From Rhizobium tropici CIAT 899 (GTDB lineage: Bacteria > Pseudomonadota > Alphaproteobacteria > Rhizobiales > Rhizobiaceae): a stretch of 64,000 nt of DNA. The stretch covers positions 472,717-536,716 of the forward strand of contig NC_020061.1 in assembly GCF_000330885.1 (NCBI RefSeq), in the 5' to 3' direction. The first letter of the stretch is position 1, and every line of letters starts with the position of its first letter. Shown here in pieces: positions 1-64,000 of this stretch. The notes below the pieces were generated by a model. That model searched no databases, had not been told where the DNA came from, and saw only the letters and a list, made by a program, of their open reading frames with translations. A program made the position numbers and the translations under genes.

Positions 1-11
1 TGGAGGTTGTC

Positions 12-1274
12 ATGTTGGAACACTTTTTCGTCAAACCACAAACTATCGATCGGATTATGGATTGCTGGCTAGGGCCGCAGATCGAGCAGTATGTGAAGGC
101 TTTGTGCGAACGTGCCTATACGCCTCGAAGCATCTATCGCCGCGTTCCCGTGCTGGTGAAGTTTGCGGCATTCACTGCCGGCCAGAATGTCGAACGTATA
201 GAACAAGCGGAAGGGCTCTTCGAGCCGTTCATCGCTGATTGGTTGTCAAATCGTCATTCCGGTCGATCGGCTGATGCACGTCGACGCGACCGCAACTTTG
301 TCACTGGCATCATGCGGCATTTCTTCAGCCTGGTCGTATGGAAGGCAGGCGATGACCGCACCAGACCTTCGCTGCCCGATCCATTTGCAATCCAGATTCC
401 AGGGTTCTTCGATTATCTCCGAGATGAGCGAGGGTTGCGGCAAAGCTCCATCGCGCATTACCGGCATTACCTTCGCGTCTTCGAGCGACATCTCGGCGAT
501 ATAGGATGCGATCCGAAGTCGCTTACATTACCGGTGGTGACGACCTTCATCACGACACAGGCCTCGCATTTCGGCCGCACCGTGATGATCAGTCTTGCCA
601 GCATCCTGCGGGTCTTCCTGCGATACCTGCATCGGGAACACGTCCTTCAGCGCGACATCAGCAAGCTGGTCGAGATACCTCAACGTTATCGGCTGGCCGA
701 TATCCCTCGATCGATTAGTTGGAGTTCGGTCCAGGATATGCTCGATCAGGTGGACCGGCGCACCGTGGTTGGCCGGCGCGACTACGCCATGCTGCTGCTG
801 ATGGCCGTTTATGGGCTGCGCTCCCGTGAAGTAGCGCTGCTGACGCTCGACGATGTCGACTGGAAGCGCGATCGGCTGCATGTGCACGGGCGCAAGGCCG
901 AGCACAGCACCACCTATCCGCTGGCCCCCGTCGTTGGTGAGGCGATCGTGGATTACCTCAGGAACGGGCGGCCTGACGTTCAAAGCCGATTGCTTTTCTG
1001 GCGGCATTTGGCCCCACAATCGCCACTTACACACTCTGCGGTGTCGGCCACTGCCAGCAAGTATCTTCATCGCGCGGGGATTCCGGTTAGCCGTCCAGGA
1101 TCACACACTCTCCGTCATGCCTGCGTCCAGCGCCTGGTAGACACGGGGTTTTCGCTCAAGACCATCGGCGATTATGTCGGGCATCGCGCTGCCTCCTCGA
1201 CCATGATTTACGCGAAGGTCCAGGTCGATGGCTTGCGGGAAGTAGCTCTGGGTGATGGGGAGGATCTGCAATGA
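12..1274 (+). CDS. Tyrosine recombinase, first of a RIT trio (RitA-like)
   Basis: A 420-residue phage-integrase-family recombinase that cuts and rejoins DNA through a tyrosine. The catalytic domain is complete: the first Arg lies in YGLRSREVALL, a Lys-bearing beta-hairpin follows (VHGRKAEHST), then the HTLRHA box and a C-terminal GHRAASSTMIYAKV block with the nucleophilic Tyr. It is the first gene of three co-directional recombinase genes. Its stop overlaps the next start in ATGA at 1271-1274, so the genes are probably translationally coupled. Three adjacent overlapping tyrosine recombinases are the hallmark of RIT (recombinase in trio) elements. The start lies only 11 bases into the window, so the left end of the element is not visible. 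Confidence 0.9.
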   Translation: MLEHFFVKPQTIDRIMDCWLGPQIEQYVKALCERAYTPRSIYRRVPVLVKFAAFTAGQNVERIEQAEGLFEPFIADWLSNRHSGRSADARRRDRNFVTGIMRHFFSLVVWKAGDDRTRPSLPDPFAIQIPGFFDYLRDERGLRQSSIAHYRHYLRVFERHLGDIGCDPKSLTLPVVTTFITTQASHFGRTVMISLASILRVFLRYLHREHVLQRDISKLVEIPQRYRLADIPRSISWSSVQDMLDQVDRRTVVGRRDYAMLLLMAVYGLRSREVALLTLDDVDWKRDRLHVHGRKAEHSTTYPLAPVVGEAIVDYLRNGRPDVQSRLLFWRHLAPQSPLTHSAVSATASKYLHRAGIPVSRPGSHTLRHACVQRLVDTGFSLKTIGDYVGHRAASSTMIYAKVQVDGLREVALGDGEDLQ

Positions 1275-2260
1275 GCCCGCGTCTTCCCGAGCCTTCAAGC
1301 CCGATCGCACCCTACATCGTCGCTTTCCTTCGCCACAAGCGCGCGCTCAACCGGCGCTATGACGTCGAAGACAAGGTGCTGCGGATGTTCGACGGCTACC
1401 TCAACGCTCAAGCGGTGACGAACCTGACCGAGATCACCCCGGCGCTCCTCGATGCATTCTTCCTGAGCCGTCCGCGCTCGCGGCCTCGAAGCTTCAACCA
1501 TCTGATCGGCGTCGTCGGCCGGCTGTTCGAGTGGATGGTCGAGCATGACTTTATTGATCGTTCTCCTGTCACGATGAAGCCGCGCCGCCGAGGTAATCCG
1601 AGACCGCCCTGCATCCTGGATCTGCGGACCGCTCAACAGCTCATCGATCGCGCCGCCGAGCTCCCGGATCAGAACAACGCCCCGCTTCGCGGGCCTGCCT
1701 ATGCCATCATCTTCAGCCTGTTGTTCGGGCTTGGTCTGCGCGTCGGCGAGGTTGCGCGCCTGCGCTGGCGGGATGTCGATCGGGATCGTGACGTGCTCAC
1801 CATTCGCGAGACGAAGTTTTCCAAGTCAAGGCTCATTCCCATGGGGCCGCAGCTGGCACAGCGCCTTTATGCGTTCATGACGCTGCGATCACAGCACGTA
1901 GTTTCGGTTACCCCCGACACGCCGCTGTTTTCTTTCCTGCGGGGTCGAGCGGTGAACCCCGGCACGATCAGTATCATTTTCCGTTCGCTGGCCGATCAAT
2001 TGGACATACCAATCCCAGCGGGAGGAACGCCGGCTCACGTGCATGATCTGCGACACAGCTTTGCGGTCGGGCGACTTCTGCGGTGGTATCGCGACGGACA
2101 TAATCCCACCGACAAGCTCGTTAAGCTGTCGACCTTCATGGGCCACGTGGACCCCGCTTCCACCGCCGTCTATCTCACCGTTACAGCCGATCTCCTTGAA
2201 GCCGCCGGCCAGCGCTTCGAACGCTTTGCAGCACCGCTTTCGTATGGAGGACGGCCATGA
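1271..2260 (+). CDS. Tyrosine recombinase, second of a RIT trio (RitB-like)
   Basis: A 329-residue tyrosine recombinase. The N-terminal SAM-like DNA-binding domain covers about residues 10-110. The catalytic domain carries GLGLRVGEVARL (first Arg), TKFSKSRLIPMG (Lys hairpin), HDLRHSFAV (His-x-x-Arg) and GHVDPASTAVYLTV (terminal His and Tyr). It starts inside the stop of the upstream recombinase and ends in an ATGA overlap with the third one (2257-2260), so the three act as one operon. In RIT elements all three proteins are thought to be needed for movement. Reading frame and catalytic residues are intact. Confidence 0.9.
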   Translation: MSPRLPEPSSPIAPYIVAFLRHKRALNRRYDVEDKVLRMFDGYLNAQAVTNLTEITPALLDAFFLSRPRSRPRSFNHLIGVVGRLFEWMVEHDFIDRSPVTMKPRRRGNPRPPCILDLRTAQQLIDRAAELPDQNNAPLRGPAYAIIFSLLFGLGLRVGEVARLRWRDVDRDRDVLTIRETKFSKSRLIPMGPQLAQRLYAFMTLRSQHVVSVTPDTPLFSFLRGRAVNPGTISIIFRSLADQLDIPIPAGGTPAHVHDLRHSFAVGRLLRWYRDGHNPTDKLVKLSTFMGHVDPASTAVYLTVTADLLEAAGQRFERFAAPLSYGGRP

Positions 2261-3260
2261 GAACCGTCGGCAGCCTCGTCTATCAGTTCTTCGAACACCA
2301 TCTCAAAGCCGAGAAGGGTCTGGCGTCCACCTCGATCCGGAGCTACCGCGACGGGATCCGGTTGTTTCTCCTATTCTTGGCCCGGGAGAACCGAACCCCG
2401 ATCAGCAAGCTCAGGCTGAGAACCTCAGCGCCGACAATGTGCGGGCATTTCTCGCCCATCTTGAATCCGAGCGCGGCAACGGCATCCGAGCACGGAACCA
2501 CCGGCTAGCAATGCTGCACACCTTCTTCGCCAATGCCGGGGGCCAGGAACCTATAGTGCTGCCGGAGGCCGAACGCGTCGCCGCCATCCCAAGGAAGCGT
2601 GCGCAGCCAGCAGCCACCTATTATCTCGAGCGCGACGAGGTCGAACGGCTCTTCGACAAACTGCCGCGCAGCGGAAAGCTGGCCATCCGCGACAAGGCGC
2701 TGCTCATGTTCCTGTACAATACGGGCGCCCGCGCAACGGAAGTCACCGGACTGATCGTCGATCAGTTGGTTTTGACCTCCTCACCGCGGGTGAACCTGCA
2801 CGGCAAGGGCGACAAGTGGCGGACCTGTCCACTATGGCCCGAGACTGCCCGCCTGCTTGGCGAGATGCTGCGTAACCGACGCCACCCAGCCGCTACAGAA
2901 AGTCCGGTATTCCTCAGCAACGTCGGGAAGCCGCTGACGCGGTTCGGCCTATATAAGCTTGTCCGGCGTCATGGTTCGAATATTCGCATTGGCAATGGAC
3001 AGAGGTCCATATCTCCACATGTTTGGAGACACACGACGGCCGTTCATCTCCTCGAGTCCGGCGTCGACGTGAACGTCATAAGAGGCTGGCTTGGCCACGT
3101 CAGCCTCGATACAACCAACCGATATGCCGAGATTAGCATCAGGATGAAGCAGGAGGCGCTTGAGGCTTGCCAGGGACTTGCTAGTTCTTCGGTGGGACCT
3201 CCCCGAAAGCCAGTCTGGCAGAGCGAGCCAAAGCTTCTCGAATGGCTCGCCGACCTCTGA
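2257..3260 (+). pseudogene. Frameshifted third RIT tyrosine recombinase (RitC-like)
   Basis: The gene starts at the ATGA overlap and reads MRTVGSLVYQFFEHHLKAEK in frame to about 2418. The homologous sequence then continues in the +1 frame (ENLSADNVRAFLAHLE onward) to the stop at 3260. A missing G near 2418-2419, in the codon after KLRL, would explain the break. Downstream of the break the catalytic domain is complete: GARATEV, HGKGDKWRT, HVWRHTT and GHVSLDTTNRYAE. Repaired, it would encode about 334 residues, a usual size for the third RIT recombinase. The single lesion suggests recent inactivation of the element, or programmed or sequencing slippage; the sequence alone cannot separate these. 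Confidence 0.8.
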
Positions 3261-3262
3261 TC

Positions 3263-3319
3263 GTTATGTGCCCCGTGTCGGCGAGAGCGCTTGGATCACC
3301 AGGCTGCGGGGCACATAAC
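3263..3319. repeat. 13-bp inverted repeat at the right end of the RIT element
   Basis: A perfect 13-bp repeat, GTTATGTGCCCCG at 3263-3275, returns inverted at 3307-3319 with a 31-base spacer, immediately after the recombinase stop. RIT elements carry palindromic terminal sequences, so this probably marks the right terminus and recombinase-binding site. It could also act as a transcription stop for the trio, although no T-tract follows. The matching left end lies outside the window. Confidence 0.6.
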
Positions 3320-3345
3320 CGTTCGGGACACAAAATCCGGATAAT

Positions 3346-4236
3346 TTGAAGTCCGGCGTCAACAAGGCGAGCTTCTACGATCCGGAGATCAACCACAGCT
3401 TCGGCAGGATGGCTGCCCATTACGGCGTCGGCGTGCTTCCGGCGCGACCGAAGCGGCCGAAAGACAAGCCAAAAGTCGAGGCCGGCGTACGTTTCGCCCA
3501 GAGCTGCATCCTCGGCCGGCTACGCAATCAGACCTTCTTTTCACTGGAGGAAGCTAACGCCGCCATCCGGGATGCCGTCGAGCGGATCAACACGCACGTC
3601 ATGAAGCGGTTGGGCCAAACCCGCCAGGAGATGTTCAAGACCATGGAACGCCCGGCACTCGCGGCTCTTCCGGCAGAGGACTACGAATACGCCGAGTGGA
3701 AGCTGGCGCGGGTCTCGACCGACTACCATGTCGAGTTCGAGCACTATTTCTACTCCGTGCCCCATACCCTGATCCGACAGCAGGTGGATATCAGGGCCAC
3801 GGGCCGCACGATCGAGGTCTTCTTCAAGGGCAAGAGGATCGCAGTCCACCAGCGTCGTTACGGCGGATCACGCTACGGAACCGATCCTGACCATATGCCC
3901 AGCTCGCACCGGCGCTATGCCGAATGGTCGCCTGCAAGGTTCCAGCGCTGGGGCGCTTCCATTGGGCCTCAGACCGAGGGGCTGATCATCGCTATCCTGG
4001 CCAGCCGTCCTCATCCGGAACAAGGCTTTCGAACCTGCCTCGGCGTGCTGAAGCTCTATCGGGCAATTCCTACGATGCAGGCCGAGGCGGTGTCCGCCCG
4101 TGCCGTCGAGATCGGCGGACTGACCTGCAAAAGCATCACCGCGCTCATCAGCACCTACAAGGCACCACGACATTCCGCCGAACCTGCCGCCGTCGGCGAG
4201 CATGCCAATCTTCGCGGCAAAGCCTACTTTCATTAA
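3346..4236 (+). pseudogene. istA: IS21-family transposase IstA, C-terminal part
   Basis: The 296 residues match the C-terminal two thirds of IstA. They start inside the integrase core (SFYDPEINHSFGRMAAHYG...ARPKRPKDKPKVEAGVRF, which includes the catalytic Glu region), followed by the Mu-transposase-like C domain. Full IstA proteins are around 500 residues, so the N-terminal HTH and the first catalytic Asp are missing. The break lies just beside the RIT right end at about 3320-3345, so the RIT element probably inserted into this IS21 or deleted its left part. istB follows 14 bases downstream in the normal order. Confidence 0.85.
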
Positions 4237-4250
4237 CGAGACAATCAAGA

Positions 4251-5006
4251 ATGCTGACCAATCCCACTGTAGATACGCTGCGCCAACTCGGCCTTTCCGG
4301 CATGGCTTCCGCCTTCCAGGAACTGGAAATGCAACCGGAAGCGAGAAGCCTCCAGCACGGCGAATGGCTCGCGATCCTGCTCGAACGGGAACAGACCTCG
4401 CGTCGCCAGAAGCGCTTCGAAGCCAGAGCCCGTGCCGCCAGGCTGCGCCATGACGCCCAAATCGAGAATACCGATTTCCGAGCAGCGCGTGGTCTCGATC
4501 GCAACCTCTTCCTCAAGCTTTCCACCTGCGACTGGATCAGACAGCGGCACTCCCTGCTATTGATCGGTCCTGCCGGCGTCGGCAAAAGTTGGCTGGCCTG
4601 CGCTCTCGGTCAAAAGGCGTGCCGGGAGGATCTTGCCGTCGCCTATCACCGCGTGCCACGGCTCTTTGCCGCGCTCGCCCTGGCACGAGGCGACGGTCGC
4701 TACGCAAAGATGCTCAAGAGCCTGGGCAAAGCCGATCTCCTCATCCTGGACGATTGGGGGCCGGAGAAGCTCACCGACGAGCAACGACGCGATCTCCTGG
4801 AGATTGTCGAGGATCGATACGAGAAGCGCTCGACCATTGTTACCAGCCAAATCCCCGTGGACCACTGGTACGATATGATTGGAAATCCCACGATCGCCGA
4901 CGCCGTGCTGGATCGCCTTGTCCACAACGCCTACCGCATCGAACTTTCCGGTGAGAGCCTGCGCAAACATCGAAACCTGTCAGCCGAGAATGCAACTCAG
5001 GCTTGA
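4251..5006 (+). CDS. istB: IS21-family helper ATPase IstB
   Basis: A 251-residue AAA+ ATPase that assists IstA in IS21 transposition. The Walker A motif GPAGVGKSW lies near residue 107 and Walker B LLILDDWGPE near residue 165. The N-terminal region MLTNPTVDTLRQLGLSGM is the usual IstB start. The ATG at 4251 was chosen because it follows the istA stop by 14 bases and gives the expected family length. The gene looks intact, but its partner istA is truncated, so the element cannot move by itself. Confidence 0.92.
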   Translation: MLTNPTVDTLRQLGLSGMASAFQELEMQPEARSLQHGEWLAILLEREQTSRRQKRFEARARAARLRHDAQIENTDFRAARGLDRNLFLKLSTCDWIRQRHSLLLIGPAGVGKSWLACALGQKACREDLAVAYHRVPRLFAALALARGDGRYAKMLKSLGKADLLILDDWGPEKLTDEQRRDLLEIVEDRYEKRSTIVTSQIPVDHWYDMIGNPTIADAVLDRLVHNAYRIELSGESLRKHRNLSAENATQA

Positions 5007-5057
5007 CCTGCCCGATATTCGCCGACAATGATCAACTCAGACCCAGAGACGCTGTAC

Positions 5058-5150
5058 ATCGTCCGGCTTCGCCTCGGAATCGCGTCCGGTAAAACGCTGG
5101 AATAAGCGTCCGGTTAAAGATCGGAATTCCTGTCCGGTTTCATTGGAATA
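5058..5150 (+). repeat. IS21 right-end tandem terminal repeats
   Basis: GTCCGG occurs at 5061, 5084, 5108 and 5132, a regular spacing of 23-24 bases. Each copy sits in a related unit of about 24 bp. IS21-family ends carry such multiple repeats as transposase-binding sites, so this is the right end of the truncated IS21. The remaining bases up to 5398 are AT-richer and contain no gene I can support. Confidence 0.7.
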
Positions 5151-5398
5151 CACACCTTTGAGCGAATTGTCGGCATCGACATTCGCCTTTTTTTGATATC
5201 GTTGACAGCAACGGGTGGGATATCTATGGCCTTGATCAGCCACCTAAGGGCCAAATTCCAAATAACCGACGCTTAACATGAAGAAATTTACGAATCGGCT
5301 CTCTTGCTGTTGGAACAAGGCCGGGGTGGCAATGAAGAACCGCCAATTACCAAAAATTCATTCAATAGCCGATTGCTGATAGAGGTTTGTTGACTTAT

Positions 5399-5914
5399 AT
5401 GTCAATATTGGAGGAATTGCAAAACCACGTTTCAACAGGCCGACTGTCGTTCGTAAGACCGATGCTTCCTGGGCGTGGAGTGGAAAGAAACATTTTTGTA
5501 TCAACGGAAGTCGGTGAGTTTCTAAATGGTGGAGCGTCTGTTCATGCTCGATTTGATAGAGTTGCGGGTGAAGCGAGAGCTCAAATAGATGCTTTCACCA
5601 CCGGAAGGGCAATTCGATTTGCCATGGACCCGATGCGAAAAGACCCCGCAACTCTTGTGGCGAGAAATGCTCCTACAAGTAAGGGAATCGTGGATATGCG
5701 AATACGACAACCGCGCCCGCAAATCCGTATCTTCGGCGCATTCGCCCAAGTCGATAGTCTCATCCTGCTTACATGGGAAGCTAGGGACAATCTTCGTTTT
5801 GGCGCAGCAGTAAAACGATGCCGAGCCCAATGGGATCTCCTGTTTCCTCAAAATTCGCCTTTGATTGGGGCCACACATGCTGAATACATCTCACGAAACA
5901 TCATTATTGGCTGA
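5399..5914 (+). CDS. Uncharacterised protein, possible RelE/ParE-like toxin
   Basis: A 171-residue protein starting MSILEELQNHVSTGRLSFV; the ATG has a GAGG about 13 bases upstream. The C-terminal half (about residues 95-165) runs MRIRQPRPQIRIFGAFAQVDSLI, then an Arg, then an acidic/Trp/Phe-Pro tail (CRAQWDLLFPQNSPLIG). That pattern, a strand-rich Arg-x-Phe-Gly-x-Phe core followed by a W-x-x-LFP ending, recalls RelE/HigB-type toxins fused to an N-terminal extension. The stop overlaps the start of a small HTH gene by 38 bases, the usual toxin-antitoxin arrangement. The family is not recognised with certainty. The flanking DNA is AT-richer than the plasmid average, suggesting acquisition by transfer. 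Confidence 0.55.
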   Translation: MSILEELQNHVSTGRLSFVRPMLPGRGVERNIFVSTEVGEFLNGGASVHARFDRVAGEARAQIDAFTTGRAIRFAMDPMRKDPATLVARNAPTSKGIVDMRIRQPRPQIRIFGAFAQVDSLILLTWEARDNLRFGAAVKRCRAQWDLLFPQNSPLIGATHAEYISRNIIIG

Positions 5915-6323
5915 GCCATCTAGCGACGATCGTATCAGCGATCGCACACTTGGTTATGTCACTCAAACCGCGCGAGACGATGTTTTTGACATGGTTGCGA
6001 ACGCTTGTGTCGAAGCCGGTATAACACGCGCAAACATTGCCCGCCGGCTCGGTAAAGATCCTGCTCAAGTATCTCGTCTTCTGAATACGCCCGGGAACTG
6101 GACGATAGACACGATAGCAGAACTACTTTTTGCTATCGATGGTAGCTTCCTGCGAGCTGAACGGCACTGGCCCCAGAGAGAAGCACTATCCAATCGGAGG
6201 CATTCCACATGCGTCACGGAAAGCTCCGGTTCATTTGGCAAAGCAGAATGGAATTCTAGGGCCCCAACCCAAAATGTCGCCAAGACGGCCGCTGGTCTAG
6301 GGGGCGTACATTGGCAGAAATAA
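5877..6323 (+). CDS. Small HTH (Xre-like) DNA-binding protein, possible antitoxin
   Basis: A 148-residue protein. Residues about 25-85 form a helix-turn-helix of the Xre/lambda-repressor kind: ACVEAGITRANIARRLGKD, then PAQVSRLLNTPGNWTIDTIAEL. The tail beyond residue 100 is low-complexity and polar. It overlaps the preceding gene by 38 bases and the following gene by 13 bases, so all three are probably cotranscribed and coupled. As the second gene after a RelE-like product it may be the antitoxin and autorepressor (HigBA order: toxin first). Alternatively it is only a regulator of the cassette. Confidence 0.6.
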   Translation: MLNTSHETSLLAEPSSDDRISDRTLGYVTQTARDDVFDMVANACVEAGITRANIARRLGKDPAQVSRLLNTPGNWTIDTIAELLFAIDGSFLRAERHWPQREALSNRRHSTCVTESSGSFGKAEWNSRAPTQNVAKTAAGLGGVHWQK

Positions 6324-6706
6324 GGGCTCGCGTCGTATTTTGCGACGACATACGTCAAGAGTTCAACGGCAAACTCATCCTGATTGGGGTCTATTCTGGC
6401 GAAATCAGGCTTCAAGCCCCTTTCATTCAACCCATGGCCACATGGATTCAAATTTTCGGTCTGCCTGCTGGCGATCATAAAACAAGCGTAACAGTCACCT
6501 ATGAAGACGGCAAAAACTCTGTCATTTTGGGAAAGATAGATGTGCAGTTTCAGATTTCTGACGCAGCACTACCAGCCCACGCGTTTCCAACTGGTCTGCT
6601 GGTTAATTTTGATCGGCCAGGTGACATCGTTGTCAACATCTCTATCGACGATCAACCAACATTCATCGCCGATCGCTTAAGAGTATCGATTTCAGAGAAT
6701 TCATGA
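6311..6706 (+). CDS. DUF6941-like protein of unknown function
   Basis: A 131-residue protein from a TTG start overlapping the HTH gene. It begins MAEIRARVVFCDDIRQEFNG, followed by GKLILIGVYSGEI and a beta-rich body ending in RLRVSISENS. The pattern FCDDIRxExxGKxxLIGxY is one I associate with the DUF6941 family, which has no known activity. There is no signal peptide or membrane segment. The fixed order behind an HTH gene suggests it belongs to the same three-gene cassette. A short hairpin with a T-tract follows at 6773. Confidence 0.55.
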   Translation: MAEIRARVVFCDDIRQEFNGKLILIGVYSGEIRLQAPFIQPMATWIQIFGLPAGDHKTSVTVTYEDGKNSVILGKIDVQFQISDAALPAHAFPTGLLVNFDRPGDIVVNISIDDQPTFIADRLRVSISENS

Positions 6707-6772
6707 CTCCTCCCATATTTCCTACAACTCCCTTCGCGGAAGCGACCTCGACAATCCGAAGGCATCCAGAGA

Positions 6773-6793
6773 CCCGCTCGGCGGATTTTTTTG
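6773..6793 (+). terminator. Probable terminator of the three-gene cassette
   Basis: CCGC tcg GCGG forms a 4-bp G+C stem and is followed by a run of seven T. It lies about 70 bases after the DUF6941-like stop. The stem is short, so efficiency is uncertain. Confidence 0.4.
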
Positions 6794-6854
6794 CCTCCTC
6801 AGCGCTGATTGCCGCTCTGCCGATCCTGCCGCTGCAGAATCTCGCGAACGACCT

Positions 6855-7229
6855 TCACATCCCATTCAGCTCATTGACGGATGACGTCAGATCCTTGATC
6901 GAGGCGAGTACGGACCCGACCGATTGTTCGCTTGCTGACATCCGAAAGCCGAGCGTCTTGATATCGCCTTCGGCGGTCGACTGTCGCGTTTCGATCGCCT
7001 GCAGGCGCTGATCGACGCGGGCTGAATTCGCTTCGGTCTGAACGATAAAGTCCTTCCGCCAACCCTGCAGGTCCTCGATATCGCGGCTTTTGTTCGCCGT
7101 GACCCAGACACCCATGCCGACCGAAGAGGCGATCGAGAGAATTCCAACGAGGGTATTGATATTCGCCCCCATCCTCTTCGCGCGTTCCGGCATCTGCATC
7201 TCTTCATCTCCGGTTTCGTCAGCCACCAT
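6855..7229 (-). CDS. Prophage-type membrane protein with C-terminal coiled coil
   Basis: A 124-residue protein. One hydrophobic segment (INTLVGILSIASSVGMGVWV, about residues 24-43) is followed by a long polar helix with heptads (about 50-120). This is a layout typical of small phage lysis or spanin-like proteins. The start follows a GAAAG ribosome-binding site. After the stop the homologous-looking sequence continues in another frame (VKVVREILQRQDRQSGNQR, to about 6797), so the 3' end may be frameshifted. It follows the small membrane peptide gene split by IS66 and belongs to the same minus-strand prophage cassette as the gene at 11415-11666. Confidence 0.5.
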   Translation of the reverse strand: MVADETGDEEMQMPERAKRMGANINTLVGILSIASSVGMGVWVTANKSRDIEDLQGWRKDFIVQTEANSARVDQRLQAIETRQSTAEGDIKTLGFRMSASEQSVGSVLASIKDLTSSVNELNGM

Positions 7230-7394
7230 CTTTCACGTCTTTCAATGCGGTATGGAGAGGAGGCCGGCACCGATGGCGATTGCAAGGGTGCCGGCCGTGA
7301 TGAAGAATAGCGGTAAGCGCTCATTTCGTTGCGCCTTTTCGCGTTGAATTCTCTGCCGCATGAAGTGTCCACTTAAAATAGGTGGACACCAAAT

Positions 7395-7850
7395 ATGAGT
7401 GACGAAGAGCAGAAACTGCGAGTGCGGTTGGTGGGACGTGATGGGCGACGCCGCTATGATCCGGGATCAAAGGAGCGGCTTGTTGCGGCCTGCCTTGAGC
7501 CTGGTGTGTCGATATCCGGCCTTGCGCTTACGCATGGGATCAATGCCAACCTACTGCGCAAATGGGTCAAGGATGCCAGGGAGGCTCGCTTCTCGGCGGG
7601 ATCTGCAAGCTCGCGGTTTATCCCGGTCGTCGCGGCAGACTGCAGCCTGCCTGTCGGGACCTCCTCGTTGGAGATGCCGGTCGCGTTTAGGGAAGACCAA
7701 CCGGCGTCACTGGGGAAGGCCAATCTGTCAGGTTCTTCCAAAATAAGCGCGTTGCTACCAAACGGCGTGAAGCTGACGCTGGAATCCGGTGATGCTGATG
7801 CTTTGAGGACAATCATCGGAGCTTTGGGTCATGTTCAGACTGGGCGCTGA
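7395..7850 (+). CDS. tnpA: IS66 accessory protein TnpA
   Basis: A 151-residue IS66 OrfA. The N-terminal half carries an HTH (ERLVAACLEPGVSISGLALTHGINANLLRKWVK, about residues 27-60) of the IS3/IS66 OrfA type that binds element ends. The C-terminal half is variable and ends in LNGVKLTLESGDA-like sequence, the common IS66 pattern before tnpB. It overlaps tnpB by 20 bases, suggesting coupled translation. Confidence 0.85.
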   Translation: MSDEEQKLRVRLVGRDGRRRYDPGSKERLVAACLEPGVSISGLALTHGINANLLRKWVKDAREARFSAGSASSRFIPVVAADCSLPVGTSSLEMPVAFREDQPASLGKANLSGSSKISALLPNGVKLTLESGDADALRTIIGALGHVQTGR

Positions 7851-8184
7851 TCTCAAGGTCTACCTGCATCGCGAACCGATCGACTTCCGCGCCGGCATCA
7901 ACAGCCTTGCGGTCCTGGTGCAGGAGACTATGGCGCTGGACCCGTTTGCGCCTGCGGTCTTTGCCTTTTGCAATCGCCGCCGTGACCGGATGAAGCTCCT
8001 GTTCTTCGATCGGTCCGGTTTTGTGATGGTGCTGAAGCGATTGTCGGAAGACCGGTTCCGGTGGCCACGTCGGGAGATGATGGTGGTAACGCTGACGACC
8101 GAGCAATTACACTGGATTCTCGACGGCATTGATATCGACGCGATGGTCCGCCATCCGGTTCGGCAATACCAGATCGCCGGCTGA
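7831..8184 (+). CDS. tnpB: IS66 accessory protein TnpB
   Basis: A 117-residue IS66 Orf2 (TnpB). Diagnostic sequence: VYLHREPIDFRAGINSLAVL, then FCNRRRDRMKLLFFDRSGFV, and FRWPRREMMVVTLTTEQLHWILDGID. Required for IS66 transposition; biochemical role unclear. The reading frame is intact and the start lies inside tnpA. Confidence 0.92.
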   Translation: MFRLGADLKVYLHREPIDFRAGINSLAVLVQETMALDPFAPAVFAFCNRRRDRMKLLFFDRSGFVMVLKRLSEDRFRWPRREMMVVTLTTEQLHWILDGIDIDAMVRHPVRQYQIAG

Positions 8185-8690
8185 CAGTTCGCAACGTCTG
8201 CGGTTGACGGGGCGAAACGGTTCAGATTCAAGAATCTGATGATCCGACCCGGCGAACCCACTGTTGAGGAGTTGATGGCGCGCATTGCGGCGCTGCAGGC
8301 GGAAAACCGTCAGCTCACGGAACGCGTGGTCAAGCTCGAGGAAGAGTTGGTGCTGGCGCGGCTGCATCGTTTTGCGCCGAAGAGCGAAAAGCACGTGGAC
8401 CGCCTCTTCGATGAAGCCGAGCAGGTTGCCGATGACGACGCCAGCGGAGAAGATGGCGAGGTCGTCCACCTGCCGGACACCGGCTTGCCATCGACCGAAA
8501 GGCCGGAGGGCAAGAAGCGTGGCCGCAAGCCCCTGCCGGAACACCTGCCGCGCGAGCGCGTCGAATATGACATTGCCCACGATCAGAAGGCCTGCCCTTG
8601 CTGCCGTCACCAGATGCATCGCATGGGTGAGGCGGTCACCGAGCAGCTCCATATCGAGGTGAAGGCCAAGGTCCTGCAGAATGTGCGGTT

Positions 8691-9025
8691 GTCTAATCGC
8701 AATCCATTAGTCAAGTTGGTTTGGCCATTCAGTATCGCACCGTATTGCAGCACGCAAAACGGCGTATCAATTCGATAGATCGGGCCTCAGCGTCGTTTTT
8801 TTCTTTACAGCCATCCGGTGCCAGGGGCAGGGTTGTCTTCGCGGTCGACATAGGATCGCCGCATAATGGGTCTTCGCAGGGTGGACCTTCCTTTGTTCAA
8901 AACGCAAGTCTCAACGAGCTGCAGCCGCAACATACGGAATGATCCAACCCACGTCCGTGGCACGGACGCTGAGTACGCCTCAAATCAGATTTGACGCGTT
9001 GAGGTTTAAGGCAGGTACTTTCGCT
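8691..9025 (-). ncRNA. Possible bridge-RNA end of the IS110-family element
   Basis: This 335-base non-coding stretch lies downstream of the transposase. In the IS1111 subgroup the bridge RNA that guides target choice is encoded in that position. Two compact hairpins are visible: CGTCCGT/ACGGACG (8952-8968, 3-base loop), and CAAATC/GATTTG (about 8980-8992). The RNA boundaries and guide loops cannot be assigned by eye, so this is an inference from element type and position. Confidence 0.35.
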
Positions 9026-10069
9026 TTATACGGGAGCGCCAGCCAATGCGTTGAACATTTCTCCTGTTTTGAGCATACTATGCATGATGACGGCAAGCTT
9101 TCGGGCGACCGCCACCGCAGCGCGCTTGAAGCCAAGCCGGTCACGCAGCTTGAGCCCCCAATTCTTCAGACTGCATTCGGTCCTAGCACTGGTTCTTGTA
9201 AGAAGCACCATCGCCGCTTCGTAAAGCAGCCCACGCAGACGGTTGTCGCCTCGTCGCGAGATATGGCCGTCATAATCGACCTCTCCTGATTGATAACGCC
9301 GCGTTGTCAATCCAAGCCAGGCGCCAACGGAGCGCGACTTTTTAAAGTTGTCTGGGTCTTCGATTGCGGCGACATACGAGATGGCGGTGACGGCGCCGAC
9401 CCCTGGGATCGTCATCAAAAGCTTGGTCTCCTGACTTCCCCGTGCTGCCGCGAGCAACTGGTGATCAAGACCGGCAGCGCGTCTTCGTATGTCGCACCAG
9501 GCGTCGAGCAGAGGCAATATGATCTTAGCCAAGGCGTCATTCCCATCCAGGAATTGTCTCACGTTCCCGTCAAATATTCGCCCCCTCCCTTTCGGGACAA
9601 TGAGACCGAAAGTCTTCATCAGACCGCGAATTTGATTGCTGAGCTGGGTCGAGATGCTGAGCAACTGATTGCGAGCGGTCACCAGCGTGCGTGTCAGCAT
9701 GCTGTCGAATGCCTTTACCCGAACCGTCTTGTAGAATCCGGCTTCGGCCAAATGAGCTAAGCCATCCGCGTCATTGGCATCCGTCTTGTTGAGCGTCTCA
9801 TCCAAAATCCTTTGGGCGTGCCGCGCTTCGATGCAGATCGCCGGCACTCCTTCGGCCGTGAGCGCATGATAGAACCACGTAGATAACGGACCCGTCTCGA
9901 ATACAACGCGCTTGGCGTGAGGGGCGTGCCTGCGGATCATCTCCGACAAAAGTTTTGGGTCGGATGGGCACTTTCCCCGCCAGATCCGCTTCCCCTCCTG
10001 TCGGATCGAGATTGCAGTTTCTTTCAATGAAACGTCCAGCCCTATATATTGGTCCACGGTTGCCTCCAT
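9026..10069 (-). CDS. IS110-family transposase (DEDD recombinase)
   Basis: A 347-residue transposase. The N-terminal RuvC-like DEDD domain begins YIGLDVSLKETAISI (first Asp) and continues with FETGPLSTWFYHAL (Glu) and NKTDANDADGLA (Asp pair). The C-terminal transposase-20 domain contains LMTIPGVGAVTAISYVAAI and carries the conserved Ser region near GLTTRRYQSGE. The ATG giving MEATVDQYIG was preferred over an upstream in-frame ATG because it gives the usual start. Intact and possibly active. Confidence 0.92.
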   Translation of the reverse strand: MEATVDQYIGLDVSLKETAISIRQEGKRIWRGKCPSDPKLLSEMIRRHAPHAKRVVFETGPLSTWFYHALTAEGVPAICIEARHAQRILDETLNKTDANDADGLAHLAEAGFYKTVRVKAFDSMLTRTLVTARNQLLSISTQLSNQIRGLMKTFGLIVPKGRGRIFDGNVRQFLDGNDALAKIILPLLDAWCDIRRRAAGLDHQLLAAARGSQETKLLMTIPGVGAVTAISYVAAIEDPDNFKKSRSVGAWLGLTTRRYQSGEVDYDGHISRRGDNRLRGLLYEAAMVLLTRTSARTECSLKNWGLKLRDRLGFKRAAVAVARKLAVIMHSMLKTGEMFNALAGAPV

Positions 10070-11414
10070 TTGATGTTTGGGCCCGGTTCCAATCGTGAGC
10101 CCGTATTTCCATCTTATCGGGGGCAACCACCCCCGCCAGTAGACATTTCGTGCCTAGCATCGGGTGACGCGCGCCGCGATTACCCCATGTTCAAGTATGC
10201 CTGCCGCCATTGCGACCGCACCGGCATCAACACGCCTGTCATTCTCGCGCCAATGCCCGCGCAGGCCTTGCCGGGCAGCATCGCCACGGCCTCGACACTG
10301 GCCTTCGCGCTCGTCCATAAATATGTCGATGGCACGCCGCTCTACCGCCTGGCCCAGGCCTTCGAGCGTGCCGGTGTTCCCGTCAGCCGCGGCGCTCTCG
10401 GGCATTGGGTGATCGGATCGAGCGAGAGGCATCTCTCCCGAATCTATGACGCCCTGAAATTGCGGCTCAGGGCGCAGCCGCTCATCCATGGTGACGAGAC
10501 CACGGTCCAGGTCTTGAAGGAAAAGGACAAGGAAGCCACCAGCACATCCTTCATGTGGGCATACAGGAGCGGGGAAGACAGCGGCGAGCCAATCGTGCTG
10601 CTCGATTATCAACCCGGCCGCGGCCAGATTTATCCGCAGGCCTTCCTCGGCGACTACCGCGGCATCTTGATGAGCGATGGCTACACCGCCTGGCGCACAT
10701 TGAACGGCGCGACCCATGTTGGGTGTATGGCCCATTCCAGGCGTCGCTTCGTCGACGCGCTCAAGGCAAGGAAGAAAGGCGGCGGTCCGCCGGAGCAGGC
10801 GCTCAAGTTCTTCGCGCAGCTCTACCGGATTGAAAGCCAGGCGCGCAATGAGAAGCCGGATAAGGACGAAACGCGAGATCACTGCATCCACCGCTTCCGC
10901 CAGCAACACAGCGTCCCCATCCTGAACGCTCTCAAGGCATGGCTCGACGACATCGCGCCGAAGGTCTTGCCCGATACCAAGCTTGGCGATGCCGTGTCCT
11001 ACACCCTGAACCAATGGGAGTACCTGACGCGCTATACAGAAGACGGCAGGATGCCGATCGACAACAACTTGCTTGAGCGCGACATCAGGATTTTTGCCAC
11101 GGGAAGAAAGAGTTGGCTGTTCAGCGACACCGTGGACGGAGCCAAGGCCAGTGCCGTCATCTACAGCCTCATGCTGACATGCCGCGCCTGCGGCATCGAA
11201 CCCTTGGCTTATCTGCGTCACGTCCTTACCGAATTACCGCAGCGTGTCATCGAAGCCGACATCACCGACCTGCTGCCCTTCAACTTCGCTGAAACGCTGA
11301 AACCGCCGCTGCATGATCCAATGGCAGCCGTCTGACGGCGACCCCGGTCAAACGGGCCGCGTCAACGCGCATGGAAATGAGCGCTTACGAATAGCGTCAG
11401 CAGAACGGCGCTGT

Positions 11415-11666
11415 TCATTTCTCGACCGGTGGCTGGGGTTTGATGAGACCGCCAAACCCATCCCGAACGACGTTGATCAGGGTCTTGGACGCCCCAAGGA
11501 CAGCGACGATAGCGGCGGTATAGGTCGGGCTGATCCACGACTGAGAGCATTCGAGAAGCCCCGTTGTCAACTGAGTGCAGCCGGTGGCGATCAGGAATGC
11601 CGTGACGGCCGCGAGAACGGCGATCAGGATATTCGGAAGATTGTGAATTGCGTTCGTATTGAACAT
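11415..11666 (-). CDS. Small prophage membrane protein, holin-like
   Basis: An 83-residue protein with two hydrophobic segments (NILIAVLAAVTAFLIATGC, and SPTYTAAIVAVLGASKTLINVV) separated by a short polar loop, and a charged end (GLIKPQPPVEK). Size and topology suit a phage holin. A GGAAAG site precedes the ATG. The stop overlaps the next start in ATGA (11415-11418), coupling it to the peptide gene that IS66 later split. No family was firmly recognised, so holin is an inference from topology and neighbours. Confidence 0.5.
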   Translation of the reverse strand: MFNTNAIHNLPNILIAVLAAVTAFLIATGCTQLTTGLLECSQSWISPTYTAAIVAVLGASKTLINVVRDGFGGLIKPQPPVEK

Positions 11667-11758
11667 GATGGCTTTCCTTTGCTGAGCGGCCTTGGCCTGC
11701 TGGAGAGCGCTGGAGACGACCGCCTAGTACCGTTCCGCAGAGATTCTGACGGGTTGAG

Positions 11759-12031
11759 CTATCGCAAGATTGGCAGCGCTTCGGGTTGTACGAGCAATTG
11801 AATGCTTCGCGCTTCTCCAGGCTGGCGTTGAATGAGACCGGCCTTTTCCAGGGTTATCACCATCTGGTGTACAGACGGTGCGGTCACCTCAAAGTGGCGA
11901 CGCATGTCCGCTTCTGCCGGGGAGCGTTTGAAGATCCTGGTGTAGGCATAAATGAAGGCCAGGTATTGGCCCTGCAGCTGCGTGAACTGTGGCGCTCCGG
12001 CAGGAGGCTCTTTGCCAAACGTTTGATTCAT
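11759..12031 (-). CDS. Winged-helix DNA-binding protein carried by the IS630
   Basis: A 90-residue protein with a MarR/LexA-like winged helix: GQYLAFIYAYTRIFKRSPAEAD, then MRRHFEVTAPSVHQMVITLEKAGLIQRQPG. It is transcribed away from the IS630 transposase and lies between the element's left repeat and the transposase start. It is therefore a passenger and may regulate the transposase. I recall similar small proteins beside other IS630-type transposases, but cannot verify it here. Confidence 0.6.
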   Translation of the reverse strand: MNQTFGKEPPAGAPQFTQLQGQYLAFIYAYTRIFKRSPAEADMRRHFEVTAPSVHQMVITLEKAGLIQRQPGEARSIQLLVQPEALPILR

Positions 12032-13059
12032 TTGAGTTTAACCTGTGTTTCATCGCATCAGGAGGCTCAAATGAATATAAGATATCATGTGGAACTCAAC
12101 CAGCTTGAACGTGAGCAACTGAACGCTCTTTTGAGCGGTGGCCGTCACTCGGCGCGCAGGCTCAAGCGTGCACAAATCCTGTTGGCGGCGAATGAGGGTG
12201 TGAGCGACGAGGTCATCGCTGCGACTTTGAATGTCAGCGGATCGACCATCTATCGCACCAAGCGCCGCCTGGTAGAGGCCAATCTCGAAGGCGCGTTGAG
12301 TGAGGAGCCACGGCCCGGCGTTGCCCGCAAACTATCAGCCAAGGAGGAAGCACTGCTGGTGGCGACGGCTTGCTCAACTCCGCCGCCCGGCCGGGCACGT
12401 TGGACGCTTGAGCTTCTGGCTGACGAGATGATCAAGCTGACCGATCACGCGCAGATCTCCTGCGAGACCGTGCGCCGAAGGCTTGGTGAAAATCATCTCA
12501 AGCCATGGCGAAAAGACATGTGGTGCATTCCCAAGGTCGACGGGGAATATGTCGCCCGAATGGAAGACGTCCTGGACCTGTATGCCGAAGCCCCAGACCC
12601 GCAAAGGCCGGTTGTCTGCTTTGACGAAAGCCCGGTCCAACTGATTGGCGAGGCGCGGGACCCCATTTCTGCAAAGCCGATGCAGCCCTTGCGCTACGAT
12701 TGTGAATATCGCCGCAATGGCACCGTCAATCTTTTCGTTTTCTTGGACGCGCATCAGCCATGGCGGCGGGTGAAGGTCACCGATCGGCGCACCAACAAGG
12801 ACTTCGCCGAGTGCATGCGCGAACTGGTCGACATTGACTATGCTGACGCAAAGACCATTCGTGTTGTTATGGACAATCTCTCTACCCATTCACCCGGCGC
12901 GCTATACGACGCGTTTCCTGCCGCCGAAGCCCGTCGTGTGCTCAAGCGGCTTGAATTCCACCACACGCCGAAACACGCAAGTTGGCTGAATATGGTCGAG
13001 ACGTACGCATTCGGCGAGTACCGCATTAATTTCGTATTTGCACGTGATAAGCTCTCGCA

Positions 13060-13293
13060 ATGGATATCGACGAAGACAAGATCGACGATGCGGTGCTGGC
13101 GCTGTTGTGGCTGACGCTGCATGACGGGTATCGAGCCTGGAAGGGTTTGGACTGGGAGACGACGGATCGTTTGTTCAAGAAGGGGCTGATCGCCGATCCG
13201 GTGAACAAGTCGAAGTCGTTGATCTTAACGGATGAAGGCCTGCAACGGTCAGAGGAGCTGTTTCGGGAACTGTTTACGCGGCCGCCGCAATAG
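13060..13293 (+). CDS. DUF6429-family passenger gene of the IS66
   Basis: A 77-residue acidic protein beginning [20 protein letters not shown], then [19 protein letters not shown] and a wing-like [18 protein letters not shown]. The pattern matches DUF6429, small proteins I have seen near IS66 transposases. It lies inside the inverted ends, convergent with tnpC and overlapping its 3' end by 20 bases. Function unknown; the shape (helix bundle followed by TDEG) resembles a minimal winged helix. Confidence 0.65.
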
Positions 13294-14932
13294 GTGCCGC
13301 CTTTTCGGCCTTCCAAGCCCACGGCAACAACTCGTCGATCCTGTTTGCCGGGTGGTCGGCGATACGGGCAAGCACATCGGCAAGCCAGGCCTGCGGATCG
13401 ACATGGTTCATCTTTGCGGTGACGATCAAACTGTACATGGCGGCAGCTCGTTGACCACCACGGTCGGAGCCGGCGAATAGCCAAGCCTTTCTTCCCAATG
13501 CAATTCCGCGCAGCGAACGCTCTGCCGCGTTGTTCGACAGGCAGATCCGGCCATCGTCGAGGAAACGAGTAAACGATACCCAGCGGTTCAACATGTAGTC
13601 GAACGCTTTGGCCAGATCATTGTCGCGAGACAGCTTGGCACGTTGCTCGCGCACCCACCGCTCCATGTTGGCGATCAGTGGCTTGCTATGCTGCTGACGC
13701 GTCGCCTTGCGCTCATCGGCCGTCTGGCCATTGATCTGACGTTCGATCTCGAACAGCGCATCGATCCGGCGCACCATCTCGATGGCGATTGGTGAGATGA
13801 CGGCAGCGGGTTTGCCCTGAGCCTTGCGCCGGGCATTGGCCTCGAGATCGGCCATGATGAAGAATGGTCGCCTTGCGTGCGCCCAGCACGCTGCCTCATA
13901 GATCGGACCTGGACTGCGATCAGGAAGATAGAGCTTGGTATAACCGCCATAGGCATCTGCTTGCAGGATGCCGCAATAGCCGGCCAGATGCGCCTGCGGA
14001 TGGTCACCGCTGCGGTCGCGGGAATAATAGAACATCGCCGACGGCGGCGCCGTGCCACCGAACGGGGCATCATCGTGCACATATGTCCAGATCCGAGCAG
14101 TATCGGTCTTGCCGGCTGCGAGAACCGGAACCGTGGTATCGTCGCCGTGAATCCGCTCGGCTGCAAAGGTGTGAGCCTCGATCCGCCTCAGGATTGGATC
14201 AAGGGCATGGCAACAAGAACCGATAGCATCGGCTGCCGTCGACAGGCTGATTGACACGCCCTCAAGCGCAAATCGTTCCACCTGACGATTAAGGGGAATG
14301 TGTTGGCCGAATTTGTCGTAGAGGATCATCGCCAGAAGGCTTGGACCTGCCCAGCCTCTGGGAATGACGTGGAATGGGGCCGGTGCCTGGCTGATCTTCT
14401 CGCAGTCGCGGCAGGTGAACTTCTCGCGCACCGTCTGAATGACTTTCCAGGAGCGTGGAATGCTCTCCATCGTCTCGGTGACATCTTCGCCCAGCTTGCG
14501 CAGCCGGTCACTACCGCAGCAGCTGCAGGCGACCGGACCGGGCACAACGACACGCTCGCGCGGCAGGTGATCGGGGAATGGCTTCTTAACGGGGCGTTTG
14601 CGTGTGAAGCCGGCGACAGCAATGGGGGCGGCCGCAGCAATGGCCATTTCAGCGGCAAGTTCATCCTCGGTGGCCGCCGCCTCGGCATCCTCGAGCATCA
14701 GCTCCATTTGAGCGATCAGCCTGGCAGTCCGCTCCGATTTCTGACCACGCAATTGCCTTTGCAGCTTTTCGATATGGACCTTCTGACGCAGAATGGTGGC
14801 TTGATCGTCCGCTTCCTTGGCTTTGGCGACGGCAAGTTCGGCTAAGGCAACGGCGCGCTCCGCACGCGCCACGACCAGCTCTGCTTCAAGTGCAGCGGCA
14901 TAATCGGAGTGGTTTTCCAGGCCGTTTTCCAT
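13274..14932 (-). CDS. tnpC: IS66 transposase TnpC
   Basis: A roughly 552-residue IS66 transposase. It has an N-terminal leucine-rich coiled coil ([21 protein letters not shown]), a zinc-finger region ([18 protein letters not shown] and FTCRDCEKI), then the DDE domain with [23 protein letters not shown] and [19 protein letters not shown]. The C-terminal IS66 domain ends PWAWKAEK. The ATG giving [13 protein letters not shown] was chosen over one 31 codons upstream that runs into tnpB; both are possible. Intact. Confidence 0.9.
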
Positions 14933-15000
14933 GTCCGGATCAAACCACAAAGCCACTGATTTGCATAGCTTTTCTTCAAGGTTCGAGCCGCAAAATGCAC

Positions 15001-15348
15001 CTATCCGGCGCTCGTCGGACGCCATGTCTGTTGCGGATTTCGCCAGTCTATTCCCTCAAGAAGGTAGGACATCTGCCCGGCTGTAAGGGCAATGGCTCCG
15101 TCCACTGTCGCCGGCCAAATAAAGTGGCCTCGGTCGAGCCGTTTGGCATAAAGCGATAGTCCGACACCGTCATGCCATAGGGCCTTGATCAATCGACCAT
15201 TTCTCCCGCGGAAAACAAAAACGTCGCCCTGGAACGGATTGCGGCCAAGCCCCTCTTGCACGATGAGAGCCAACCCCTGCATACCCTTGCGCATATCGCA
15301 GTGACCGCTGGCAATCCACACTCTGACGTTCGAACTGATCGGGATCAT
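15001..15348 (-). CDS. tnpB: IS66 accessory protein TnpB
   Basis: A 115-residue Tnp[50 protein letters not shown], and [30 protein letters not shown]. Overlaps the tnpA stop by 4 bases (ATGA-type), so the two are coupled. Intact. Confidence 0.93.
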
Positions 15349-15722
15349 CGTCCCTCCAGCACATCAAGCACGCGCGACAACGTCGAGGCATCAAAGTCAC
15401 GAGTGACCCGCACCGACCGGCCCCGGCCAACATGGATTTCGATCGCAGAAGACGCCGTCGCAGCCGGCATTCCCATTGCCGAGTCCGGCGCCTGTTGTAC
15501 CTTCACCGGAACGAAGGCGCGCGGCTCTTCCGCTCTCTCTGCAACACCAAGCTCACGACGCCACCGATAAACCAGTGACCGATCAACGTCGTGACGTCGC
15601 GCAACCTCCGTCACCGTCATCTCGCCAGTCAGCGTCTCCGAAACGATCGATTCCTTGGAAGTTCGTGTGAACTTCCGGCGCCGCATACTGCCCGCCAAAA
15701 TCTCAAGCTGATGGATAGACAC
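15345..15722 (-). CDS. tnpA: IS66 accessory protein TnpA
   Basis: A 125-residue OrfA with an N-terminal HTH (KESIVSETLTGEMTVTEVARRHDVDRSLVYRWRREL). The C-terminal segment ends [23 protein letters not shown], the standard IS66 motif just before tnpB. Start at MSIHQLEILAG; a later Met (MRRRKFTR) is also plausible. Confidence 0.88.
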   Translation of the reverse strand: MSIHQLEILAGSMRRRKFTRTSKESIVSETLTGEMTVTEVARRHDVDRSLVYRWRRELGVAERAEEPRAFVPVKVQQAPDSAMGMPAATASSAIEIHVGRGRSVRVTRDFDASTLSRVLDVLEGR

Positions 15723-16029
15723 GTCGTTATCCTCGTTGTTAGCAACGTGGCGATACCGCTCACCTCAGCAAAACATCGCTATCACCGTGACAAAGCAAGG
15801 CGGTCCTCGGCGTGGGGATACGTCGAGATCGAGATTGGCGTTTTGAAAAGCCAATGCCTCGACCGCAGGATCGACGACAAACACAGGATGATTGCAGAGA
15901 TCAATGCTTGGCAGCAGCAGAGAAACGCGCAAAGGGCACAAATCCAATGGATGTTCACCACCGAAAAAGCCCGTGAAAAACTCCACAAGGCCTATCCAGT
16001 CAAAGAGTCATAATCTCTGCGGAGGGGTA

Positions 16030-16260
16030 CTAGGCCTGTGCGACGAGCACAACGGCATTGACGGTGGTGGTGTGGGATGGATCGGCGCAGATCGTCTCGA
16101 CGCCCGCGTAGGCGGCGCCTTCCTTGGAAACAGTCGCTGGCTTGATCTTGCCGGTGGCAGCGACCGCGGAGAACGCCACATGGGCGATTTCGAGGGCCGA
16201 GCACATGCCAGAGCGCCGGTGCCGCAGTTGAAGACGACGGACGTTGCGCCATCGAATATC
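16030..16260 (-). pseudogene. C-terminal fragment of a prophage protein
   Basis: The minus strand encodes ALEIAHVAFSAVAATGKIKP...HTTTVNAVVLVAQA, ending in TAG exactly at the IS630 insertion target. A plausible preceding segment (FDGATSVVFNCGTGA) lies in another frame, so the gene is probably frameshifted near 16205. Before the IS630 arrived it sat about 60 bases upstream of the holin-like gene at 11666, on the same strand. The family is not recognised. Confidence 0.35.
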
Positions 16261-16792
16261 CGAAGGCTTCGATGCTCCCGACAGTGCGGCGCGGGTAATG
16301 ACCGACTTGACGAATGCTCGCAACGCTGAAGCAAACCAGCTCTACGGCGCCGCTCGCGGGCAGGCCACACCGGTCGATATCTCGCCGGTGCTCGATACGA
16401 TTGACCAGACGCTTTCTCCCGGCGTCACACGAACGGCATCTGATCCGAAATCCATCCGTATCGTTTCCGACGAAGGGGAATTCTTCGTCGCAGAGGACAA
16501 TCAGATCATAGTCGATTGGGTAAATGGCGGGGGCATGATCGCCGATTATGTTGCGCCAATCGTTGTCCCTGAGATGGTTTCAGCGCGCCAATTCAAACTG
16601 CAGCTCCTCGCTGCAGGCCTTCTCGACCAGGTCGATGGATGGGTGAAAACGCAGGACCGATCGGTGCAGATCGCCTATGAATATTCCGGCTCGTTCGTCA
16701 AATCGTCGCCGATGATGCAGGAGGGCTTTCAGGCGATGGGCTTCACGCCCCAGCAGATCGACGACTTCTTCACCGGGGCGGCGAAGCTGTGA
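16244..16792 (+). CDS. Prophage tail-region protein, probably a fusion of remnants
   Basis: A 182-residue protein. Residues 1-65 (ARVMTDLTNARNAEANQLYGAARGQATPVDI) look like the end of one phage protein. Residues 80-182 form a second unit (VSDEGEFFVAEDNQIIVDWVNGG, then VSARQFKLQLLAAGLLDQVDGWV and a Phe-rich end MGFTPQQIDDFF). That second unit resembles small phage proteins found near tail genes. The join is probably a deletion between two genes. It runs opposite to the lysis-like cassette. Confidence 0.45.
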   Translation: MRHRISEGFDAPDSAARVMTDLTNARNAEANQLYGAARGQATPVDISPVLDTIDQTLSPGVTRTASDPKSIRIVSDEGEFFVAEDNQIIVDWVNGGGMIADYVAPIVVPEMVSARQFKLQLLAAGLLDQVDGWVKTQDRSVQIAYEYSGSFVKSSPMMQEGFQAMGFTPQQIDDFFTGAAKL

Positions 16793-18221
16793 CGTTCTGG
16801 AGCGGTCTTTAGTGAAATGGCCCCACCTCAAGGCAGTGAGGCAGGGCCGAGGAACCGGGTGTGGTTCATTGTGCGCGAGCAAATTTCCGGGGGGCGTTTT
16901 GCTCGCGCAACGGTCCGTTACCACACGATGAAACCAAACTGAATGCCGGTTGCTGCCGAAGCTATCCAAAAAAGGAAAAGACATCGTGGATCGCGCGAAA
17001 TTCTTCGCCGCGGTGCGCCCACGGTCGTCAGTCGCGGATAGAGCAGTTCCAGCGATCTTCAACGGTTTCGCCTTCGGTCAACTCGCGATATTCAATGGCT
17101 GAGCCGTTGCTCGCTGATCGAGACCGCCATTGGGGGATACAAGTCCATCATCGGAAAACGTTTTGCGCGCAAGATCGTCTCCCGTGCAGCAGACCGAAGT
17201 CGCTATCGGCTGCGCCGTCCTCAACCGCATGCTTGCTTGCGCACGCCCGAAATCCGTCCGCCGTAGGGCAGCCACGCCATAGACAGCCGTTTCAAAGATC
17301 GCCATCCCCTCAAATCCCAATCCATGCACCAACGCCCCAAACACGGGATTGCATTCCGCGACGGGCCGACGAGATAATCTTTTCTTGCTGCCGCTAGCAT
17401 TGTGTCACCTCCGCATTTAACCTTCGGATTTAGCAATGCTTAAGATTACCAGCAATGCGGTTGGCTACGTTGATCTGGGTCAACACCGCGGCGTGCTGCA
17501 TGCTTGGGGAAGTGGGGCAGAGCGACGGTAGGTGCTCCAAACCTGCTGATTTAAGTTTGGCTGGTTTCGCGAGTGCCGCAGCATGGCGCACCGATCTCAC
17601 TGTGTCGCCGACTTCCTGAACTCAAGAATGACAACCTATCTTGTTATCAGCCGAGCAGCCGGCTCTGCCGCTTTTATGCGGCTCCTAAATGCTACAGAGA
17701 ACAAGCGGCACGAGAGACGCGTTCGCGTGCGCGCTCTAAGAACACAATATCGATTTCATCGTTGACAACCTGCTGGCAACGGAAATTACAAGATGTCCGC
17801 GAAATGCATAGTTGAGACGGCGGGAGCATCTCATTTGACGCGTCTGCACCGGGTTTGCGACACAGTTTTGTTGAGCAAACTCATTTTGTCTCAAGTTAAA
17901 TAGCTGAAAAGCTGACAGGAAGTCTTTCGGTGTTTTTGGCACGAGCCTTGCAGCCCTGTAGCGAAACGGCGGGAGCTGCCGGCGAACATTCCTTTCTCGG
18001 CTAAATCCAGCGGACGGACCGGGGGCTACAAGAGCAACATGTCAGATATCTACCAGAGTACATTCTACCGGAGAAGGCATTGACCACAGGGTCAATCCCT
18101 TCCGCCATAGAGCGGATTATCCCGCGACTGAGGAGGACTTCTGATCCATAACGTCTTTAGCAATCCTCGACGCACACGGAAGCGAAGCAGTCGGTTCGAG
18201 GTCGGCATTGACACCGAATGT
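16793..18221. other. Long stretch without a supportable gene
   Basis: About 1.4 kb between the prophage remnant and the exporter gene. On the minus strand two short overlapping frames (17221-17400 starting MLAAARKDYLVGPSRNAIP, and 17078-17344 reading ALVHGLGFEGMAIFETAVYG) may be parts of one frameshifted gene, but I do not recognise it. The stretch 17440-17930 holds nothing I can support. A consensus sigma-54 promoter lies at 17936-17952, and a 14-codon frame (MSDIYQSTFYRRRH) sits at about 18039. Confidence 0.4.
17936..17952 (+). promoter_or_regulatory. Sigma-54 (-24/-12) promoter
   Basis: TTGGCACGAGCCTTGCA matches the full RpoN consensus (TGGCAC, five bases, TTGCA) at every defined position and points rightward toward the MFS gene, whose start is about 285 bases away. 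Sigma-54 promoters on symbiotic plasmids usually need NifA or another enhancer-binding protein. I could not find a clean TGT-N10-ACA NifA site within about 200 bases upstream, so the activator is unknown. Confidence 0.6.
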
Positions 18222-18236
18222 GTGCCCGAAATCCAT

Positions 18237-19487
18237 ATGCCCCAGCAAGAAGTGCGATTCACAGTGCTCAACAGTGGAAATAAGCTTGGGAATGCGAGCT
18301 CGTATCTGAACGGCAGCACGCCCTATTGGAGGACGAACCTTATTGTTTGTGCTGCCGGTTCGTTCACCACGACCGTTGCCATGACAATGTTACTTCCCTT
18401 CTTACCCCTATATATCCGGGAATTAGGCGTCAGCGACCAAGCATCCATAGCGCAGTTTTCGGGCGTGGCGTACGGCGTGACTTTCCTTGCGGCCGCACTG
18501 GTTGCCCCGCTCTGGGGAAGACTTGCCGACCGCTACGGTCGGAAGGCGATGATGGTTCGCGCAAGCTTGGGCGTGGTCGCAGCGATGGCCTTGATGGGTG
18601 TAGCTCAAGATGTATGGCAGTTGCTGGCTATGAGATTTTTAGCCGGTCTACTCGGAGGCTACTCGTCTGGATCATATGCTTTGGTAGCGACACAGGTTCC
18701 CAAAGACCGTATTGGCTGGGCGTTGGGGTTCTTGGCCACGGGGATTATGGGGGGCAACCTCGTCGGCCCGCTGATCGGCGGATTTCTACCAACATTAATC
18801 GGCATTCGAGAAACGTTCTTTTTGACTGCGGCATTAGTCTTCCTCACTTTTGTTGCCAGCGCATTTTTGATCAGAGAGAATTTCAATGCTCGAACGACAG
18901 AGCGTGAACACTCCAACAGTTGGTCGACGATCCCAAGCAGGAGGCCTGTCTTGGCAATGCTGGCGACGGGCTTGCTTCTGATGATCGCCAATCTGTCCAT
19001 TGAACCAATAACAGCGATTTACATTTCGCAACTCGTCGAGCCAAATCGTCATGTTACCCTTTGGGCCGGTCTGGTCATTTCGGGTACAGCGTTTGGGAGT
19101 GTTCTTTCCGCCTCGCACCTTGGAAGACTAGCAGATCGCGTCGGGCACTGGAAAGTTATCGTTGTCGCAATGTGCATCGCTGCGGCACTCCTTCTGTCAC
19201 AAGCTTTCGTTACGAACGTTTTGGAGTTGGTGGGGCTGCGAATATTGATGGGGCTCGTTTTAGGGGGCTTGCTACCTTGTATCGGCAGCGTGATACGCCA
19301 CAGCGTCCCCGAGCAAGCCGTCGGCGCGATCCTCGGCTGGTCGACATCGGCGCAGCACGCGGGTCAAGTGCTCGGCCCGGCCATTGGCGGCGTATTAGCT
19401 GCTCATGCCGGTATACATTCAGTGTTCTTTTTTACGTCATTCCTAATGCTCGTCGGAGGTTTTATTGCTTGGAGCAATCGACCTTAA
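18237..19487 (+). CDS. mdtG: MFS drug/metabolite exporter, MdtG-like
   Basis: A roughly 416-residue inner-membrane proton antiporter of the DHA1 group with 12 hydrophobic segments. The first-loop motif A is GRLADRYGRKAMMVR (about residues 95-110). The stretches LLPFLPLYIRELGV, DVWQLLAMRFLAGLLGGYSSGSYALVATQVPKD and GWALGFLATGIMGGNLVGPL closely resemble E. coli MdtG. The ATG at 18237 was chosen; a GTG five codons earlier is also in frame, and the N-terminal tail is longer than in MdtG either way. It stands alone downstream of a sigma-54 promoter, so nitrogen-fixation-linked expression is possible. Substrate unknown. Confidence 0.85.
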   Translation: MPQQEVRFTVLNSGNKLGNASSYLNGSTPYWRTNLIVCAAGSFTTTVAMTMLLPFLPLYIRELGVSDQASIAQFSGVAYGVTFLAAALVAPLWGRLADRYGRKAMMVRASLGVVAAMALMGVAQDVWQLLAMRFLAGLLGGYSSGSYALVATQVPKDRIGWALGFLATGIMGGNLVGPLIGGFLPTLIGIRETFFLTAALVFLTFVASAFLIRENFNARTTEREHSNSWSTIPSRRPVLAMLATGLLLMIANLSIEPITAIYISQLVEPNRHVTLWAGLVISGTAFGSVLSASHLGRLADRVGHWKVIVVAMCIAAALLLSQAFVTNVLELVGLRILMGLVLGGLLPCIGSVIRHSVPEQAVGAILGWSTSAQHAGQVLGPAIGGVLAAHAGIHSVFFFTSFLMLVGGFIAWSNRP

Positions 19488-19816
19488 GAGACAGGGCTAA
19501 GGACCGCGAGCCCATTAGCCAATCTGCACGAATTGCAGCGAGCCAGCCCGCAGCGGCTTAGCCTTATGGCCTGTAGACGCCGGATTTGGCGTGGCGCCGA
19601 GCTTCGAGCAGTTCGTCACTCTACGGCCACTGCGATCACTGTCCGCGGTCCATTCCGCAATGTGACGGCGCAGTGCTGGGCTATATGCGCGGTCATCGCC
19701 CGTTCAGGCGATACAAGACGCTCGCCCTTTCATGTATGTTTCCTTGCAATACACGCGCCGTCTCGGACACCAATGTCCAGGCGAGGCGTCGCAATTCGGC
19801 TGCTCCGGAGGGAAAA
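19488..19816. other. Intergenic stretch with no gene seen
   Basis: About 330 bases between the exporter and the secreted SH3 protein. No frame shows recognisable protein features and no strong hairpin was found. It must carry the promoter for the gene at 19817. Confidence 0.4.
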
Positions 19817-20641
19817 ATGCGCAAGGCAATTCTGGTGGTAAGCGCGGCGGCCGCTCTCGCATGCTCGGGCGCCGCATCGGCGCAGTCGCTCCCCCAGCCC
19901 GTTCAGGCGGCGATCGACGAGTCCAAGAAAGACTGCGGAGGGCCTGCCAAGCTTGAAAAGGGCTTCGTCAGCATCAAGGACATCAACGGCGATCAGGTTC
20001 CGGATTACATTCTTGATTACGCTCATTTGAAATGTGTCGGCATGCCTTCATCCTTTTGCGGTTCGGCTGGATGCGAGACGCAGATTTTCGTGGCCAAACC
20101 CAACAAAAGTTACAAATCCATCTTTGACGACTATGTGCAGGGCATAGGCTTTGTCGAGATCGCAGGGCGACCGGCGATCAAGCTTGCCCTGCATGGAAGT
20201 AGCTGCGGCCGCGCCGGGTCCGACACCTGCTATTCGACCCTGTACTGGAACGGCAGGGATTTCAAACCGGAGCAAGGAAAAAGCGATCAGCCTGCCACGG
20301 AAAAAGCGACGGCCGCGGGCGGTGACCTGGACGTCCAAATTCTGGAAGAGGGCGGAGACGGTCAGGTGGCAAACTGCTCGAGCAACATGGTTGCCGGACT
20401 AAAAGCCAACGGGGACGGCTTTCTCGCAATAAGGTCCGGGCCTGGCAGCCAGTACCGCCAGCTTGGCGAACTTCACAATGGCGATATGGTCATCGCCTTC
20501 CAGCAGCGCGGACAGTGGGCCGGTGTCGTCTACGGGAGCGAGACCCCCAATGTGAGATGCCATTCAACGAAAACGCACCCCCTGCCCTATAAGAACAAGG
20601 GCTGGGTCAACGCGAATTGGCTCAAACTCGTTGCCAACTGA
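19817..20641 (+). CDS. Secreted protein with C-terminal bacterial SH3 domain
   Basis: A 274-residue protein with a clear signal peptide (MRKAILVVSAAAALACSGAASAQ, cleavage after ASA). The middle part contains an FG-GAP/EF-hand-like phrase (SIKDINGDQVPDYILDYAHL) and several cysteines (CGSAGCE, SSCGRAGSDTC) suggesting periplasmic disulfides. Residues about 195-274 form an SH3-like module (GFLAIRSGPGSQYRQLGELHNGDMVIAF, ending GWVNANWLKLVAN). The ATG follows GGAGGG. Probably binds a cell-envelope component; no specific function can be assigned. Confidence 0.75.
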   Translation: MRKAILVVSAAAALACSGAASAQSLPQPVQAAIDESKKDCGGPAKLEKGFVSIKDINGDQVPDYILDYAHLKCVGMPSSFCGSAGCETQIFVAKPNKSYKSIFDDYVQGIGFVEIAGRPAIKLALHGSSCGRAGSDTCYSTLYWNGRDFKPEQGKSDQPATEKATAAGGDLDVQILEEGGDGQVANCSSNMVAGLKANGDGFLAIRSGPGSQYRQLGELHNGDMVIAFQQRGQWAGVVYGSETPNVRCHSTKTHPLPYKNKGWVNANWLKLVAN

Positions 20642-21004
20642 CCGGGCGTTGTGTTGGCATTCGTTCGCATCTGCCAAACATTGGGCGGCGCAAATATGGG
20701 CACAGGATGGTTCGCATTTACTGTATCCTGAAGCGTACGCGACAGTGCCGTATCGCTCTGAGGTAATTGCCTCTTTTGTTTTTGAAAATGTCGGGTCACC
20801 AATCCACTTCGTCGACACATTTTGACGACCAGTCGTTGTGGACGATGAATGGTCGGTTCTTCGGCAAAGGCCCCAGGCAAGCGCCGGAACTCGATCAGCC
20901 CGCCCCTCCCAACCGACGCCTGAATATACCGCAACTTGTCCCCGCCAGAGTGAGTACCTTCACGCTCTGCTGCGACTCATTGACATGGCGGGGCTCGCCC
21001 ATTA
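20642..21004. other. Intergenic stretch upstream of mazEF
   Basis: About 360 bases with no frame I can support on either strand. Confidence 0.4.
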
Positions 21005-21018
21005 TGTTACATGTAACA
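21005..21018. promoter_or_regulatory. Palindromic operator candidate for mazEF
   Basis: TGTTACATGTAACA is a perfect 14-bp palindrome ending 19 bases before the antitoxin ATG. Type II antitoxins commonly repress their own operon through such a palindrome, so this is the likely autoregulatory site. Confidence 0.5.
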
Positions 21019-21037
21019 ATCACATTGGAGTTTGATC

Positions 21038-21262
21038 ATGGCAAGCTCGGTCAACGAACGAGTTCAAAAGCGCCGTGAGACGTTGCGCGCCGCTGGGCTG
21101 CGTCCTGTGCAAATATGGGTTCCCGATACTCGTCGCCCTGGTTTTGCCGCCGAATGCCATCGTCAGTCCGTTCAGGTAGCCCTTGCCGATGCCGCCGATC
21201 CCAGTCTGCAAGACTTCCTTGACGCCGCTCTCGATGACCTGGACGACGAGGGTGAAGCGTGA
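21038..21262 (+). CDS. MazE-like antitoxin (DUF3018 type)
   Basis: A 74-residue protein: MASSVNERVQKRRETLRAAGLRPVQIWVPDTRRPGF, then a helical HRQSVQVALADA segment and an acidic tail (DAALDDLDDEGEA). This is the DUF3018/MazE-like antitoxin pattern: basic N-terminal DNA-binding half and an acidic tail that neutralises MazF. The ATG follows TTGGAG. The stop overlaps the toxin start by four bases (GTGA). The pair is complete and may stabilise the plasmid. Confidence 0.8.
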   Translation: MASSVNERVQKRRETLRAAGLRPVQIWVPDTRRPGFAAECHRQSVQVALADAADPSLQDFLDAALDDLDDEGEA

Positions 21263-21582
21263 GGCGCGGTGACATTGTGACCGTCGCAATCAGCGGTGAT
21301 TTCGGCAAGCCGCGTCCAGCACTAATCATCCAGGCCGATCAGTTTGATGCAACTGGAACGATCACTGTCCTGCTGATCTCCAGCACACTGGTCGACGCGC
21401 CGCTCATTCGACCAACCATTCAGCCGACAGTGCAAAGCGGATTGCGAAAAGCCTCGCAAGTGATGGTGGACAAAGCCATGTCCGTGAAACGGGATAGAAT
21501 TGGCACAACGATCGGTCGCCTGGAAGATGATGCGCTCCTGGCGGTCACAAGATCGCTCGCCGTTTTTTTAGGTGTTGCTTAA
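21259..21582 (+). CDS. mazF: MazF/PemK-family endoribonuclease toxin
   Basis: A 107-residue toxin. RRGDIVTVAISGDFGKPRPALIIQAD is the MazF start with the conserved Gly-Lys-Pro-Arg-Pro loop. A strand TVLLISSTLVDAPL follows, and the catalytic Thr/Ser-bearing region gives GLRKASQVMVDKAMSVKRDRIG. It begins at GTG overlapping the antitoxin stop, so translation is coupled. MazF toxins cut single-stranded RNA; here it likely works in plasmid addiction. Intact. Confidence 0.88.
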   Translation: MRRGDIVTVAISGDFGKPRPALIIQADQFDATGTITVLLISSTLVDAPLIRPTIQPTVQSGLRKASQVMVDKAMSVKRDRIGTTIGRLEDDALLAVTRSLAVFLGVA

Positions 21583-21659
21583 AGATGAACCCATCCGGGG
21601 TGCTGGTAGCCCGGCATAACTGCATCCGCGTCCCCGTGTACCACGCCGGAAAGTGCCTA

Positions 21660-22060
21660 CCGGCGCTCGGATAGCTCCATCTGGCGGAGATCGTGGCCAT
21701 CGAAGTACAGAAGATCGAAGGCGTAGAAAATCGCCTCCCCCGAACTCCGTTTACCGCCGCGACCGCCCAGCGCCTGCTGAAGGGCACGGAAGTCTGACCG
21801 TCTTACCTCATCAAGAACAACCGCCTCGCGATCGAGGATGGCGTTCCCACCGATCTCACCTGCTGCCGCGGCAATCGATGGAAAGCGATGTGTCCAATCA
21901 TGGCACCACGCGTAAGGATGCGAACACGCTGCGGCTCGATATGGACGGCCAAGCGGGATCCGTCCCATTTGATCTCATAGACCCAATCGGCACCCTTCGG
22001 CGGCTTCGAGCAGTGCAAGGCATGGCTCGACCCGTTCCGGCATTGGGTCAAATGGAAAGC
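21660..22060 (-). pseudogene. ligD: LigD-type ATP-dependent DNA ligase remnant
   Basis: Two adjacent minus-strand frames together read as the start of a LigD ligase domain. GADWVYEIKWDGSRLAVHIEP contains the adenylation motif KWDG. The homologous sequence then shifts frame near 21905 to DWTHRFPSIAAAAGEI, ILDREAVVLDE and AIFYAFDLLYFDGHDLR. Both ends are cut off, so only about 130 codons remain. It is a decayed fragment, not a working non-homologous end-joining ligase. Confidence 0.75.
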
Positions 22061-22121
22061 GTGGCTGGCCCTGCCGCTTCTCGCGCAGCGGACTAACCCC
22101 TATTCCTTCCGTTATCCAAGA

Positions 22122-23376
22122 TTAAAGTTTGTGTTTAATAGCCTGGCTGAGGCGCTTTGCGCCCTCAACAAGAGTGGTGGGGTGGCCTGCGAAAGTTAGC
22201 CGCAGGAAAGAGCCTTCTGGGTCCGCAGGAAACCATGGGCGACCAGCGCCAACGATAACGTCGTTCCGGGCCAGGTCTGCAGCGAGTGCGACATCGCAGA
22301 CGTGATCCGGCAAGCGTAGCCAAAGGTGCATGCCTCCGGTCGGGACCTGGAACGTCACGCAATCCCCAACTTCCTCGCGCAGCACCCCGACGAGGACATC
22401 GCGCCGCTCGATTAGGGCAGCGCGGACGGCCTTGAGATGAGGCTTCCATCTTGGCGCGGAGACAACGGCCAAAGCCGCCGCTTGCAAGGGACCGGAAACA
22501 AAAAAGTCTTGACTCGCGCGAGCCACCTTCAGCCGTGCCAGGGCAGCTCCCCTTGCGATAACGGCTGCGACCCTCAAACCGGGTGCAGCCGATTTGGCAA
22601 GGGACCTAATATAAACAACGTGTCCATGGCGATCAGCCGTCGCAAGCGGAGCCGGTGCGTTGCCTGCCAGATCGAGATCGCGCGCCCAGTCGTCCTCGAT
22701 GATGAAGGCGCCCGCCTGCCTTTGCAGCAATGTCGAGGACAGCAGCTCGCCGCTCATTCGACATGACGACGCCCGAAGGATTGGAGAAGGTTGGTTGGCT
22801 GTAAAAGACCCGGGCCCCCGTCTGTTCGAAGGCGTCCTCCAGCAGTTCCGGTCGCACTCCGTTTTCGTCAATGGCTACGGGAATGACTTCAAGACCCGCC
22901 GCCCGGGCAGCCGACATAGCGCCAGTATAGGTCGGCGTCTCCACAAGAATGGGACGTCCAGGCGGCACAAGTGCCCGTAGCGTCGCAGTGATCGCCGCCT
23001 GTCCGCCGTTGCATATGATGACATCGTGGGGTGAGAACACGGCGCCGTTTCCGATCTCGCGCGCGAACCACGCCCGCAATGACTGAAGACCCTCGATCGG
23101 CAGTCTATCCCAAAGATCGACACGACCTGCGGCTCGACGGAGCGCGTGTGCCAAAAGGCCAGACGCCTGTAGATCAGGCGGCAGGTAGCCCATGCTCAAG
23201 ATCAAGCCGTCGGCTGGTGGAAGCGTCAATGAAGTTTCCAAAAAACCACCGTCTCCCCGCGCAGCTCCAAGCGCGACAGATTGCCAAGATAGGTCGACAA
23301 CCTCGGCGGGACTTGCGGGCCCCTCGCGAACGAAGGTTCCTTTGCCCGGGCGAGCCTCGATCAGGAGCCACCTCAC
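22122..23376 (-). pseudogene. MocR-type (GntR/aminotransferase) regulator, truncated and frameshifted
   Basis: The sequence reads from the last strand of a GntR winged helix (IEARPGKGTFVREG) into a PLP fold-type-I aminotransferase domain (VIICNGGQAAITATLRALV, VETPTYTGAMSAARAAG, QPTFSNPSGVVM). An extra base near 22710-22716 shifts the frame. It continues with FIIEDDWARDLDL and the PLP lysine in YIRSLAKSAAPGLRVA, ending at 22122. Most of the DNA-binding domain is missing. MocR regulators normally control vitamin B6 or amino-acid genes; this copy is inactive. Confidence 0.8.
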
Positions 23377-23582
23377 TTCAACGGGAATCCGGGCCGCGCC
23401 TCCGTTGCGATGGCACGCGGTTCGAGTTTTTTGAGGATGCGATATCGGCCGGTCGCCTGGAGTTGCTGCACCATATCGTCCTCACTTAAAGCAGCTGACC
23501 GTTGGCGCTTGGCAGGCAATGAAGCAGCTGCCTTCGCGGAAGGTGTCTCACTTGAAACAAACAAATCGAACTGCTGCGTCAC
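23373..23582 (-). pseudogene. N-terminal fragment of a 3'-5' exonuclease-like protein
   Basis: The 69 residues begin MTQQFDLFVSSETP and continue LSEDDMVQQLQATGRYRILKKLEPRAIAT. This matches the start of DnaQ-like 3'-5' exonucleases as I remember them (QFDLF..., then RYRVLRRL). It then runs straight into the truncated MocR sequence on the same strand, so the join at about 23375-23395 is a deletion junction between two genes. Identity is from memory of the family and moderate at best. Confidence 0.4.
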
Positions 23583-23732
23583 TCAGTCCCCGACGTTATC
23601 TTAGAACGAACTCTCCAGACTGCTGTCCGGCAAATCGGTTAGGCCATCTCCTCCAAAAAATCAGGAGAAAAAGCACAGGATAACGGCGATGTAGCTGATC
23701 TGACATGCGTCACAGCCCGACCGTAACGCCTC

Positions 23733-24067
23733 TCACACAATGATGCATGTTGGTCTACTCAGTGAGTCCAAGACAGGATCGCCGGTCCAGTCTTCATGTC
23801 TATGGCGTATTCGGATCACGAAAATTGCTCCGTTTTCCTCGATCTTGTAGACAATAGGATGGGCCTCGAACGGATGAATTCTAACGGTGGCGAAATCTCT
23901 TCCAGCTCACGTGCCATTCGCGGGTTGGCGGCAATGAGGTCAAGCACAGCGAACAAGTCATCATGATATCGCCTCGCCTGTGTGGATCCGAACATGCTTA
24001 CACCTTGTTCGGCGATCGCAATGATGTCCTCTTCCGCCTCAACTGAAAGGCTAAAATTAAAATGCAT
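23733..24067 (-). pseudogene. ParE-type toxin, frameshifted and orphaned
   Basis: It starts MHFNFSLSVEAEEDIIAIAEQGVSMFG and continues YHDDLFAVLDLIAANPRMARELEEISPP, the RelE/ParE toxin pattern. After EISPP the family sequence shifts frame near 23880 and reads IHPFEAHPIVYKIEENGAIF, then VIRIRHRHEDWTGDP, ending at 23733. No antitoxin gene lies upstream. Loss of both frame and partner fits decay of an addiction system. Confidence 0.75.
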
Positions 24068-24233
24068 TATCTGCTGCCGCGCATAGTATCCACACGCGCG
24101 ACTGCCGCAACAAAGAAGGCGCCGAGCTTCGCACTTGACCGCAGGAGGCAATATCAATGACAGGCCGAGGGTTGGAATTCGCGTGATTTGATCGACAACG
24201 AGAAGCGTTTGCCAAAAACGCCTCCAGTCCCGA

Positions 24234-27200
24234 TCAAGGTGTGGGTTCGATGACTTTATGCTGAGATGGAGTCATCTCTAGGGATTTCCCTGTATCGCCG
24301 CCGAGATCGCCTGGCAAATTACTGAACTCCGTCTCTCGCCCGCAGGTCGCATGGCGTCGAAGCGCTCGGCGATTGAACGATTTGAGCAAATTTTGCAGGT
24401 CGTCGACGAAGGTGAAGATGACCGGGATAATGATGAGGCTGAGCAGCGTTGATATCATCACGCCTCCGATCACCACAATGGCCATCGGCTGCCGGAAGCT
24501 GGAATCCCCACCCGACAGGCTGAGCGCGGCCGGCAGCATGCCCGAGGCCATGGCTATGGTGGTCATGACGATCGGCCGCGCCCGCTTGTGGCAGGCATCG
24601 ACGAGCGCATCGAACCGGGACATGCCTCGGCGACGTGACATGATCGCATATTCGATGAGAAGGATGGAGTTCTTCGTCACAACGCCCATCAGCATGAGAA
24701 GGCCGATGACGGCAGGCATCGAGAAACTGGTGCCCGTCACCACCAGCGGCACCAGCGCGCCGCCGAGCGAGAGCGGCAGGGCCATCAGAAGCGTGAGCGG
24801 CTGCAGGAAATCGTGGAACAGCAGGACGAGCACCGCATAGATGCAGAACACACCGATCGCCATCGCAAGCGCGAAGCTCTGGAACAGCTCGGAGCTGCGC
24901 TGCAACTCGCCCTGTTCCACCAGCGTAACGCCTGGCGGCAGATGCTGGAGAGCCGGCAGCGCCTTCGCCTCGCGGTTGACATCGCCCAGAATGCGGCCGT
25001 TGAGTTCGACGGAAACGGTGACATTGCGCATGCGGTCGATACGGTCGATCTCCGAAGGGCTGCCGCCGATGCGGACATCGGCAATCGATCCGAGATCGAC
25101 ATTGCCATTGGTGCCGGCCACCCGCATGGTCTTGATATCATCCAGACTGGTGCGCGTTTCCGGCGAGAAGCGGACGACGATCGGGATCTGGCGTTGCGGC
25201 AGGTTGAGCTTCGGCAGGTCGGAGGAATATTCCCCATTTGTCGCCACGCGCACGGCGCTGGCGATCGCATTCGACGTTACCCCGAGCGCTGCGGCGCGCG
25301 CAAAGTCGGGCGTGATCTGAATTTCCGGCGCCTGCCTTGCGGCCGTTGATGTCACCGCACCGATGCCATGCAGCGTGCGCAACTGCTCCTCGAGCGCCGT
25401 GCTTGCGCTATCGAGCGCACTGGCATCGTCGCTGGCCAGAGTGAACTCGAGCTTGGTACCGTTGCCGATACCGACCGCCACACGCACTCCGGGGAGGACG
25501 GAGAGCGCCTGCCGGATATCGTTTTCGATCTCCGACTGCTTGCGGTCGCGCTCATCAATCGGCGTCAGCGTGGCGACGATCGCGGCAGACCCGACACTGC
25601 TCCTGGCGACCGTCGCACCACCGCCCGAGGATCCCGAGCCGATAGCCGCAAACACATGTGTCACGTCGGGAATCTCACTGAGAATATCTGCGGCCTTCCT
25701 GGTTGCGGCGTCGGTTTGCTCGACAGTGGCGCCGGGCTGCAGGGTGAGCGTGATCTGCGTCCGCGAGTCGTCAGCGGCTGGCAGGTATCCCGTTCTTAAG
25801 AGGGGGATAACGGAAAGCGAAACCGCAACGACGACGGCAGTCACGGCCACTGTTGTCTTCCGGTGATCGAGGGCAGCCTTCGCGAGCGCCATATAGGCGC
25901 GCATGATTCGGCCATCCTTCTGCTCCGACGGATGAGCCTTCATGAAATAGGCTGCCATCATGGGGGTAAGCAGACGCGCAACGACAAGCGAGGCAACGAC
26001 GGCAACAGCGGCGGTGATGCCGAACTGACGGAACAGGAGGCCCGGTATGCCGCTCATGAATGCCGTCGGCAGGAAGACGGCGACCAGCGTGAAGGTGGTG
26101 GCGATGACGGCCAGCCCGATCTCGTTGGCCGCCTCCATCGCGGCATCGATCGGCCGCTTGCCCATCTGCAGGTGGCGGGCAATGTTTTCAATCTCGACGA
26201 TGGCGTCGTCGACGAGAATACCTACCACAAGCGACAGCGCCAGCAAGGTGACGACGTTCAGACTGAAGCCCGCCAGGTACATGACCAGGAAGGTCGGTAT
26301 GACCGACAAGGGCAGTGCCACAGCCGACAGGATCGTCGCGCGCCAGTCCCGAAGGAAGAGCCAGACAACCACGATCGCCAGGATCGCACCCTCATACAGT
26401 ATGTGCATCGCGCCGTCATAATTGCCGAGAATTGACCCGATCAGGCTGTAGACTGCATGGATCTGCACATTGGGATGCGACGCTGCGAAATTTTTCATTG
26501 CCGTGTTAACGTCAGCCGAAACGCTGCTGTCGGAAAACCCGTTCGAACGCTTGATTTCGACGGCGATCACCGGCTTGCCGTCGAGATAGGCCATCGAGGT
26601 GCGCTCCGCGAAGCTGTCCTTGACCGAGGCGATGTCGTCGAGTCGGGCCTGCTGCCCGTTAGCGAGCGGTATAGTGAGCTCCCTCAGGGCCTCGACCGAC
26701 TCTACGGCGCCGAGCGTGCGCAATGTCTGACGCGTGCCGCCGACTTCGCCAAGGCCGCCAGACTTGTCGGCTTGCACGGCCTTCAACTGCGCTGATACGG
26801 TCGCGGCGGTGACGCCGAACGACGCCATCGTCGAAGGATCGAGATCGACATGGACCTCGCGATCGATCCCGCCGATGCGGTTGACCTGGCCGACGCCCGG
26901 GACCGATAGCAGTGCCTTGGTCAGATCGTTATCGACAAACCAGGAGAGTTCGGTCTCGTTGAGAGCGGTCGAGCGGACGGCATAGGTGACAAGTGCGGAG
27001 CTTTGGACGGTGGCCTTCGTAATGATCGGCGTCGCCATCTGTGCCGGCAGATCGGCCTTGACGCTATCGACGGCATTGCGGACCTCATTGAGGGCCGTTT
27101 CGCTGTCTTTCTCCAGCTTGAAGGATACCTTGGTCGAGACGGTGCCGTCGGTGATCGTCGTGAGAATATGATCGAGATGGCTCAAGGAGGTGAGGCTATC

Positions 27201-27404
27201 CTCGATGGTGCGGGCAACCTCCGTCTCGAGCTGCGTCGGCGCAGCGCCGTCGAGCGTGGCGGTGACACTGATGGTCGGCAGGTCCATATCCGGAAAGTAC
27301 TGAACCGCCAGCTGTTTGAATGCCCAAAGCCCACCAAATCCAAACATCACAAACAGCAATATCGCTGGTATGGGATTGCGGATCGAGAAGGCGGAGAAAT
27401 TCAT
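24234..27404 (-). CDS. nolG: RND efflux permease, NolG-like (HAE1/AcrB family)
   Basis: A 1056-residue inner-membrane proton antiporter with 12 transmembrane helices and two large periplasmic loops. It begins MNFSAFSIRNPIPAILLFVM. TM4 carries the proton-relay Asp pair in GILVDDAIVEIENIARHLQ, followed by TM5-6 AVFLPTAFMSGIPG. Its start overlaps the stop of the membrane-fusion gene by one base. In Ensifer meliloti a nod-box locus contains nodM, nolF and nolG (an MFP/RND pair of similar sizes). The same order after a nod-box nodM here makes nolG the best name; a nodN gene is not seen downstream. Likely exports a symbiosis-related compound; substrate unknown. Confidence 0.8.
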   Translation of the reverse strand: MNFSAFSIRNPIPAILLFVMFGFGGLWAFKQLAVQYFPDMDLPTISVTATLDGAAPTQLETEVARTIEDSLTSLSHLDHILTTITDGTVSTKVSFKLEKDSETALNEVRNAVDSVKADLPAQMATPIITKATVQSSALVTYAVRSTALNETELSWFVDNDLTKALLSVPGVGQVNRIGGIDREVHVDLDPSTMASFGVTAATVSAQLKAVQADKSGGLGEVGGTRQTLRTLGAVESVEALRELTIPLANGQQARLDDIASVKDSFAERTSMAYLDGKPVIAVEIKRSNGFSDSSVSADVNTAMKNFAASHPNVQIHAVYSLIGSILGNYDGAMHILYEGAILAIVVVWLFLRDWRATILSAVALPLSVIPTFLVMYLAGFSLNVVTLLALSLVVGILVDDAIVEIENIARHLQMGKRPIDAAMEAANEIGLAVIATTFTLVAVFLPTAFMSGIPGLLFRQFGITAAVAVVASLVVARLLTPMMAAYFMKAHPSEQKDGRIMRAYMALAKAALDHRKTTVAVTAVVVAVSLSVIPLLRTGYLPAADDSRTQITLTLQPGATVEQTDAATRKAADILSEIPDVTHVFAAIGSGSSGGGATVARSSVGSAAIVATLTPIDERDRKQSEIENDIRQALSVLPGVRVAVGIGNGTKLEFTLASDDASALDSASTALEEQLRTLHGIGAVTSTAARQAPEIQITPDFARAAALGVTSNAIASAVRVATNGEYSSDLPKLNLPQRQIPIVVRFSPETRTSLDDIKTMRVAGTNGNVDLGSIADVRIGGSPSEIDRIDRMRNVTVSVELNGRILGDVNREAKALPALQHLPPGVTLVEQGELQRSSELFQSFALAMAIGVFCIYAVLVLLFHDFLQPLTLLMALPLSLGGALVPLVVTGTSFSMPAVIGLLMLMGVVTKNSILLIEYAIMSRRRGMSRFDALVDACHKRARPIVMTTIAMASGMLPAALSLSGGDSSFRQPMAIVVIGGVMISTLLSLIIIPVIFTFVDDLQNLLKSFNRRALRRHATCGRETEFSNLPGDLGGDTGKSLEMTPSQHKVIEPTP

Positions 27405-28477
27405 CAGTTCTTCTCCGCAATCTTCACGAGGTCATTGTCCGACAGAAAGGCACCGCCTGACGTCACGACCTTCGACGACCGATCGATGCCGAAGACGATC
27501 TCGACTTCACCATTGTTGCGGCGGCCGGTTTCGACGCGGACCCGTCGCACCCGCTTGTCCTCGCCGGCGGTGAAGACGTAGCTGATGCCATCCCGGAACA
27601 CGATTGCGGTCTCGGGGACGGTGAGCGCCGGTGTGGTCTGCAACTCGATGCTGCCCGTGACGTAGAGGCCGGTCCGCGGACGAATGTCGGCGGGAAGCGC
27701 GACATAGACGATCGCCCGGCTGGTGTCGGTGCTGACCGAGGGTCCGACAAGCCGCACCTTGCCGGCAATGACGTGACCTTCCGGCCCGTTGATCCTAACG
27801 CTCAAGCCTTCCGAAATGCGCGGCAGATAACGCGCCGATACTTCGGCCTGCCATTCGACACGCTGCTGGCGCACCATGCGGAACAGCTCGGTGCCGGTGG
27901 AGACGACGGCGCCGAGATCGGCCGAACGCGAGGTTATGAGGCCATCGTCGGCGGCGGTGATAGTCGTCTGCGCAAGCTTGATCTTTTCACTGTCGAGCGC
28001 GGCTTCCTCGGATGTCAGGCTTGCCGTCGCCGTCTGCTCGTCGGCCAGATATCCAGTGATTTTCTCGTCGGCGAGGGCCCCCGAAGTGCTGAGCTGGCGT
28101 GCACGATCCGCATTCGCCTTGGCCTTTGTCAGATTTGCCTTGGCAGTCACGACAGCCGCCTCCTGCTTGCGAAGGTCCGCCAGCACGCTCTCCTGCGAAA
28201 GCCGGGCCAGCGTCTGCCCCTTCGTGACCACGGACCCGACATCCGCCAGGACGTCGGTGATGCGCAGGCCACTCGTTTCGGACGCGATGATTGCTTCCTG
28301 CCAGGGCTTCAACCAGCCGCTCGCGGGAACGGTCTCCGGCCAGTCCCGTATTGCCGGCGCCGTCAGAGAAACCGTCAGAGCGGGTGCGGCCGCCTGTTCA
28401 GCCATGCTATTGGCGCAGGGAAACTGGAGTGCTGCACAGACAAGAACGGCAGCGAGTAGAAGACACGGTTTTCTCAA
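27404..28477 (-). CDS. nolF: RND membrane-fusion protein, NolF-like
   Basis: A 357-residue periplasmic adaptor. Signal peptide or anchor MRKPCLLLAAVLVCAALQF with possible cleavage after NSMA. A lipoyl half-motif follows (GWLKPWQEAIIASETSGLRITDVLADVGSVVTKGQ), then a coiled-coil hairpin (about residues 95-165), the second lipoyl half (TTITAADDGLITSRSADLG), and beta-barrel and proximal domains ending VVTSGGAFLSDNDLVKI. The stop overlaps the permease start. No outer-membrane TolC gene is adjacent, so the pair must use one from elsewhere. Named nolF from context with nodM and nolG. Confidence 0.8.
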   Translation of the reverse strand: MRKPCLLLAAVLVCAALQFPCANSMAEQAAAPALTVSLTAPAIRDWPETVPASGWLKPWQEAIIASETSGLRITDVLADVGSVVTKGQTLARLSQESVLADLRKQEAAVVTAKANLTKAKANADRARQLSTSGALADEKITGYLADEQTATASLTSEEAALDSEKIKLAQTTITAADDGLITSRSADLGAVVSTGTELFRMVRQQRVEWQAEVSARYLPRISEGLSVRINGPEGHVIAGKVRLVGPSVSTDTSRAIVYVALPADIRPRTGLYVTGSIELQTTPALTVPETAIVFRDGISYVFTAGEDKRVRRVRVETGRRNNGEVEIVFGIDRSSKVVTSGGAFLSDNDLVKIAEKN

Positions 28478-28901
28478 ATGGCAATTCCTCGCAGTTCACG
28501 GGTGTCCGCGCTCAACCGTGGCGTCAAAAATGTCGGCTGTTGTGGTGCAAAGTTGAAATGCCTGACGGTCTCGAAGGTGACAAAACTCAACTGTTCAAAA
28601 CATCTTGGCGACACCAGTGATGTCGGGCTATTCCGCCGTCCAAAGCAGCAGTTTTTTGTCGGCGACTCCGTCAGAGATCGCCAATCAGCTGCTGGATTGA
28701 GCCAGGATTGGGCGCACTCGCCAACTATAACAAGACCACCTACGGCCGGGGAGAGGCTAGCGTTTTGAGGACACTGGCATCCGATTGGACCAGGGAAACA
28801 CAGAGTCAACGTTGTCTTCGAGGCGGTGAATACCGCTAAATCGCCTCTTAAGGTTCGCGTGGGACAATAGAGCCTGTTGCGCCGACGTTTGCTGCGTCTG
28901 G
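28478..28901. other. Intergenic stretch between nolF and the flavin reductase
   Basis: About 420 bases without a supportable frame. It does not contain a second nod box that I can see. If nolFG are co-transcribed with nodM they must be read through this gap; otherwise it holds their own promoter. Confidence 0.4.
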
Positions 28902-29432
28902 TCATCCTATTGCGTATGCTGCTTCCTCGACAGCCCGGCCTACACGCATGCGGATGGCCTCGGAAATCACCTCCCCGTGGGCGAAGTCATTACGGGTGGC
29001 ATAGATTGCGGTCGGCATCGCAAGCGCTTCAAAGAACCCGAACAGAGGGCGCAACTGATGCTCGACGACAAGCGAATGACGCTCGCCTCCGCCCGTCGCA
29101 GCGATGATGATAGGCTTGCCCCTCAGCGATGTTGGATCGAGCAAATCGAAATAGTGCTTGAATAGGCCGGTGTAACTGCCCTTGTAGGTGGGTGAGCCTA
29201 CAACCAGGACGTCTGCCTCCAGCATTTGGTCTACGACCCCGCGTGCTTGAGCGCTGAGGTCGTCTAGCCGTTTGGCCGCCAATAGTGAAGGTCCAAGGTC
29301 ATCGACATCGAAGGACTGCGCCACCGCTCGCGTTTTGATTGCCAATTGCCCGACGATATGGTCGACGAATGTGCGCGTCGTGGACGGTCGTGTTATGTTC
29401 CCCGAGAAGCCAAATATCTTCGTTTGCGGCAT
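28902..29432 (-). CDS. NAD(P)H-dependent FMN reductase
   Basis: A 176-residue flavodoxin-like reductase. MPQTKIFGFSGNITRPSTTRTFV holds the phosphate-binding loop for FMN, and VLVVGSPTYKGSYTGLFKHYFDLLD is the family signature, followed by KPIIIAATGGGERHSLVVEHQLRPLFGFF. This resembles SsuE/MsuE-type reductases that supply reduced flavin to two-component monooxygenases. The start giving MPQTKIF was preferred over an in-frame start four codons earlier. It lies 71 bases after nodM on the same strand and may share the nod-box transcript. No monooxygenase partner is adjacent, so its role in the locus is open. Confidence 0.85.
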   Translation of the reverse strand: MPQTKIFGFSGNITRPSTTRTFVDHIVGQLAIKTRAVAQSFDVDDLGPSLLAAKRLDDLSAQARGVVDQMLEADVLVVGSPTYKGSYTGLFKHYFDLLDPTSLRGKPIIIAATGGGERHSLVVEHQLRPLFGFFEALAMPTAIYATRNDFAHGEVISEAIRMRVGRAVEEAAYAIG

Positions 29433-29503
29433 GTCGATCTCCAAATGCTCAGCAGTTATAAGTCATCTAAACTCTGTCATTCGTCCCTTACGGAAACGAT
29501 GAC

Positions 29504-31330
29504 CTATTCGACGGTGACTGATTTCGCCAGATTGCGCGGCTGATCGACGTCCGTGCCCGCAAACACGGCCGTATGATAGGCGAGTAGTTGGACCGGCAGC
29601 GAGAAGATCATCGGCGCAATGATCTCGTCCACATTTGGAAGAACGATTGTTTGCATCGTGTCGAGCTTCAAGGCGCGAGCGCCCTTCTCATCCGTGATCA
29701 AGATGATCCGTCCGCCGCGGGCCGCAACCTCCTGCATGTTGGAAGCGGTCTTATCGAAAAAGCGGTCGTGTGGTGCGATCACGATAACCGGCATGTTCTC
29801 ATCGATGAGAGCAATTGGACCGTGTTTCAGTTCGCCGGCAGCATACCCTTGCGCGTGAATATAGGAAATCTCCTTTAGTTTCAGGGCGCCTTCCATGGCC
29901 AAAGGGAAGCTGGTTCCGCGGCCAAGATAGAGCACGGCGCGGCACTTTGCCAATTCACGCGACAGAAGTTCGATCCTGGGTTGGATGCTGTTGAGCACCT
30001 GCCCAATGACGCGCGGCATCTCGGCAAGCCGGGCGACCAGTGTCTGTTCCTCCTTCTCCGTAAGGGTGCCACGCGCCCTGCCGGCAGCAACCGCGAGCGC
30101 AGCCAATACGGCGAGTTGGCATGTAAAGGCCTTCGTAGACGCAACGCCGATCTCCGGTCCGGCGAGGATCGGGAACACAGTGTCGGACTCTCGTGCTATC
30201 GTCGATTCGGGCGTGTTGACGACTGCACCGGTCTTCAAGCCGTGCTCCTTGCAATAGCGTAGGCAAGCAAGTGTATCGGCCGTCTCGCCCGACTGTGAGA
30301 TGAAGAGAGCTGCCACCTGTGGCGAGAACGGGATTTCGCGGTACCGAAATTCGGAGGCGACATCAATTTCGACCGGCAGACGTGCGTAGTGCTCGAACCA
30401 GTATTTGCCGATTAGTCCGGCCAAGTACGCAGTGCCGCAGGCGGAGATCGCCAAGCTTTGCACGTTGGTGAAGACGGTGTCGCGCCAAGCCGCGACCACC
30501 TGATTGTCGCTGAAGTTGATGTAATGGCCAAGGGTATCGGAGATGGCCTCCGGCTGGTCGTAAATCTCCTTCTCCATGAAATGGCGATAGTTGCCCTTGT
30601 CGATCATATGGGCCGTCACCACCGAGATCTGCCGCGGTCGGGTGGTGACCTTTCCGTCGATATCGAAGATACGGACGCCAGTCTTGTCGATGACCGCCCA
30701 ATCGCCGTCGATCAGGTAGGTGATCTCGTTAGTGAAGGGCGCCAGCGCAATCGCGTCCGATCCGAGAAACATCTCGCCGCTTCCGTGACCGATCGCGAGC
30801 GGCGGGCCATTCCGGGCAGCCATGATGGTCGAAGGGTCCTCCTCGAAGAGCAGAGCCAGCGAGTAAGCGCCTCGGACGCGCTTCAGCATCGCATGCATAG
30901 CTTCGCGCCGGGCCATGCCGTCCCGGCGAAGTCTTGCCACGAGATGCGCGATGACCTCCGTGTCGGTGTCGGTTTGGAACTCGGTGCCGGCCGCGGTCAG
31001 CTCATCCTTCAATTCGGCGAAATTCTCGATTATCCCATTGTGGACGACTGCGATGCCGTCGCTAAAATGTGGGTGGGCATTGCGTTCCGTCGGCGCGCCA
31101 TGGGTTGCCCAGCGCGTATGGCCAATGCCGATTGTGCCCGCCAGGGGCAGTTCTTTCAGCTTTGCTTCAAGGTTGAGGAGCTTGCCCTCACAGCGCCGGC
31201 GATGGAGCGCTCCACCGTCGATCGTCGCGACGCCTGCCGAATCGTAGCCACGATATTCAAGCCGTTTCAATGCGTCTATCAACCGGTCCGAAACCGGATG
31301 ATGGCCGACAATACCCACAATCCCGCACAT
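29504..31330 (-). CDS. nodM: Glutamine-fructose-6-phosphate aminotransferase NodM
   Basis: A 608-residue GlmS-type enzyme that makes glucosamine-6-phosphate from fructose-6-phosphate and glutamine. The N-terminal glutaminase starts MCGIVGIVGHHPV (catalytic Cys right after Met) with HTRWATHGAPTERNAHPH. Two SIS domains follow (AISACGTAYLAGLIGKYWFE; SQSGETADTLACLRYCKEHG; VASTKAFTCQLAV), ending PRNLAKSVTVE. The ATG before CGIVG was chosen because the Cys must be the mature N-terminus. A nod box lies about 180 bases upstream on the same strand, marking it as nodM, the symbiotic duplicate that boosts amino-sugar supply for Nod factor. Confidence 0.92.
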   Translation of the reverse strand: MCGIVGIVGHHPVSDRLIDALKRLEYRGYDSAGVATIDGGALHRRRCEGKLLNLEAKLKELPLAGTIGIGHTRWATHGAPTERNAHPHFSDGIAVVHNGIIENFAELKDELTAAGTEFQTDTDTEVIAHLVARLRRDGMARREAMHAMLKRVRGAYSLALLFEEDPSTIMAARNGPPLAIGHGSGEMFLGSDAIALAPFTNEITYLIDGDWAVIDKTGVRIFDIDGKVTTRPRQISVVTAHMIDKGNYRHFMEKEIYDQPEAISDTLGHYINFSDNQVVAAWRDTVFTNVQSLAISACGTAYLAGLIGKYWFEHYARLPVEIDVASEFRYREIPFSPQVAALFISQSGETADTLACLRYCKEHGLKTGAVVNTPESTIARESDTVFPILAGPEIGVASTKAFTCQLAVLAALAVAAGRARGTLTEKEEQTLVARLAEMPRVIGQVLNSIQPRIELLSRELAKCRAVLYLGRGTSFPLAMEGALKLKEISYIHAQGYAAGELKHGPIALIDENMPVIVIAPHDRFFDKTASNMQEVAARGGRIILITDEKGARALKLDTMQTIVLPNVDEIIAPMIFSLPVQLLAYHTAVFAGTDVDQPRNLAKSVTVE

Positions 31331-31510
31331 ACATTCTCCGCGTTTTCGCATATCGGCCACAACGCACTCACCTAGTCCGTCAGTCTGGAGTGAGCGAAGC
31401 TGCTTCACTCCTTGATCGCCATGACGGCTATCATTCCGTCAGAACTCCGTGGCAAAACCGTCGTGCTGTCGCGCTAAGCCAAATTCAGCGCGTTCTAACG
31501 GCACTCGACT

Positions 31511-31557
31511 TATTGGAAAAATCGATTCTTTGGATCGCACCCATTTACGTCATGGAT
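31511..31557 (-). promoter_or_regulatory. nod box (NodD-binding promoter element)
   Basis: Read on the minus strand the 47 bases begin ATCCATGACGTAAATG and, after six bases, give ATCCAAAGAATCGATT followed by TTTCCAATA. This aligns without gaps to the nod-box consensus I know (ATCCAT, GATG, then ATCCAAACAATC, then ATTTTACCAAT), with only scattered differences. It points at nodM. NodD bound here with a plant flavonoid would activate transcription of nodM and perhaps the genes beyond. No nodD lies in the window. Confidence 0.88.
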
Positions 31558-31823
31558 TATCGCCGCATCGGTTTTCACGCTGGGACGACGGGTGCCGCCT
31601 CGGACATAAACCGGCCGGTTTCCCAAGGCAGAGGTAACGTCCGTCATGATGCGCTCAGCAGCCATCATTGGTGCCAGGTATCTACGGAAACCTTGAAAGC
31701 GGGACGGTAGGTCCGCTCACACAGCCTTTTAGAAGTCACCTTCGAGCGTTCTTGTGGGAAAGCCTCCCTGGCAATAAATATCGTCTCGACCGCTCATCAA
31801 ACTCGCACAAAGGATGACTTTTC

Positions 31824-32540
31824 GTGTCAATTTACTGTTGGAAGTTTATACGGGTTATCGCATTTGCACCTGCTGCTGCGATCATGCTGGCCGCGCATAG
31901 CATATCGGCGCAGGAATCGTTCACCACGGTGCAATGGCCAAACACGCCAACGGCACGGATTGAGGCGCTTGCGATTCTCCAGACCTTGAATGCAACTCTC
32001 CTGAGTAATGCTAGTGCCACTTTGACGCTCGACCGGTGGTGTGCCGGACACAATCTCGCACCGCAAGGTTCTAAGATCGTTGCACAGCGGGTACGCGGGA
32101 GAGACAAGCCCGTCAATAGCCGCATCCGAGAACTTCTGGCGGTCGGCCCCGACGAGCCCATCGCCTACCGACATGTCCGCCTCGTTTGCGGCAATCGCGT
32201 CCTTTCTGAGGCTGACAATTGGTATGTTCCGGCAAGGCTGACAATGGACATGAATAAAGCGTTGAATACGAGCGACGTTGCCTTTGGCAGAGCCGTCCAA
32301 TCTCTTAAATTCACCCGCACAAATCTATCTTCCAATTTGCTGTGGTCCCCTCTTCCAGAAGGATGGGACGTGGAAAAGGAACTACCGACACCCGCAACGG
32401 GATCTCTTATACTACCGCCCTTTCTTCTCGAACATCATGCAGTGCTGAAGCTTCAGGACGGCACTCCGTTCAGTGCGCTGGTCGAAAGCTATACGAGCAA
32501 TGTATTGGACTTCCCGCCTCCACCTCTGCTTACCCACTAA
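31824..32540 (+). CDS. Exported protein, possibly chorismate-lyase-like
   Basis: A 238-residue protein from a GTG start preceded by AAAGGA. The N-terminal hydrophobic stretch (VIAFAPAAAIMLAAHSISAQ) is a signal peptide with cleavage after ISA. The body contains LDRWCAGHNL, RIRELLAVGPDEPIAYRHVRLVCG and VLSEADNWYVPARLTMDMN. The Arg-rich YRxVxLxCG...ADNWYVPxRL pattern recalls the UbiC/chorismate-lyase fold, but the identification is weak and export would be unusual for that enzyme. It is divergent from nodM and separated by about 490 bases that hold the nod box. Confidence 0.5.
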   Translation: MSIYCWKFIRVIAFAPAAAIMLAAHSISAQESFTTVQWPNTPTARIEALAILQTLNATLLSNASATLTLDRWCAGHNLAPQGSKIVAQRVRGRDKPVNSRIRELLAVGPDEPIAYRHVRLVCGNRVLSEADNWYVPARLTMDMNKALNTSDVAFGRAVQSLKFTRTNLSSNLLWSPLPEGWDVEKELPTPATGSLILPPFLLEHHAVLKLQDGTPFSALVESYTSNVLDFPPPPLLTH

Positions 32541-32670
32541 GTGCCCATTGGCGCTGCGACCAAAAGCGCAGCGCCCGGGATGGTATTTTCGATCGCGACC
32601 GTAAGACAGCGTCGCCGTTGCCGAAGCTCGTCGGGTGCGTTTGTACCCGGCGAGCTTGCAGCTGTCGGTA

Positions 32671-33180
32671 TTATTCGGTGTTGTCGATGGCGATCCGCTT
32701 GACGTTGGCTCGCTCCTTCTCGGTCTTCGGCAGCGTCACCGTAAGAAGGCCGTTCTTGAACGTTGCGGCGACCTTACTCTCATCAAGCTGGCGACCCAAA
32801 GCCAGTCGCCGTTCGAAGCGTCCGTAATAACGCTCGCTGAACCCGCGATCCTTGTCCTCGGTATCGGACTTGTTTTCACCACGAAGCGTAAGCACGCCGT
32901 CTTTCAGCAGCAACTCGATATCCTCTGGATCGATGCCCGGAATTTCCGCTATCACTCGGATTTCGTCGTCATTCTCCTTGATCTCTACGTGCGGCCACTC
33001 GGCGCCAATCGGCGATGTGCCACCAAACAACGATGGCGGACCGAAACTGCGGAAGACTTCGTCGAACAGACGGTTGACATTGCGGTGAAGCGACAGGAAC
33101 GGGTCTATGTCGTCGCCACGATAGACGTTCGGAACCTGGCTGTTGCCACGGCTCCATGGGATCAGGTCACGTACACTCAT
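32671..33180 (-). CDS. Small heat-shock protein (Hsp20 family)
   Basis: A 169-residue ATP-independent chaperone. An N-terminal arm (MSVRDLIPWSRGNSQVP...VNRLFDEVFRSFG) precedes the alpha-crystallin domain (WPHVEIKENDDEIRVIAEIPGIDPEDIELLLKDGVLTLRGE). The domain ends in the conserved Ala-x-x-x-Asn-Gly-Leu-Leu motif (VAATFKNGLLTVTLPK). The ATG at 33180 lies nine bases after GAAAGG, which fixes the start. It follows another Hsp20 gene by 94 bases and is probably in the same heat-induced operon. Confidence 0.92.
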   Translation of the reverse strand: MSVRDLIPWSRGNSQVPNVYRGDDIDPFLSLHRNVNRLFDEVFRSFGPPSLFGGTSPIGAEWPHVEIKENDDEIRVIAEIPGIDPEDIELLLKDGVLTLRGENKSDTEDKDRGFSERYYGRFERRLALGRQLDESKVAATFKNGLLTVTLPKTEKERANVKRIAIDNTE

Positions 33181-33274
33181 GACTATCATCCTTTCTTCGG
33201 TTTTTTTCTCCTGTCGTGCGATGACGTCCTTGGCGGTTCGGGAACAGCCGAGGAGTAAGCAGGTGCGCATCACG

Positions 33275-33733
33275 CTAGGCTTTGGCGCCCTCAATCTGCT
33301 TTGAAGCGGCTTTGGCAGTCTCGGCTTGGATGGCAATCCGACGCGACTTCATCTCCACAGGTGTTTCCTTCTTGAGATTGATGAGGAGTAGCCCGTTTTC
33401 GAGCTTTGCTCCTTCGACGATCACGTGATCAGCCAGCTCAAATCTGCGCACAAACGACCTTACGGGAAGGCCTTGATGCAGATACAGTGCTTCGTCGTCC
33501 TCGGACTTCGCGCCGTTCACCACGAGCATTTTTGCCTCGTGGGTGATCGTCAGTTCGCTTTCGGCAAAACCTGCCACCGCGATCGCGATGCGATACGTGT
33601 CTTCGCCGAGTTTTAGGATGTTGAAAGGCGGCCACTTGTCGGCGTTAACGCTGGCATTTTCGAGAAGATCGAATATGCGGTCGAAGCCGATGCTGGACCT
33701 ATAGAAAGGGGTAAGATCGAGGTTTGTTCTCAT
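33275..33733 (-). CDS. Small heat-shock protein (Hsp20, IbpA/HspA class)
   Basis: A 152-residue class A rhizobial sHsp: MRTNLDLTPFYRSSIGFDRIFDLLENA is the IbpA-type N-terminus. The alpha-crystallin domain follows (YRIAIAVAGFAESELTITHEAKMLVVNG) with VEGAKLENGLLLINLKKETP. The two tandem sHsp genes belong to different classes, a usual arrangement in rhizobia. The first ATG (33733) sits directly behind a ROSE-like thermometer whose helix masks the Shine-Dalgarno, so translation should rise with temperature. Confidence 0.93.
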   Translation of the reverse strand: MRTNLDLTPFYRSSIGFDRIFDLLENASVNADKWPPFNILKLGEDTYRIAIAVAGFAESELTITHEAKMLVVNGAKSEDDEALYLHQGLPVRSFVRRFELADHVIVEGAKLENGLLLINLKKETPVEMKSRRIAIQAETAKAASKQIEGAKA

Positions 33734-33795
33734 AGCTACATCCTCCACGGAGCAACATAGATACGAGGAACGCCAAGAAGCTCGGCGCCCCTGAC
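33734..33795 (-). promoter_or_regulatory. ROSE-like RNA thermometer
   Basis: Directly before the sHsp start the leader reads TTGCTCC, two bases, then GGAGGATGTAGC and six bases on the ATG. The Shine-Dalgarno GGAGGA can pair with the TTGCTCC arm. This is the arrangement of ROSE elements, where a conserved U-U/C-G-C-U segment hides the ribosome site at low temperature. A second stem (CGCC...GGCG) lies just upstream. Identification is by motif and gene context. Confidence 0.7.
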
Positions 33796-34311
33796 GTAGT
33801 CGACTCTTTTTGGCGTCGACGACAGATGAAATGGGTAGCTAGCGAGGTAGGGTCAAGAGGGCGCGCAAGACTTTTCGAGCGGGAGTGACTCAAACAATCA
33901 CTATAAGTTCATACGGTTAGAAATCTAGACGTTCGAGAGCTTTGGAATCTCACCATCGTGTTAAAACCGCAAAAATCAAAACCGAGATAGGTTGGCGCGA
34001 TGCCAAATGGATTACAGTTCGCGCGTCATTTTCATTCCGATGCCGCGCGTAGAAACTCATAAGAACCTCTTTGTCCATGCGCAGAAGGTCGTCACGTTCG
34101 ATCTCTCGAACGATGGTAATCTGAAGTGAAATTCCTTTCGAACGCTCGGGAGAAGATGCCGTAGGGCGTCGAATCTCGCCAATATGGTCAAGGTTAAGCT
34201 CGGCCCCAAGGCGCAACGCGGTTATGATGCCCGCGTGTGGTAACACTCGGTCCACCCAAGGAGAACGGATGTCGCCACGGCGATAACTGCAGGTGTCTTG
34301 GCGCTTCGCCG
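33796..34311. other. Intergenic stretch with no gene seen
   Basis: About 515 bases between the sHsp leader and the depolymerase gene. Several open frames cross it, but none shows recognisable protein features. It presumably holds the heat-shock promoter near its left end. Confidence 0.4.
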
Positions 34312-35397
34312 TCAGAGGGCGCCCAGAGCAGCGATCATCTTCATAATGGCGTCCATTTGGACAGCACCCTTGATCGCATAGTTGCTGCCTGTAAAGCCCC
34401 ACCAGTCCCAACAACCCCGGGGATTATACGGCCTCCGGAGTGACTTATTGACTTGCGGATACAGCACTATGATACCGTTGGTATCCGCCCAGTTATTCAG
34501 ATAGAGCTTGGTATACCAATCGTCCCCAATCGATTGCTGCGATTGGCGGCAGCCATGGATGGAAACATGCAGTTTGCAGTTGGCCCTAGGCTTGCCGCAG
34601 CTGTCGGGGATAAAGACATGCCCCACATCCGCCATGCTCGACACCGGGTTGGCGGCCCCGTAGAGTTTCTGGTCGAACGCCCTCAACTTCCCAGTTGGTT
34701 TGGCGGCCGGCTGGTTAAGCTTGCCATAGATGAACTGCAAAATCGCGCCAGCCTGGTCGTAATTGTTGTCGTTGGCAGTATTTGGGGGATCGTTCACACA
34801 TTCGTTGATGTACGGCGTTGCGTTGGTCGGGCACAAATTCCCGAAGACCTTCGAAACAAACGAGTGACCGGCAGGGTAATTGCTGACATAGGCGAGGTTT
34901 GAATCGGGAACTCGGGCCAATTTGAAAAACTGGACGCTAGCATCGACGGCACTTTGCTTGACGATCGTATCGGCCGTACCGCTGAAAATGTAAATCTTCT
35001 TTGATCCAAGGTTGGAAAGCGGGTCGATGGCGCCGATCCGCGAAGACGTTTCCGCCGCAGCGAACAACATCGCAGGATTTGGAGGAACGCGCGGCACTTG
35101 GCCCATGCAGATTCCCGTATAGGTGAGATTGCCCATAGCGCAAAAATAAGGTCCACCAGCGACAATGCCGGCTCCCATGAAACTTGATGAATACGCGACC
35201 TGCAACTGCGAGGCCATGAACGCTCCCGATGATAGGCCCGACACCGAGATCGCGTTGCGATCGATCTTCAGTTTTGGCAGCGCTTGGGTTTGTGCCACCC
35301 CGGTCAGCAGCAGCAGGCTGAAACTTGCGGTGACAATTCGTTTAACCAGGCTACAAAACCTGGTTTTCTTCCAATCCGGAAAAATCTTTGCGCTCAT
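34312..35397 (-). CDS. Secreted PHB-depolymerase-like esterase
   Basis: A 361-residue alpha/beta hydrolase with an N-terminal signal sequence (VKRIVTASFSLLLLTGVAQTQA). The lipase box Gly-Leu-Ser-Ser-Gly sits at residues 54-58 (ISVSGLSSGAFMASQL), very early as in periplasmic poly(3-hydroxybutyrate) depolymerases of the Rhodospirillum rubrum PhaZ1 type. A catalytic Asp candidate lies in YIFSGTADTIV and a His in LHVSIHGCRQSQ. Many cysteines suggest disulfides. It may degrade PHB or related esters outside the cytoplasm; substrate not provable here. It is monocistronic. Confidence 0.78.
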   Translation of the reverse strand: MSAKIFPDWKKTRFCSLVKRIVTASFSLLLLTGVAQTQALPKLKIDRNAISVSGLSSGAFMASQLQVAYSSSFMGAGIVAGGPYFCAMGNLTYTGICMGQVPRVPPNPAMLFAAAETSSRIGAIDPLSNLGSKKIYIFSGTADTIVKQSAVDASVQFFKLARVPDSNLAYVSNYPAGHSFVSKVFGNLCPTNATPYINECVNDPPNTANDNNYDQAGAILQFIYGKLNQPAAKPTGKLRAFDQKLYGAANPVSSMADVGHVFIPDSCGKPRANCKLHVSIHGCRQSQQSIGDDWYTKLYLNNWADTNGIIVLYPQVNKSLRRPYNPRGCWDWWGFTGSNYAIKGAVQMDAIMKMIAALGAL

Positions 35398-36031
35398 ACC
35401 CTCATACCCCTTTGCGGGAATAGCTTTGGTCGCGCCCTTAAATTTGCGACCAGATTGTCAGAGGAGGCTTTTCGTGCCGCATGCGGTTCACTGCCCCTGC
35501 CGAAAGCCACAGATTCGATTGCAATTGTTGCCGCGCTGCTAAACATAGAAGATGCCCAACCTCGGATCGAATGTCGTGGTGCATTCCTCCACGACTGATT
35601 TCGTACAAATTTCATGCCACCAAAAACGGCATATCATCAAAATGTCGGGGCATGGCTCCTCGCCCGTGCGCCGCGTCGACGTATTCCGACAAAATCGTAT
35701 GTCGCTCGCTTTTGGAGACGTGACGAATTGATTGGTTCGTTGACAGCCTGATCGGGGAGCCCTCAGCGATCATTGTGAGTGTGCTTTAACTGTGATGGAA
35801 CTCCCGAGAATATGGTAAAGCTGGCATTTCTTTCGAAGTATGCCGGTCTGAACCGGAGAACCAAGGCGCCCAAAGGGCGTGGCTTGGTAGTGAATGGTGC
35901 TCGCCGCGGGTTTCTTTTATGAGCAAAAGGCGATGTTGAGCTGAAAATGCCGCCGCCGGGCTTGCATTTGTCGCATTTTGACGGTGTTTGTCGCTCCCAT
36001 GATTCTGATCGGGTGTCAAAGCGGAGGCAAA
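35398..36031. other. Intergenic stretch with no gene seen
   Basis: About 630 bases between the divergent depolymerase and methyltransferase genes. Frames are short and without recognisable content. It must contain both promoters. Confidence 0.4.
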
Positions 36032-36622
36032 ATGGGCGTGCGGCAGCGGCTGGGGTTGAAGTTCAAGGATGAGATCGCGTTCCTGAAGGGCTGGAAGCGC
36101 GACCGCACAGCGGTAGGCGCCATAACGCCCACTTCCGTTGCGACGGCAAAGAAGATGGCAAGCGTTATCGATCCTTTCTCCAGCCTTCCTGTCCTTGAAC
36201 TGGGTCCGGCAACCGGCGTAATCACAAAACAGATCCTGGCGCGCGGCGTTGGGCCCAAGGAGCTCTTGTCCATCGAGTATTCGCCCGAGTTCTGTCGGCA
36301 TCTTCAGCAGGAGTTTCCCGAGGTCGACGTTCGATGTGGAGACGCCTTTGCGCTGGATCTCGTTCTGGGCGCTCAGCGAGGTGCAAAGTTCGACTGCGTC
36401 ATCTCCGCTGTGCCCCTCCTTCATTTGCCGCCTTCAAAGCGATTGTCGCTGATCCTCGATCTTCTCGAACGGATTCCGACAGGGCGGCCCGTCGTCCAAA
36501 TCACCTATGGATTGCTCTCTCCAGTCGTCGCGCTTCCCGCCGGATACGAGGTCCGTCATCTGGCTTTCATGATGCGCAACATTCCGCCGGCACAACTTTG
36601 GACCTACCGAAAGACGAGATGA
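36032..36622 (+). CDS. pmtA: Phospholipid N-methyltransferase (PmtA type)
   Basis: A 196-residue SAM-dependent methyltransferase. It starts MGVRQRLGLKFKDEIAFLKGW, then TVGAITPTSVATAKKMASVI. The SAM-binding motif I is VLELGPATGVITKQIL and motif II LLSIEYSPEFCRHL, with the motif IV region FDCVISAVPLLHLPP, ending NIPPAQLWTYRK. This closely follows Sinorhizobium PmtA, which methylates phosphatidylethanolamine to phosphatidylcholine, a lipid needed for symbiosis. The ATG before GVRQRLG was chosen to match the family; an upstream start would add 18 atypical residues. A plasmid copy is probably a paralogue of a chromosomal gene. Confidence 0.83.
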   Translation: MGVRQRLGLKFKDEIAFLKGWKRDRTAVGAITPTSVATAKKMASVIDPFSSLPVLELGPATGVITKQILARGVGPKELLSIEYSPEFCRHLQQEFPEVDVRCGDAFALDLVLGAQRGAKFDCVISAVPLLHLPPSKRLSLILDLLERIPTGRPVVQITYGLLSPVVALPAGYEVRHLAFMMRNIPPAQLWTYRKTR

Positions 36623-37810
36623 CCTCGGCCATCTCATAAACATTGATCGAAAAGTTTTGATCGCTGGGCTGATGACGAACGCGACCGATGTGGAAAGCGC
36701 TTGGGCGGCTTTCCAGACGCGCGCTGCCCTTCGTTCGACCAGCGCCCAGAGCGGGCCGAACGATCGAAGATCGAGGCCTCGCGGCGGCCAAGAAATGTCC
36801 GTCTCTATCTCATCGCGGACAATCGCTCCGGCAGTCACACCGCGCCGGCGGTTTGCTCAATGTCATCACGTTGATCGTGAAAATGGCGCTGACTGCCCAG
36901 CGCTTTCGGGAAAAAGGGCCGCCGTAAGAAGGGTGTTGCTCGCGCCGGGGATTGGATCCAGCGACTGCAACGGGCATTGCGCCAAAGCGCATTGCAAAGC
37001 CCGCCAAAGCGCCATCCAGATTGCAAAAGTCGATCTGTTGGGCACCAAAAGCGGCCTCATAGAAGTCGGCAACCTCTGTTCCCGGCCATCCTCTAAGCTA
37101 AGAACAAAGACATTCCGATGCTGATATCGTTGGCTATCTCAATCCTCTCTCATCAGGGGAATCACCGAGTTCAAATATGCCATAAGCCGGTCGATACGAT
37201 GGCATCGCGCAGGCAGGCGGCCGATGAAATCCGCCCGGCATTTCGAGACCGCAGGCCGCAGATCGTGACCTGGTCGATGCAGTCGAGCGTCGTTGCGTGA
37301 GGCACCTCCCTAACCAGTCCAATCCCGCTCTCTGTTGATGGAGTCCTGGCCCGGTTCCGGATCTTCCACCCGCGAGCGGTCCGCTAGCCATGCTGCGGCC
37401 GCTTCCGCGTCGCGCAGCGGTGATCGCGCCCTCCCCGGGCGGGCCTTTTGTGGAGTGATCGAGCGGGAATTGGGCCGCTCCGAAGGAACCACTCACATGT
37501 CGCACGAATCTCTCACTCGCCCAGTCCCACGCTTTCCAGCTCTCCCGCAACCTGATGGTCCCGGTCACCCTCTTCTCCGTCGACGGCGGATAACGGCGTC
37601 CTGCCGTCCGACGCAATCGACGCCGATGAACGATCTTGAGATCGTCCATGAATACACGCCTTGGCATTGAGCCGGCGGCATGGCCTGCGGCGTGCCGCTA
37701 GCGAGCGGCAGGCCGCAAGGGAGGCTTCGCCGCGGTCGACCTTGCACGATTCACCAAATTGCCAGCCGCGCCCTTGCGTCCTTTGCTCTTCGCGGCCGCT
37801 GAAGTGGCCG
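36623..37810. other. Long stretch without a supportable gene
   Basis: About 1.2 kb. Several overlapping open frames exist on both strands, typical of G+C-rich non-coding DNA, but none has recognisable domains. Near the right end, GCCGCT AGCG AGCGGC (about 37695-37710) inside a larger palindrome forms a strong hairpin before the next gene. Confidence 0.4.
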
Positions 37811-38914
37811 ATGAATAGAACTGACGAGCAGGAGGCGATCGCTTTCGCGATCGGAAGGAAAATGGAGAGAAGAGAAATAGAATCGCTTCGCGACAAGGTA
37901 AGCTGCGCCGCCGTGCTGGATAAGAACGGGTTTGCCATTGACGTCAAGGAAAGCACCCGGCGGGCGGTCAAGTACCGCCGCGGCAGTGAGATCATCATCG
38001 TGACGCATGGAGGGCGTGGATGGTTCGATCCGCTCAGCGATGCGAAAGGCGATATCTTTGGATTGGTCGAGCACCTTGACCGTGTTGGCTTTTCGGCATG
38101 CGTCGCAAAGGTCGCGGACCTCATAGGCTTCCATATTTCCAAGGCTGAGTGGCAGCCTGGCATTCCGGACGGCCAATCCGACCTTCCGCTTGGCGATCGC
38201 TGGCAGGCGCGCCGCCGCCCCTGGCGGGGTTCATCAACATGGCGGTACCTGCAGGACGTGCGTTGCCTGCCGACGGTTCTTTTATGCTCGGCGATCAAAC
38301 GCAACCTTCTTCGCGAAGGTCCGCAAGGCACCATGTGGGCCGCCCATACGAACGAGGCAGGCGGTGTCACAGGCTGGGAGGCGCGCGGTCCGCAATACCG
38401 CGGGTTCGCCTCGGGAGGAACGAAGGTTCTCTTTCGTCTGGGGTCGCGTGCAGCGGTGCGACTGGCCGTCACGGAAGCTGCGATCGACGCGATGAGCCTT
38501 GCGGCAATCGAGGGCCTGCGAGACGGCACACTCTACCTCAGCACCGGCGGCGGCTGGTCGCCGACCACGGCCGCGGCACTCCGCAGGCTTGCGTCGGGCC
38601 CCAACGTCCAGCTTGTCGCTGCCACCGACGCCAACCCACAAGGCGAGATGTTTGCCGAGCGACTACGCGCACTTGCCGAGGAGGCGGGATGCGACTGGAT
38701 GCGACTTCGCCCGTCACAAGAAGACTGGAACGAAGTTCAGAAGCTACGCCCGAAGCGGGGCAGCGAGAAACAGAAATTGGAGGAAGAAGCGAAAGAGGAA
38801 GAGGCGTGCCGCAGGCGAGCCGGCCGCGTCAAGGGAGGCTTCTCCCGGCTAAAGCCAGCCCTGGATGCGGGAGGTCGCGATGCCGGCGGCAGGAAACGGA
38901 TCACGAAGGACTGA
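37811..38914 (+). CDS. DUF3991 and TOPRIM domain plasmid protein
   Basis: A 367-residue protein. Residues about 20-105 contain AAVLDKNGFAIDVKESTRRAVKYRRGSEIIIVTHGGRGWFDP, then GDIFGLVEHLDRVGF, a primase zinc-domain-like beginning. The DUF3991 segment surrounds WRYLQDVRCLPTVLL. A TOPRIM-like domain follows (RLAVTEAAIDAMSLAAIEGLRDGTLYLSTGGGWSP, then LVAATDANPQGEMFAERL). The end is highly basic and acidic. Such proteins are common on rhizobial plasmids near DUF736/ArdC genes and resemble truncated DNA primases, but their role is unproven. The ATG at 37811 begins MNRTDEQEAIAFAIGRK. Confidence 0.75.
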   Translation: MNRTDEQEAIAFAIGRKMERREIESLRDKVSCAAVLDKNGFAIDVKESTRRAVKYRRGSEIIIVTHGGRGWFDPLSDAKGDIFGLVEHLDRVGFSACVAKVADLIGFHISKAEWQPGIPDGQSDLPLGDRWQARRRPWRGSSTWRYLQDVRCLPTVLLCSAIKRNLLREGPQGTMWAAHTNEAGGVTGWEARGPQYRGFASGGTKVLFRLGSRAAVRLAVTEAAIDAMSLAAIEGLRDGTLYLSTGGGWSPTTAAALRRLASGPNVQLVAATDANPQGEMFAERLRALAEEAGCDWMRLRPSQEDWNEVQKLRPKRGSEKQKLEEEAKEEEACRRRAGRVKGGFSRLKPALDAGGRDAGGRKRITKD

Positions 38915-38975
38915 AGAAGATGGCAGGGTCGAGAGGACTGAGCCGCGCTTGGTCCGCCCGCGCAAGGAGCCGCAA

Positions 38976-39538
38976 ATGGCCTCTTCCCTCCGCAAGTGTT
39001 TCAGGGCGTCGCAAGCCGCCAGCAGATGTTTCCCACGTTCGACCGCCACGTCCAGCGACCCGATCGTCGGGACCGTGACGCAACTCCGCTCTATGCAGGC
39101 GAATGGTTCGAAATCCCCGAGGCCGAGCACGATTACATGTTCGAGATCCTGCCGCCGCTCTGGATCCGCGGCTCGCTGTTCGCGATGCGGGAATTCCTCA
39201 CCGGCTCGGTGACATACGTGTTCTTCGCGCTGCGCATCGACGAGGCGATCCGTTACTTCCACGGTTACTGCGACCTCTCCGACAAGGTGTACGACGAAGT
39301 CGCCGCCAAGCTGCCGGTCCAACTGCGCCACCTCCCCGCGCCGATCGCATCTGTGCGCGACCTGGTTGCGCGCGGCAGCGCCGATGCCGCGACGTATGGC
39401 GGTTACCGCAATCGACGGCTATCACTACACAACCCTGCTGCAGCGCACCGGCGCAACCCAGGAGCTCGATCTTGCCGTCACCATGACGCCGCTCGGCGCG
39501 GTTTCACGGCTCGAGCATGCGCTCGACGGTGTCGATGA
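38976..39538 (+). pseudogene. DUF1419-family protein, frameshifted near its start
   Basis: The ATG at 38976 gives MASSLRK. The family sequence then continues one base out of frame from a GTG at 38996 (FQGVASRQQMFPTFDRHVQRP, then TPLYAGEWFEIPEAEHDYMFEILPPLWIRG and MREFLTGSVTYVFFALRID, YFHGYCDLSDK). A missing G in the seventh or eighth codon explains the break. After YCDLSDK the text jumps to AAKLPVQLRHLPAPIASVRDL, possibly an internal deletion. DUF1419 proteins are plasmid-borne and uncharacterised. A start at the GTG could still yield protein. Confidence 0.65.
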
Positions 39539-39729
39539 GGCGCAGGAGCGCTATCGGTATCGCTTGCACGAGGCCGAGCGGCGGTCTTGTCTCCTATCGC
39601 TCGCGCGACGGCGGCATGTTCGCGTTCGCGGACGACCTTTCCGACAAGCGCCAACAGGTTCGGGAGGTCGATGAGGTCCTGGCGACCGCGGCGCGCGGGG
39701 AAACGGCGGGGACGTCTGACGCCGCTTGA
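39366..39729 (+). pseudogene. C-terminal remnant of a large plasmid helicase/methylase protein
   Basis: One frame reads YHYTTLLQRTGATQELDLAVTM, then TPLGAVSRLEHALDGVDEAQERYRYRLHEAERR. After a shift near 39583 the next frame gives LVSYRSRDGGMFAFADDLSDKRQQVREVDEVLATAA. This is the tail seen in very large (about 1700-residue) plasmid proteins with SNF2-helicase and DNA-methylase domains. The rest of the gene is absent, so only a scar remains. Confidence 0.55.
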
Positions 39730-40113
39730 CGATCAAGCCCGTCTCGATGGGTCGTCCGTGGCGGTGCAGCACGCGCATAGCTGCATTGCACAATAAATGT
39801 TTTCCTTCCGATCAAAAATTAATCATAGTGCACACAGCTGATGCACATGGCGGATTTCCTCCCAGTGCCGCCGCAGCAGCTGTTCCCCTCTGGAGGTTTA
39901 TTGACCTTCACGCTTCATGGGCCGCGGTTTTCGCTGGCCCATTTTTTTTGTTCAGGTCATCCGACGATTTATCCGCGCACGATCCTGACGCGACTCCCCT
40001 TGCCAGCAAACTGCGCGTGGTCCGATAGCATCTGACACTTTCGGGCTTGTGAGGCATGGGCCCCTTGTCCATCTTGTGGTCTTCGGTCCATTAGGACAGA
40101 TTGGAGCTATCGA
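39730..40113. other. Intergenic stretch with no gene seen
   Basis: About 380 bases; no frame has recognisable content. Confidence 0.4.
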
Positions 40114-40857
40114 ATGCCTGAAACACGTTCACCGCGACTTGCTGTACTAATTGACGCTGACAATGCGTCGGCCAAGATCGTTGACGGCTTATTCGAGGAA
40201 ATAGCCAAAATCGGCGAGGCGAGCGTCCGACGCATATACGGTGACTTCGCAAACGCTCGCTCGAAAGCCTGGATCGACGTCCTTGCCAGGCACGCGATCA
40301 TTCCGCAGCAGCAATTTGCCTACACGACCGGTAAAAATGCCTCTGATATCACACTTGTGATCGACGCCATGGACCTCCTCCACAGCGGGCGCTTCGACGG
40401 CTTTTGCCTTGTTTCCTCCGACAGCGATTTTACACGCCTCGCCTCTCGGATCCGTGAGCAAGGCATCGATGTGTTCGGTTTTGGCGAGCAGAAAACGCCC
40501 GAAAGCTTCCGCCAGGCGTGCCGGAGGTTTATCTACACTGAAAACCTCCTCTCTTCAGCGCCTACAAATGGTGGCGATGCTACTCAGGCAACTCCTTCGC
40601 TCCAGCCGCCAAGTGCAGCGGCGCCGATCATCAGAAAGGTCATCGCGCAGATGGAGAGTGAGGATGGTTGGGTGCCGCTCGGCGCAGTCGGAACGCAGCT
40701 TGCGAACCTCTCTTCAGACTTCGATCCCCGAACATATGGATTCAGGAAGCTCAGCGACCTCGTGAAGAAGACAAATGCGTTCGAGATAGACCATTCGGAC
40801 AGCAGACCTCTGCGCATCCGCGTCAAACAACCTTCTGCCAAGAAAAGCGCCAAGTGA
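40114..40857 (+). CDS. NYN-domain RNase with C-terminal OST-HTH/LOTUS domain
   Basis: A 247-residue protein. The N-terminal NYN (PIN-like) nuclease domain has its acidic metal-binding sites in LAVLIDADNASAKIV, NASDITLVIDAMDLLHSG and FCLVSSDSDFTRLASRIREQG. A linker of about 35 residues follows, then an OST-HTH/LOTUS module (IIRKVIAQMESEDGWVPLGAVGTQLANL, then TYGFRKLSDLVKKTNAFEI). Both domains are linked to RNA in other organisms. NYN-LOTUS proteins of the LabA/DUF88 kind are widespread in bacteria with little known function. It stands alone between plasmid genes; a role in RNA decay or defence is inference only. Confidence 0.85.
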   Translation: MPETRSPRLAVLIDADNASAKIVDGLFEEIAKIGEASVRRIYGDFANARSKAWIDVLARHAIIPQQQFAYTTGKNASDITLVIDAMDLLHSGRFDGFCLVSSDSDFTRLASRIREQGIDVFGFGEQKTPESFRQACRRFIYTENLLSSAPTNGGDATQATPSLQPPSAAAPIIRKVIAQMESEDGWVPLGAVGTQLANLSSDFDPRTYGFRKLSDLVKKTNAFEIDHSDSRPLRIRVKQPSAKKSAK

Positions 40858-41152
40858 CGTTTAGTACGGGTCTCCATCAGCACGTTTTGGTTCGCCGCAT
40901 CCTCCAAGCTTTGTGGTGAGAGAGCAAGGGATAGGCGAATGGAAATGGAAGAAAAGATGGAGGAAGACTACTCGCAGATCGAGTAGCCGGGCGTCGCTGA
41001 CGCTCAACCGCGCCGCTCGCAATGGCGGCCACTGGTCCTCGCAGGGCTGTCAGCTCCGCTCGTCCTTCGCGGCAGCGATGCTCGGCCGCAGTTGCACCCG
41101 GCTGCCCGCTCCGCGCTTCGGGTCGTGTCTTCGGAAGGAATGAAGACGCGAA

Positions 41153-41172
41153 GGACAGGCAGAGGCCTGTCC
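41153..41172 (+). terminator. Strong hairpin in the leader of the parB-like pseudogene
   Basis: GGACAGGC AGAG GCCTGTCC forms a perfect 8-bp stem with a 4-base loop 22 bases before the gene start. There is no T-tract, so it may be a regulatory or mRNA-stabilising leader hairpin rather than a terminator. Comparable GC-rich hairpins precede other genes in this module. Confidence 0.4.
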
Positions 41173-41194
41173 AATCCTCGAAAAGGAATATCCC

Positions 41195-42170
41195 ATGCAA
41201 TTGATGAAGGTCGATCCGCGTGCGTTAAAGGACGACCCCGACAACACGCGCCAGTCGAAGTCGACGCCCCAGGCCGACGCCCTGCTTGGCGACGATCAAG
41301 GCCGTCGGCGTGATCCAGCGCCGGTCATTTCCCGGAAGCCGGCGGCAACGGTTACATCATCGAAGCCGGTCACCGCCCCACCAGTGTGGCGATCGCCGCC
41401 GGTATCGAGGAAATCGACGTGGTCGTGGTCGCGGTGGCCAACGACAACGGCGCGATGCGCTCGATGACCGAGAATATAGCTTGTGCCTTAATCCCATCGA
41501 TCAATGCGCGGCATCGAGCGGCTGGTCGCGCTCGGCTGGACCGAGGAGGCGGTCGCCGTAGCGCTTGCCTTTCCCGTCCGCCAGATCCGCAAGCTTCGTC
41601 TGCTCGCAAACCTCTTGCCCTCCATGCTCGATCAGATAGCCAAGGGCGATATGCCGAACGAGCAGCGGCTCAGAACGATTGCGGCCGCCTCGCACGACGA
41701 GCAAAAAGAGGTCTGGAAGGCCCACTAGCCGAAGAAAGGCGAACGGCGGCCTGGTGGCAGATCGCCAACGGTCTCACAAAGACCCGTATGTATGCACGTG
41801 ATGCAAGCTTCGGCGACGATCTGCGCCAGGCCTATGGGATCGAGTGGGCGGAGGACCTGTTCGGCCCTGCCGATGAGGACAATCGCTATACCACCAATGT
41901 CGAAGAGTTGCTTGGCGCCCAGCAGGAATGGATGGCGAGCAACGTGCCGAAGAAGGGTACCATCGTCGAAGTCAACAATTGGGGCCAGCCGGACCTGCCG
42001 AAGAAAGCCGAACGCGTCTACGGCAAGCCAGGCAAAGGCGACTGTACCGCGATCGCGAGGGCAAGGTGCACAGCGTCCACTGCCGGATGCCGGAGGTCAG
42101 GAAGCCCACCGGTCAGACCGGCCCGGCAGCTGATGGGGCGGAGGAGGCCCGTAACAGCCGAGGCCGGCTG
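41195..42170 (+). pseudogene. ParB/Spo0J-like plasmid protein, multiply frameshifted
   Basis: Fragments in successive frames read MQLMKVDPRALKDDPDNTRQ; ATIKAVGVIQ; PEAGGNGYIIEAGHRPTSVA; EEIDVVVVAVANDNGAMRSM; LNPIDQ; RGIERLVALGWTEEAVAVAL; LRLLANLLPSMLDQIAKGD. A nonsense TAG at 41726-41728 follows EVWKAH. Beyond it, WWQIANGLTKTRMYARDASF, DLFGPADEDNRYTTNVEELL and WGQPDLPKKAERVYGKPGKG continue. The N-terminal part is a ParB nuclease-like domain (GHRPTS motif). At least five frameshifts plus the stop show long decay. Its original role in the accessory module is unknown; it is not the RepB partition protein. Confidence 0.8.
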
Positions 42171-42540
42171 ATCCGCAAGGAGGGCGAGCGCAGCCTCGGC
42201 GCCACCAGCCTTTCGTGGGAGCGCCTGTCGTTGATTTGAGGACGTCACCTTCCTCCCCATGCCGGATTGCCCTTCGTTTTGCTGCGGTCTGAACCGGCGG
42301 CCGTGCGCTTCCAGGCCGCTATCGCGCCGCGGAGCGGCCGGACCCCGCCGTCCTTCACGGAGCAGGCTTGCGTGCTTTATCGAGGACAGGTTGCCCTCTT
42401 CGCACGCAAACCGGCTCCGCTCGTCCAGGAGGGGCCGGACCTTGAGGCGCCCGTCTTTCCGCCGGTCCGGGGTGACCGCACCGAAGGGCAAGCCGGCATG
42501 GGGCCGGAGCCGCTTCGGACGACCTCGAAAGGAAACGACC

Positions 42541-43128
42541 ATGGCCAAGTCCACTCCCTCATCCCGGCAATCCACGCGTGTCGTGCAACTGCGCAAAGGC
42601 GCCACCGTCGACATGGTTCGGCTGACTTGCCCCGACGCCATGCAGGCGCTGAAGATCGCCGAGAGTTTCGGAACCGCCGTCATCGACAGCGACGGCATCC
42701 GCGACCTGCACGAGCGGCTCGTCACGGAGACAGCCGACGCGCTCGGCGACGGCCTTGGCGACAAGGCCATGCAGATCCACCTGCAACGGATCGTCGGCGC
42801 CTACGTCGGCTCCGCCCATGGCGCCGGCCAGTTCTACAGCCGCGCGGTCACCGAGGCACGCGATGCCACGGCCAAGGCCGCCAACGATGCCCGGGACGAG
42901 GACCTCGACGGTCCCGTCGGCTATGACAGCGCCGCCCAGCGTAAGCGCGAATTTGCCGCCGACATGGGCATACAGGCCCATTCGCTCAGAATGGCGGCGG
43001 AAGGCGCCGTCGCCGCCTATGTCCAGGTGATCGGCGAGAGCTGGAAACCGTTCGACCGTCCCGTCGAACAACCGGGCCGCGCGCTCGACCGCAAGGCTGC
43101 CGAAGCGCAGATCTCCGCCTTCGACTAG
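42541..43128 (+). CDS. Conserved rhizobial plasmid protein of unknown function
   Basis: A 195-residue, largely helical soluble protein, MAKSTPSSRQSTRVVQLRKG, then ATVDMVRLTCPDAMQALKIAESFGTAVIDSDGI, and an Ala-rich helical region to the end. No catalytic motif or membrane segment is visible. The ATG follows AAAGGAAACGACC. It is preceded by about 300 bases of GC-rich non-coding leader and followed by a good terminator, so it is a single-gene unit. I do not recognise a named family. Confidence 0.65.
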   Translation: MAKSTPSSRQSTRVVQLRKGATVDMVRLTCPDAMQALKIAESFGTAVIDSDGIRDLHERLVTETADALGDGLGDKAMQIHLQRIVGAYVGSAHGAGQFYSRAVTEARDATAKAANDARDEDLDGPVGYDSAAQRKREFAADMGIQAHSLRMAAEGAVAAYVQVIGESWKPFDRPVEQPGRALDRKAAEAQISAFD

Positions 43129-43136
43129 CCACTTCC

Positions 43137-43160
43137 GGCGGGGTTCCGGCCCCGCCTTTT
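43137..43160 (+). terminator. Rho-independent terminator
   Basis: GGCGGGG, 6-base loop, CCCCGCC, then TTTT, starting eight bases after the stop at 43128. Strong stem with T-tract. Confidence 0.8.
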
Positions 43161-43429
43161 CCATCAACTCGAGCCGGCCGGTTCCATGGCGGGACCGGCC
43201 TGTTGTCGTTTTGCGAACCCGGCCAGCAAGGAAAAAGAAATGAAGCCGATGGCACGCCCGTCGCCGCCCGTTCCTTCGTCGGGTCTGCAGGAGCCGCCGG
43301 CGGATGCAACGGCTTCGCCGTCCTCCACTGCGTTGCGGCTGTTCCGGTGCATCCACCGGCTGATCTGCTCCTGCTTTCGCCCTCCGTAACGGGCGGCGAC
43401 GGGCGCGGCCTTGAAACGGAGGTTTGGAT

Positions 43430-44353
43430 ATGAGCAAGACAGAAAATCAGCGGGGCGATCTCTACAGCCGCATCACCGACAGGATCATCGAAGACCTGGC
43501 GAAAGGCGTGCGGCCCTGGATGAAACCATGGAATTCGGCGAACACGGCAGGCCACATTACCCGCCCGCTGCGTTACAACGGGCAACCCTATTCTGGCGTC
43601 AACGTGCTGCTTTTATGGTCGGAGGGTATCACACGGGGTTATACGTCATCCACATGGATGACGTTCAAGCAGGCCCTGGAACTGAGCGGCGCAGTGCGCA
43701 AGGGCGAGACCGGCACGACCGTCGTCTTCGCAAGCCGATTCACCAAGTCCGAAACCGACGGGAACGGCGGCGAGGTCGAGCGGGAGATCCCTTTCCTGAA
43801 AGCCTACAGCGTCTTCAACGTCGAACAGATCGACGGACTTCCCGACCAGTATCATCACCGGCCGGCACCGGTTCTCGATCCGGTTGAACGGGTTGGGCAT
43901 GCCGATCGGTTCTTCCGCGACACCGGCGCTGCAATCCGCCATGGCGGCAACCAGGCCTTCTTTGCGCCTGCCGCCGATCTCATCCAGATGCCACCATTTG
44001 AGAGCTTCAAGGATGCGGCAAGCTACTACGCGACTTTAAGCCACGAGGTCACGCACTGGACGGCGCCGGCCCACCGCCTCGCTCGCGACCTCAGCCGCTA
44101 TGCCAAGGACAAATCCGAGCGAGCCCGCGAGGAACTGATAGCGGAGCTCGGTAGCTGCTTCCTTTGCGCCGATCTCGGGATTGTTCCCGAGCTCGAGCCC
44201 CGCCCCGATCACGCCTCCTACCTCGACTCCTGGCTTAAGGTCCTGACCGACGACAGACGGGCGATATTCCAGGCGTCGGCGCATGCGCAACGGGCCGTAG
44301 CGTTCCTGCATTCGCTGCAGCTCGCCGCAGCCGACGAGCGGCTCGTCGCGTGA
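43430..44353 (+). CDS. ardC: ArdC-like antirestriction protein (ssDNA-binding and zincin)
   Basis: A 307-residue protein. The N-terminal ArdC domain includes DLYSRITDRIIEDLAKGVRPWMKPW, LRYNGQPYSGVNVLLLW and YTSSTWMTFKQALELSGAVRKGE. The C-terminal metallopeptidase-like domain has the zinc motif YYATLSHEVTHWTAPAHRL (HExxH) and the downstream Glu in REELIAELGSCFL. ArdC proteins bind single-stranded DNA and protect plasmids from restriction after conjugal entry. The ATG at 43430 is set nine bases after GGAGG. Intact; fits the mobile nature of the plasmid. Confidence 0.88.
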   Translation: MSKTENQRGDLYSRITDRIIEDLAKGVRPWMKPWNSANTAGHITRPLRYNGQPYSGVNVLLLWSEGITRGYTSSTWMTFKQALELSGAVRKGETGTTVVFASRFTKSETDGNGGEVEREIPFLKAYSVFNVEQIDGLPDQYHHRPAPVLDPVERVGHADRFFRDTGAAIRHGGNQAFFAPAADLIQMPPFESFKDAASYYATLSHEVTHWTAPAHRLARDLSRYAKDKSERAREELIAELGSCFLCADLGIVPELEPRPDHASYLDSWLKVLTDDRRAIFQASAHAQRAVAFLHSLQLAAADERLVA

Positions 44354-44977
44354 AGACTTGTCAGCGCCGGTCGTTGGCCTCGCCAGCGGTCGGCAACTCT
44401 TGCCCGTCGGTCGGGGGGCGCGTCACGATCAGCCGCGAGGTCCAGTTTGCCCCAGATCGAGGTTGTCCGGTCGATCGGCTTGAGCTTCCGGGACGGCTTG
44501 ATTTCGACGATAAACGGCTTTGTCTGCTGACGTATAGATCCTCAGGCGACGGTTCGCGAGGCGCCGCGATAGCGCGGAGCGGGCAATGCAACGCCCTCAC
44601 GCTGGGTGGTTCTGCGAGGTTTGGGCTAGGCATGTGGACAAGACAGCGGACTGATCGTTGTAGCGTCCGGGCAGGCACCGGGGACGGGCTGCCATTGCCA
44701 TATCCCTTCGAGCACTGCAGCAAGCCACGTCCTTCGCGGGCTCGATGAGGCATGTCTGATCGAAGACCGGCTTCGCCTCGATCGTCTTCCCGCAACGGCC
44801 TTGCGAAACTTTCTTCCGCTGAGCGCGATGCGCTCATTCCTCGCGGAGCAACAAAGCTTCTCCTGGCCGCCCGCCATTTCATTTCGGCCCTACGGGTGCG
44901 GACCGATCGTCCCCGATCCTTGCGACAGCCATCGAGGCCGCGATGGGCGCGGCCCGAGACAGCAAAGGAATACGACA
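44354..44977. other. Intergenic stretch with leader hairpin
   Basis: About 620 bases without a supportable gene. Just before the next gene GGCCGCG (44936-44942) pairs with CGCGGCC (44948-44954) around a 5-base loop, followed by AAAGGAA and the start codon. The same leader style occurs before other genes of the module. Confidence 0.5.
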
Positions 44978-45286
44978 ATGGCAACCATCGGCACCTTCAC
45001 CACCTCCGAAACCGGCTTCAACGGATCGATCCGCACGCTCGCCCTCAACGTCAAGGCCCGCATCGCCCGCATCGAAAACCCCTCCGACAAGGGCCCGCAC
45101 TTCCGCATCTACGCAGGCAACGTCGAGCTGGGCGCGGCCTGGCAGAAGCGCTCCGAGCAGGACCGCGACTACCTCTCGGTCAAGCTCGACGATCCGAGCT
45201 TCCCTGCCCCGATCTACGCGACGCTCACAGAGGTCGAGGGCGAAGAGGGCTACCAGCTGATCTGGTCCCGCCCTAACCGGGACTGA
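44978..45286 (+). CDS. DUF736-family protein
   Basis: A 102-residue protein: [29 protein letters not shown], then [43 protein letters not shown], ending [14 protein letters not shown]. This is a textbook DUF736 member, small beta-rich proteins found on most rhizobial plasmids, function unknown. The start is fixed by AAAGGAATACGACA. A strong hairpin follows the stop. Confidence 0.92.
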
Positions 45287-45293
45287 CACGCAG

Positions 45294-45317
45294 ACGGCCC
45301 CGCTAAAGCGGGGCCGT
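45294..45317. terminator. Bidirectional terminator hairpin
   Basis: ACGGCCCCGC TAAA GCGGGGCCGT is a perfect 10-bp stem with a 4-base loop, eight bases after the DUF736 stop and 42 bases from the convergent HU stop. No T-run, but the stem is strong enough to stop both transcripts. Confidence 0.65.
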
Positions 45318-45358
45318 CGATCTCTCGGTTAAAGGCCGGCTCAGCGGTCCGCAAACCC

Positions 45359-47870
45359 TTACGTGTTCAAGGCGTCCTTCAGAGCCTTGGCAGGCTGGAA
45401 GCCCAGCTTTCTTGCCGCAGCAACCTTGATCGCCGCACCGGTCGACGGATTGCGGCCTTCGCGCTCCGGGGTATGCTGTCGGGTAGGAACGACCCGTTGC
45501 CGGGCCGCTCCTCCCTAAGAACTGTACGTGCGAGTTTCCCAGCATACAGCTCAAGCCTCCGCCAAGCCCTGTTAGACCAGAGCCGCCAGTTCCTGTGCAT
45601 CGGTATGAGATGTGGAATCACCGGGCCGATCCGTAACTTCCGACGGCAGACCGCGCCTTCCGGCGAAGTAGCTGTCCCACATGGGATCGAAAGGATTCGC
45701 TTCGGCGCGGATTTTGCAGTGGCGACGTATCGGTACGTCGGATGCGTGGATGAGGCGGATGAACTTGAAGTTTCCTGCCTTATCCTTCATCCCGGTGCGG
45801 AATACCCAGTCTCGTGTACCTTCCCGAGCGAAGTAACGATACTTCACCCAGCGAAGCGGCTTGTCCGGGTGTCTACGACAGGCCCACTGCCAGAGACATT
45901 TCCAGATGAGATGATCGACCTTGCGAAAGGTCTCCTTCGCCACCTGGTTGTGATGATAATTGGTCCATCCCCTTATGACCGGGTTTAGCGACATTATCAG
46001 ATACTCCTGCTTCACATCGGCGGCACCCTTGGTGATAGTTCGGATCTTGCGCATAAACGCCACCACGTTCTTCTTGGCGGGTTTGATGTGGGTATGCCCA
46101 TCATATCTGCGCACGTTCCAGCCGAGGAAGTCGAAACCTTCCTCGACCCGCACGATGCGAGTCTTTTCTTCAGACAGAGACAGGCCCCGTTCTGACAGAA
46201 ATTCCTCGACCATAGATTTCGCCTCCTCCAGCACTTCTTTTGAAGCACCTGTGACGACGAAGTCATCGGCGTAACGTATCAAGTGGACCTTGGTCAGGCT
46301 GTTGCGACGTCTTGGGCCGTAGAAGTCCCGTAACATCTTTTCCATTCCGTCCAAGGCCATGTTGGCGAGCGTGGGCGAGATTATTCCCCCTTGCGGAGTT
46401 CCCGCTTTCGTCGCGTGCCAGTCACCGTCCTTTATGTAACCGGAGTCCAGCCACTTCCGGAGCACCACCTTGTCCATGGGGATGTTGGCGATGAGCCAGT
46501 CCTTGCTGATTTCGTCGAAGCAGCCAGCAATGTCCGCATCCAAGACCCATTCCGCCGTGCCGCGCCCGCGCAGCGCGATAAAGCACTGCCGGGCCGCATC
46601 ACGGGTTGCTCGATACGGTCGAAAACCGTACGAATTAGGGTCTGCCGTCGTTTCCGCGACAGGTAGCAGAGCGAGCAGGTGAAGTGCCTGCATGGCCCTG
46701 TCCTTCATCGTCGGAATACCGAGCGGACGCAGTTTCTTGCTGTTTGCTTTCGGGATATATACCCGCCTCAACGGCAAAGGATGATACCCACGCCGTTTGA
46801 GCGACAATAATCCTCTGACGCACTTATCCGGTGTGTCCCAGATGATCCGGTCCACTCCGGGTGTTCTCTTTCCCTGATTTCCAGTAACCCGTTTCACCGC
46901 AAGCGCCTTGCCGCTGAACGAGTGGGTCAGCAGCCGTTGCAAGGCTTTCACCTTGCCCCAGCGACCTTCCTTAACTGCCTTCGCAATACGCATCTGCAGC
47001 CGTCGCACGTGTTGGTAAGCCTTGCGCCAGTCAATCTGGCCCCAGCTCGCCGCTTCGCGGGAGGCCGCACCAGTCACTGTTGTGACCGTCATTTGCCTGT
47101 CCTCCTGCCGAGGGTTCTGCACATTCTCTCGCGACGGGAGACCCGTCGGAAGTCTGCTCCCTTTCGGGCGGGGTGATGTTGGCGAGCCGCAACCCCTGTC
47201 CAAACCATTACAGTCCGGCGTTCGCTTTCTCCGACATCCTCTGCCCGCACCGCCAACAACTTTCCTTGCGGTCGGCCTGCCCATTGCCGGGCGACGATGC
47301 GGGTTTACCGTGTTTCACCTAAATAACGCGGGCGGGTTAGACCCTGCCTATCCGCCGGCGGTCCTTCGTCCGTGTGCCTCCAAAGTGAAGAGAAGCATCC
47401 GACCGCACACCTTTTGGTTCAAGCCTGTCAGCATCTTTGGCTTGTCAAATTTCACGACGTTTATCAGCAGTTCATTTGCATTGATCATACCACCCAGCCT
47501 AGCGCCCCATCCGCATTGATGCTCGCAGAAGATGCCTCAGCCTCACGACATCGGCATGGCCCGAAGGCCCGGCTACATTGTCCCGGCAGCTTCAAACCGG
47601 ACCGTTACCAGTCCCGCATGTGCCGGTAGGCTACTGATGACGGAACATCAGGTTTGTCCCGGAATATAAATCCCGTACAAACAATTACTTAGGCGACTTT
47701 CACGTCGCACTCACCTTGAATTTCCCGAAGCCGGGAATGAACGTCTCGGCGCCGGAGGTGGCAGCGGCCGTGATCGCCGCAAATACAGCTTCGACGATCG
47801 CCTTTCCCTGCACCTTCGTCAGGCCGTGGTCTGACGCGATCTTGTCAGCGATTTCATTTGTCGTGGTCAT
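45359..47870 (-). CDS. hup: HU-type DNA-binding protein gene split by a group II intron
   Basis: Exon 1 (47870-47711, 160 nt) encodes MTTTNEIADKIASDHGLTKV...AAITAAATSGAETFIPGFGKFKV. Exon 2 (45477-45359, 119 nt) encodes HTPEREGRNPSTGAAIKVAAARKLGFQPAKALKDALNT. Together they make 279 nt, exactly 93 codons, and the junction codon reads AAG (Lys) in the expected GKFKVK-x-TPEREGRNP HU signature. HU dimers bend and compact DNA. Without splicing the protein would stop four codons into the intron, so expression depends on RNA splicing. A plasmid-borne HU may act in plasmid compaction or transfer. Confidence 0.88.
45478..47710 (-). mobile_element. Group II intron
   Basis: A 2233-bp intron. The 5' end reads GTGCGACGTGAAAGTCGCC, the usual GUGYG start with a short domain I stem. 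Domain V is visible at 45519-45552 (GAGCTGTATGC, then GGGAAACTCGCACG, then TACAGTTC), the most conserved group II structure. A domain VI-like hairpin follows, and the intron ends ...CTACCCGAC. It carries its own reverse transcriptase. Exact insertion in an HU frame with restored codons supports a splicing-competent element. Confidence 0.93.
45572..47092 (-). CDS. ltrA: Group II intron reverse transcriptase/maturase
   Basis: A 506-residue intron-encoded protein in domain IV. RT blocks: RVYIPKANSKKLRPLGIPTMKDRAMQ, SYGFRPYRATRDAARQ, WVLDADIAGCFDEISKDWL, GTPQGGIISPTLANMALDGME, then the active site LIRYADDFVVTG (YADD). The thumb/maturase domain X surrounds WTNYHHNQVAKETFRKVD. The C-terminal region (RRHCKIRAEANPFDPMWDSYF) resembles the end of HNH-containing types, but no full HNH motif is clear. 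The ATG giving MTVTTVTGAASREA was chosen because upstream residues are atypical. Needed for splicing and retrohoming. Confidence 0.93.
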   Translation of the reverse strand: MTVTTVTGAASREAASWGQIDWRKAYQHVRRLQMRIAKAVKEGRWGKVKALQRLLTHSFSGKALAVKRVTGNQGKRTPGVDRIIWDTPDKCVRGLLSLKRRGYHPLPLRRVYIPKANSKKLRPLGIPTMKDRAMQALHLLALLPVAETTADPNSYGFRPYRATRDAARQCFIALRGRGTAEWVLDADIAGCFDEISKDWLIANIPMDKVVLRKWLDSGYIKDGDWHATKAGTPQGGIISPTLANMALDGMEKMLRDFYGPRRRNSLTKVHLIRYADDFVVTGASKEVLEEAKSMVEEFLSERGLSLSEEKTRIVRVEEGFDFLGWNVRRYDGHTHIKPAKKNVVAFMRKIRTITKGAADVKQEYLIMSLNPVIRGWTNYHHNQVAKETFRKVDHLIWKCLWQWACRRHPDKPLRWVKYRYFAREGTRDWVFRTGMKDKAGNFKFIRLIHASDVPIRRHCKIRAEANPFDPMWDSYFAGRRGLPSEVTDRPGDSTSHTDAQELAALV

Positions 47871-47991
47871 CGATTTCTCCTCGTTTCAAGAAGGAAATCA
47901 TTTCCACCGGAGCCGCAGCCTGTCACGCAAACACCTATCTGGAGGCCAGACAATCGACGGTTCTCCACAGAAAGTGCGGAATCACGACTCC

Positions 47992-48603
47992 TTATTCGGT
48001 TGCGATGGACCGAACCGCTTTGGCAACGACCTCCAGAGCGTGCACGTCGAGTTCAATGACCCCATCAGACTTCTCGCCGATCGTTTTCGGCTTTGCGCCG
48101 CTGTTGTCCCAGATCCAGGCCTTGTCGGCTTGTTCCAGAAACCAGGGAAATTGCTCAAGGGACCGTTGGTACCGCTGGCGGACTTTTTCGTCGGGTACCG
48201 GATGTCCGCCTTTGGCTACGCGCAACTTGATCCGCTCGATCGAGCGCTCGGGGCTATCGACGACGACATATAAGAACCAGACCGCGAATCCGAGCGCCTT
48301 CGCCGCTACCACGAGACGTCGATACTTCTCTGTCGACAGGACTGTTTCGACGCCGATTGTTTTGTGGACGTTGATCGACGCTTCAAGCCAAGACTCGATC
48401 CGTTGAACCGCGGTTAGGTTGGCTTCCAGCGGCGGTCTGGACTCGACTTTGCTGATTCTGGCAGCCAGTAGATCCGGATTTACGATCCAGACTGAGCGAC
48501 CTTCCATTTCAAGGTCGGCATTCTCGTACACGCTGCTTTTCCCAGAGCCATTTGGCCCGGCGATGATCAGGAAGACTGGCTGCTCAATCTTCGATGGGAG
48601 CAC
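47992..48603 (-). CDS. Zeta-toxin-family kinase
   Basis: A 203-residue P-loop protein: FLIIAGPNGSGKSSVYENADLE holds Walker A, with VWIVNPDLLAARISK (catalytic Asp region), HKTIGVETVLSTEKYRRLVVAAK (the zeta ETV-x-S motif) and ERSIERIKLRVAKGGHPVPDEKVRQRYQRS (substrate Arg loop). Zeta toxins phosphorylate UDP-amino sugars and block cell-wall synthesis. The start is taken as the GTG at 48603; a TTG two codons earlier is also in frame. It overlaps the preceding small gene by 20 bases, which is probably its antitoxin. Confidence 0.85.
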   Translation of the reverse strand: MLPSKIEQPVFLIIAGPNGSGKSSVYENADLEMEGRSVWIVNPDLLAARISKVESRPPLEANLTAVQRIESWLEASINVHKTIGVETVLSTEKYRRLVVAAKALGFAVWFLYVVVDSPERSIERIKLRVAKGGHPVPDEKVRQRYQRSLEQFPWFLEQADKAWIWDNSGAKPKTIGEKSDGVIELDVHALEVVAKAVRSIATE

Positions 48604-48826
48604 GATCAAGGACGCCAGTTACAGCCTTGTTCTCGCGACGCGCCTTGGCGACATTCTTGCTGAACACGTAGCTCAGATCTTTTCCGAGCGTCTTGCTCTG
48701 CGCGTCGATCGTCCGAACAGTCAGAAACTGCCCGGTACCTGCGTCACGCACGCGTTTCTGCGTGACCGCGGTATCGCGTACGCCGACTTTGGCACTTCCA
48801 AATTTTTTGACGACGACTTTGGCCAT
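48584..48826 (-). CDS. Small protein upstream of the zeta toxin, probable antitoxin
   Basis: An 80-residue basic protein: MAKVVVKKFGSAKVGVRDTAV, then TQKRVRDAGTGQFLTVRTIDAQ and KDLSYVFSKNVAKARRENKAVTGVLDRAP. Not an epsilon antitoxin by sequence. It overlaps the toxin gene and lies on the same strand just upstream, the usual antitoxin position; the end has an Arg/Lys-rich segment. The ATG at 48826 was chosen because residues encoded upstream look non-coding. Confidence 0.6.
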   Translation of the reverse strand: MAKVVVKKFGSAKVGVRDTAVTQKRVRDAGTGQFLTVRTIDAQSKTLGKDLSYVFSKNVAKARRENKAVTGVLDRAPIED

Positions 48827-49305
48827 GTCTGCTCCAACCTTTCCGCAAATATAGCAATCATTTTCCCACCCGAAAAGAGCCTGTTGGCTTTTGACTGGAG
48901 GGTGTGCGAGCCTTGCTATGAGAGCGAACGGCTTCACGTTGAAGGCGAAGCAGCCGAATCGCATTGCGAAATCTACCAGGCGTGGGCCGCCACTGTCATG
49001 TCCCTTTGTCTGGTTATTCGTGGCTCCAGGGGCGCCTCGATGGGGCACGTCTGACGCGGACCGGCTGCGCCTCGCTCGCTACCCGCAACGGCGCTTCGAA
49101 ATTTTCATCACCAACCGGGACTGAGCCGGAAACGCCCCACCGTGAGGCGGGGCCGACTGGCCAGATAGGCAAGCCGACGACAGACATCGAGCCTGCCGCC
49201 GGCTTTTTCGGTGCGATACGGAACCGGAATATGTTCGGCGTCAAGATCCCGTTCTTCGTCGAGATCGAGATGTCCTTCGAGACCGACTGGAACAGGCGCC
49301 GATGA
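48827..49305. other. Intergenic stretch with decayed coding remnants
   Basis: About 480 bases. Near 49100 a short frame ends FEIFITNRD and a later one reads GAIRNRNMFGVKIPFFVEIEMSFETDWNRRR to 49305. Both look like tails of lost genes but cannot be named. Confidence 0.4.
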
Positions 49306-49323
49306 GGCCCGCTTCGGCGGGCC
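49306..49323. terminator. UUCG-capped terminator hairpin
   Basis: GGCCCGC TTCG GCGGGCC: a 7-bp stem with the extra-stable UUCG loop, between the remnant frame ending at 49305 (plus) and the WGR gene ending at 49328 (minus). Likely stops transcription from both sides. Confidence 0.7.
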
Positions 49324-49327
49324 ATTC

Positions 49328-49585
49328 TCATGTTGGCACGGAGGTGCGTGGACGATAGCCGCGCTTTCGTTTCTGCCGCAGCAGGTCGAGAAACAGTTCG
49401 ACTGCTTCCTCTTCCCGCCCGAAATGGTGGACCATCATCTGACCCTTCGTGCCGATGCGGCCCCATTTCCGGAGCAGGCAGACATCCCCGAACAGGTTGG
49501 GCTCGATCGACATGGCGTAGTAGCGCGCCATGTTTCTGGCGGCGTCAGAGCGTTCGACATAAAGATGGTACGGTTGCGCGATCAT
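49328..49585 (-). CDS. WGR-domain protein
   Basis: An 85-residue protein made almost entirely of a WGR domain: YHLYVERSDAARNMARYYAMSIEPNLFGDVCLLRKWGRIGTKGQ contains the Trp-Gly-Arg signature, then HFGREEEAVELFLDLLRQKRKRGY. WGR domains bind nucleic acids (as in PARPs). Such stand-alone copies are frequent on rhizobial plasmids. The ATG giving MIAQPYHLYVE was used. Confidence 0.85.
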   Translation of the reverse strand: MIAQPYHLYVERSDAARNMARYYAMSIEPNLFGDVCLLRKWGRIGTKGQMMVHHFGREEEAVELFLDLLRQKRKRGYRPRTSVPT

Positions 49586-49946
49586 GAGACAAGAATCGCC
49601 TATGCCGGGAATCGCGTCCAACGAGACTTATGAATCGGTCGGCAAGGATCGATTCATATCGCTGATGACCTGCGACCGGACACGATGGCCTTGCTCGAAT
49701 TTGCCTGATGACGGTCCGTGCGGATGGCGACCATCGATAAGGAACTTAAACCAATTCCGCGGGATTTCCTTTCGAGGCTGGGCTTGGCACAATGAGCGTC
49801 TTCGACTGCCGCCGACATCAGATGATAGAGGTTTAATTTCAGGGAGCTTCGCTTTTTTTAGGCGTGCGCTGGCGCAGGTTTCTCACTTCGCCGGGATTTC
49901 ACCTCCGAGAAGATCATAAATTTCGAAAATAGCATGAGGATGTCAC
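49586..49946. other. Intergenic stretch with no gene seen
   Basis: About 360 bases between the WGR gene and a small membrane-protein gene. No supportable frame. Confidence 0.4.
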
Positions 49947-50123
49947 ATGAAAGGCTATCTTCCCTATGTCATCGGCGCATTGTTGGGCGCCATCGTCGCG
50001 GTCGCTGTGTCCATTCTCTTCGGCCTTGATGGGATGTTCCAGCTTGCGGTCTTGGCGCTGCTGCCGGTTCTGGGTGCTGCGCTGGTCGAGCGCTTTTACT
50101 ATCGCGGGTCACGAGCGCGCTAA
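49947..50123 (+). CDS. Small two-helix membrane protein
   Basis: A 58-residue protein: MKGYLPYVIGALLGAIVAVAV, then SILFGLDGMFQLAVLALLPVLGAALVERFYYRGSRAR. Two hydrophobic helices separated by a short polar turn, with a positive end that predicts a cytoplasmic C-terminus. GAGGA lies seven bases before the ATG, and codon use looks normal. It sits beside the conjugation region; function unknown. Confidence 0.6.
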   Translation: MKGYLPYVIGALLGAIVAVAVSILFGLDGMFQLAVLALLPVLGAALVERFYYRGSRAR

Positions 50124-50272
50124 CGTGACTATCAACAGATGGATATCGGGCCTCGGTCGTGCAAAGCCGACGGTTCTTGGGCGAGACGCCTGCGGCGCAC
50201 GGCTCTATTCGCGATGCTCACGGTGCCCGAAAACGGTCTCCGCCCATCCAGGTGCGATCCTCTCGCAGCCCC

Positions 50273-50875
50273 TCACCCGCACCATCCATGTCTTGCGCCG
50301 TCCCAGCGCCGGGCAAGACCTTCATCGATGAGGCGGTCGCCGAGCGAGCGCCCTTCCCGTGTAACGGTCCGGAGTTTTCGGCCATACTTGTCCTCGTCCC
50401 GCAAGCCTACTGACAACGAGAACTTGCCGGCGTTCAGAAGCGCCAGCAGGCGCGCTTTCGCTGCCTCGCCCTTGATCCGTTCCGCCTCGCAGCGCGGTGG
50501 GCTGAGCTCCGGCGTGTCGATGTCAGCGATGCGGATTTTTTCTCCCCCAAACCAGAAAGTGTCGCCATCGACGACGCAGTTCATTCGCACGCTCTCGCCG
50601 CACAACGAAAACGTGGCCTGCGACGTATCCGTTGTCGGCGCCTTGGCCAAAGCTAAGATGCCAGAAAGATCGCCGGCGCCGGCAAACGCAAACCATCCGC
50701 CTGCTCCAATGATGATGGCTGAGATGACCGCCATCAGCGACTTGCGCGGGCCGTTCTGTCCAGTTCGGAATTTTCGCTGCGGCCGATATCGATCGCTCCC
50801 GCGGCCGGATTTGCGCCGCGGTCTCAACGGCACCACATTCGATTTCGCCACGTGCCTGTCCTCTGCTGTTCGCAT
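50273..50875 (-). CDS. Membrane-anchored thermonuclease-like nuclease (SNase fold)
   Basis: A roughly 200-residue protein. One transmembrane anchor (SLMAVISAIIIGAGGWFAFAGAG, about residues 48-70) precedes a staphylococcal-nuclease domain: CVVDGDTFWFGGEKIRIADIDTPELSPPRCEAE carries the Asp/Arg/Asp active-site residues. ERIKGEAAKARLLALL and YGRKLRTVTREGRSLGDRLIDEGLARRW complete the fold. Genes of this type often lie beside traG on rhizobial plasmids. It probably acts in the periplasm; a role in transfer or DNA turnover is not established. Start at ATG 50875; a GTG eight codons later is possible. Confidence 0.82.
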   Translation of the reverse strand: MRTAEDRHVAKSNVVPLRPRRKSGRGSDRYRPQRKFRTGQNGPRKSLMAVISAIIIGAGGWFAFAGAGDLSGILALAKAPTTDTSQATFSLCGESVRMNCVVDGDTFWFGGEKIRIADIDTPELSPPRCEAERIKGEAAKARLLALLNAGKFSLSVGLRDEDKYGRKLRTVTREGRSLGDRLIDEGLARRWDGARHGWCG

Positions 50876-51083
50876 CAATCTACGTCGAGCCCGGTTTCTT
50901 CTGTCTTTACGAACAAGCCGGCCTCAGATGGAGTTTAGGAGCGGGCGCAGTCGGTCCCGCCTCCCCGGTGTGGGCCACTATGTTGAGGCTCCTGCGGCTG
51001 CGCTTTTTCCCGCTCCTTGCACGACGAGAATTCCAGAAATCCCGCCCTTCGGCGGACGCCCACGCTGATTTCTCCGATACTCT

Positions 51084-53060
51084 TCATTGTTCTCGATCGG
51101 CCTTGCTCGCTGCGCTGCGCGCCGGCCGATCGGGCGAATTCTCTGCGGGGTTCGCTGCTTTCGAAAACGCTCTCGCGCCCACGCACCCCTTCATATCGTC
51201 ACGCCGAAACCAGATCGCGCGTCCGCATCTGAGCGGCGCGTTTCCGGCGGTGAAGACGATCTGCTCGTCGGCCCGCATGCGCAGCACCTCGTGCGGCTGG
51301 ATCAGCGGCCTGGCGGCGAGTTGCTTCGACCGCGTGCGCGACGATCCTTTCGATTGGACACTGCGGCTGACCTGATCGATCTCGACGGTCGTCATGCCGC
51401 AGCGGCGTGAGATGTAGTCGGCAGTCTCGGGATCGTTGATCGCGGCGAATGAAATCCAGCTTGCGCTCTCGAACCATTTGCTCGCCGCATCGCGGCCGCC
51501 ATAGGTCTCGCGCATCTGGCCGATCGACTGGTAGATCATGGTCAGCGTGATTCCATACTTACGGCCGGCGTCGCGCGCGGTCTCCAGGATGCGCATGTAG
51601 CCGAGGCGCGCCACCTCATCGAGAAGGAACAGTGCCCTTCCCTGCATCTCTCCGTTGCGGTTGTAGATCGCGTTCAGAAACGCGCCGATGATGACGCGCG
51701 CCAGGCCCGCATGCGTCTCCAGCGTCTTGAGATCGATGTTGATGAAGACATCCGTCTTTCCGTCCGCCAGATCGCTCGTCGAAAAGGAAGTTCCCGAGAC
51801 CAGCGCGGCGTAGTTCGGATAGGACAGCCAGTGCGTTTCCTTGACCGCGTTGGCATATACGCCCGAGAAGGTTTCCGGCGTCATGTTGACGAAGGCTGCG
51901 ACATTCTCCTTGACGAAATCCGAATTCGAATCGTCGTAGATTTCATGCAGCCGCTGGCGCAGTTGGGGCTCTGGCTCGGACAGGTTCTTGCGTACTTGCC
52001 GGAGTGTCTGGTCGTTTTCCGTCGTGTGGCCTGAGAGGCAAACGTCGGCAATGAGAGCCGTCAGCAACTGCAAGGCCGAGGCGCGGAAGAAGTCGTCACG
52101 GACCCCACGCGCGCCACCGCTGTCGCTCATGATCCACGATGCGACGGAGGCGATATCCTCCTCTTTCGTTCCCCCGAACCGGCCGATCCAGTCGAGCGCG
52201 TTGAAGCCGATTTCCGAGTGTTTCGGATCGAGCACGAAGACGTCGCGGTTGGCGTCGCCACGGTGCTTCAACACCATTGGCGCAACCTCGTTCGAAGGAT
52301 CGAGGACAACGAGCGCGCCACCCCACTTGAGCGCCGTCGGGATCGTGACCGATGTCGTCTTGAAGCCGCCGGATCCGGCGAACACGATGCCGTGCGACGA
52401 GCCGAACGAGCCGTCGAAGCAAAGCAGCGGCGACTTGCCGCCCGCTCCCCAGCTCGCGGCGCTGTCGGCGCGAAACGATGGTGCCGCGATGCTATCCCGG
52501 TCGACCCGGTAGCGCTCGCCGATGACGATGCCGCCGCTCTCGGCAAACAGCTTTTCGGCTTGCGATAGTTTCATCCAGTCGGCCTCGCCGTGCAGCGCCC
52601 GTTTCCCAACGATGCGCTTCGGTTCGGCCCTCGCGAATGTCGCGTTGCCGGCAATCGCCACACGCATGCCGAACAGCGCCGACATCAGCACGGCAGCAGC
52701 CCCGATCGCCGTCGCGGGATCGAGATAGTTGAAGACGGTTTTGCCGGCCGGGACTTGTTCGAGATACGCGGAGAGCCTCGATGCCTCGCGCAGGACCGCT
52801 AGGACGAGCGTCGCTGTCGCGCCCGTGACAACGCCCCATCCTGCCGTCCTGATCCGCGCGGAGCCTGCGCTCGCAAACAGAAAGATGATGCCGACGACGG
52901 ACGCGGCGACATAGGGCAGAGCGATGCCGGCACGGCCGAGCATCTGCCGGGCGGCATCGCTCTTGCCGAAGTGGGATAGCCACAGTTCGGTCCCGGTCAT
53001 GCCGATGGCCATCAGCATCATCAACGCGCATGGCGCTACGAACAGCAGGATCCTAGTCAT
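51084..53060 (-). CDS. traG: TraG coupling protein (VirD4 family ATPase)
   Basis: A 658-residue inner-membrane coupling protein that delivers the relaxase-DNA complex to the mating pore. N-terminal transmembrane helices ([36 protein letters not shown]). Walker [16 protein letters not shown] near residue 225, Walker [14 protein letters not shown] near residue 475, and the T4CP motif [19 protein letters not shown]. The order traC-traD-traG matches Ti-type plasmids. The start overlaps the traD stop by eight bases, indicating coupled translation. Intact. Confidence 0.95.
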
Positions 53061-53268
53061 CTCTCTCTCCGAACGCTTCAGCACCGAGTGCGGCGAGCCG
53101 TGAGCGCTCCTGTGCGTCTCCCTTCAGGCGCGCGGCGGCATCGATGAGGAGCCCGAGCAGCAGCGCGCGCTTCTCGTAGCGCAGCCCCGCCTTGATGATC
53201 AGGCCGCCGAGCTCGATCTTTTCGCGCGTGTCCTTCTTGCGGGCATCTGATGTCGTGGATCTTCGCAT
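53053..53268 (-). CDS. traD: TraD, small conjugal transfer protein
   Basis: A 71-residue protein: [45 protein letters not shown]. Matches the short TraD of Ti-type systems in size and in the [13 protein letters not shown] core. Located between traC and traG as expected. Role: accessory to DNA processing, mechanism not defined. Confidence 0.9.
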
Positions 53269-53272
53269 CCGC

Positions 53273-53569
53273 TCAAGCCTCGCCAGTCCTGCCCTCAGCC
53301 GTACCAGGCGGGTTCTGCGCGGCGGGCGCGCTGCCCTCGCCTGCGCCGCTTGCCCCCTTCCCTCCGGTCGAACGGACCTTGCCTCCGCGAAAGCGTTTCG
53401 CCAGATCCTCGAATGCTGCCTGCAGTTCACCCTCGTCGATCTCGATCTCACCGAGCCCGGCTTTAAGCGCGATCCGGCCGATGCGCTCGGCCTCCCGGGT
53501 CTCGGCGAGCTTCAATTGCTCCTGGAGCCTGGCGATTTCGTCGCGGATTTTCGAGGATGGTTTCTTCAT
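53273..53569 (-). CDS. traC: TraC, relaxosome accessory protein
   Basis: A 98-residue basic protein: [45 protein letters not shown], then [15 protein letters not shown] and a low-complexity Gly/Ala/Pro tail. The N-terminal helix is a coiled coil. In Ti-type plasmids TraC assists TraA at oriT. AAGGAG precedes the ATG. First gene of the leftward traCDG operon. Confidence 0.92.
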
Positions 53570-53691
53570 GTCCGGATGTCTCCTTGGGTGCGAAAGCTTG
53601 TCTTTCGGACCCCATCTTCCGGATGTCGGTGCGGAACGCACTACTGTGAATCCTACAATCGCCAAGGGCGATGCTTTCGTGGATGATCCCG

Positions 53692-53747
53692 GCCGCTCGA
53701 CAAGAGCGGCATCCGAAGGGCGCAATTATACGTCGCTGGCGCGACGT
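53692..53747. other. oriT: Origin of transfer (oriT), Ti/RSF1010-like nick region
   Basis: Between the divergent traC and traA genes. GCCGCTC (53692-53698) and GAGCGGC (53704-53710) form one inverted repeat. It is followed by AAGGGCGCAATTATACG, which resembles the Ti/RSF1010-type nick sequence, and then by a second perfect repeat ACGTCGC TGGC GCGACGT (53730-53747). TraA should nick within the CGCAATTA region. Position, repeats and core all agree with known Ti-type oriT sites. Confidence 0.85.
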
Positions 53748-53825
53748 TCTTTTGAGAGCGCCTGGCGGAGCCGATCTCGCTGGCGAACATGTTGATTTTG
53801 CTCGGAATCGGGAGAGAATTCCGCC

Positions 53826-56800
53826 GTGGCCGTTCCTCATTTCTCCGTCAGCATCGTCGCCCGCGGCTCCGGCCGCAGCGCTGTGCTGTCGGCGGCCTAT
53901 CGGCATTGCGCCAAGATGGAGTACGAGCGGGAGGCCCGCACGATCGACTACACCCGCAAGCAGGGCTTGCTGCACGAGGAGTTCGTCATCCCTGCCGATG
54001 CGCCGTCATGGCTGCGGACGATGATTGCCGACCGATCCGTCTCCGGCGCGTCGGAAGCGTTCTGGAACAGTGTCGAAATCTTCGAGAAACGCGTCGATGC
54101 CCAGCTTGCAAAGGATGTGACCGTTGCGCTGCCGATGGAGCTCTCAAGCGAGCAGAACATCGAACTGGTGCGGGATTTTATCGAGCGTCACATCACGTCG
54201 AAGGGCATGATCGCCGACTGGGTCTATCACGATGCACCCGGCAATCCGCATGTGCACCTGATGACGACGCTCCGGCCGCTGACCGAAGACGGGTTCGGCG
54301 CCAAGAAGGTTGCAGTGACCGGCCCTGGCGGCAAGCCAGTGCGCAACGATGCCGGCAAGATCGTCTACGAGCTCTGGGCCGGCAGCCTCGACGATTTCAA
54401 TGCCTTTCGTGACGGCTGGTTCGCCTGTCAGAACCGGCACCTGGCGCGCGCCGGCCTCGATCTCCGCGTCGACGGCCATTCCTTCGAGAAGCAGGGGATC
54501 AATCTGACGCCAACCATCCACCTCGGTGTCGGCGCCAAGGCGATCGAGCGCAAGTCGGCGGAAGCCGAGCGGGCCCCTTCGCTGGAGCGGTTGGAGCTGC
54601 AGGAGGAGCGCCGGGCCGAAAACGCCCGCCGCATTCAGCGCCGTCCCGAGCTCGTGCTCGACCTGATCACGCGGGAGAAGAGCGTCTTCGACGAACGCGA
54701 CGTTGCCAAGATCCTCCACCGCTACATAGACGACGCTGGCCTCTTCCAAAGTCTGATGGCAAGGATCCTGCAGAGCCCCGAAACGCTCCGGCTCGAACGC
54801 GAGCGGATCGAGTTTTCAGGCGGCCTACGCGTGCCGACGAAATACACGACGCGGGACCTCGTCCGGCTGGAAGCAGAGATGGCCAACCGGGCGATCTGGC
54901 TGGCTCAACGCTCTTCTCACGGCGTTGCGGACGCTGTGCGCGAAGCCACCTTCGCCCGCCACCTGCGCCTGGCGGACGAGCAGAAGACGGCGATCGCACA
55001 TGTTACCGGCGGCGAGCGCATCGCTGCGGTGATCGGACGTGCAGGCGCCGGCAAGACGACGATGATGAAGGCGGCGCGCGAAGCCTGGGAAGCGGCCGGT
55101 TATCGCGTCGTCGGCGGGGCGCTTGCGGGCAAGGCCGCCGAGGGCCTGGAGAAGGAAGCCGGCATTCTCTCCCGCACGCTGTCATCATGGGAACTGCGCT
55201 GGAACCAAGGCCGCAATCAGCTGGACGACAAAACCGTATTCGTTCTCGACGAAGCGGGCATGGTGTCGTCGCGGCAGATGGCGCTGTTTGTCGAAGCGGC
55301 GACCAAGGCCGGCGCCAAACTCGTGCTTGTCGGAGATCCGGAACAGCTCCAGCCGATCGAAGCCGGCGCTGCCTTCCGCGCCATTGCCGACCGCATCGGC
55401 TATGGCGAACTCGAAAACATCTACCGCCAGCGTGAACAGTGGATGCGCGAGGCGTCGCTCGATCTGGCCCGCGGCAATATCGGCAGAGCCGTCGAAGCCT
55501 ATCGCGCCCAGGGCCGCGTCAGCGGAGCCGATCTCAAGGCCGATGCCGTGCAGGCGCTGATTGCCGATTGGAACCGCGACTACGATCCGCAAAGGTCGAG
55601 CCTCATTCTTGCGCACTTGCGAAGAGACGTGCGCATGCTCAACGGCATGGCTCGCGCAAAGCTCGTCGAACGCGGTCTCGTCGCCGACGGTTTCGCCTTC
55701 CGGACCGAAGACGGGCACCGAAAATTCGCGGCCGGCGACCAGATCGTGTTCCTGAAGAACGAGGGCTCGCTCGGCGTCAAGAACGGTATGCTGGCGAAGG
55801 TCGTGGACGCGACGCCCGGGCGTATTGTCGCGGAAGTCGGAGACGGCGAACACCGCCGCCAGGTCACGGTCGAACAACGCTTCTACGCCAATCTCGATCA
55901 CGGCTATGCCACCACGATCCATAAGAGCCAGGGTGCCACCGTCGATAGGGTGAAGGTGCTGGCTTCCCTCTCTCTCGACCGCCATCTCACTTACGTGGCC
56001 ATGACCCGTCACCGAGAGGACTTCGGTCTCTACCACGGCCGCCGATCTTTCGCCAAGGCAGGCGGCCTGATCCCGATCCTGTCGCGCAGACAAGCCAAGG
56101 AAACGACGCTCGATTATGCGAGTGGCCGCTTCTACGCCCAAGCCCTTCGCTTCGCCGACGCCCGTGGCCTTCACCTCGTTAACGTCGCACGCACTGTCGT
56201 TCGCGACCGGATCGAATGGACCGTCCGGCAAAAGTCGAAGCTCGCCGCGCTTGGCGCTCGTCTGGCGGCAATCGCCCGCAGGCTTGGTCTGTCCGCCGGC
56301 GCGGCCAAGACCAGTCAATCGCACAGCATGCAGGAGGCAAAACCCATGGTATCGGGCATCACCACGTTCCCAAAATCGCTGGAACAGGTCGTCGAGGACC
56401 TGCTTGCAGCGGACGCCGGCTTGAAGAAGCAATGGGAGGAAGTCTCAGCGCGCTTCCATCTCGTCTACGCTCAGCCGGAAGACGCGTTCAAGGCTGTCAA
56501 CGTCGATGCGATGCTGAGAAACGAAGCGGCGGCGAAATCGACGATCACCAAGATCGGTTCCGAGCCGGAGACCTTTGGTGCGCTGAAAGGCAAGACCGGG
56601 ATCCTTGCCGGCCGCGCCGACAAGCAGGCCCATGAGAGGGCCGTCACCAATGCGCCGGCGCTTGCCCGAAACCTGGAACGCTATCTGCGGCAGCGCACGG
56701 AGGCGGAACACAAATATGACGCCGAGGAGCGCGCCGTCCGCATGAAGATCTCTCTCGACATCCCGGCGCTGTCGCCGGCGGCAAAGCAGACGCTCGAACG

Positions 56801-57137
56801 CGTCCGTGACGCCATCGATCGCAACGACCTTCCCGCAGGACTCGAAAACGCGCTCGCCGACAAAATGGTGAAAGCCGAACTCGAAGGTTTTGCGAGAGCC
56901 GTATCGGAACGTTTCGGGGAACGCACCTTCCTACCGCTCGCCGCCAAAGACATGACAGGTCAGACCTTCCAGTCGGTGACCTCGAGCATGTCTGCCGGGC
57001 AGAAGGCGGAAGTGCAATCGGCCTGGAGCACGATGCGAACGGTGCAGCAACTTTCCGCGCATGAGCGCACGACCGAGGCGTTGAAGCAGGCCGAGACGCT
57101 GCGGCAAACGAAGAGCCAGGGGCTCTCGCTCAAATGA
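53826..57137 (+). CDS. traA: TraA relaxase/helicase
   Basis: A 1103-residue MobA/MobL-type relaxase fused to a helicase. The N-terminal relaxase begins MAVPHFSVSIVARGSGRSAV with Tyr candidates in YRHCAKMEYEREARTIDYTRK, and metal-binding His in YHDAPGNPHVHLMTTLRPL (near residue 142). The RecD/TraI-like helicase has Walker A VIGRAGAGKTTMMKAAR (near 402) and Walker B VFVLDEAGMVSSRQM (near 470), with GYATTIHKSQGATVDRVKVL further on. GTG start at 53826. It nicks oriT and unwinds the transferred strand. It is first in the rightward traAFBH operon. Confidence 0.95.
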   Translation: MAVPHFSVSIVARGSGRSAVLSAAYRHCAKMEYEREARTIDYTRKQGLLHEEFVIPADAPSWLRTMIADRSVSGASEAFWNSVEIFEKRVDAQLAKDVTVALPMELSSEQNIELVRDFIERHITSKGMIADWVYHDAPGNPHVHLMTTLRPLTEDGFGAKKVAVTGPGGKPVRNDAGKIVYELWAGSLDDFNAFRDGWFACQNRHLARAGLDLRVDGHSFEKQGINLTPTIHLGVGAKAIERKSAEAERAPSLERLELQEERRAENARRIQRRPELVLDLITREKSVFDERDVAKILHRYIDDAGLFQSLMARILQSPETLRLERERIEFSGGLRVPTKYTTRDLVRLEAEMANRAIWLAQRSSHGVADAVREATFARHLRLADEQKTAIAHVTGGERIAAVIGRAGAGKTTMMKAAREAWEAAGYRVVGGALAGKAAEGLEKEAGILSRTLSSWELRWNQGRNQLDDKTVFVLDEAGMVSSRQMALFVEAATKAGAKLVLVGDPEQLQPIEAGAAFRAIADRIGYGELENIYRQREQWMREASLDLARGNIGRAVEAYRAQGRVSGADLKADAVQALIADWNRDYDPQRSSLILAHLRRDVRMLNGMARAKLVERGLVADGFAFRTEDGHRKFAAGDQIVFLKNEGSLGVKNGMLAKVVDATPGRIVAEVGDGEHRRQVTVEQRFYANLDHGYATTIHKSQGATVDRVKVLASLSLDRHLTYVAMTRHREDFGLYHGRRSFAKAGGLIPILSRRQAKETTLDYASGRFYAQALRFADARGLHLVNVARTVVRDRIEWTVRQKSKLAALGARLAAIARRLGLSAGAAKTSQSHSMQEAKPMVSGITTFPKSLEQVVEDLLAADAGLKKQWEEVSARFHLVYAQPEDAFKAVNVDAMLRNEAAAKSTITKIGSEPETFGALKGKTGILAGRADKQAHERAVTNAPALARNLERYLRQRTEAEHKYDAEERAVRMKISLDIPALSPAAKQTLERVRDAIDRNDLPAGLENALADKMVKAELEGFARAVSERFGERTFLPLAAKDMTGQTFQSVTSSMSAGQKAEVQSAWSTMRTVQQLSAHERTTEALKQAETLRQTKSQGLSLK

Positions 57138-57700
57138 CGCGTCCGGGTCGAACACGCGAGCGAGCCATGGCGCAGCGAAAACAAGCTGCCGTCACTTCAT
57201 CGGTTTCTGCTGCCGCCATCGCAGTGATCGGACTGGCCGGTCTATTAGGCAGCTATCGCATCAATCTTACGCCGAGCGAGCCACTTGGCCTCTGGCAGAT
57301 TGTCCCGCTCGACCGTTCGCCTGGTGTGGACGACCTGGTGTTCATCTGCCCACCGGACACAGCCGCCATGCACGAAGCGAGGGCGCGCGGCTATCTCCGC
57401 TCCGGACTTTGCCCCGGTCATCTCGCGCCGCTCATCAAGTCGGTGGTCGCGGTCGCCGGCCAGCGCGTCGAGATCGCCAACGAGGTGACGGTCGATGGGC
57501 GCCTGGTTCGTGCTTCCACTGTCGCCGAAAAAGACGGAGAAGGTCGGCCGCTGACACGGTTTTCGGGCGGCGTGGTACCGGGCGGTGAGGTCTTCCTGCA
57601 TTCGGCCTTCGCCGGCTCGTTCGACTCCCGTTATTTCGGGCCTGTGCCGACATCCGGCATTCTCGGTCTGGCGCGTGAGGTGCTGACCTATGCGCCATGA
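57134..57700 (+). CDS. traF: TraF, signal-peptidase-like maturation protease
   Basis: A 188-residue S26 peptidase: one N-terminal helix (VSAAAIAVIGLAGLLGSY), catalytic Ser in NLTPSEPLGLW, catalytic Lys in PLIKSVVAVAGQRVEI, and the DSRYFGPVPTSGILG box. In RP4 and Ti-type systems TraF matures (circularises) the pilin TrbC. The start overlaps the traA stop (ATGA). Confidence 0.94.
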   Translation: MTRPGRTRERAMAQRKQAAVTSSVSAAAIAVIGLAGLLGSYRINLTPSEPLGLWQIVPLDRSPGVDDLVFICPPDTAAMHEARARGYLRSGLCPGHLAPLIKSVVAVAGQRVEIANEVTVDGRLVRASTVAEKDGEGRPLTRFSGGVVPGGEVFLHSAFAGSFDSRYFGPVPTSGILGLAREVLTYAP

Positions 57701-58853
57701 CTGGGTTTGGCCAACGCTGCTTATCATCGCCTCGGTCGGCGTCGGATCGGTGGCATGGAGCGGCCACGTGCTGTTGTTGCCGGTGGCGCTCGGCTTTCCC
57801 GTCCTCTGGTCGCTGTCGAGAACGAAAAAGACGGCAACCTTGGTTTCCGCAGCATATTTCCTGTCGGCGTCGCGCGGCCTGCCGCAAGGCGTGGCCACCT
57901 TCTATGCTGCGGATATCTGGCCGGGCCTGCTGCTGTGGCTGGCTGCCTCGGCCAGCTTTGTCGCGGCGCATGCGCTCCTGTGGACGAAGGAGGTTGGCCT
58001 TCGTCCGGGCCGCTACGTCCTGGCGGCCGTACTGATGGTGGTTCCCCCTTTCGGCATTACCGGCTGGGCGCATCCCATCACGGCCGCAGGCGTGTTGTTT
58101 CCGGGATGGGGATGGTGGGGACTGGCCGTCACGACAGCCGGCTTGGCGGGCCTCGTTTCCCGCCTCTGCCCAACTGTCGCCATGGGCCTTATAGGCTTCT
58201 GGCTTTGGTCCGCCGCTTCGTGGACGGACCCGAAGCTACCGGAAGCCTGGCGGGGCGTCGATCTCGAATTGGGTGCGTCGGTCGGGCGGGACACCAGCAT
58301 GGCCCGCCACCGTGATCTAATTGCAACGGTGCTTGAACGAGGGACCGACGGTGTTCGAACCGTCATCCTTCCTGAAAGTACGTTGGGCTTCTGGACGCCG
58401 ACGGTCGAACGGCTTTGGATCCGCGCGCTATCAGGGCATGACACGACCGTTCTCGCGGGCGCGGCAGTCGTTAACGCGGCCGGATACGACAATGTGGTGG
58501 TTGCAATCTCCGCAGATAGCAGTCGGATCCTCTACCGGGAACGGATGCCGGTTCCGGGCTCGATGTGGCAGCCCTGGCAGCCGCTCTTCGGCGGCAACGC
58601 CGGAGCGCAAGCGCACATCTTTGCAAATCCTGTCGTCGCGCTCGGCTCCGGGCGGGTGGCGGTGCTGATCTGCTACGAGCAACTGCTCGTCTGGCCGGTC
58701 TTGCAATCGATGCTCGGCAGTCCGGACGTGATCGTTGCGGTCGGCAACGGCTGGTGGACCAAAGGCACGTCCATTGTCGCCATCCAGCGCGCCAGCACCG
58801 CCGCCTGGGCAAAGCTGTTTTCCAGGCCAGTCGTTTTTTCTTTCAACACCTGA
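57690..58853 (+). CDS. traB: TraB, nitrilase-fold membrane protein
   Basis: A 387-residue protein. Several N-terminal transmembrane helices (about residues 5-180) precede a carbon-nitrogen-hydrolase domain. VRTVILPESTLGFW has the Glu, LYRERMPVPGSMWQP the Lys/Arg region and VAVLICYEQLLVWPVL the Cys. The layout resembles apolipoprotein N-acyltransferase. In Ti plasmids traB raises transfer efficiency but is of unknown reaction. Overlaps traF by 11 bases. Confidence 0.92.
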   Translation: MRHDWVWPTLLIIASVGVGSVAWSGHVLLLPVALGFPVLWSLSRTKKTATLVSAAYFLSASRGLPQGVATFYAADIWPGLLLWLAASASFVAAHALLWTKEVGLRPGRYVLAAVLMVVPPFGITGWAHPITAAGVLFPGWGWWGLAVTTAGLAGLVSRLCPTVAMGLIGFWLWSAASWTDPKLPEAWRGVDLELGASVGRDTSMARHRDLIATVLERGTDGVRTVILPESTLGFWTPTVERLWIRALSGHDTTVLAGAAVVNAAGYDNVVVAISADSSRILYRERMPVPGSMWQPWQPLFGGNAGAQAHIFANPVVALGSGRVAVLICYEQLLVWPVLQSMLGSPDVIVAVGNGWWTKGTSIVAIQRASTAAWAKLFSRPVVFSFNT

Positions 58854-58868
58854 TGCCGAGGAGGTCCC

Positions 58869-59477
58869 ATGCTCGACGCCGCCCTTATCAAAGACTGCGC
58901 CGACCCTTCACTGAAACCCGCGATCGTCGAGCAGTTCGTCGCGGCGGCGGGCTCTGCCGATCCCCTTGCGGTGACCGTGCGCTCGGGAGGGCGGTTGATC
59001 CTGGTGCCCAAGGCCAGATCACCCGACGAGGCGATGGACATCGTGCGCCAATATGCCGGCAACGCTGTCGTTCGTGTCGGTCTGACGCAGTTTCCAGCCG
59101 GTGTGGGCGTCAAGGACCTGGCCGATCTCAAAACGGATTTGGTCGATGCTTGCCAGAACCTGCGCAAGGGAACGGCGATGTTCGCCAAGGTCCTGCGCAT
59201 TGTTGCCAAATGGTACGGCGATCCGAAGAGCGATGACGTCTTCCGCCAGATTTTCGAGGATGCGCTCTATGCGTGGAAAGCCGGCGAGTTCGAGGGCGTC
59301 GGTGTGTTTCAAGCGCAGGATCCAGGAGCCTCCATCGAATTGCCTCGGCAAAGCGAAGCGCGGTCCGTCGATGAACCGCCAGCCACCGCGACCACTCCCG
59401 AGATGCGGACGAAGGTGAATGAGGTTATTGGCCAAGCCGGAATTCGGATCGATCTTTCGAGGATCGGAGGCAAATAA
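58869..59477 (+). CDS. traH: TraH, conjugal transfer protein
   Basis: A 202-residue protein, MLDAALIKDCADPSLKPAIVEQFVAAAGSADPLAVTVRSGGRLILVPK, typical of Ti-type TraH. It has a helical middle and an Ala/Pro-rich spacer, and ends EVIGQAGIRIDLSRIGGK. No signal peptide. Last gene of traAFBH, starting 16 bases after traB with an AGGAGG site. Role unknown. Confidence 0.9.
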   Translation: MLDAALIKDCADPSLKPAIVEQFVAAAGSADPLAVTVRSGGRLILVPKARSPDEAMDIVRQYAGNAVVRVGLTQFPAGVGVKDLADLKTDLVDACQNLRKGTAMFAKVLRIVAKWYGDPKSDDVFRQIFEDALYAWKAGEFEGVGVFQAQDPGASIELPRQSEARSVDEPPATATTPEMRTKVNEVIGQAGIRIDLSRIGGK

Positions 59478-59740
59478 GCACTCGAGTTTCTTACGTCGGA
59501 AACGGCGCGACGGATGGAACATCCCCGGCATGCATAATCATCCTCGTCGAAAAGTTGAAGGGCAATTCCAAAGTGCCAACGCCACAGGCGAAAAAGGGTA
59601 CCGCGGAACGTTCGCCGGATGGCATGACCTTTTATGGCCGCATAGCAATTCCTCCAGAGCCTGTCGGACATTCGGGGTTGAGGACGCGCTGAGCATTGCG
59701 TCCTTGTTTGCCTTGTTTTCGGTTCCCAGCCCTGTACCCG

Positions 59741-59977
59741 TCATCTCAGTGGCTCAATTTTTGTCTCAGGCCGACGTTTCAGCAGTTCAGACGCCTCAAC
59801 ACCTAAGACCGTCGCCAGGCGATCGACAACGTCGATGCTTGCATTATAGACACTGCGCTCCAAAGAACTGATATAAGTTCGATCGATGCCTGCCTCAAAC
59901 GCGAGCTCTTCTTGCGACAGGCCTTTGGCTTGACGCGCGGCTTTCAGATTCCGTGCAAACACCTCTCGAATCTCCAT
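59741..59977 (-). CDS. Xre-family transcriptional regulator
   Basis: A 78-residue HTH protein: REVFARNLKAARQAKGLSQEELAFEAGIDRTYISSLERSVYNASIDVVDRLATVLGVEASELL is a complete Xre/Cro domain. It faces away from traM with about 250 bases between and is convergent with traH. It may control tra/traM expression or its own gene; no operator was identified. Confidence 0.85.
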   Translation of the reverse strand: MEIREVFARNLKAARQAKGLSQEELAFEAGIDRTYISSLERSVYNASIDVVDRLATVLGVEASELLKRRPETKIEPLR

Positions 59978-60226
59978 GCTGGAGAGAGCAGCGGCTTGCA
60001 GAGTATTTCTCCACGGAGTATTCTCTACAGCCGTATTCCGGATATGGAATGTTCATACGAATCAGGGTGATTAGGCGTTCACTGATGCCCTCTTCTTGCG
60101 AGCAATGAATTGTCGAGTTTGTAGCCACCCATCTTACTGAAGGATGGGATCTATTCTGCAAAGCGTATACGCTACCGGAAGGTCTCGATCCTTGCCGGGT
60201 CGCAAACGAGGTAAGAGGAGAAGCGG

Positions 60227-60541
60227 ATGGACAACGAGGTCTCATTCGAGACAAGCGGCAAAAGAGAGTCTCGTTATAAAGCGATGCGAGAAGCCGATTT
60301 GAAAGCGTTAGCAATTTCTGCGATCCGCGAGCACCGCCGACTTCTAGCCGCGGATGAAGCTGTCTACGAAACGTGGACTCTTGCAACCGCCAACGCCTCG
60401 ACTTCCAGGGACGTGCTCAAGAGCCTGCAAGATGAGTATCTCGATCGTCAAAAGAAGTCAGAAGCGCAGCAGGAAGAACTCTCGGAAATCGTCGATGCGC
60501 TTGGTTATGTTCCCGATGTGCCCTCCGAAAACAACGAATGA
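60227..60541 (+). CDS. traM: TraM antiactivator of quorum-controlled transfer
   Basis: A 104-residue helical protein. The conserved core DLKALAISAIREHRRLLAADEAVYETW and the end EELSEIVDALGYVPDVP match the TraM family, which binds TraR and stops DNA binding until enough signal is present. Convergent with traR, the stops being only three bases apart. AGGAGAAGCG precedes the ATG. It is intact whereas traR is not. Confidence 0.88.
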   Translation: MDNEVSFETSGKRESRYKAMREADLKALAISAIREHRRLLAADEAVYETWTLATANASTSRDVLKSLQDEYLDRQKKSEAQQEELSEIVDALGYVPDVPSENNE

Positions 60542-61200
60542 TGGTTAAACCAAACCGCGGTCCTTCGCGATTGCCACGAGCTGAGGGATCGTCGCGGCAT
60601 TCAGCTTTTTGCGTGCGCGATCGAAATGGTGTTGCACTGTTCGTTGGGTAATTCCCATTAAAATGGCAATCTCCCAAGCCTTTTTACCCTTTGCCGCCCA
60701 CGTAAGACACATCGCTTCCTTTGGTGAAAGCAGCCGGCTGGGTGCGACGATCGTCGACGCAGCTATGATCTTCAGGCGATAGTGAATTGCCAACACCGCC
60801 TGAAGCGGGTTTAGTTGCTTTTGACATTTTGAAATATCAGCTTTATGCCCCGAGGACGCGAATGTCAGCATAATGATCGAGCCGAAACTGCCTTGAACGG
60901 GAACCGTCACCCCACTGCGAATGCCATGTTCTACCGCTTCATCCCGAAAACGATTGAACTCAGAGCTCCCACGAGACGGCCAGTCATCGATCGCCCAGGA
61001 AAACATCTCCATCCGGCGTTTGGCTTCCGTAACGACCGGATCCACCCGAGAATATTGGTTGCTTAGGTAAATTTTCTGCCATTTCTCGGGATAGGAACTG
61101 AGCGCGCGGGCGCTAAGGCCTTCCGTTTGCAGATATGCAAAGAATTGAAATCCGCACGAATGAACGAACCCTTTGAGCCCGCGTTTGATCATCCGTTCAT

Positions 61201-62558
61201 GATCGTGTCCCATGGAGTGGTGTAGCTTGATTTCATAGCCATCGGTGATTTCCGGTAGGGTCGGGTTGCTTAGAGCCAACCTGAGGGACACCACCGATGA
61301 CCGACGACATGATGAACCTGCGCTCACTCGTTGAGAAGAGCGCTGATGCCGATTTGCTGCGGGAGATGATCGGCTTTGCTGCCGAGAAGCTGATGGCGCT
61401 GGAGGTCGGCACGAAGACCGGCGCGGCCTATGGCGAGAAGAATGGCTTCCGGCTGGCCCAGCGTAACGGCTATCGCGACCGGGATTGGGAGACACGGGCG
61501 GGCACCGTCGAGCTGCGCATTCCCAAGCTTCGCACCGGCAGCTACTTCCCGAGCTTCCTGGAGCCGCGCCGCATGGCCGAGAAGGCTCTGACGGCGGTCA
61601 TCCAGGAGGCTTATATCCAGGGTGTTTCGACCCGCTCTGTTGATGACCTCGTCAAGGCCATGGGCATGTCGGGCATCTCCAAAAGTCAGGTGTCCCGGCT
61701 CTGCGAGGAGATCGATGAGAAGGTGAAGGCCTTCCTCGACAGGCCCATCGAAGGAGAATGGCCCTACCTGTGGATCGATGCGACCTACCTCAAGGTTCGG
61801 CGCGGTGGTCGTATTGTCTCCGTCGCCGTAATCATCGCCGTCGGCGTCAACACCGATGGCCGACGCGAAGTGCTCGGCATGGAGATCGGCACGTCCGAGG
61901 CCGAGGCGATCTGGACCGAGTTTCTTCGAAAGCTGATCAGGCGGGGGCTGCGCGGCGTCAAGCTCGTCGTCTCCGATGCCCATGAGGGCATCAAGGCCGC
62001 AGTATCGAAAGTGCTTTCCGCCACCTGGCAGCGCTGCAGGGTGCACTTTATGCGCAATGCCTTGGCCCATGCTGGAAAGAGCGGACGCCGGGTTGTCTCC
62101 GCGTTCATTGCAACGGCCTTCGCTCAGGACACGCCGGAGGCCGCAAGCACTCAGTGGCGCAACGTCGCCGACCAGATCAGGCCAAAGGTACCGAAGCTCG
62201 CCAGTCTCATGGACAGTGCCGAGCAAGACGTGCTCGCCTACATGACCTTTCCCAAGCAGCATTGGGCCAAACTTCACTCGACCAACCCCATTGAGCGATT
62301 GAACGGTGAGATCAAGCGGCGCACAGAGGTCGTCGGCATTTTCCCCAACGACGACGCCATCGTGCGCCTGGTCGGTGCGCTGCTGCTCGAACAGAACGAT
62401 GAATGGGCCGTCCAGCGATCCCGCTACATGACACTTGAGACAATCGCCACAATGAGCGATGATCCGCTCATCAGCCTGCCAGCAGCAAGCTGATACTCAT
62501 CCGACCCTCTGGGATGAGCCGTGGTCGTCTAAGCTACACCACGTCCTGGGACATGATC
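61201..62558 (+). mobile_element. IS256-family element in traR
   Basis: A 1358-bp element. The ends are inverted repeats matching at 24 of 28 bases; the left begins GATCGTGTCCCATGG at 61201 and the right, inverted, GATCATGTCCCAGG. The flanking 9-bp direct repeat TCCGTTCAT lies at 61192-61200 and 62559-62567. Contains one transposase gene. The clean target duplication and intact frame suggest recent arrival. Confidence 0.93.
61297..62493 (+). CDS. IS256-family (Mutator) transposase
   Basis: A 398-residue transposase. DDE residues lie in [30 protein letters not shown], and the Glu in [20 protein letters not shown]. The family signature region around [15 protein letters not shown] is complete. 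Starts [21 protein letters not shown]. Intact. Confidence 0.94.
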
Positions 62559-62667
62559 TCCGTTCATCGTATGAGGCTTCAACCATGTCAATGAGAGCGC
62601 TTAAGGCTGGATCCACAGACCTGTCTCCTTTCTGTTGTACGTGAAGGCGCCCCCGCTCCTTCGGAAG

Positions 62668-62685
62668 TGATACAGATCTGCGCTC
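62668..62685. promoter_or_regulatory. Candidate tra box upstream of traR
   Basis: TGATACAGATCTGCGCTC holds the CAGATCTG palindromic core of the TraR-binding tra box and lies in the 158-base gap between traR and trbI. The outer half-sites match the Ti consensus poorly, more on the right arm than the left, so this is tentative. The gap otherwise shows no gene. Confidence 0.35.
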
Positions 62686-62774
62686 ACCCGCGCAAACGTC
62701 TATTCACCTCTATTTCGCAATCAAACCTTCTGACCAAGAGATGAAGTTAAACAAAGATCTCTTCTGATGCTGTA

Positions 62775-64000
62775 TCACTGACTGCTGTACGTAGAGGGGA
62801 AGACGATATCCTGATCGACCAAGACATTGAACTCGTATCCCGGCCGGATTTGGATTGTCGGCTGAACGTTCAAGTTTTTCGAGATCGTCTGCTCGGCAAC
62901 GCGACCGAAGGTGTCCGCAAAATTCCGTCTGGCGGCATCGGAGGCCGTGTCCTGGGTGGCAAGCGTCGTGCTTTCGGGCATCGACATGTCGATGCCGGTT
63001 CCGAGTATCGCGACAAGTGCTGCCGAACTCCACGTGCGCCAGAGATGCCGATCGACCTTATCCTTGAACCCGCCATAACCTGCCCCATCGGTCCCAGCCA
63101 TGCCGCCGATTTGCAGCGTCGAGCCATTCGGGAAGATCAGATCGGTCCAGACGACGAGCACGCGGTCCTGGCCAAAGGAAACCTTGGAATCGTAACGGCC
63201 GAACAACTTGGCTCCCTGCGGGATCAGGAGCCGGTAGCCGGTGGCGCTATCATAGACATTCTGGCTGATCTGCCCGATGATCCGGCCCGGAAGGTCTGAG
63301 TTGAGACCTGTGATCAACGTGGCTGGAATGACCGAGCCGCGCTTCAGCTCATACGGCGACATCTGCGGCACGACCTTATTCGGCAAATAGCCAAGATCCT
63401 TGATGTCCTGATTGAAGAAATCCTCCTTCGAACTTTGGGCATTCGGGTCGACGTTCTGGGCCGTCAGCCCGGATTTCGATGCGGCGGTGTAGAGATCAGA
63501 AGCATTGTTGGCTGTCGTCGTCGCAGTCTGACGACCGGCGTCTGTGGAACTTTTAGCGGCCTTCTCGACATCAGAAATATCCACCTTCAAAGGCGAGTCC
63601 AAAGCGGTTGCCCGCGCCTGCAGGTGAGCCATCCGCTGGCGCTGAGCTTCACGGATATATTGTTCATCCTGCTCCCGCTTTAGGCGGGCTCGCCATTCCT
63701 CCTCTGATTCGAGCTGCGGGCCTCTTTCTTGCCGTTCCGTAGGCCGGCGGTCTATAACAGGTGCTCCCTTCTCCACCTTCTGCTCGACGGTGGGTGTTGG
63801 CTGGAGCACTTCGCGCTCACCTGGCTCGCCGATGATGCCGTCACTGATGCCGCGCTTGAGCTGGTCACCGAAGTTCGTCGCCGGTGTATTCAAGTTGCTG
63901 TCGATATCGTAGCTCCAGTTGAAGGGAAGTCCTCGCCACGATAGGCCGATCACGACCACGCCGAAGAATAGCGCGATGAGGACGGTTGCGGTAATAATTG
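62775..64000 (-). CDS. trbI: TrbI, mating-pore protein (VirB10 family), 5' end outside window
   Basis: The C-terminal 408 codons or so of TrbI. A transmembrane helix (TATVLIALFFGVVVIGL) is followed by a Pro/Glu-rich coiled-coil spacer (about residues 50-165). Then comes the VirB10-like beta-barrel domain: ELKRGSVIPATLITGLNSDLPGRIIGQISQNVYDSATGYRLLIPQGAKLFGRYDSKV and DRHLWRTWSSAALVAILGTG, ending FNVLVDQDIVFPSTY. It bridges inner and outer membranes in the type IV secretion channel. It is the last gene of the trb operon, which continues beyond position 64000. Confidence 0.95.
   Translation of the reverse strand, partial: IITATVLIALFFGVVVIGLSWRGLPFNWSYDIDSNLNTPATNFGDQLKRGISDGIIGEPGEREVLQPTPTVEQKVEKGAPVIDRRPTERQERGPQLESEEEWRARLKREQDEQYIREAQRQRMAHLQARATALDSPLKVDISDVEKAAKSSTDAGRQTATTTANNASDLYTAASKSGLTAQNVDPNAQSSKEDFFNQDIKDLGYLPNKVVPQMSPYELKRGSVIPATLITGLNSDLPGRIIGQISQNVYDSATGYRLLIPQGAKLFGRYDSKVSFGQDRVLVVWTDLIFPNGSTLQIGGMAGTDGAGYGGFKDKVDRHLWRTWSSAALVAILGTGIDMSMPESTTLATQDTASDAARRNFADTFGRVAEQTISKNLNVQPTIQIRPGYEFNVLVDQDIVFPSTYSSQ

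Follow-up and report, generated by a model that had tools for sequence, protein, structure and literature searches.

On the symbiotic plasmid of Rhizobium tropici CIAT 899, a nod box heads a unit of nodM and an msuE-type flavin reductase gene, and behind this unit lies an RND pump that belongs to a lineage common in Rhizobium and is not NolFG. We consider it likely that the arrangement, taken as a whole, represents a NodD unit of nod box, nodM and msuE that was joined by the Rhizobium-lineage pump. The window, by which we mean the whole 64,000-nucleotide stretch that was analysed, corresponds to positions 472717-536716 of C3, the 549,467-bp symbiotic plasmid (pSym). On this replicon nodM occupies 502223-504046, stop codon excluded, and the accessible text of PMC4782375 gives RTCIAT899_PB02710 at 502220-504046 of the 0.55-Mb pRtrCIAT899b. 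The nodM coordinates are thus the published ones, and the locus is the published NB3 unit of the CIAT 899 pSym. An earlier note on this DNA had placed a nod box, a nodM, an FMN reductase gene and an MFP/RND pair on one strand of a symbiotic plasmid, and all of them are present where it put them, on the minus strand; its further statement that the locus dates the plasmid found no support beyond the recognition of the pSym. The nod box, nodM and the induction of the reductase are already published, and the box and nodM are ordinary. The new parts are the pump, apparently captured into a cassette headed by a nod box; the retention of the box past the decay of nodM; and, in relatives, a gene for an outer-membrane partner that has a nod-box-like site to itself.

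The nod box (31512..31557, minus strand, as are all features of the locus) matched our pattern with 0 mismatches, the pattern having been written from general knowledge, and 0/100 dinucleotide shuffles did so. With a slightly looser pattern this box, published as NB3, was the sole zero-mismatch site in the 6.69-Mb genome; five sites, NB3 included, were found genome-wide at three or fewer mismatches, all of them on the pSym. The box ends 181 bp upstream of the ATG of nodM at 31330, and the published distance is 180 bp (PMC4782375). In the accessible text of that paper, the NB3 unit is listed as nodM and the FMN reductase gene, and the RND pair does not appear in its nod-box table (PMC4782375). 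RNA-seq with apigenin gave values of 2.43 to 3.18 for the unit there, the change of 2.43 for nodM being not significant and the qRT-PCR value for this gene being 5.69 (PMC4782375). Salt induction, called significant, reached 5.85 for nodM and 8.49 for the reductase gene (PMC4782375); in the accessible portions of later CIAT 899 papers, mutation of nodD2 left the salt induction of nodM at 1.31, and mutation of onfD left it at 1.08.

The nodM gene (29504..31330; RTCIAT899_PB02710) encodes a full-length GlmS-type enzyme of 608 aa, which profile, identity and tree place as the symbiotic glucosamine-6-phosphate synthase paralogue, as the earlier note had proposed. It is 84% identical to NodM of S. 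meliloti 1021 and 74% identical to the chromosomal GlmS of CIAT 899 itself, and in a tree of 38 sequences it fell among the 27 NodM and not the 11 GlmS sequences, with support of 100/100. The motifs that we take to be those of GlmS are present. Downstream lies the gene for the NADPH-dependent FMN reductase (28902..29432; RTCIAT899_PB02705), whose product passed the NCBIfam MsuE model TIGR03566 with 227 bits against a cut-off of 212.5. Its open reading frame runs from an alternative TTG start at 29444 to 28902; the start is probably the ATG at 29432, the one annotated in NXC24. No monooxygenase or ABC transporter gene adjoins msuE among the open reading frames of the window. Close msuE genes (at least 90% identity) were found in 14 of 148 genomes of the genus, namely the 13 cassette carriers and one more (G079), always near this pump. 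Of the 25 matches listed from the plasmid collection, the best one from outside Rhizobium was 72% identical.

The pump consists of an MFP, the RND periplasmic adaptor (357 aa, 27404..28477), and an RND permease (1056 aa, 24234..27404). An acidic pair and a lysine, residues with a role in the proton relay, are found in the expected segments of the permease. The gene found next downstream is ParE-like, and nodN is absent from behind the RND gene, as had been noted before. The same earlier note had identified the pair as NolFG within a rearranged version of the E. meliloti nodM-nolFG-nodN locus, and here the results led elsewhere. The record of the S. meliloti 1021 locus (L026) is unannotated; behind its nodM come an adaptor-sized open reading frame, a permease and a NodN-sized open reading frame, which we take to be nolF, nolG and nodN by their position and from general knowledge. 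The window permease is 33% identical to this NolG, and the window adaptor had no tblastn match in the locus at an E value of 1e-5. Sixteen permease matches, the window one included, were found in the CIAT 899 genome, the nearest other (C1:2770023) being 43% identical. In a tree of 57 permeases, which was built by a quick method and in which other paralogues from CIAT 899 sit on long branches, seven pSym permeases formed one clade (SH-aLRT 100) within a Rhizobium pump clade, and 21 NolG-type sequences formed a separate one. For this tree 24 matches were reduced to 20 loci, all 20 of which were entered; one locus (L123) was left out. Constraining the seven pSym permeases to group with the 21 NolG-type sequences was worse by 170 log units and was rejected (AU p 0.00038). 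The pair thus groups with other pumps, away from NolFG, the outcome that the earlier note had itself named as telling against its label. In favour of a rearranged locus of the E. meliloti type, with nodN lost and a flavin reductase gained, are the like order of gene types behind a nod box and the finding that the best match of S. meliloti NolG in CIAT 899 is the window permease (34%), which makes the two distant relatives. Against it stand the low identity to NolG, the lack of a NolF match, the closer paralogue in the same genome and the AU rejection; the pair is not NolFG, and therefore the locus is not such a rearrangement, a reading to which we assign almost no probability. A search for a NodN gene on the pSym gave no match either, the best NodN match (67%) being on chromosome C1.

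In the accessible part of a 2024 classification, the Nod-factor-exporter RND family is a small clade D that holds the pump of Baev et al. 1991, and nolFG is described, in a source likewise accessible in part, as characteristic of Medicago-nodulating Ensifer. The CIAT 899 genome paper, in its accessible part, mentions nodM by name and puts the number of RND drug pumps at 12; the window pair is not named there. In the accessible portions of open-licence PMC papers we found no description of this pump beside nodM. The gene tags of the pump, at a guess from the numbering, are PB02700 and PB02695, and we found no mention of these presumed tags in the main texts of open-licence PMC papers.

We then placed the pump within the genus. 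At E values of 1e-299 or below, 84 of 148 Rhizobium genomes, cassette carriers included, hold relatives of the pump; identities go as low as 61%, and the E cut-offs of the genus-wide searches hide distant paralogues. Seventeen distinct pump loci that lack nodM (16 fetched and the annotated R. sophoriradicis record), a non-random sample, had no nod box within five mismatches in the stretches examined. Response regulator and kinase genes were present in the stretch at 12 of the 17, that is, in R. sophoriradicis and in 11 of the 16 (counting L115, where the pair lies about 5 kb from the pump). The other five comprise one locus with a more divergent pair (L120), one with pieces of a regulator only (L127) and three with no close pair (L121, L122 and L125). 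None of the 13 cassettes had a response regulator or kinase gene, and no such gene adjoins the pump in L128 or in the window. A cognate kinase encoded elsewhere in CIAT 899 was sought and rejected, the best-scoring match being 31% identical. By sequence and clade the window pump falls with the Rhizobium two-component-linked RND pumps, and the cassette copy is the only close copy of this pump in CIAT 899. Because the pSym clade nests inside the Rhizobium pump clade, we infer that the pSym is likely to have received the pump from another replicon. In NXC24 the distance of the MFP to the strain's own other copy conflicts with that of the RND permease, and gene conversion therefore blurs the reading of a single capture. 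One further genome (G024) has a relative of the pump (77%) located 683 bp behind a nod box with 2 mismatches; its membership in the same capture was rejected, the sequence lying outside the pSym clade (AU p 0.013, in a test chosen after inspection of the tree). Permease dN/dS, listed for some of the pairs, was 0.086-0.152 across the 13 pSym pairs so listed. This is purifying selection, and the pump is therefore kept.

The cassette of nodM, msuE and pump occurs together in 13 of the 148 genomes, among the matches listed; one genome (G005) with 10% contamination has three near-identical cassettes, of which one was taken. A nod box with 0-1 mismatch was present at 13/13 complete cassettes examined in the genus, in a comparison of loci that left out tblastn matches below 40% identity, that of NolG among them. 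Decayed copies were also found. R. etli sv. mimosae Mim1, IE4771 and NXC14 keep only a remnant of nodM together with the nod box (2 mismatches) and msuE; Mim1 and NXC14 have open frames for both pump genes, and the RND frame is broken in IE4771. A second copy in NXC14 keeps nodM and the box, with the reductase broken and the permease truncated, and the nodM copy of NXC12 shows the same kind of decay, its permease being broken. Between IE4771 and Mim1, gaps left out, 44/46 positions of the box are identical, compared to 155/191 between box and ATG and 340/445 in the nodM remnants. Fisher p values were 0.009 and 0.0008 for this pair and 0.025 and 0.003 for IE4771 and NXC14, the strain pairs not being independent and the box being short. 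The better conservation of the box than of the box-to-ATG stretch and the nodM remnants supports its continued use after the decay of nodM, most simply for msuE.

For a tripartite pump, a channel through the outer membrane is required. The two OEP-family genes of CIAT 899 lie on C1 and C4, and the pSym has none. In CB3090, CB3171 and CCGE531 an annotated outer-membrane subunit is encoded downstream of the RND gene on the opposite strand, facing the pump; it adjoins the RND gene in CB3090 and CB3171 and lies about 3 kb off in CCGE531. The products are 60-62% identical to the pump-side counterpart of R. sophoriradicis; two comparisons between them gave 92% and 95%, and that of CB3090, the one tested, passed the NCBIfam outer_NodT model with 426.8 against 210.05 bits. 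Each of the three genes has a nod-box-like site upstream on its own strand, at 424 bp in CB3090 and 414 bp in CB3171, both with 2 mismatches, and at 126 bp in CCGE531 with 4 mismatches. The gene has no match in the window. Five other stretches reach 8 kb or more past the permease (the window and those of CB3060, CCGE532, NXC24 and R. jaguaris), and the gene is absent from all five; the remaining cassettes are covered for about 3-4 kb on that side.

Between msuE and the adaptor gene lies a region of 424 bp (28478..28901), the length given in the earlier note. Here a 40-bp block (28548..28587), 71-110 bp before the adaptor start, matched six other copies at 37/40, 37/40, 34/40, 30/38, 25/38 and 40/40. 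Its overall conservation of 86% is like that of two gene-edge blocks, with three other interior blocks (summed by hand) at about 77-81%, and it is the best conserved block of the gap away from the gene edges. The block is a modest candidate for an internal promoter or regulatory site. At 28747-28734 there is a weak terminator-like site, such sites being no commoner than chance, and promoter and terminator scans gave chance-level counts (4 found, mean 2.5; 5 found, mean 6.3). Parts of the gap are deleted in the NXC24 and G048 copies. By eye, no convincing alignment linked the gap to the regulator/adaptor stretch of the relatives.

The pump may be expressed from its own promoter in the gap as an ordinary efflux system outside NodD control, with the box serving nodM and msuE only. 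The end of the published unit at the reductase, in the accessible text of PMC4782375, the gap with its conserved block and weak terminator-like site, the deletions within it, and IE4771, where box and msuE are kept with a frame-broken permease, favour this possibility and tell against a pump within the regulon. Against it are the NodT-type gene that faces the pump behind its own nod-box-like site in three plasmids and the proximity of pump and msuE in 14/14 genomes with a close msuE; we give it somewhat less than an even chance. That the pump is a bystander behind nodM and msuE with no role in symbiosis appears unlikely. The broken permeases of IE4771, of NXC12 and of the second NXC14 copy, the latter two beside a kept nodM, fit a bystander, as does the silence on the pump in the accessible parts of the CIAT 899 papers, but the gene order is kept, the permease is under purifying selection and the outer-membrane gene with its nod-box-like site lies nearby in three plasmids. 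The retention of the box after nodM decay, together with that gene, suggests that the pump joined the nod regulon, the conserved gene order also speaks for this, and we regard NodD control of the pump as about an even call. The outer-membrane gene raises the odds of regulon membership and of a whole pump, and lowers those of a bystander. A further tentative view, which we hold to be somewhat doubtful, is that the nod regulon built a whole tripartite pump from non-NolFG parts and that, counting NolFG and perhaps G024, unrelated RND pumps were repeatedly recruited.

Our preferred explanation, a nod-box unit joined by a pump, would run as follows. On the symbiotic plasmid, the NodD-controlled unit would supply glucosamine-6-phosphate for Nod factors through NodM and reduce FMN through MsuE. 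An RND pump of the common Rhizobium lineage would have joined the unit once, in an ancestor of the tested symbiotic plasmids of the R. tropici group, calliandrae and sv. mimosae, and would have shed the two-component regulator carried by most of the examined relatives. Read-through over the 424-bp gap, perhaps in addition to a start of the pump's own, would probably have brought it into the nod regulon, and three relatives would have added an outer-membrane partner with a nod-box-like site apart from NB3's counterpart. The CIAT 899 pump would have to borrow a channel encoded elsewhere, since its pSym has no such gene. The non-significant RNA-seq change of nodM with apigenin and the lack of the outer-membrane gene in five stretches, CIAT 899 included, speak against this explanation. 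The pump would most likely export amphiphilic compounds, for instance plant phenolics of the rhizosphere, rather than Nod factor; we infer both this substrate and the direction of capture. In this well-studied bean symbiont, the NolFG label, tempting as it is, thus gives way to a testable case of convergent assembly, with a different efflux pump beside nodM. If the pump depends on NodD, the question becomes what flavonoid-sensing rhizobia must export besides Nod factors, the presumed cargo of NodIJ, and if recruitment was indeed repeated, it would point to a general need for NodD-timed export of this kind.

The locus resembles several known systems in part. The pumps of R. sophoriradicis pCC511_1 and NXC24 pRspNXC24c have an MFP and a permease 85-93% identical to those of the window, yet a response regulator and kinase lie divergent to them, and no nod box is present in the stretches examined. 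The MsuE of S. terangae (L184, the one locus examined for this neighbourhood) is 72% identical to that of the window and has as its neighbours an ABC transporter and a luciferase-like monooxygenase, neither of which adjoins msuE in CIAT 899. NodT is an outer-membrane efflux protein. The R. leguminosarum nodMNT genes, listed as a nod-box unit, combine nodM and nodT, and three relatives of the CIAT 899 plasmid likewise have a NodT-type gene close to the cassette; there, however, this gene faces the pump and has a nod-box-like site separate from that of nodM, it is missing in CIAT 899, and outer_NodT is a broad subfamily. Nod box locus 4 of S. meliloti (nodM-nolF-nolG-nodN) shares with the CIAT 899 locus the nod box, a NodM of 84% identity and an MFP/RND pair behind it, whereas its pump is of another RND lineage and CIAT 899 has msuE and the 424-bp gap, and no nodN.

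In NXC24, the pump copy on the symbiotic plasmid and the strain's own other copy (the loci L096 and L112) differ by a synonymous distance of 0.097 for the MFP adaptor, as opposed to 0.331 for the RND permease. This disparity makes it likely that gene conversion between the replicons of NXC24 lies behind the low MFP distance. In genome G024, the pump relative (77%; L106, 8400-4196) is preceded by a nod box with two mismatches (L106, 9084-9129, minus strand), the two being separated by 683 bp. This pump falls outside the clade of the symbiotic-plasmid pumps, and a regulator match was absent from the stretch of L106 that was searched.

Two adjoining Hsp20 genes are found upstream of nodM on the minus strand of the window, which is part of the symbiotic plasmid (33748-33275 and 33336-32671). 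The start of the first is overlapped by a ROSE RNA thermometer (Rfam match; 33727-33820, minus strand), and Hsp20 annotations are likewise seen upstream of nodM in CB3090, CCGE531, CB3060 and CCGE532. Elsewhere in the window, small-RNA matches were obtained to the ar15 family (109 bits; 39836-39946, plus strand) and to Atu_Ti1, a Rhizobiales family (58134-58225, minus strand). Two group II intron matches, spaced by approximately 2 kb, are located on the minus strand (45478-45554 and 47503-47652).

Downstream of the RND gene in CIAT 899 is a ParE-like toxin gene (window 23816-24157, minus strand). In the relatives CB3090 and CB3171, the outer-membrane gene is followed, some kb further on, by a gene annotated as rhiA (L185, 23356-23961, and L188, 23237-23842, respectively).
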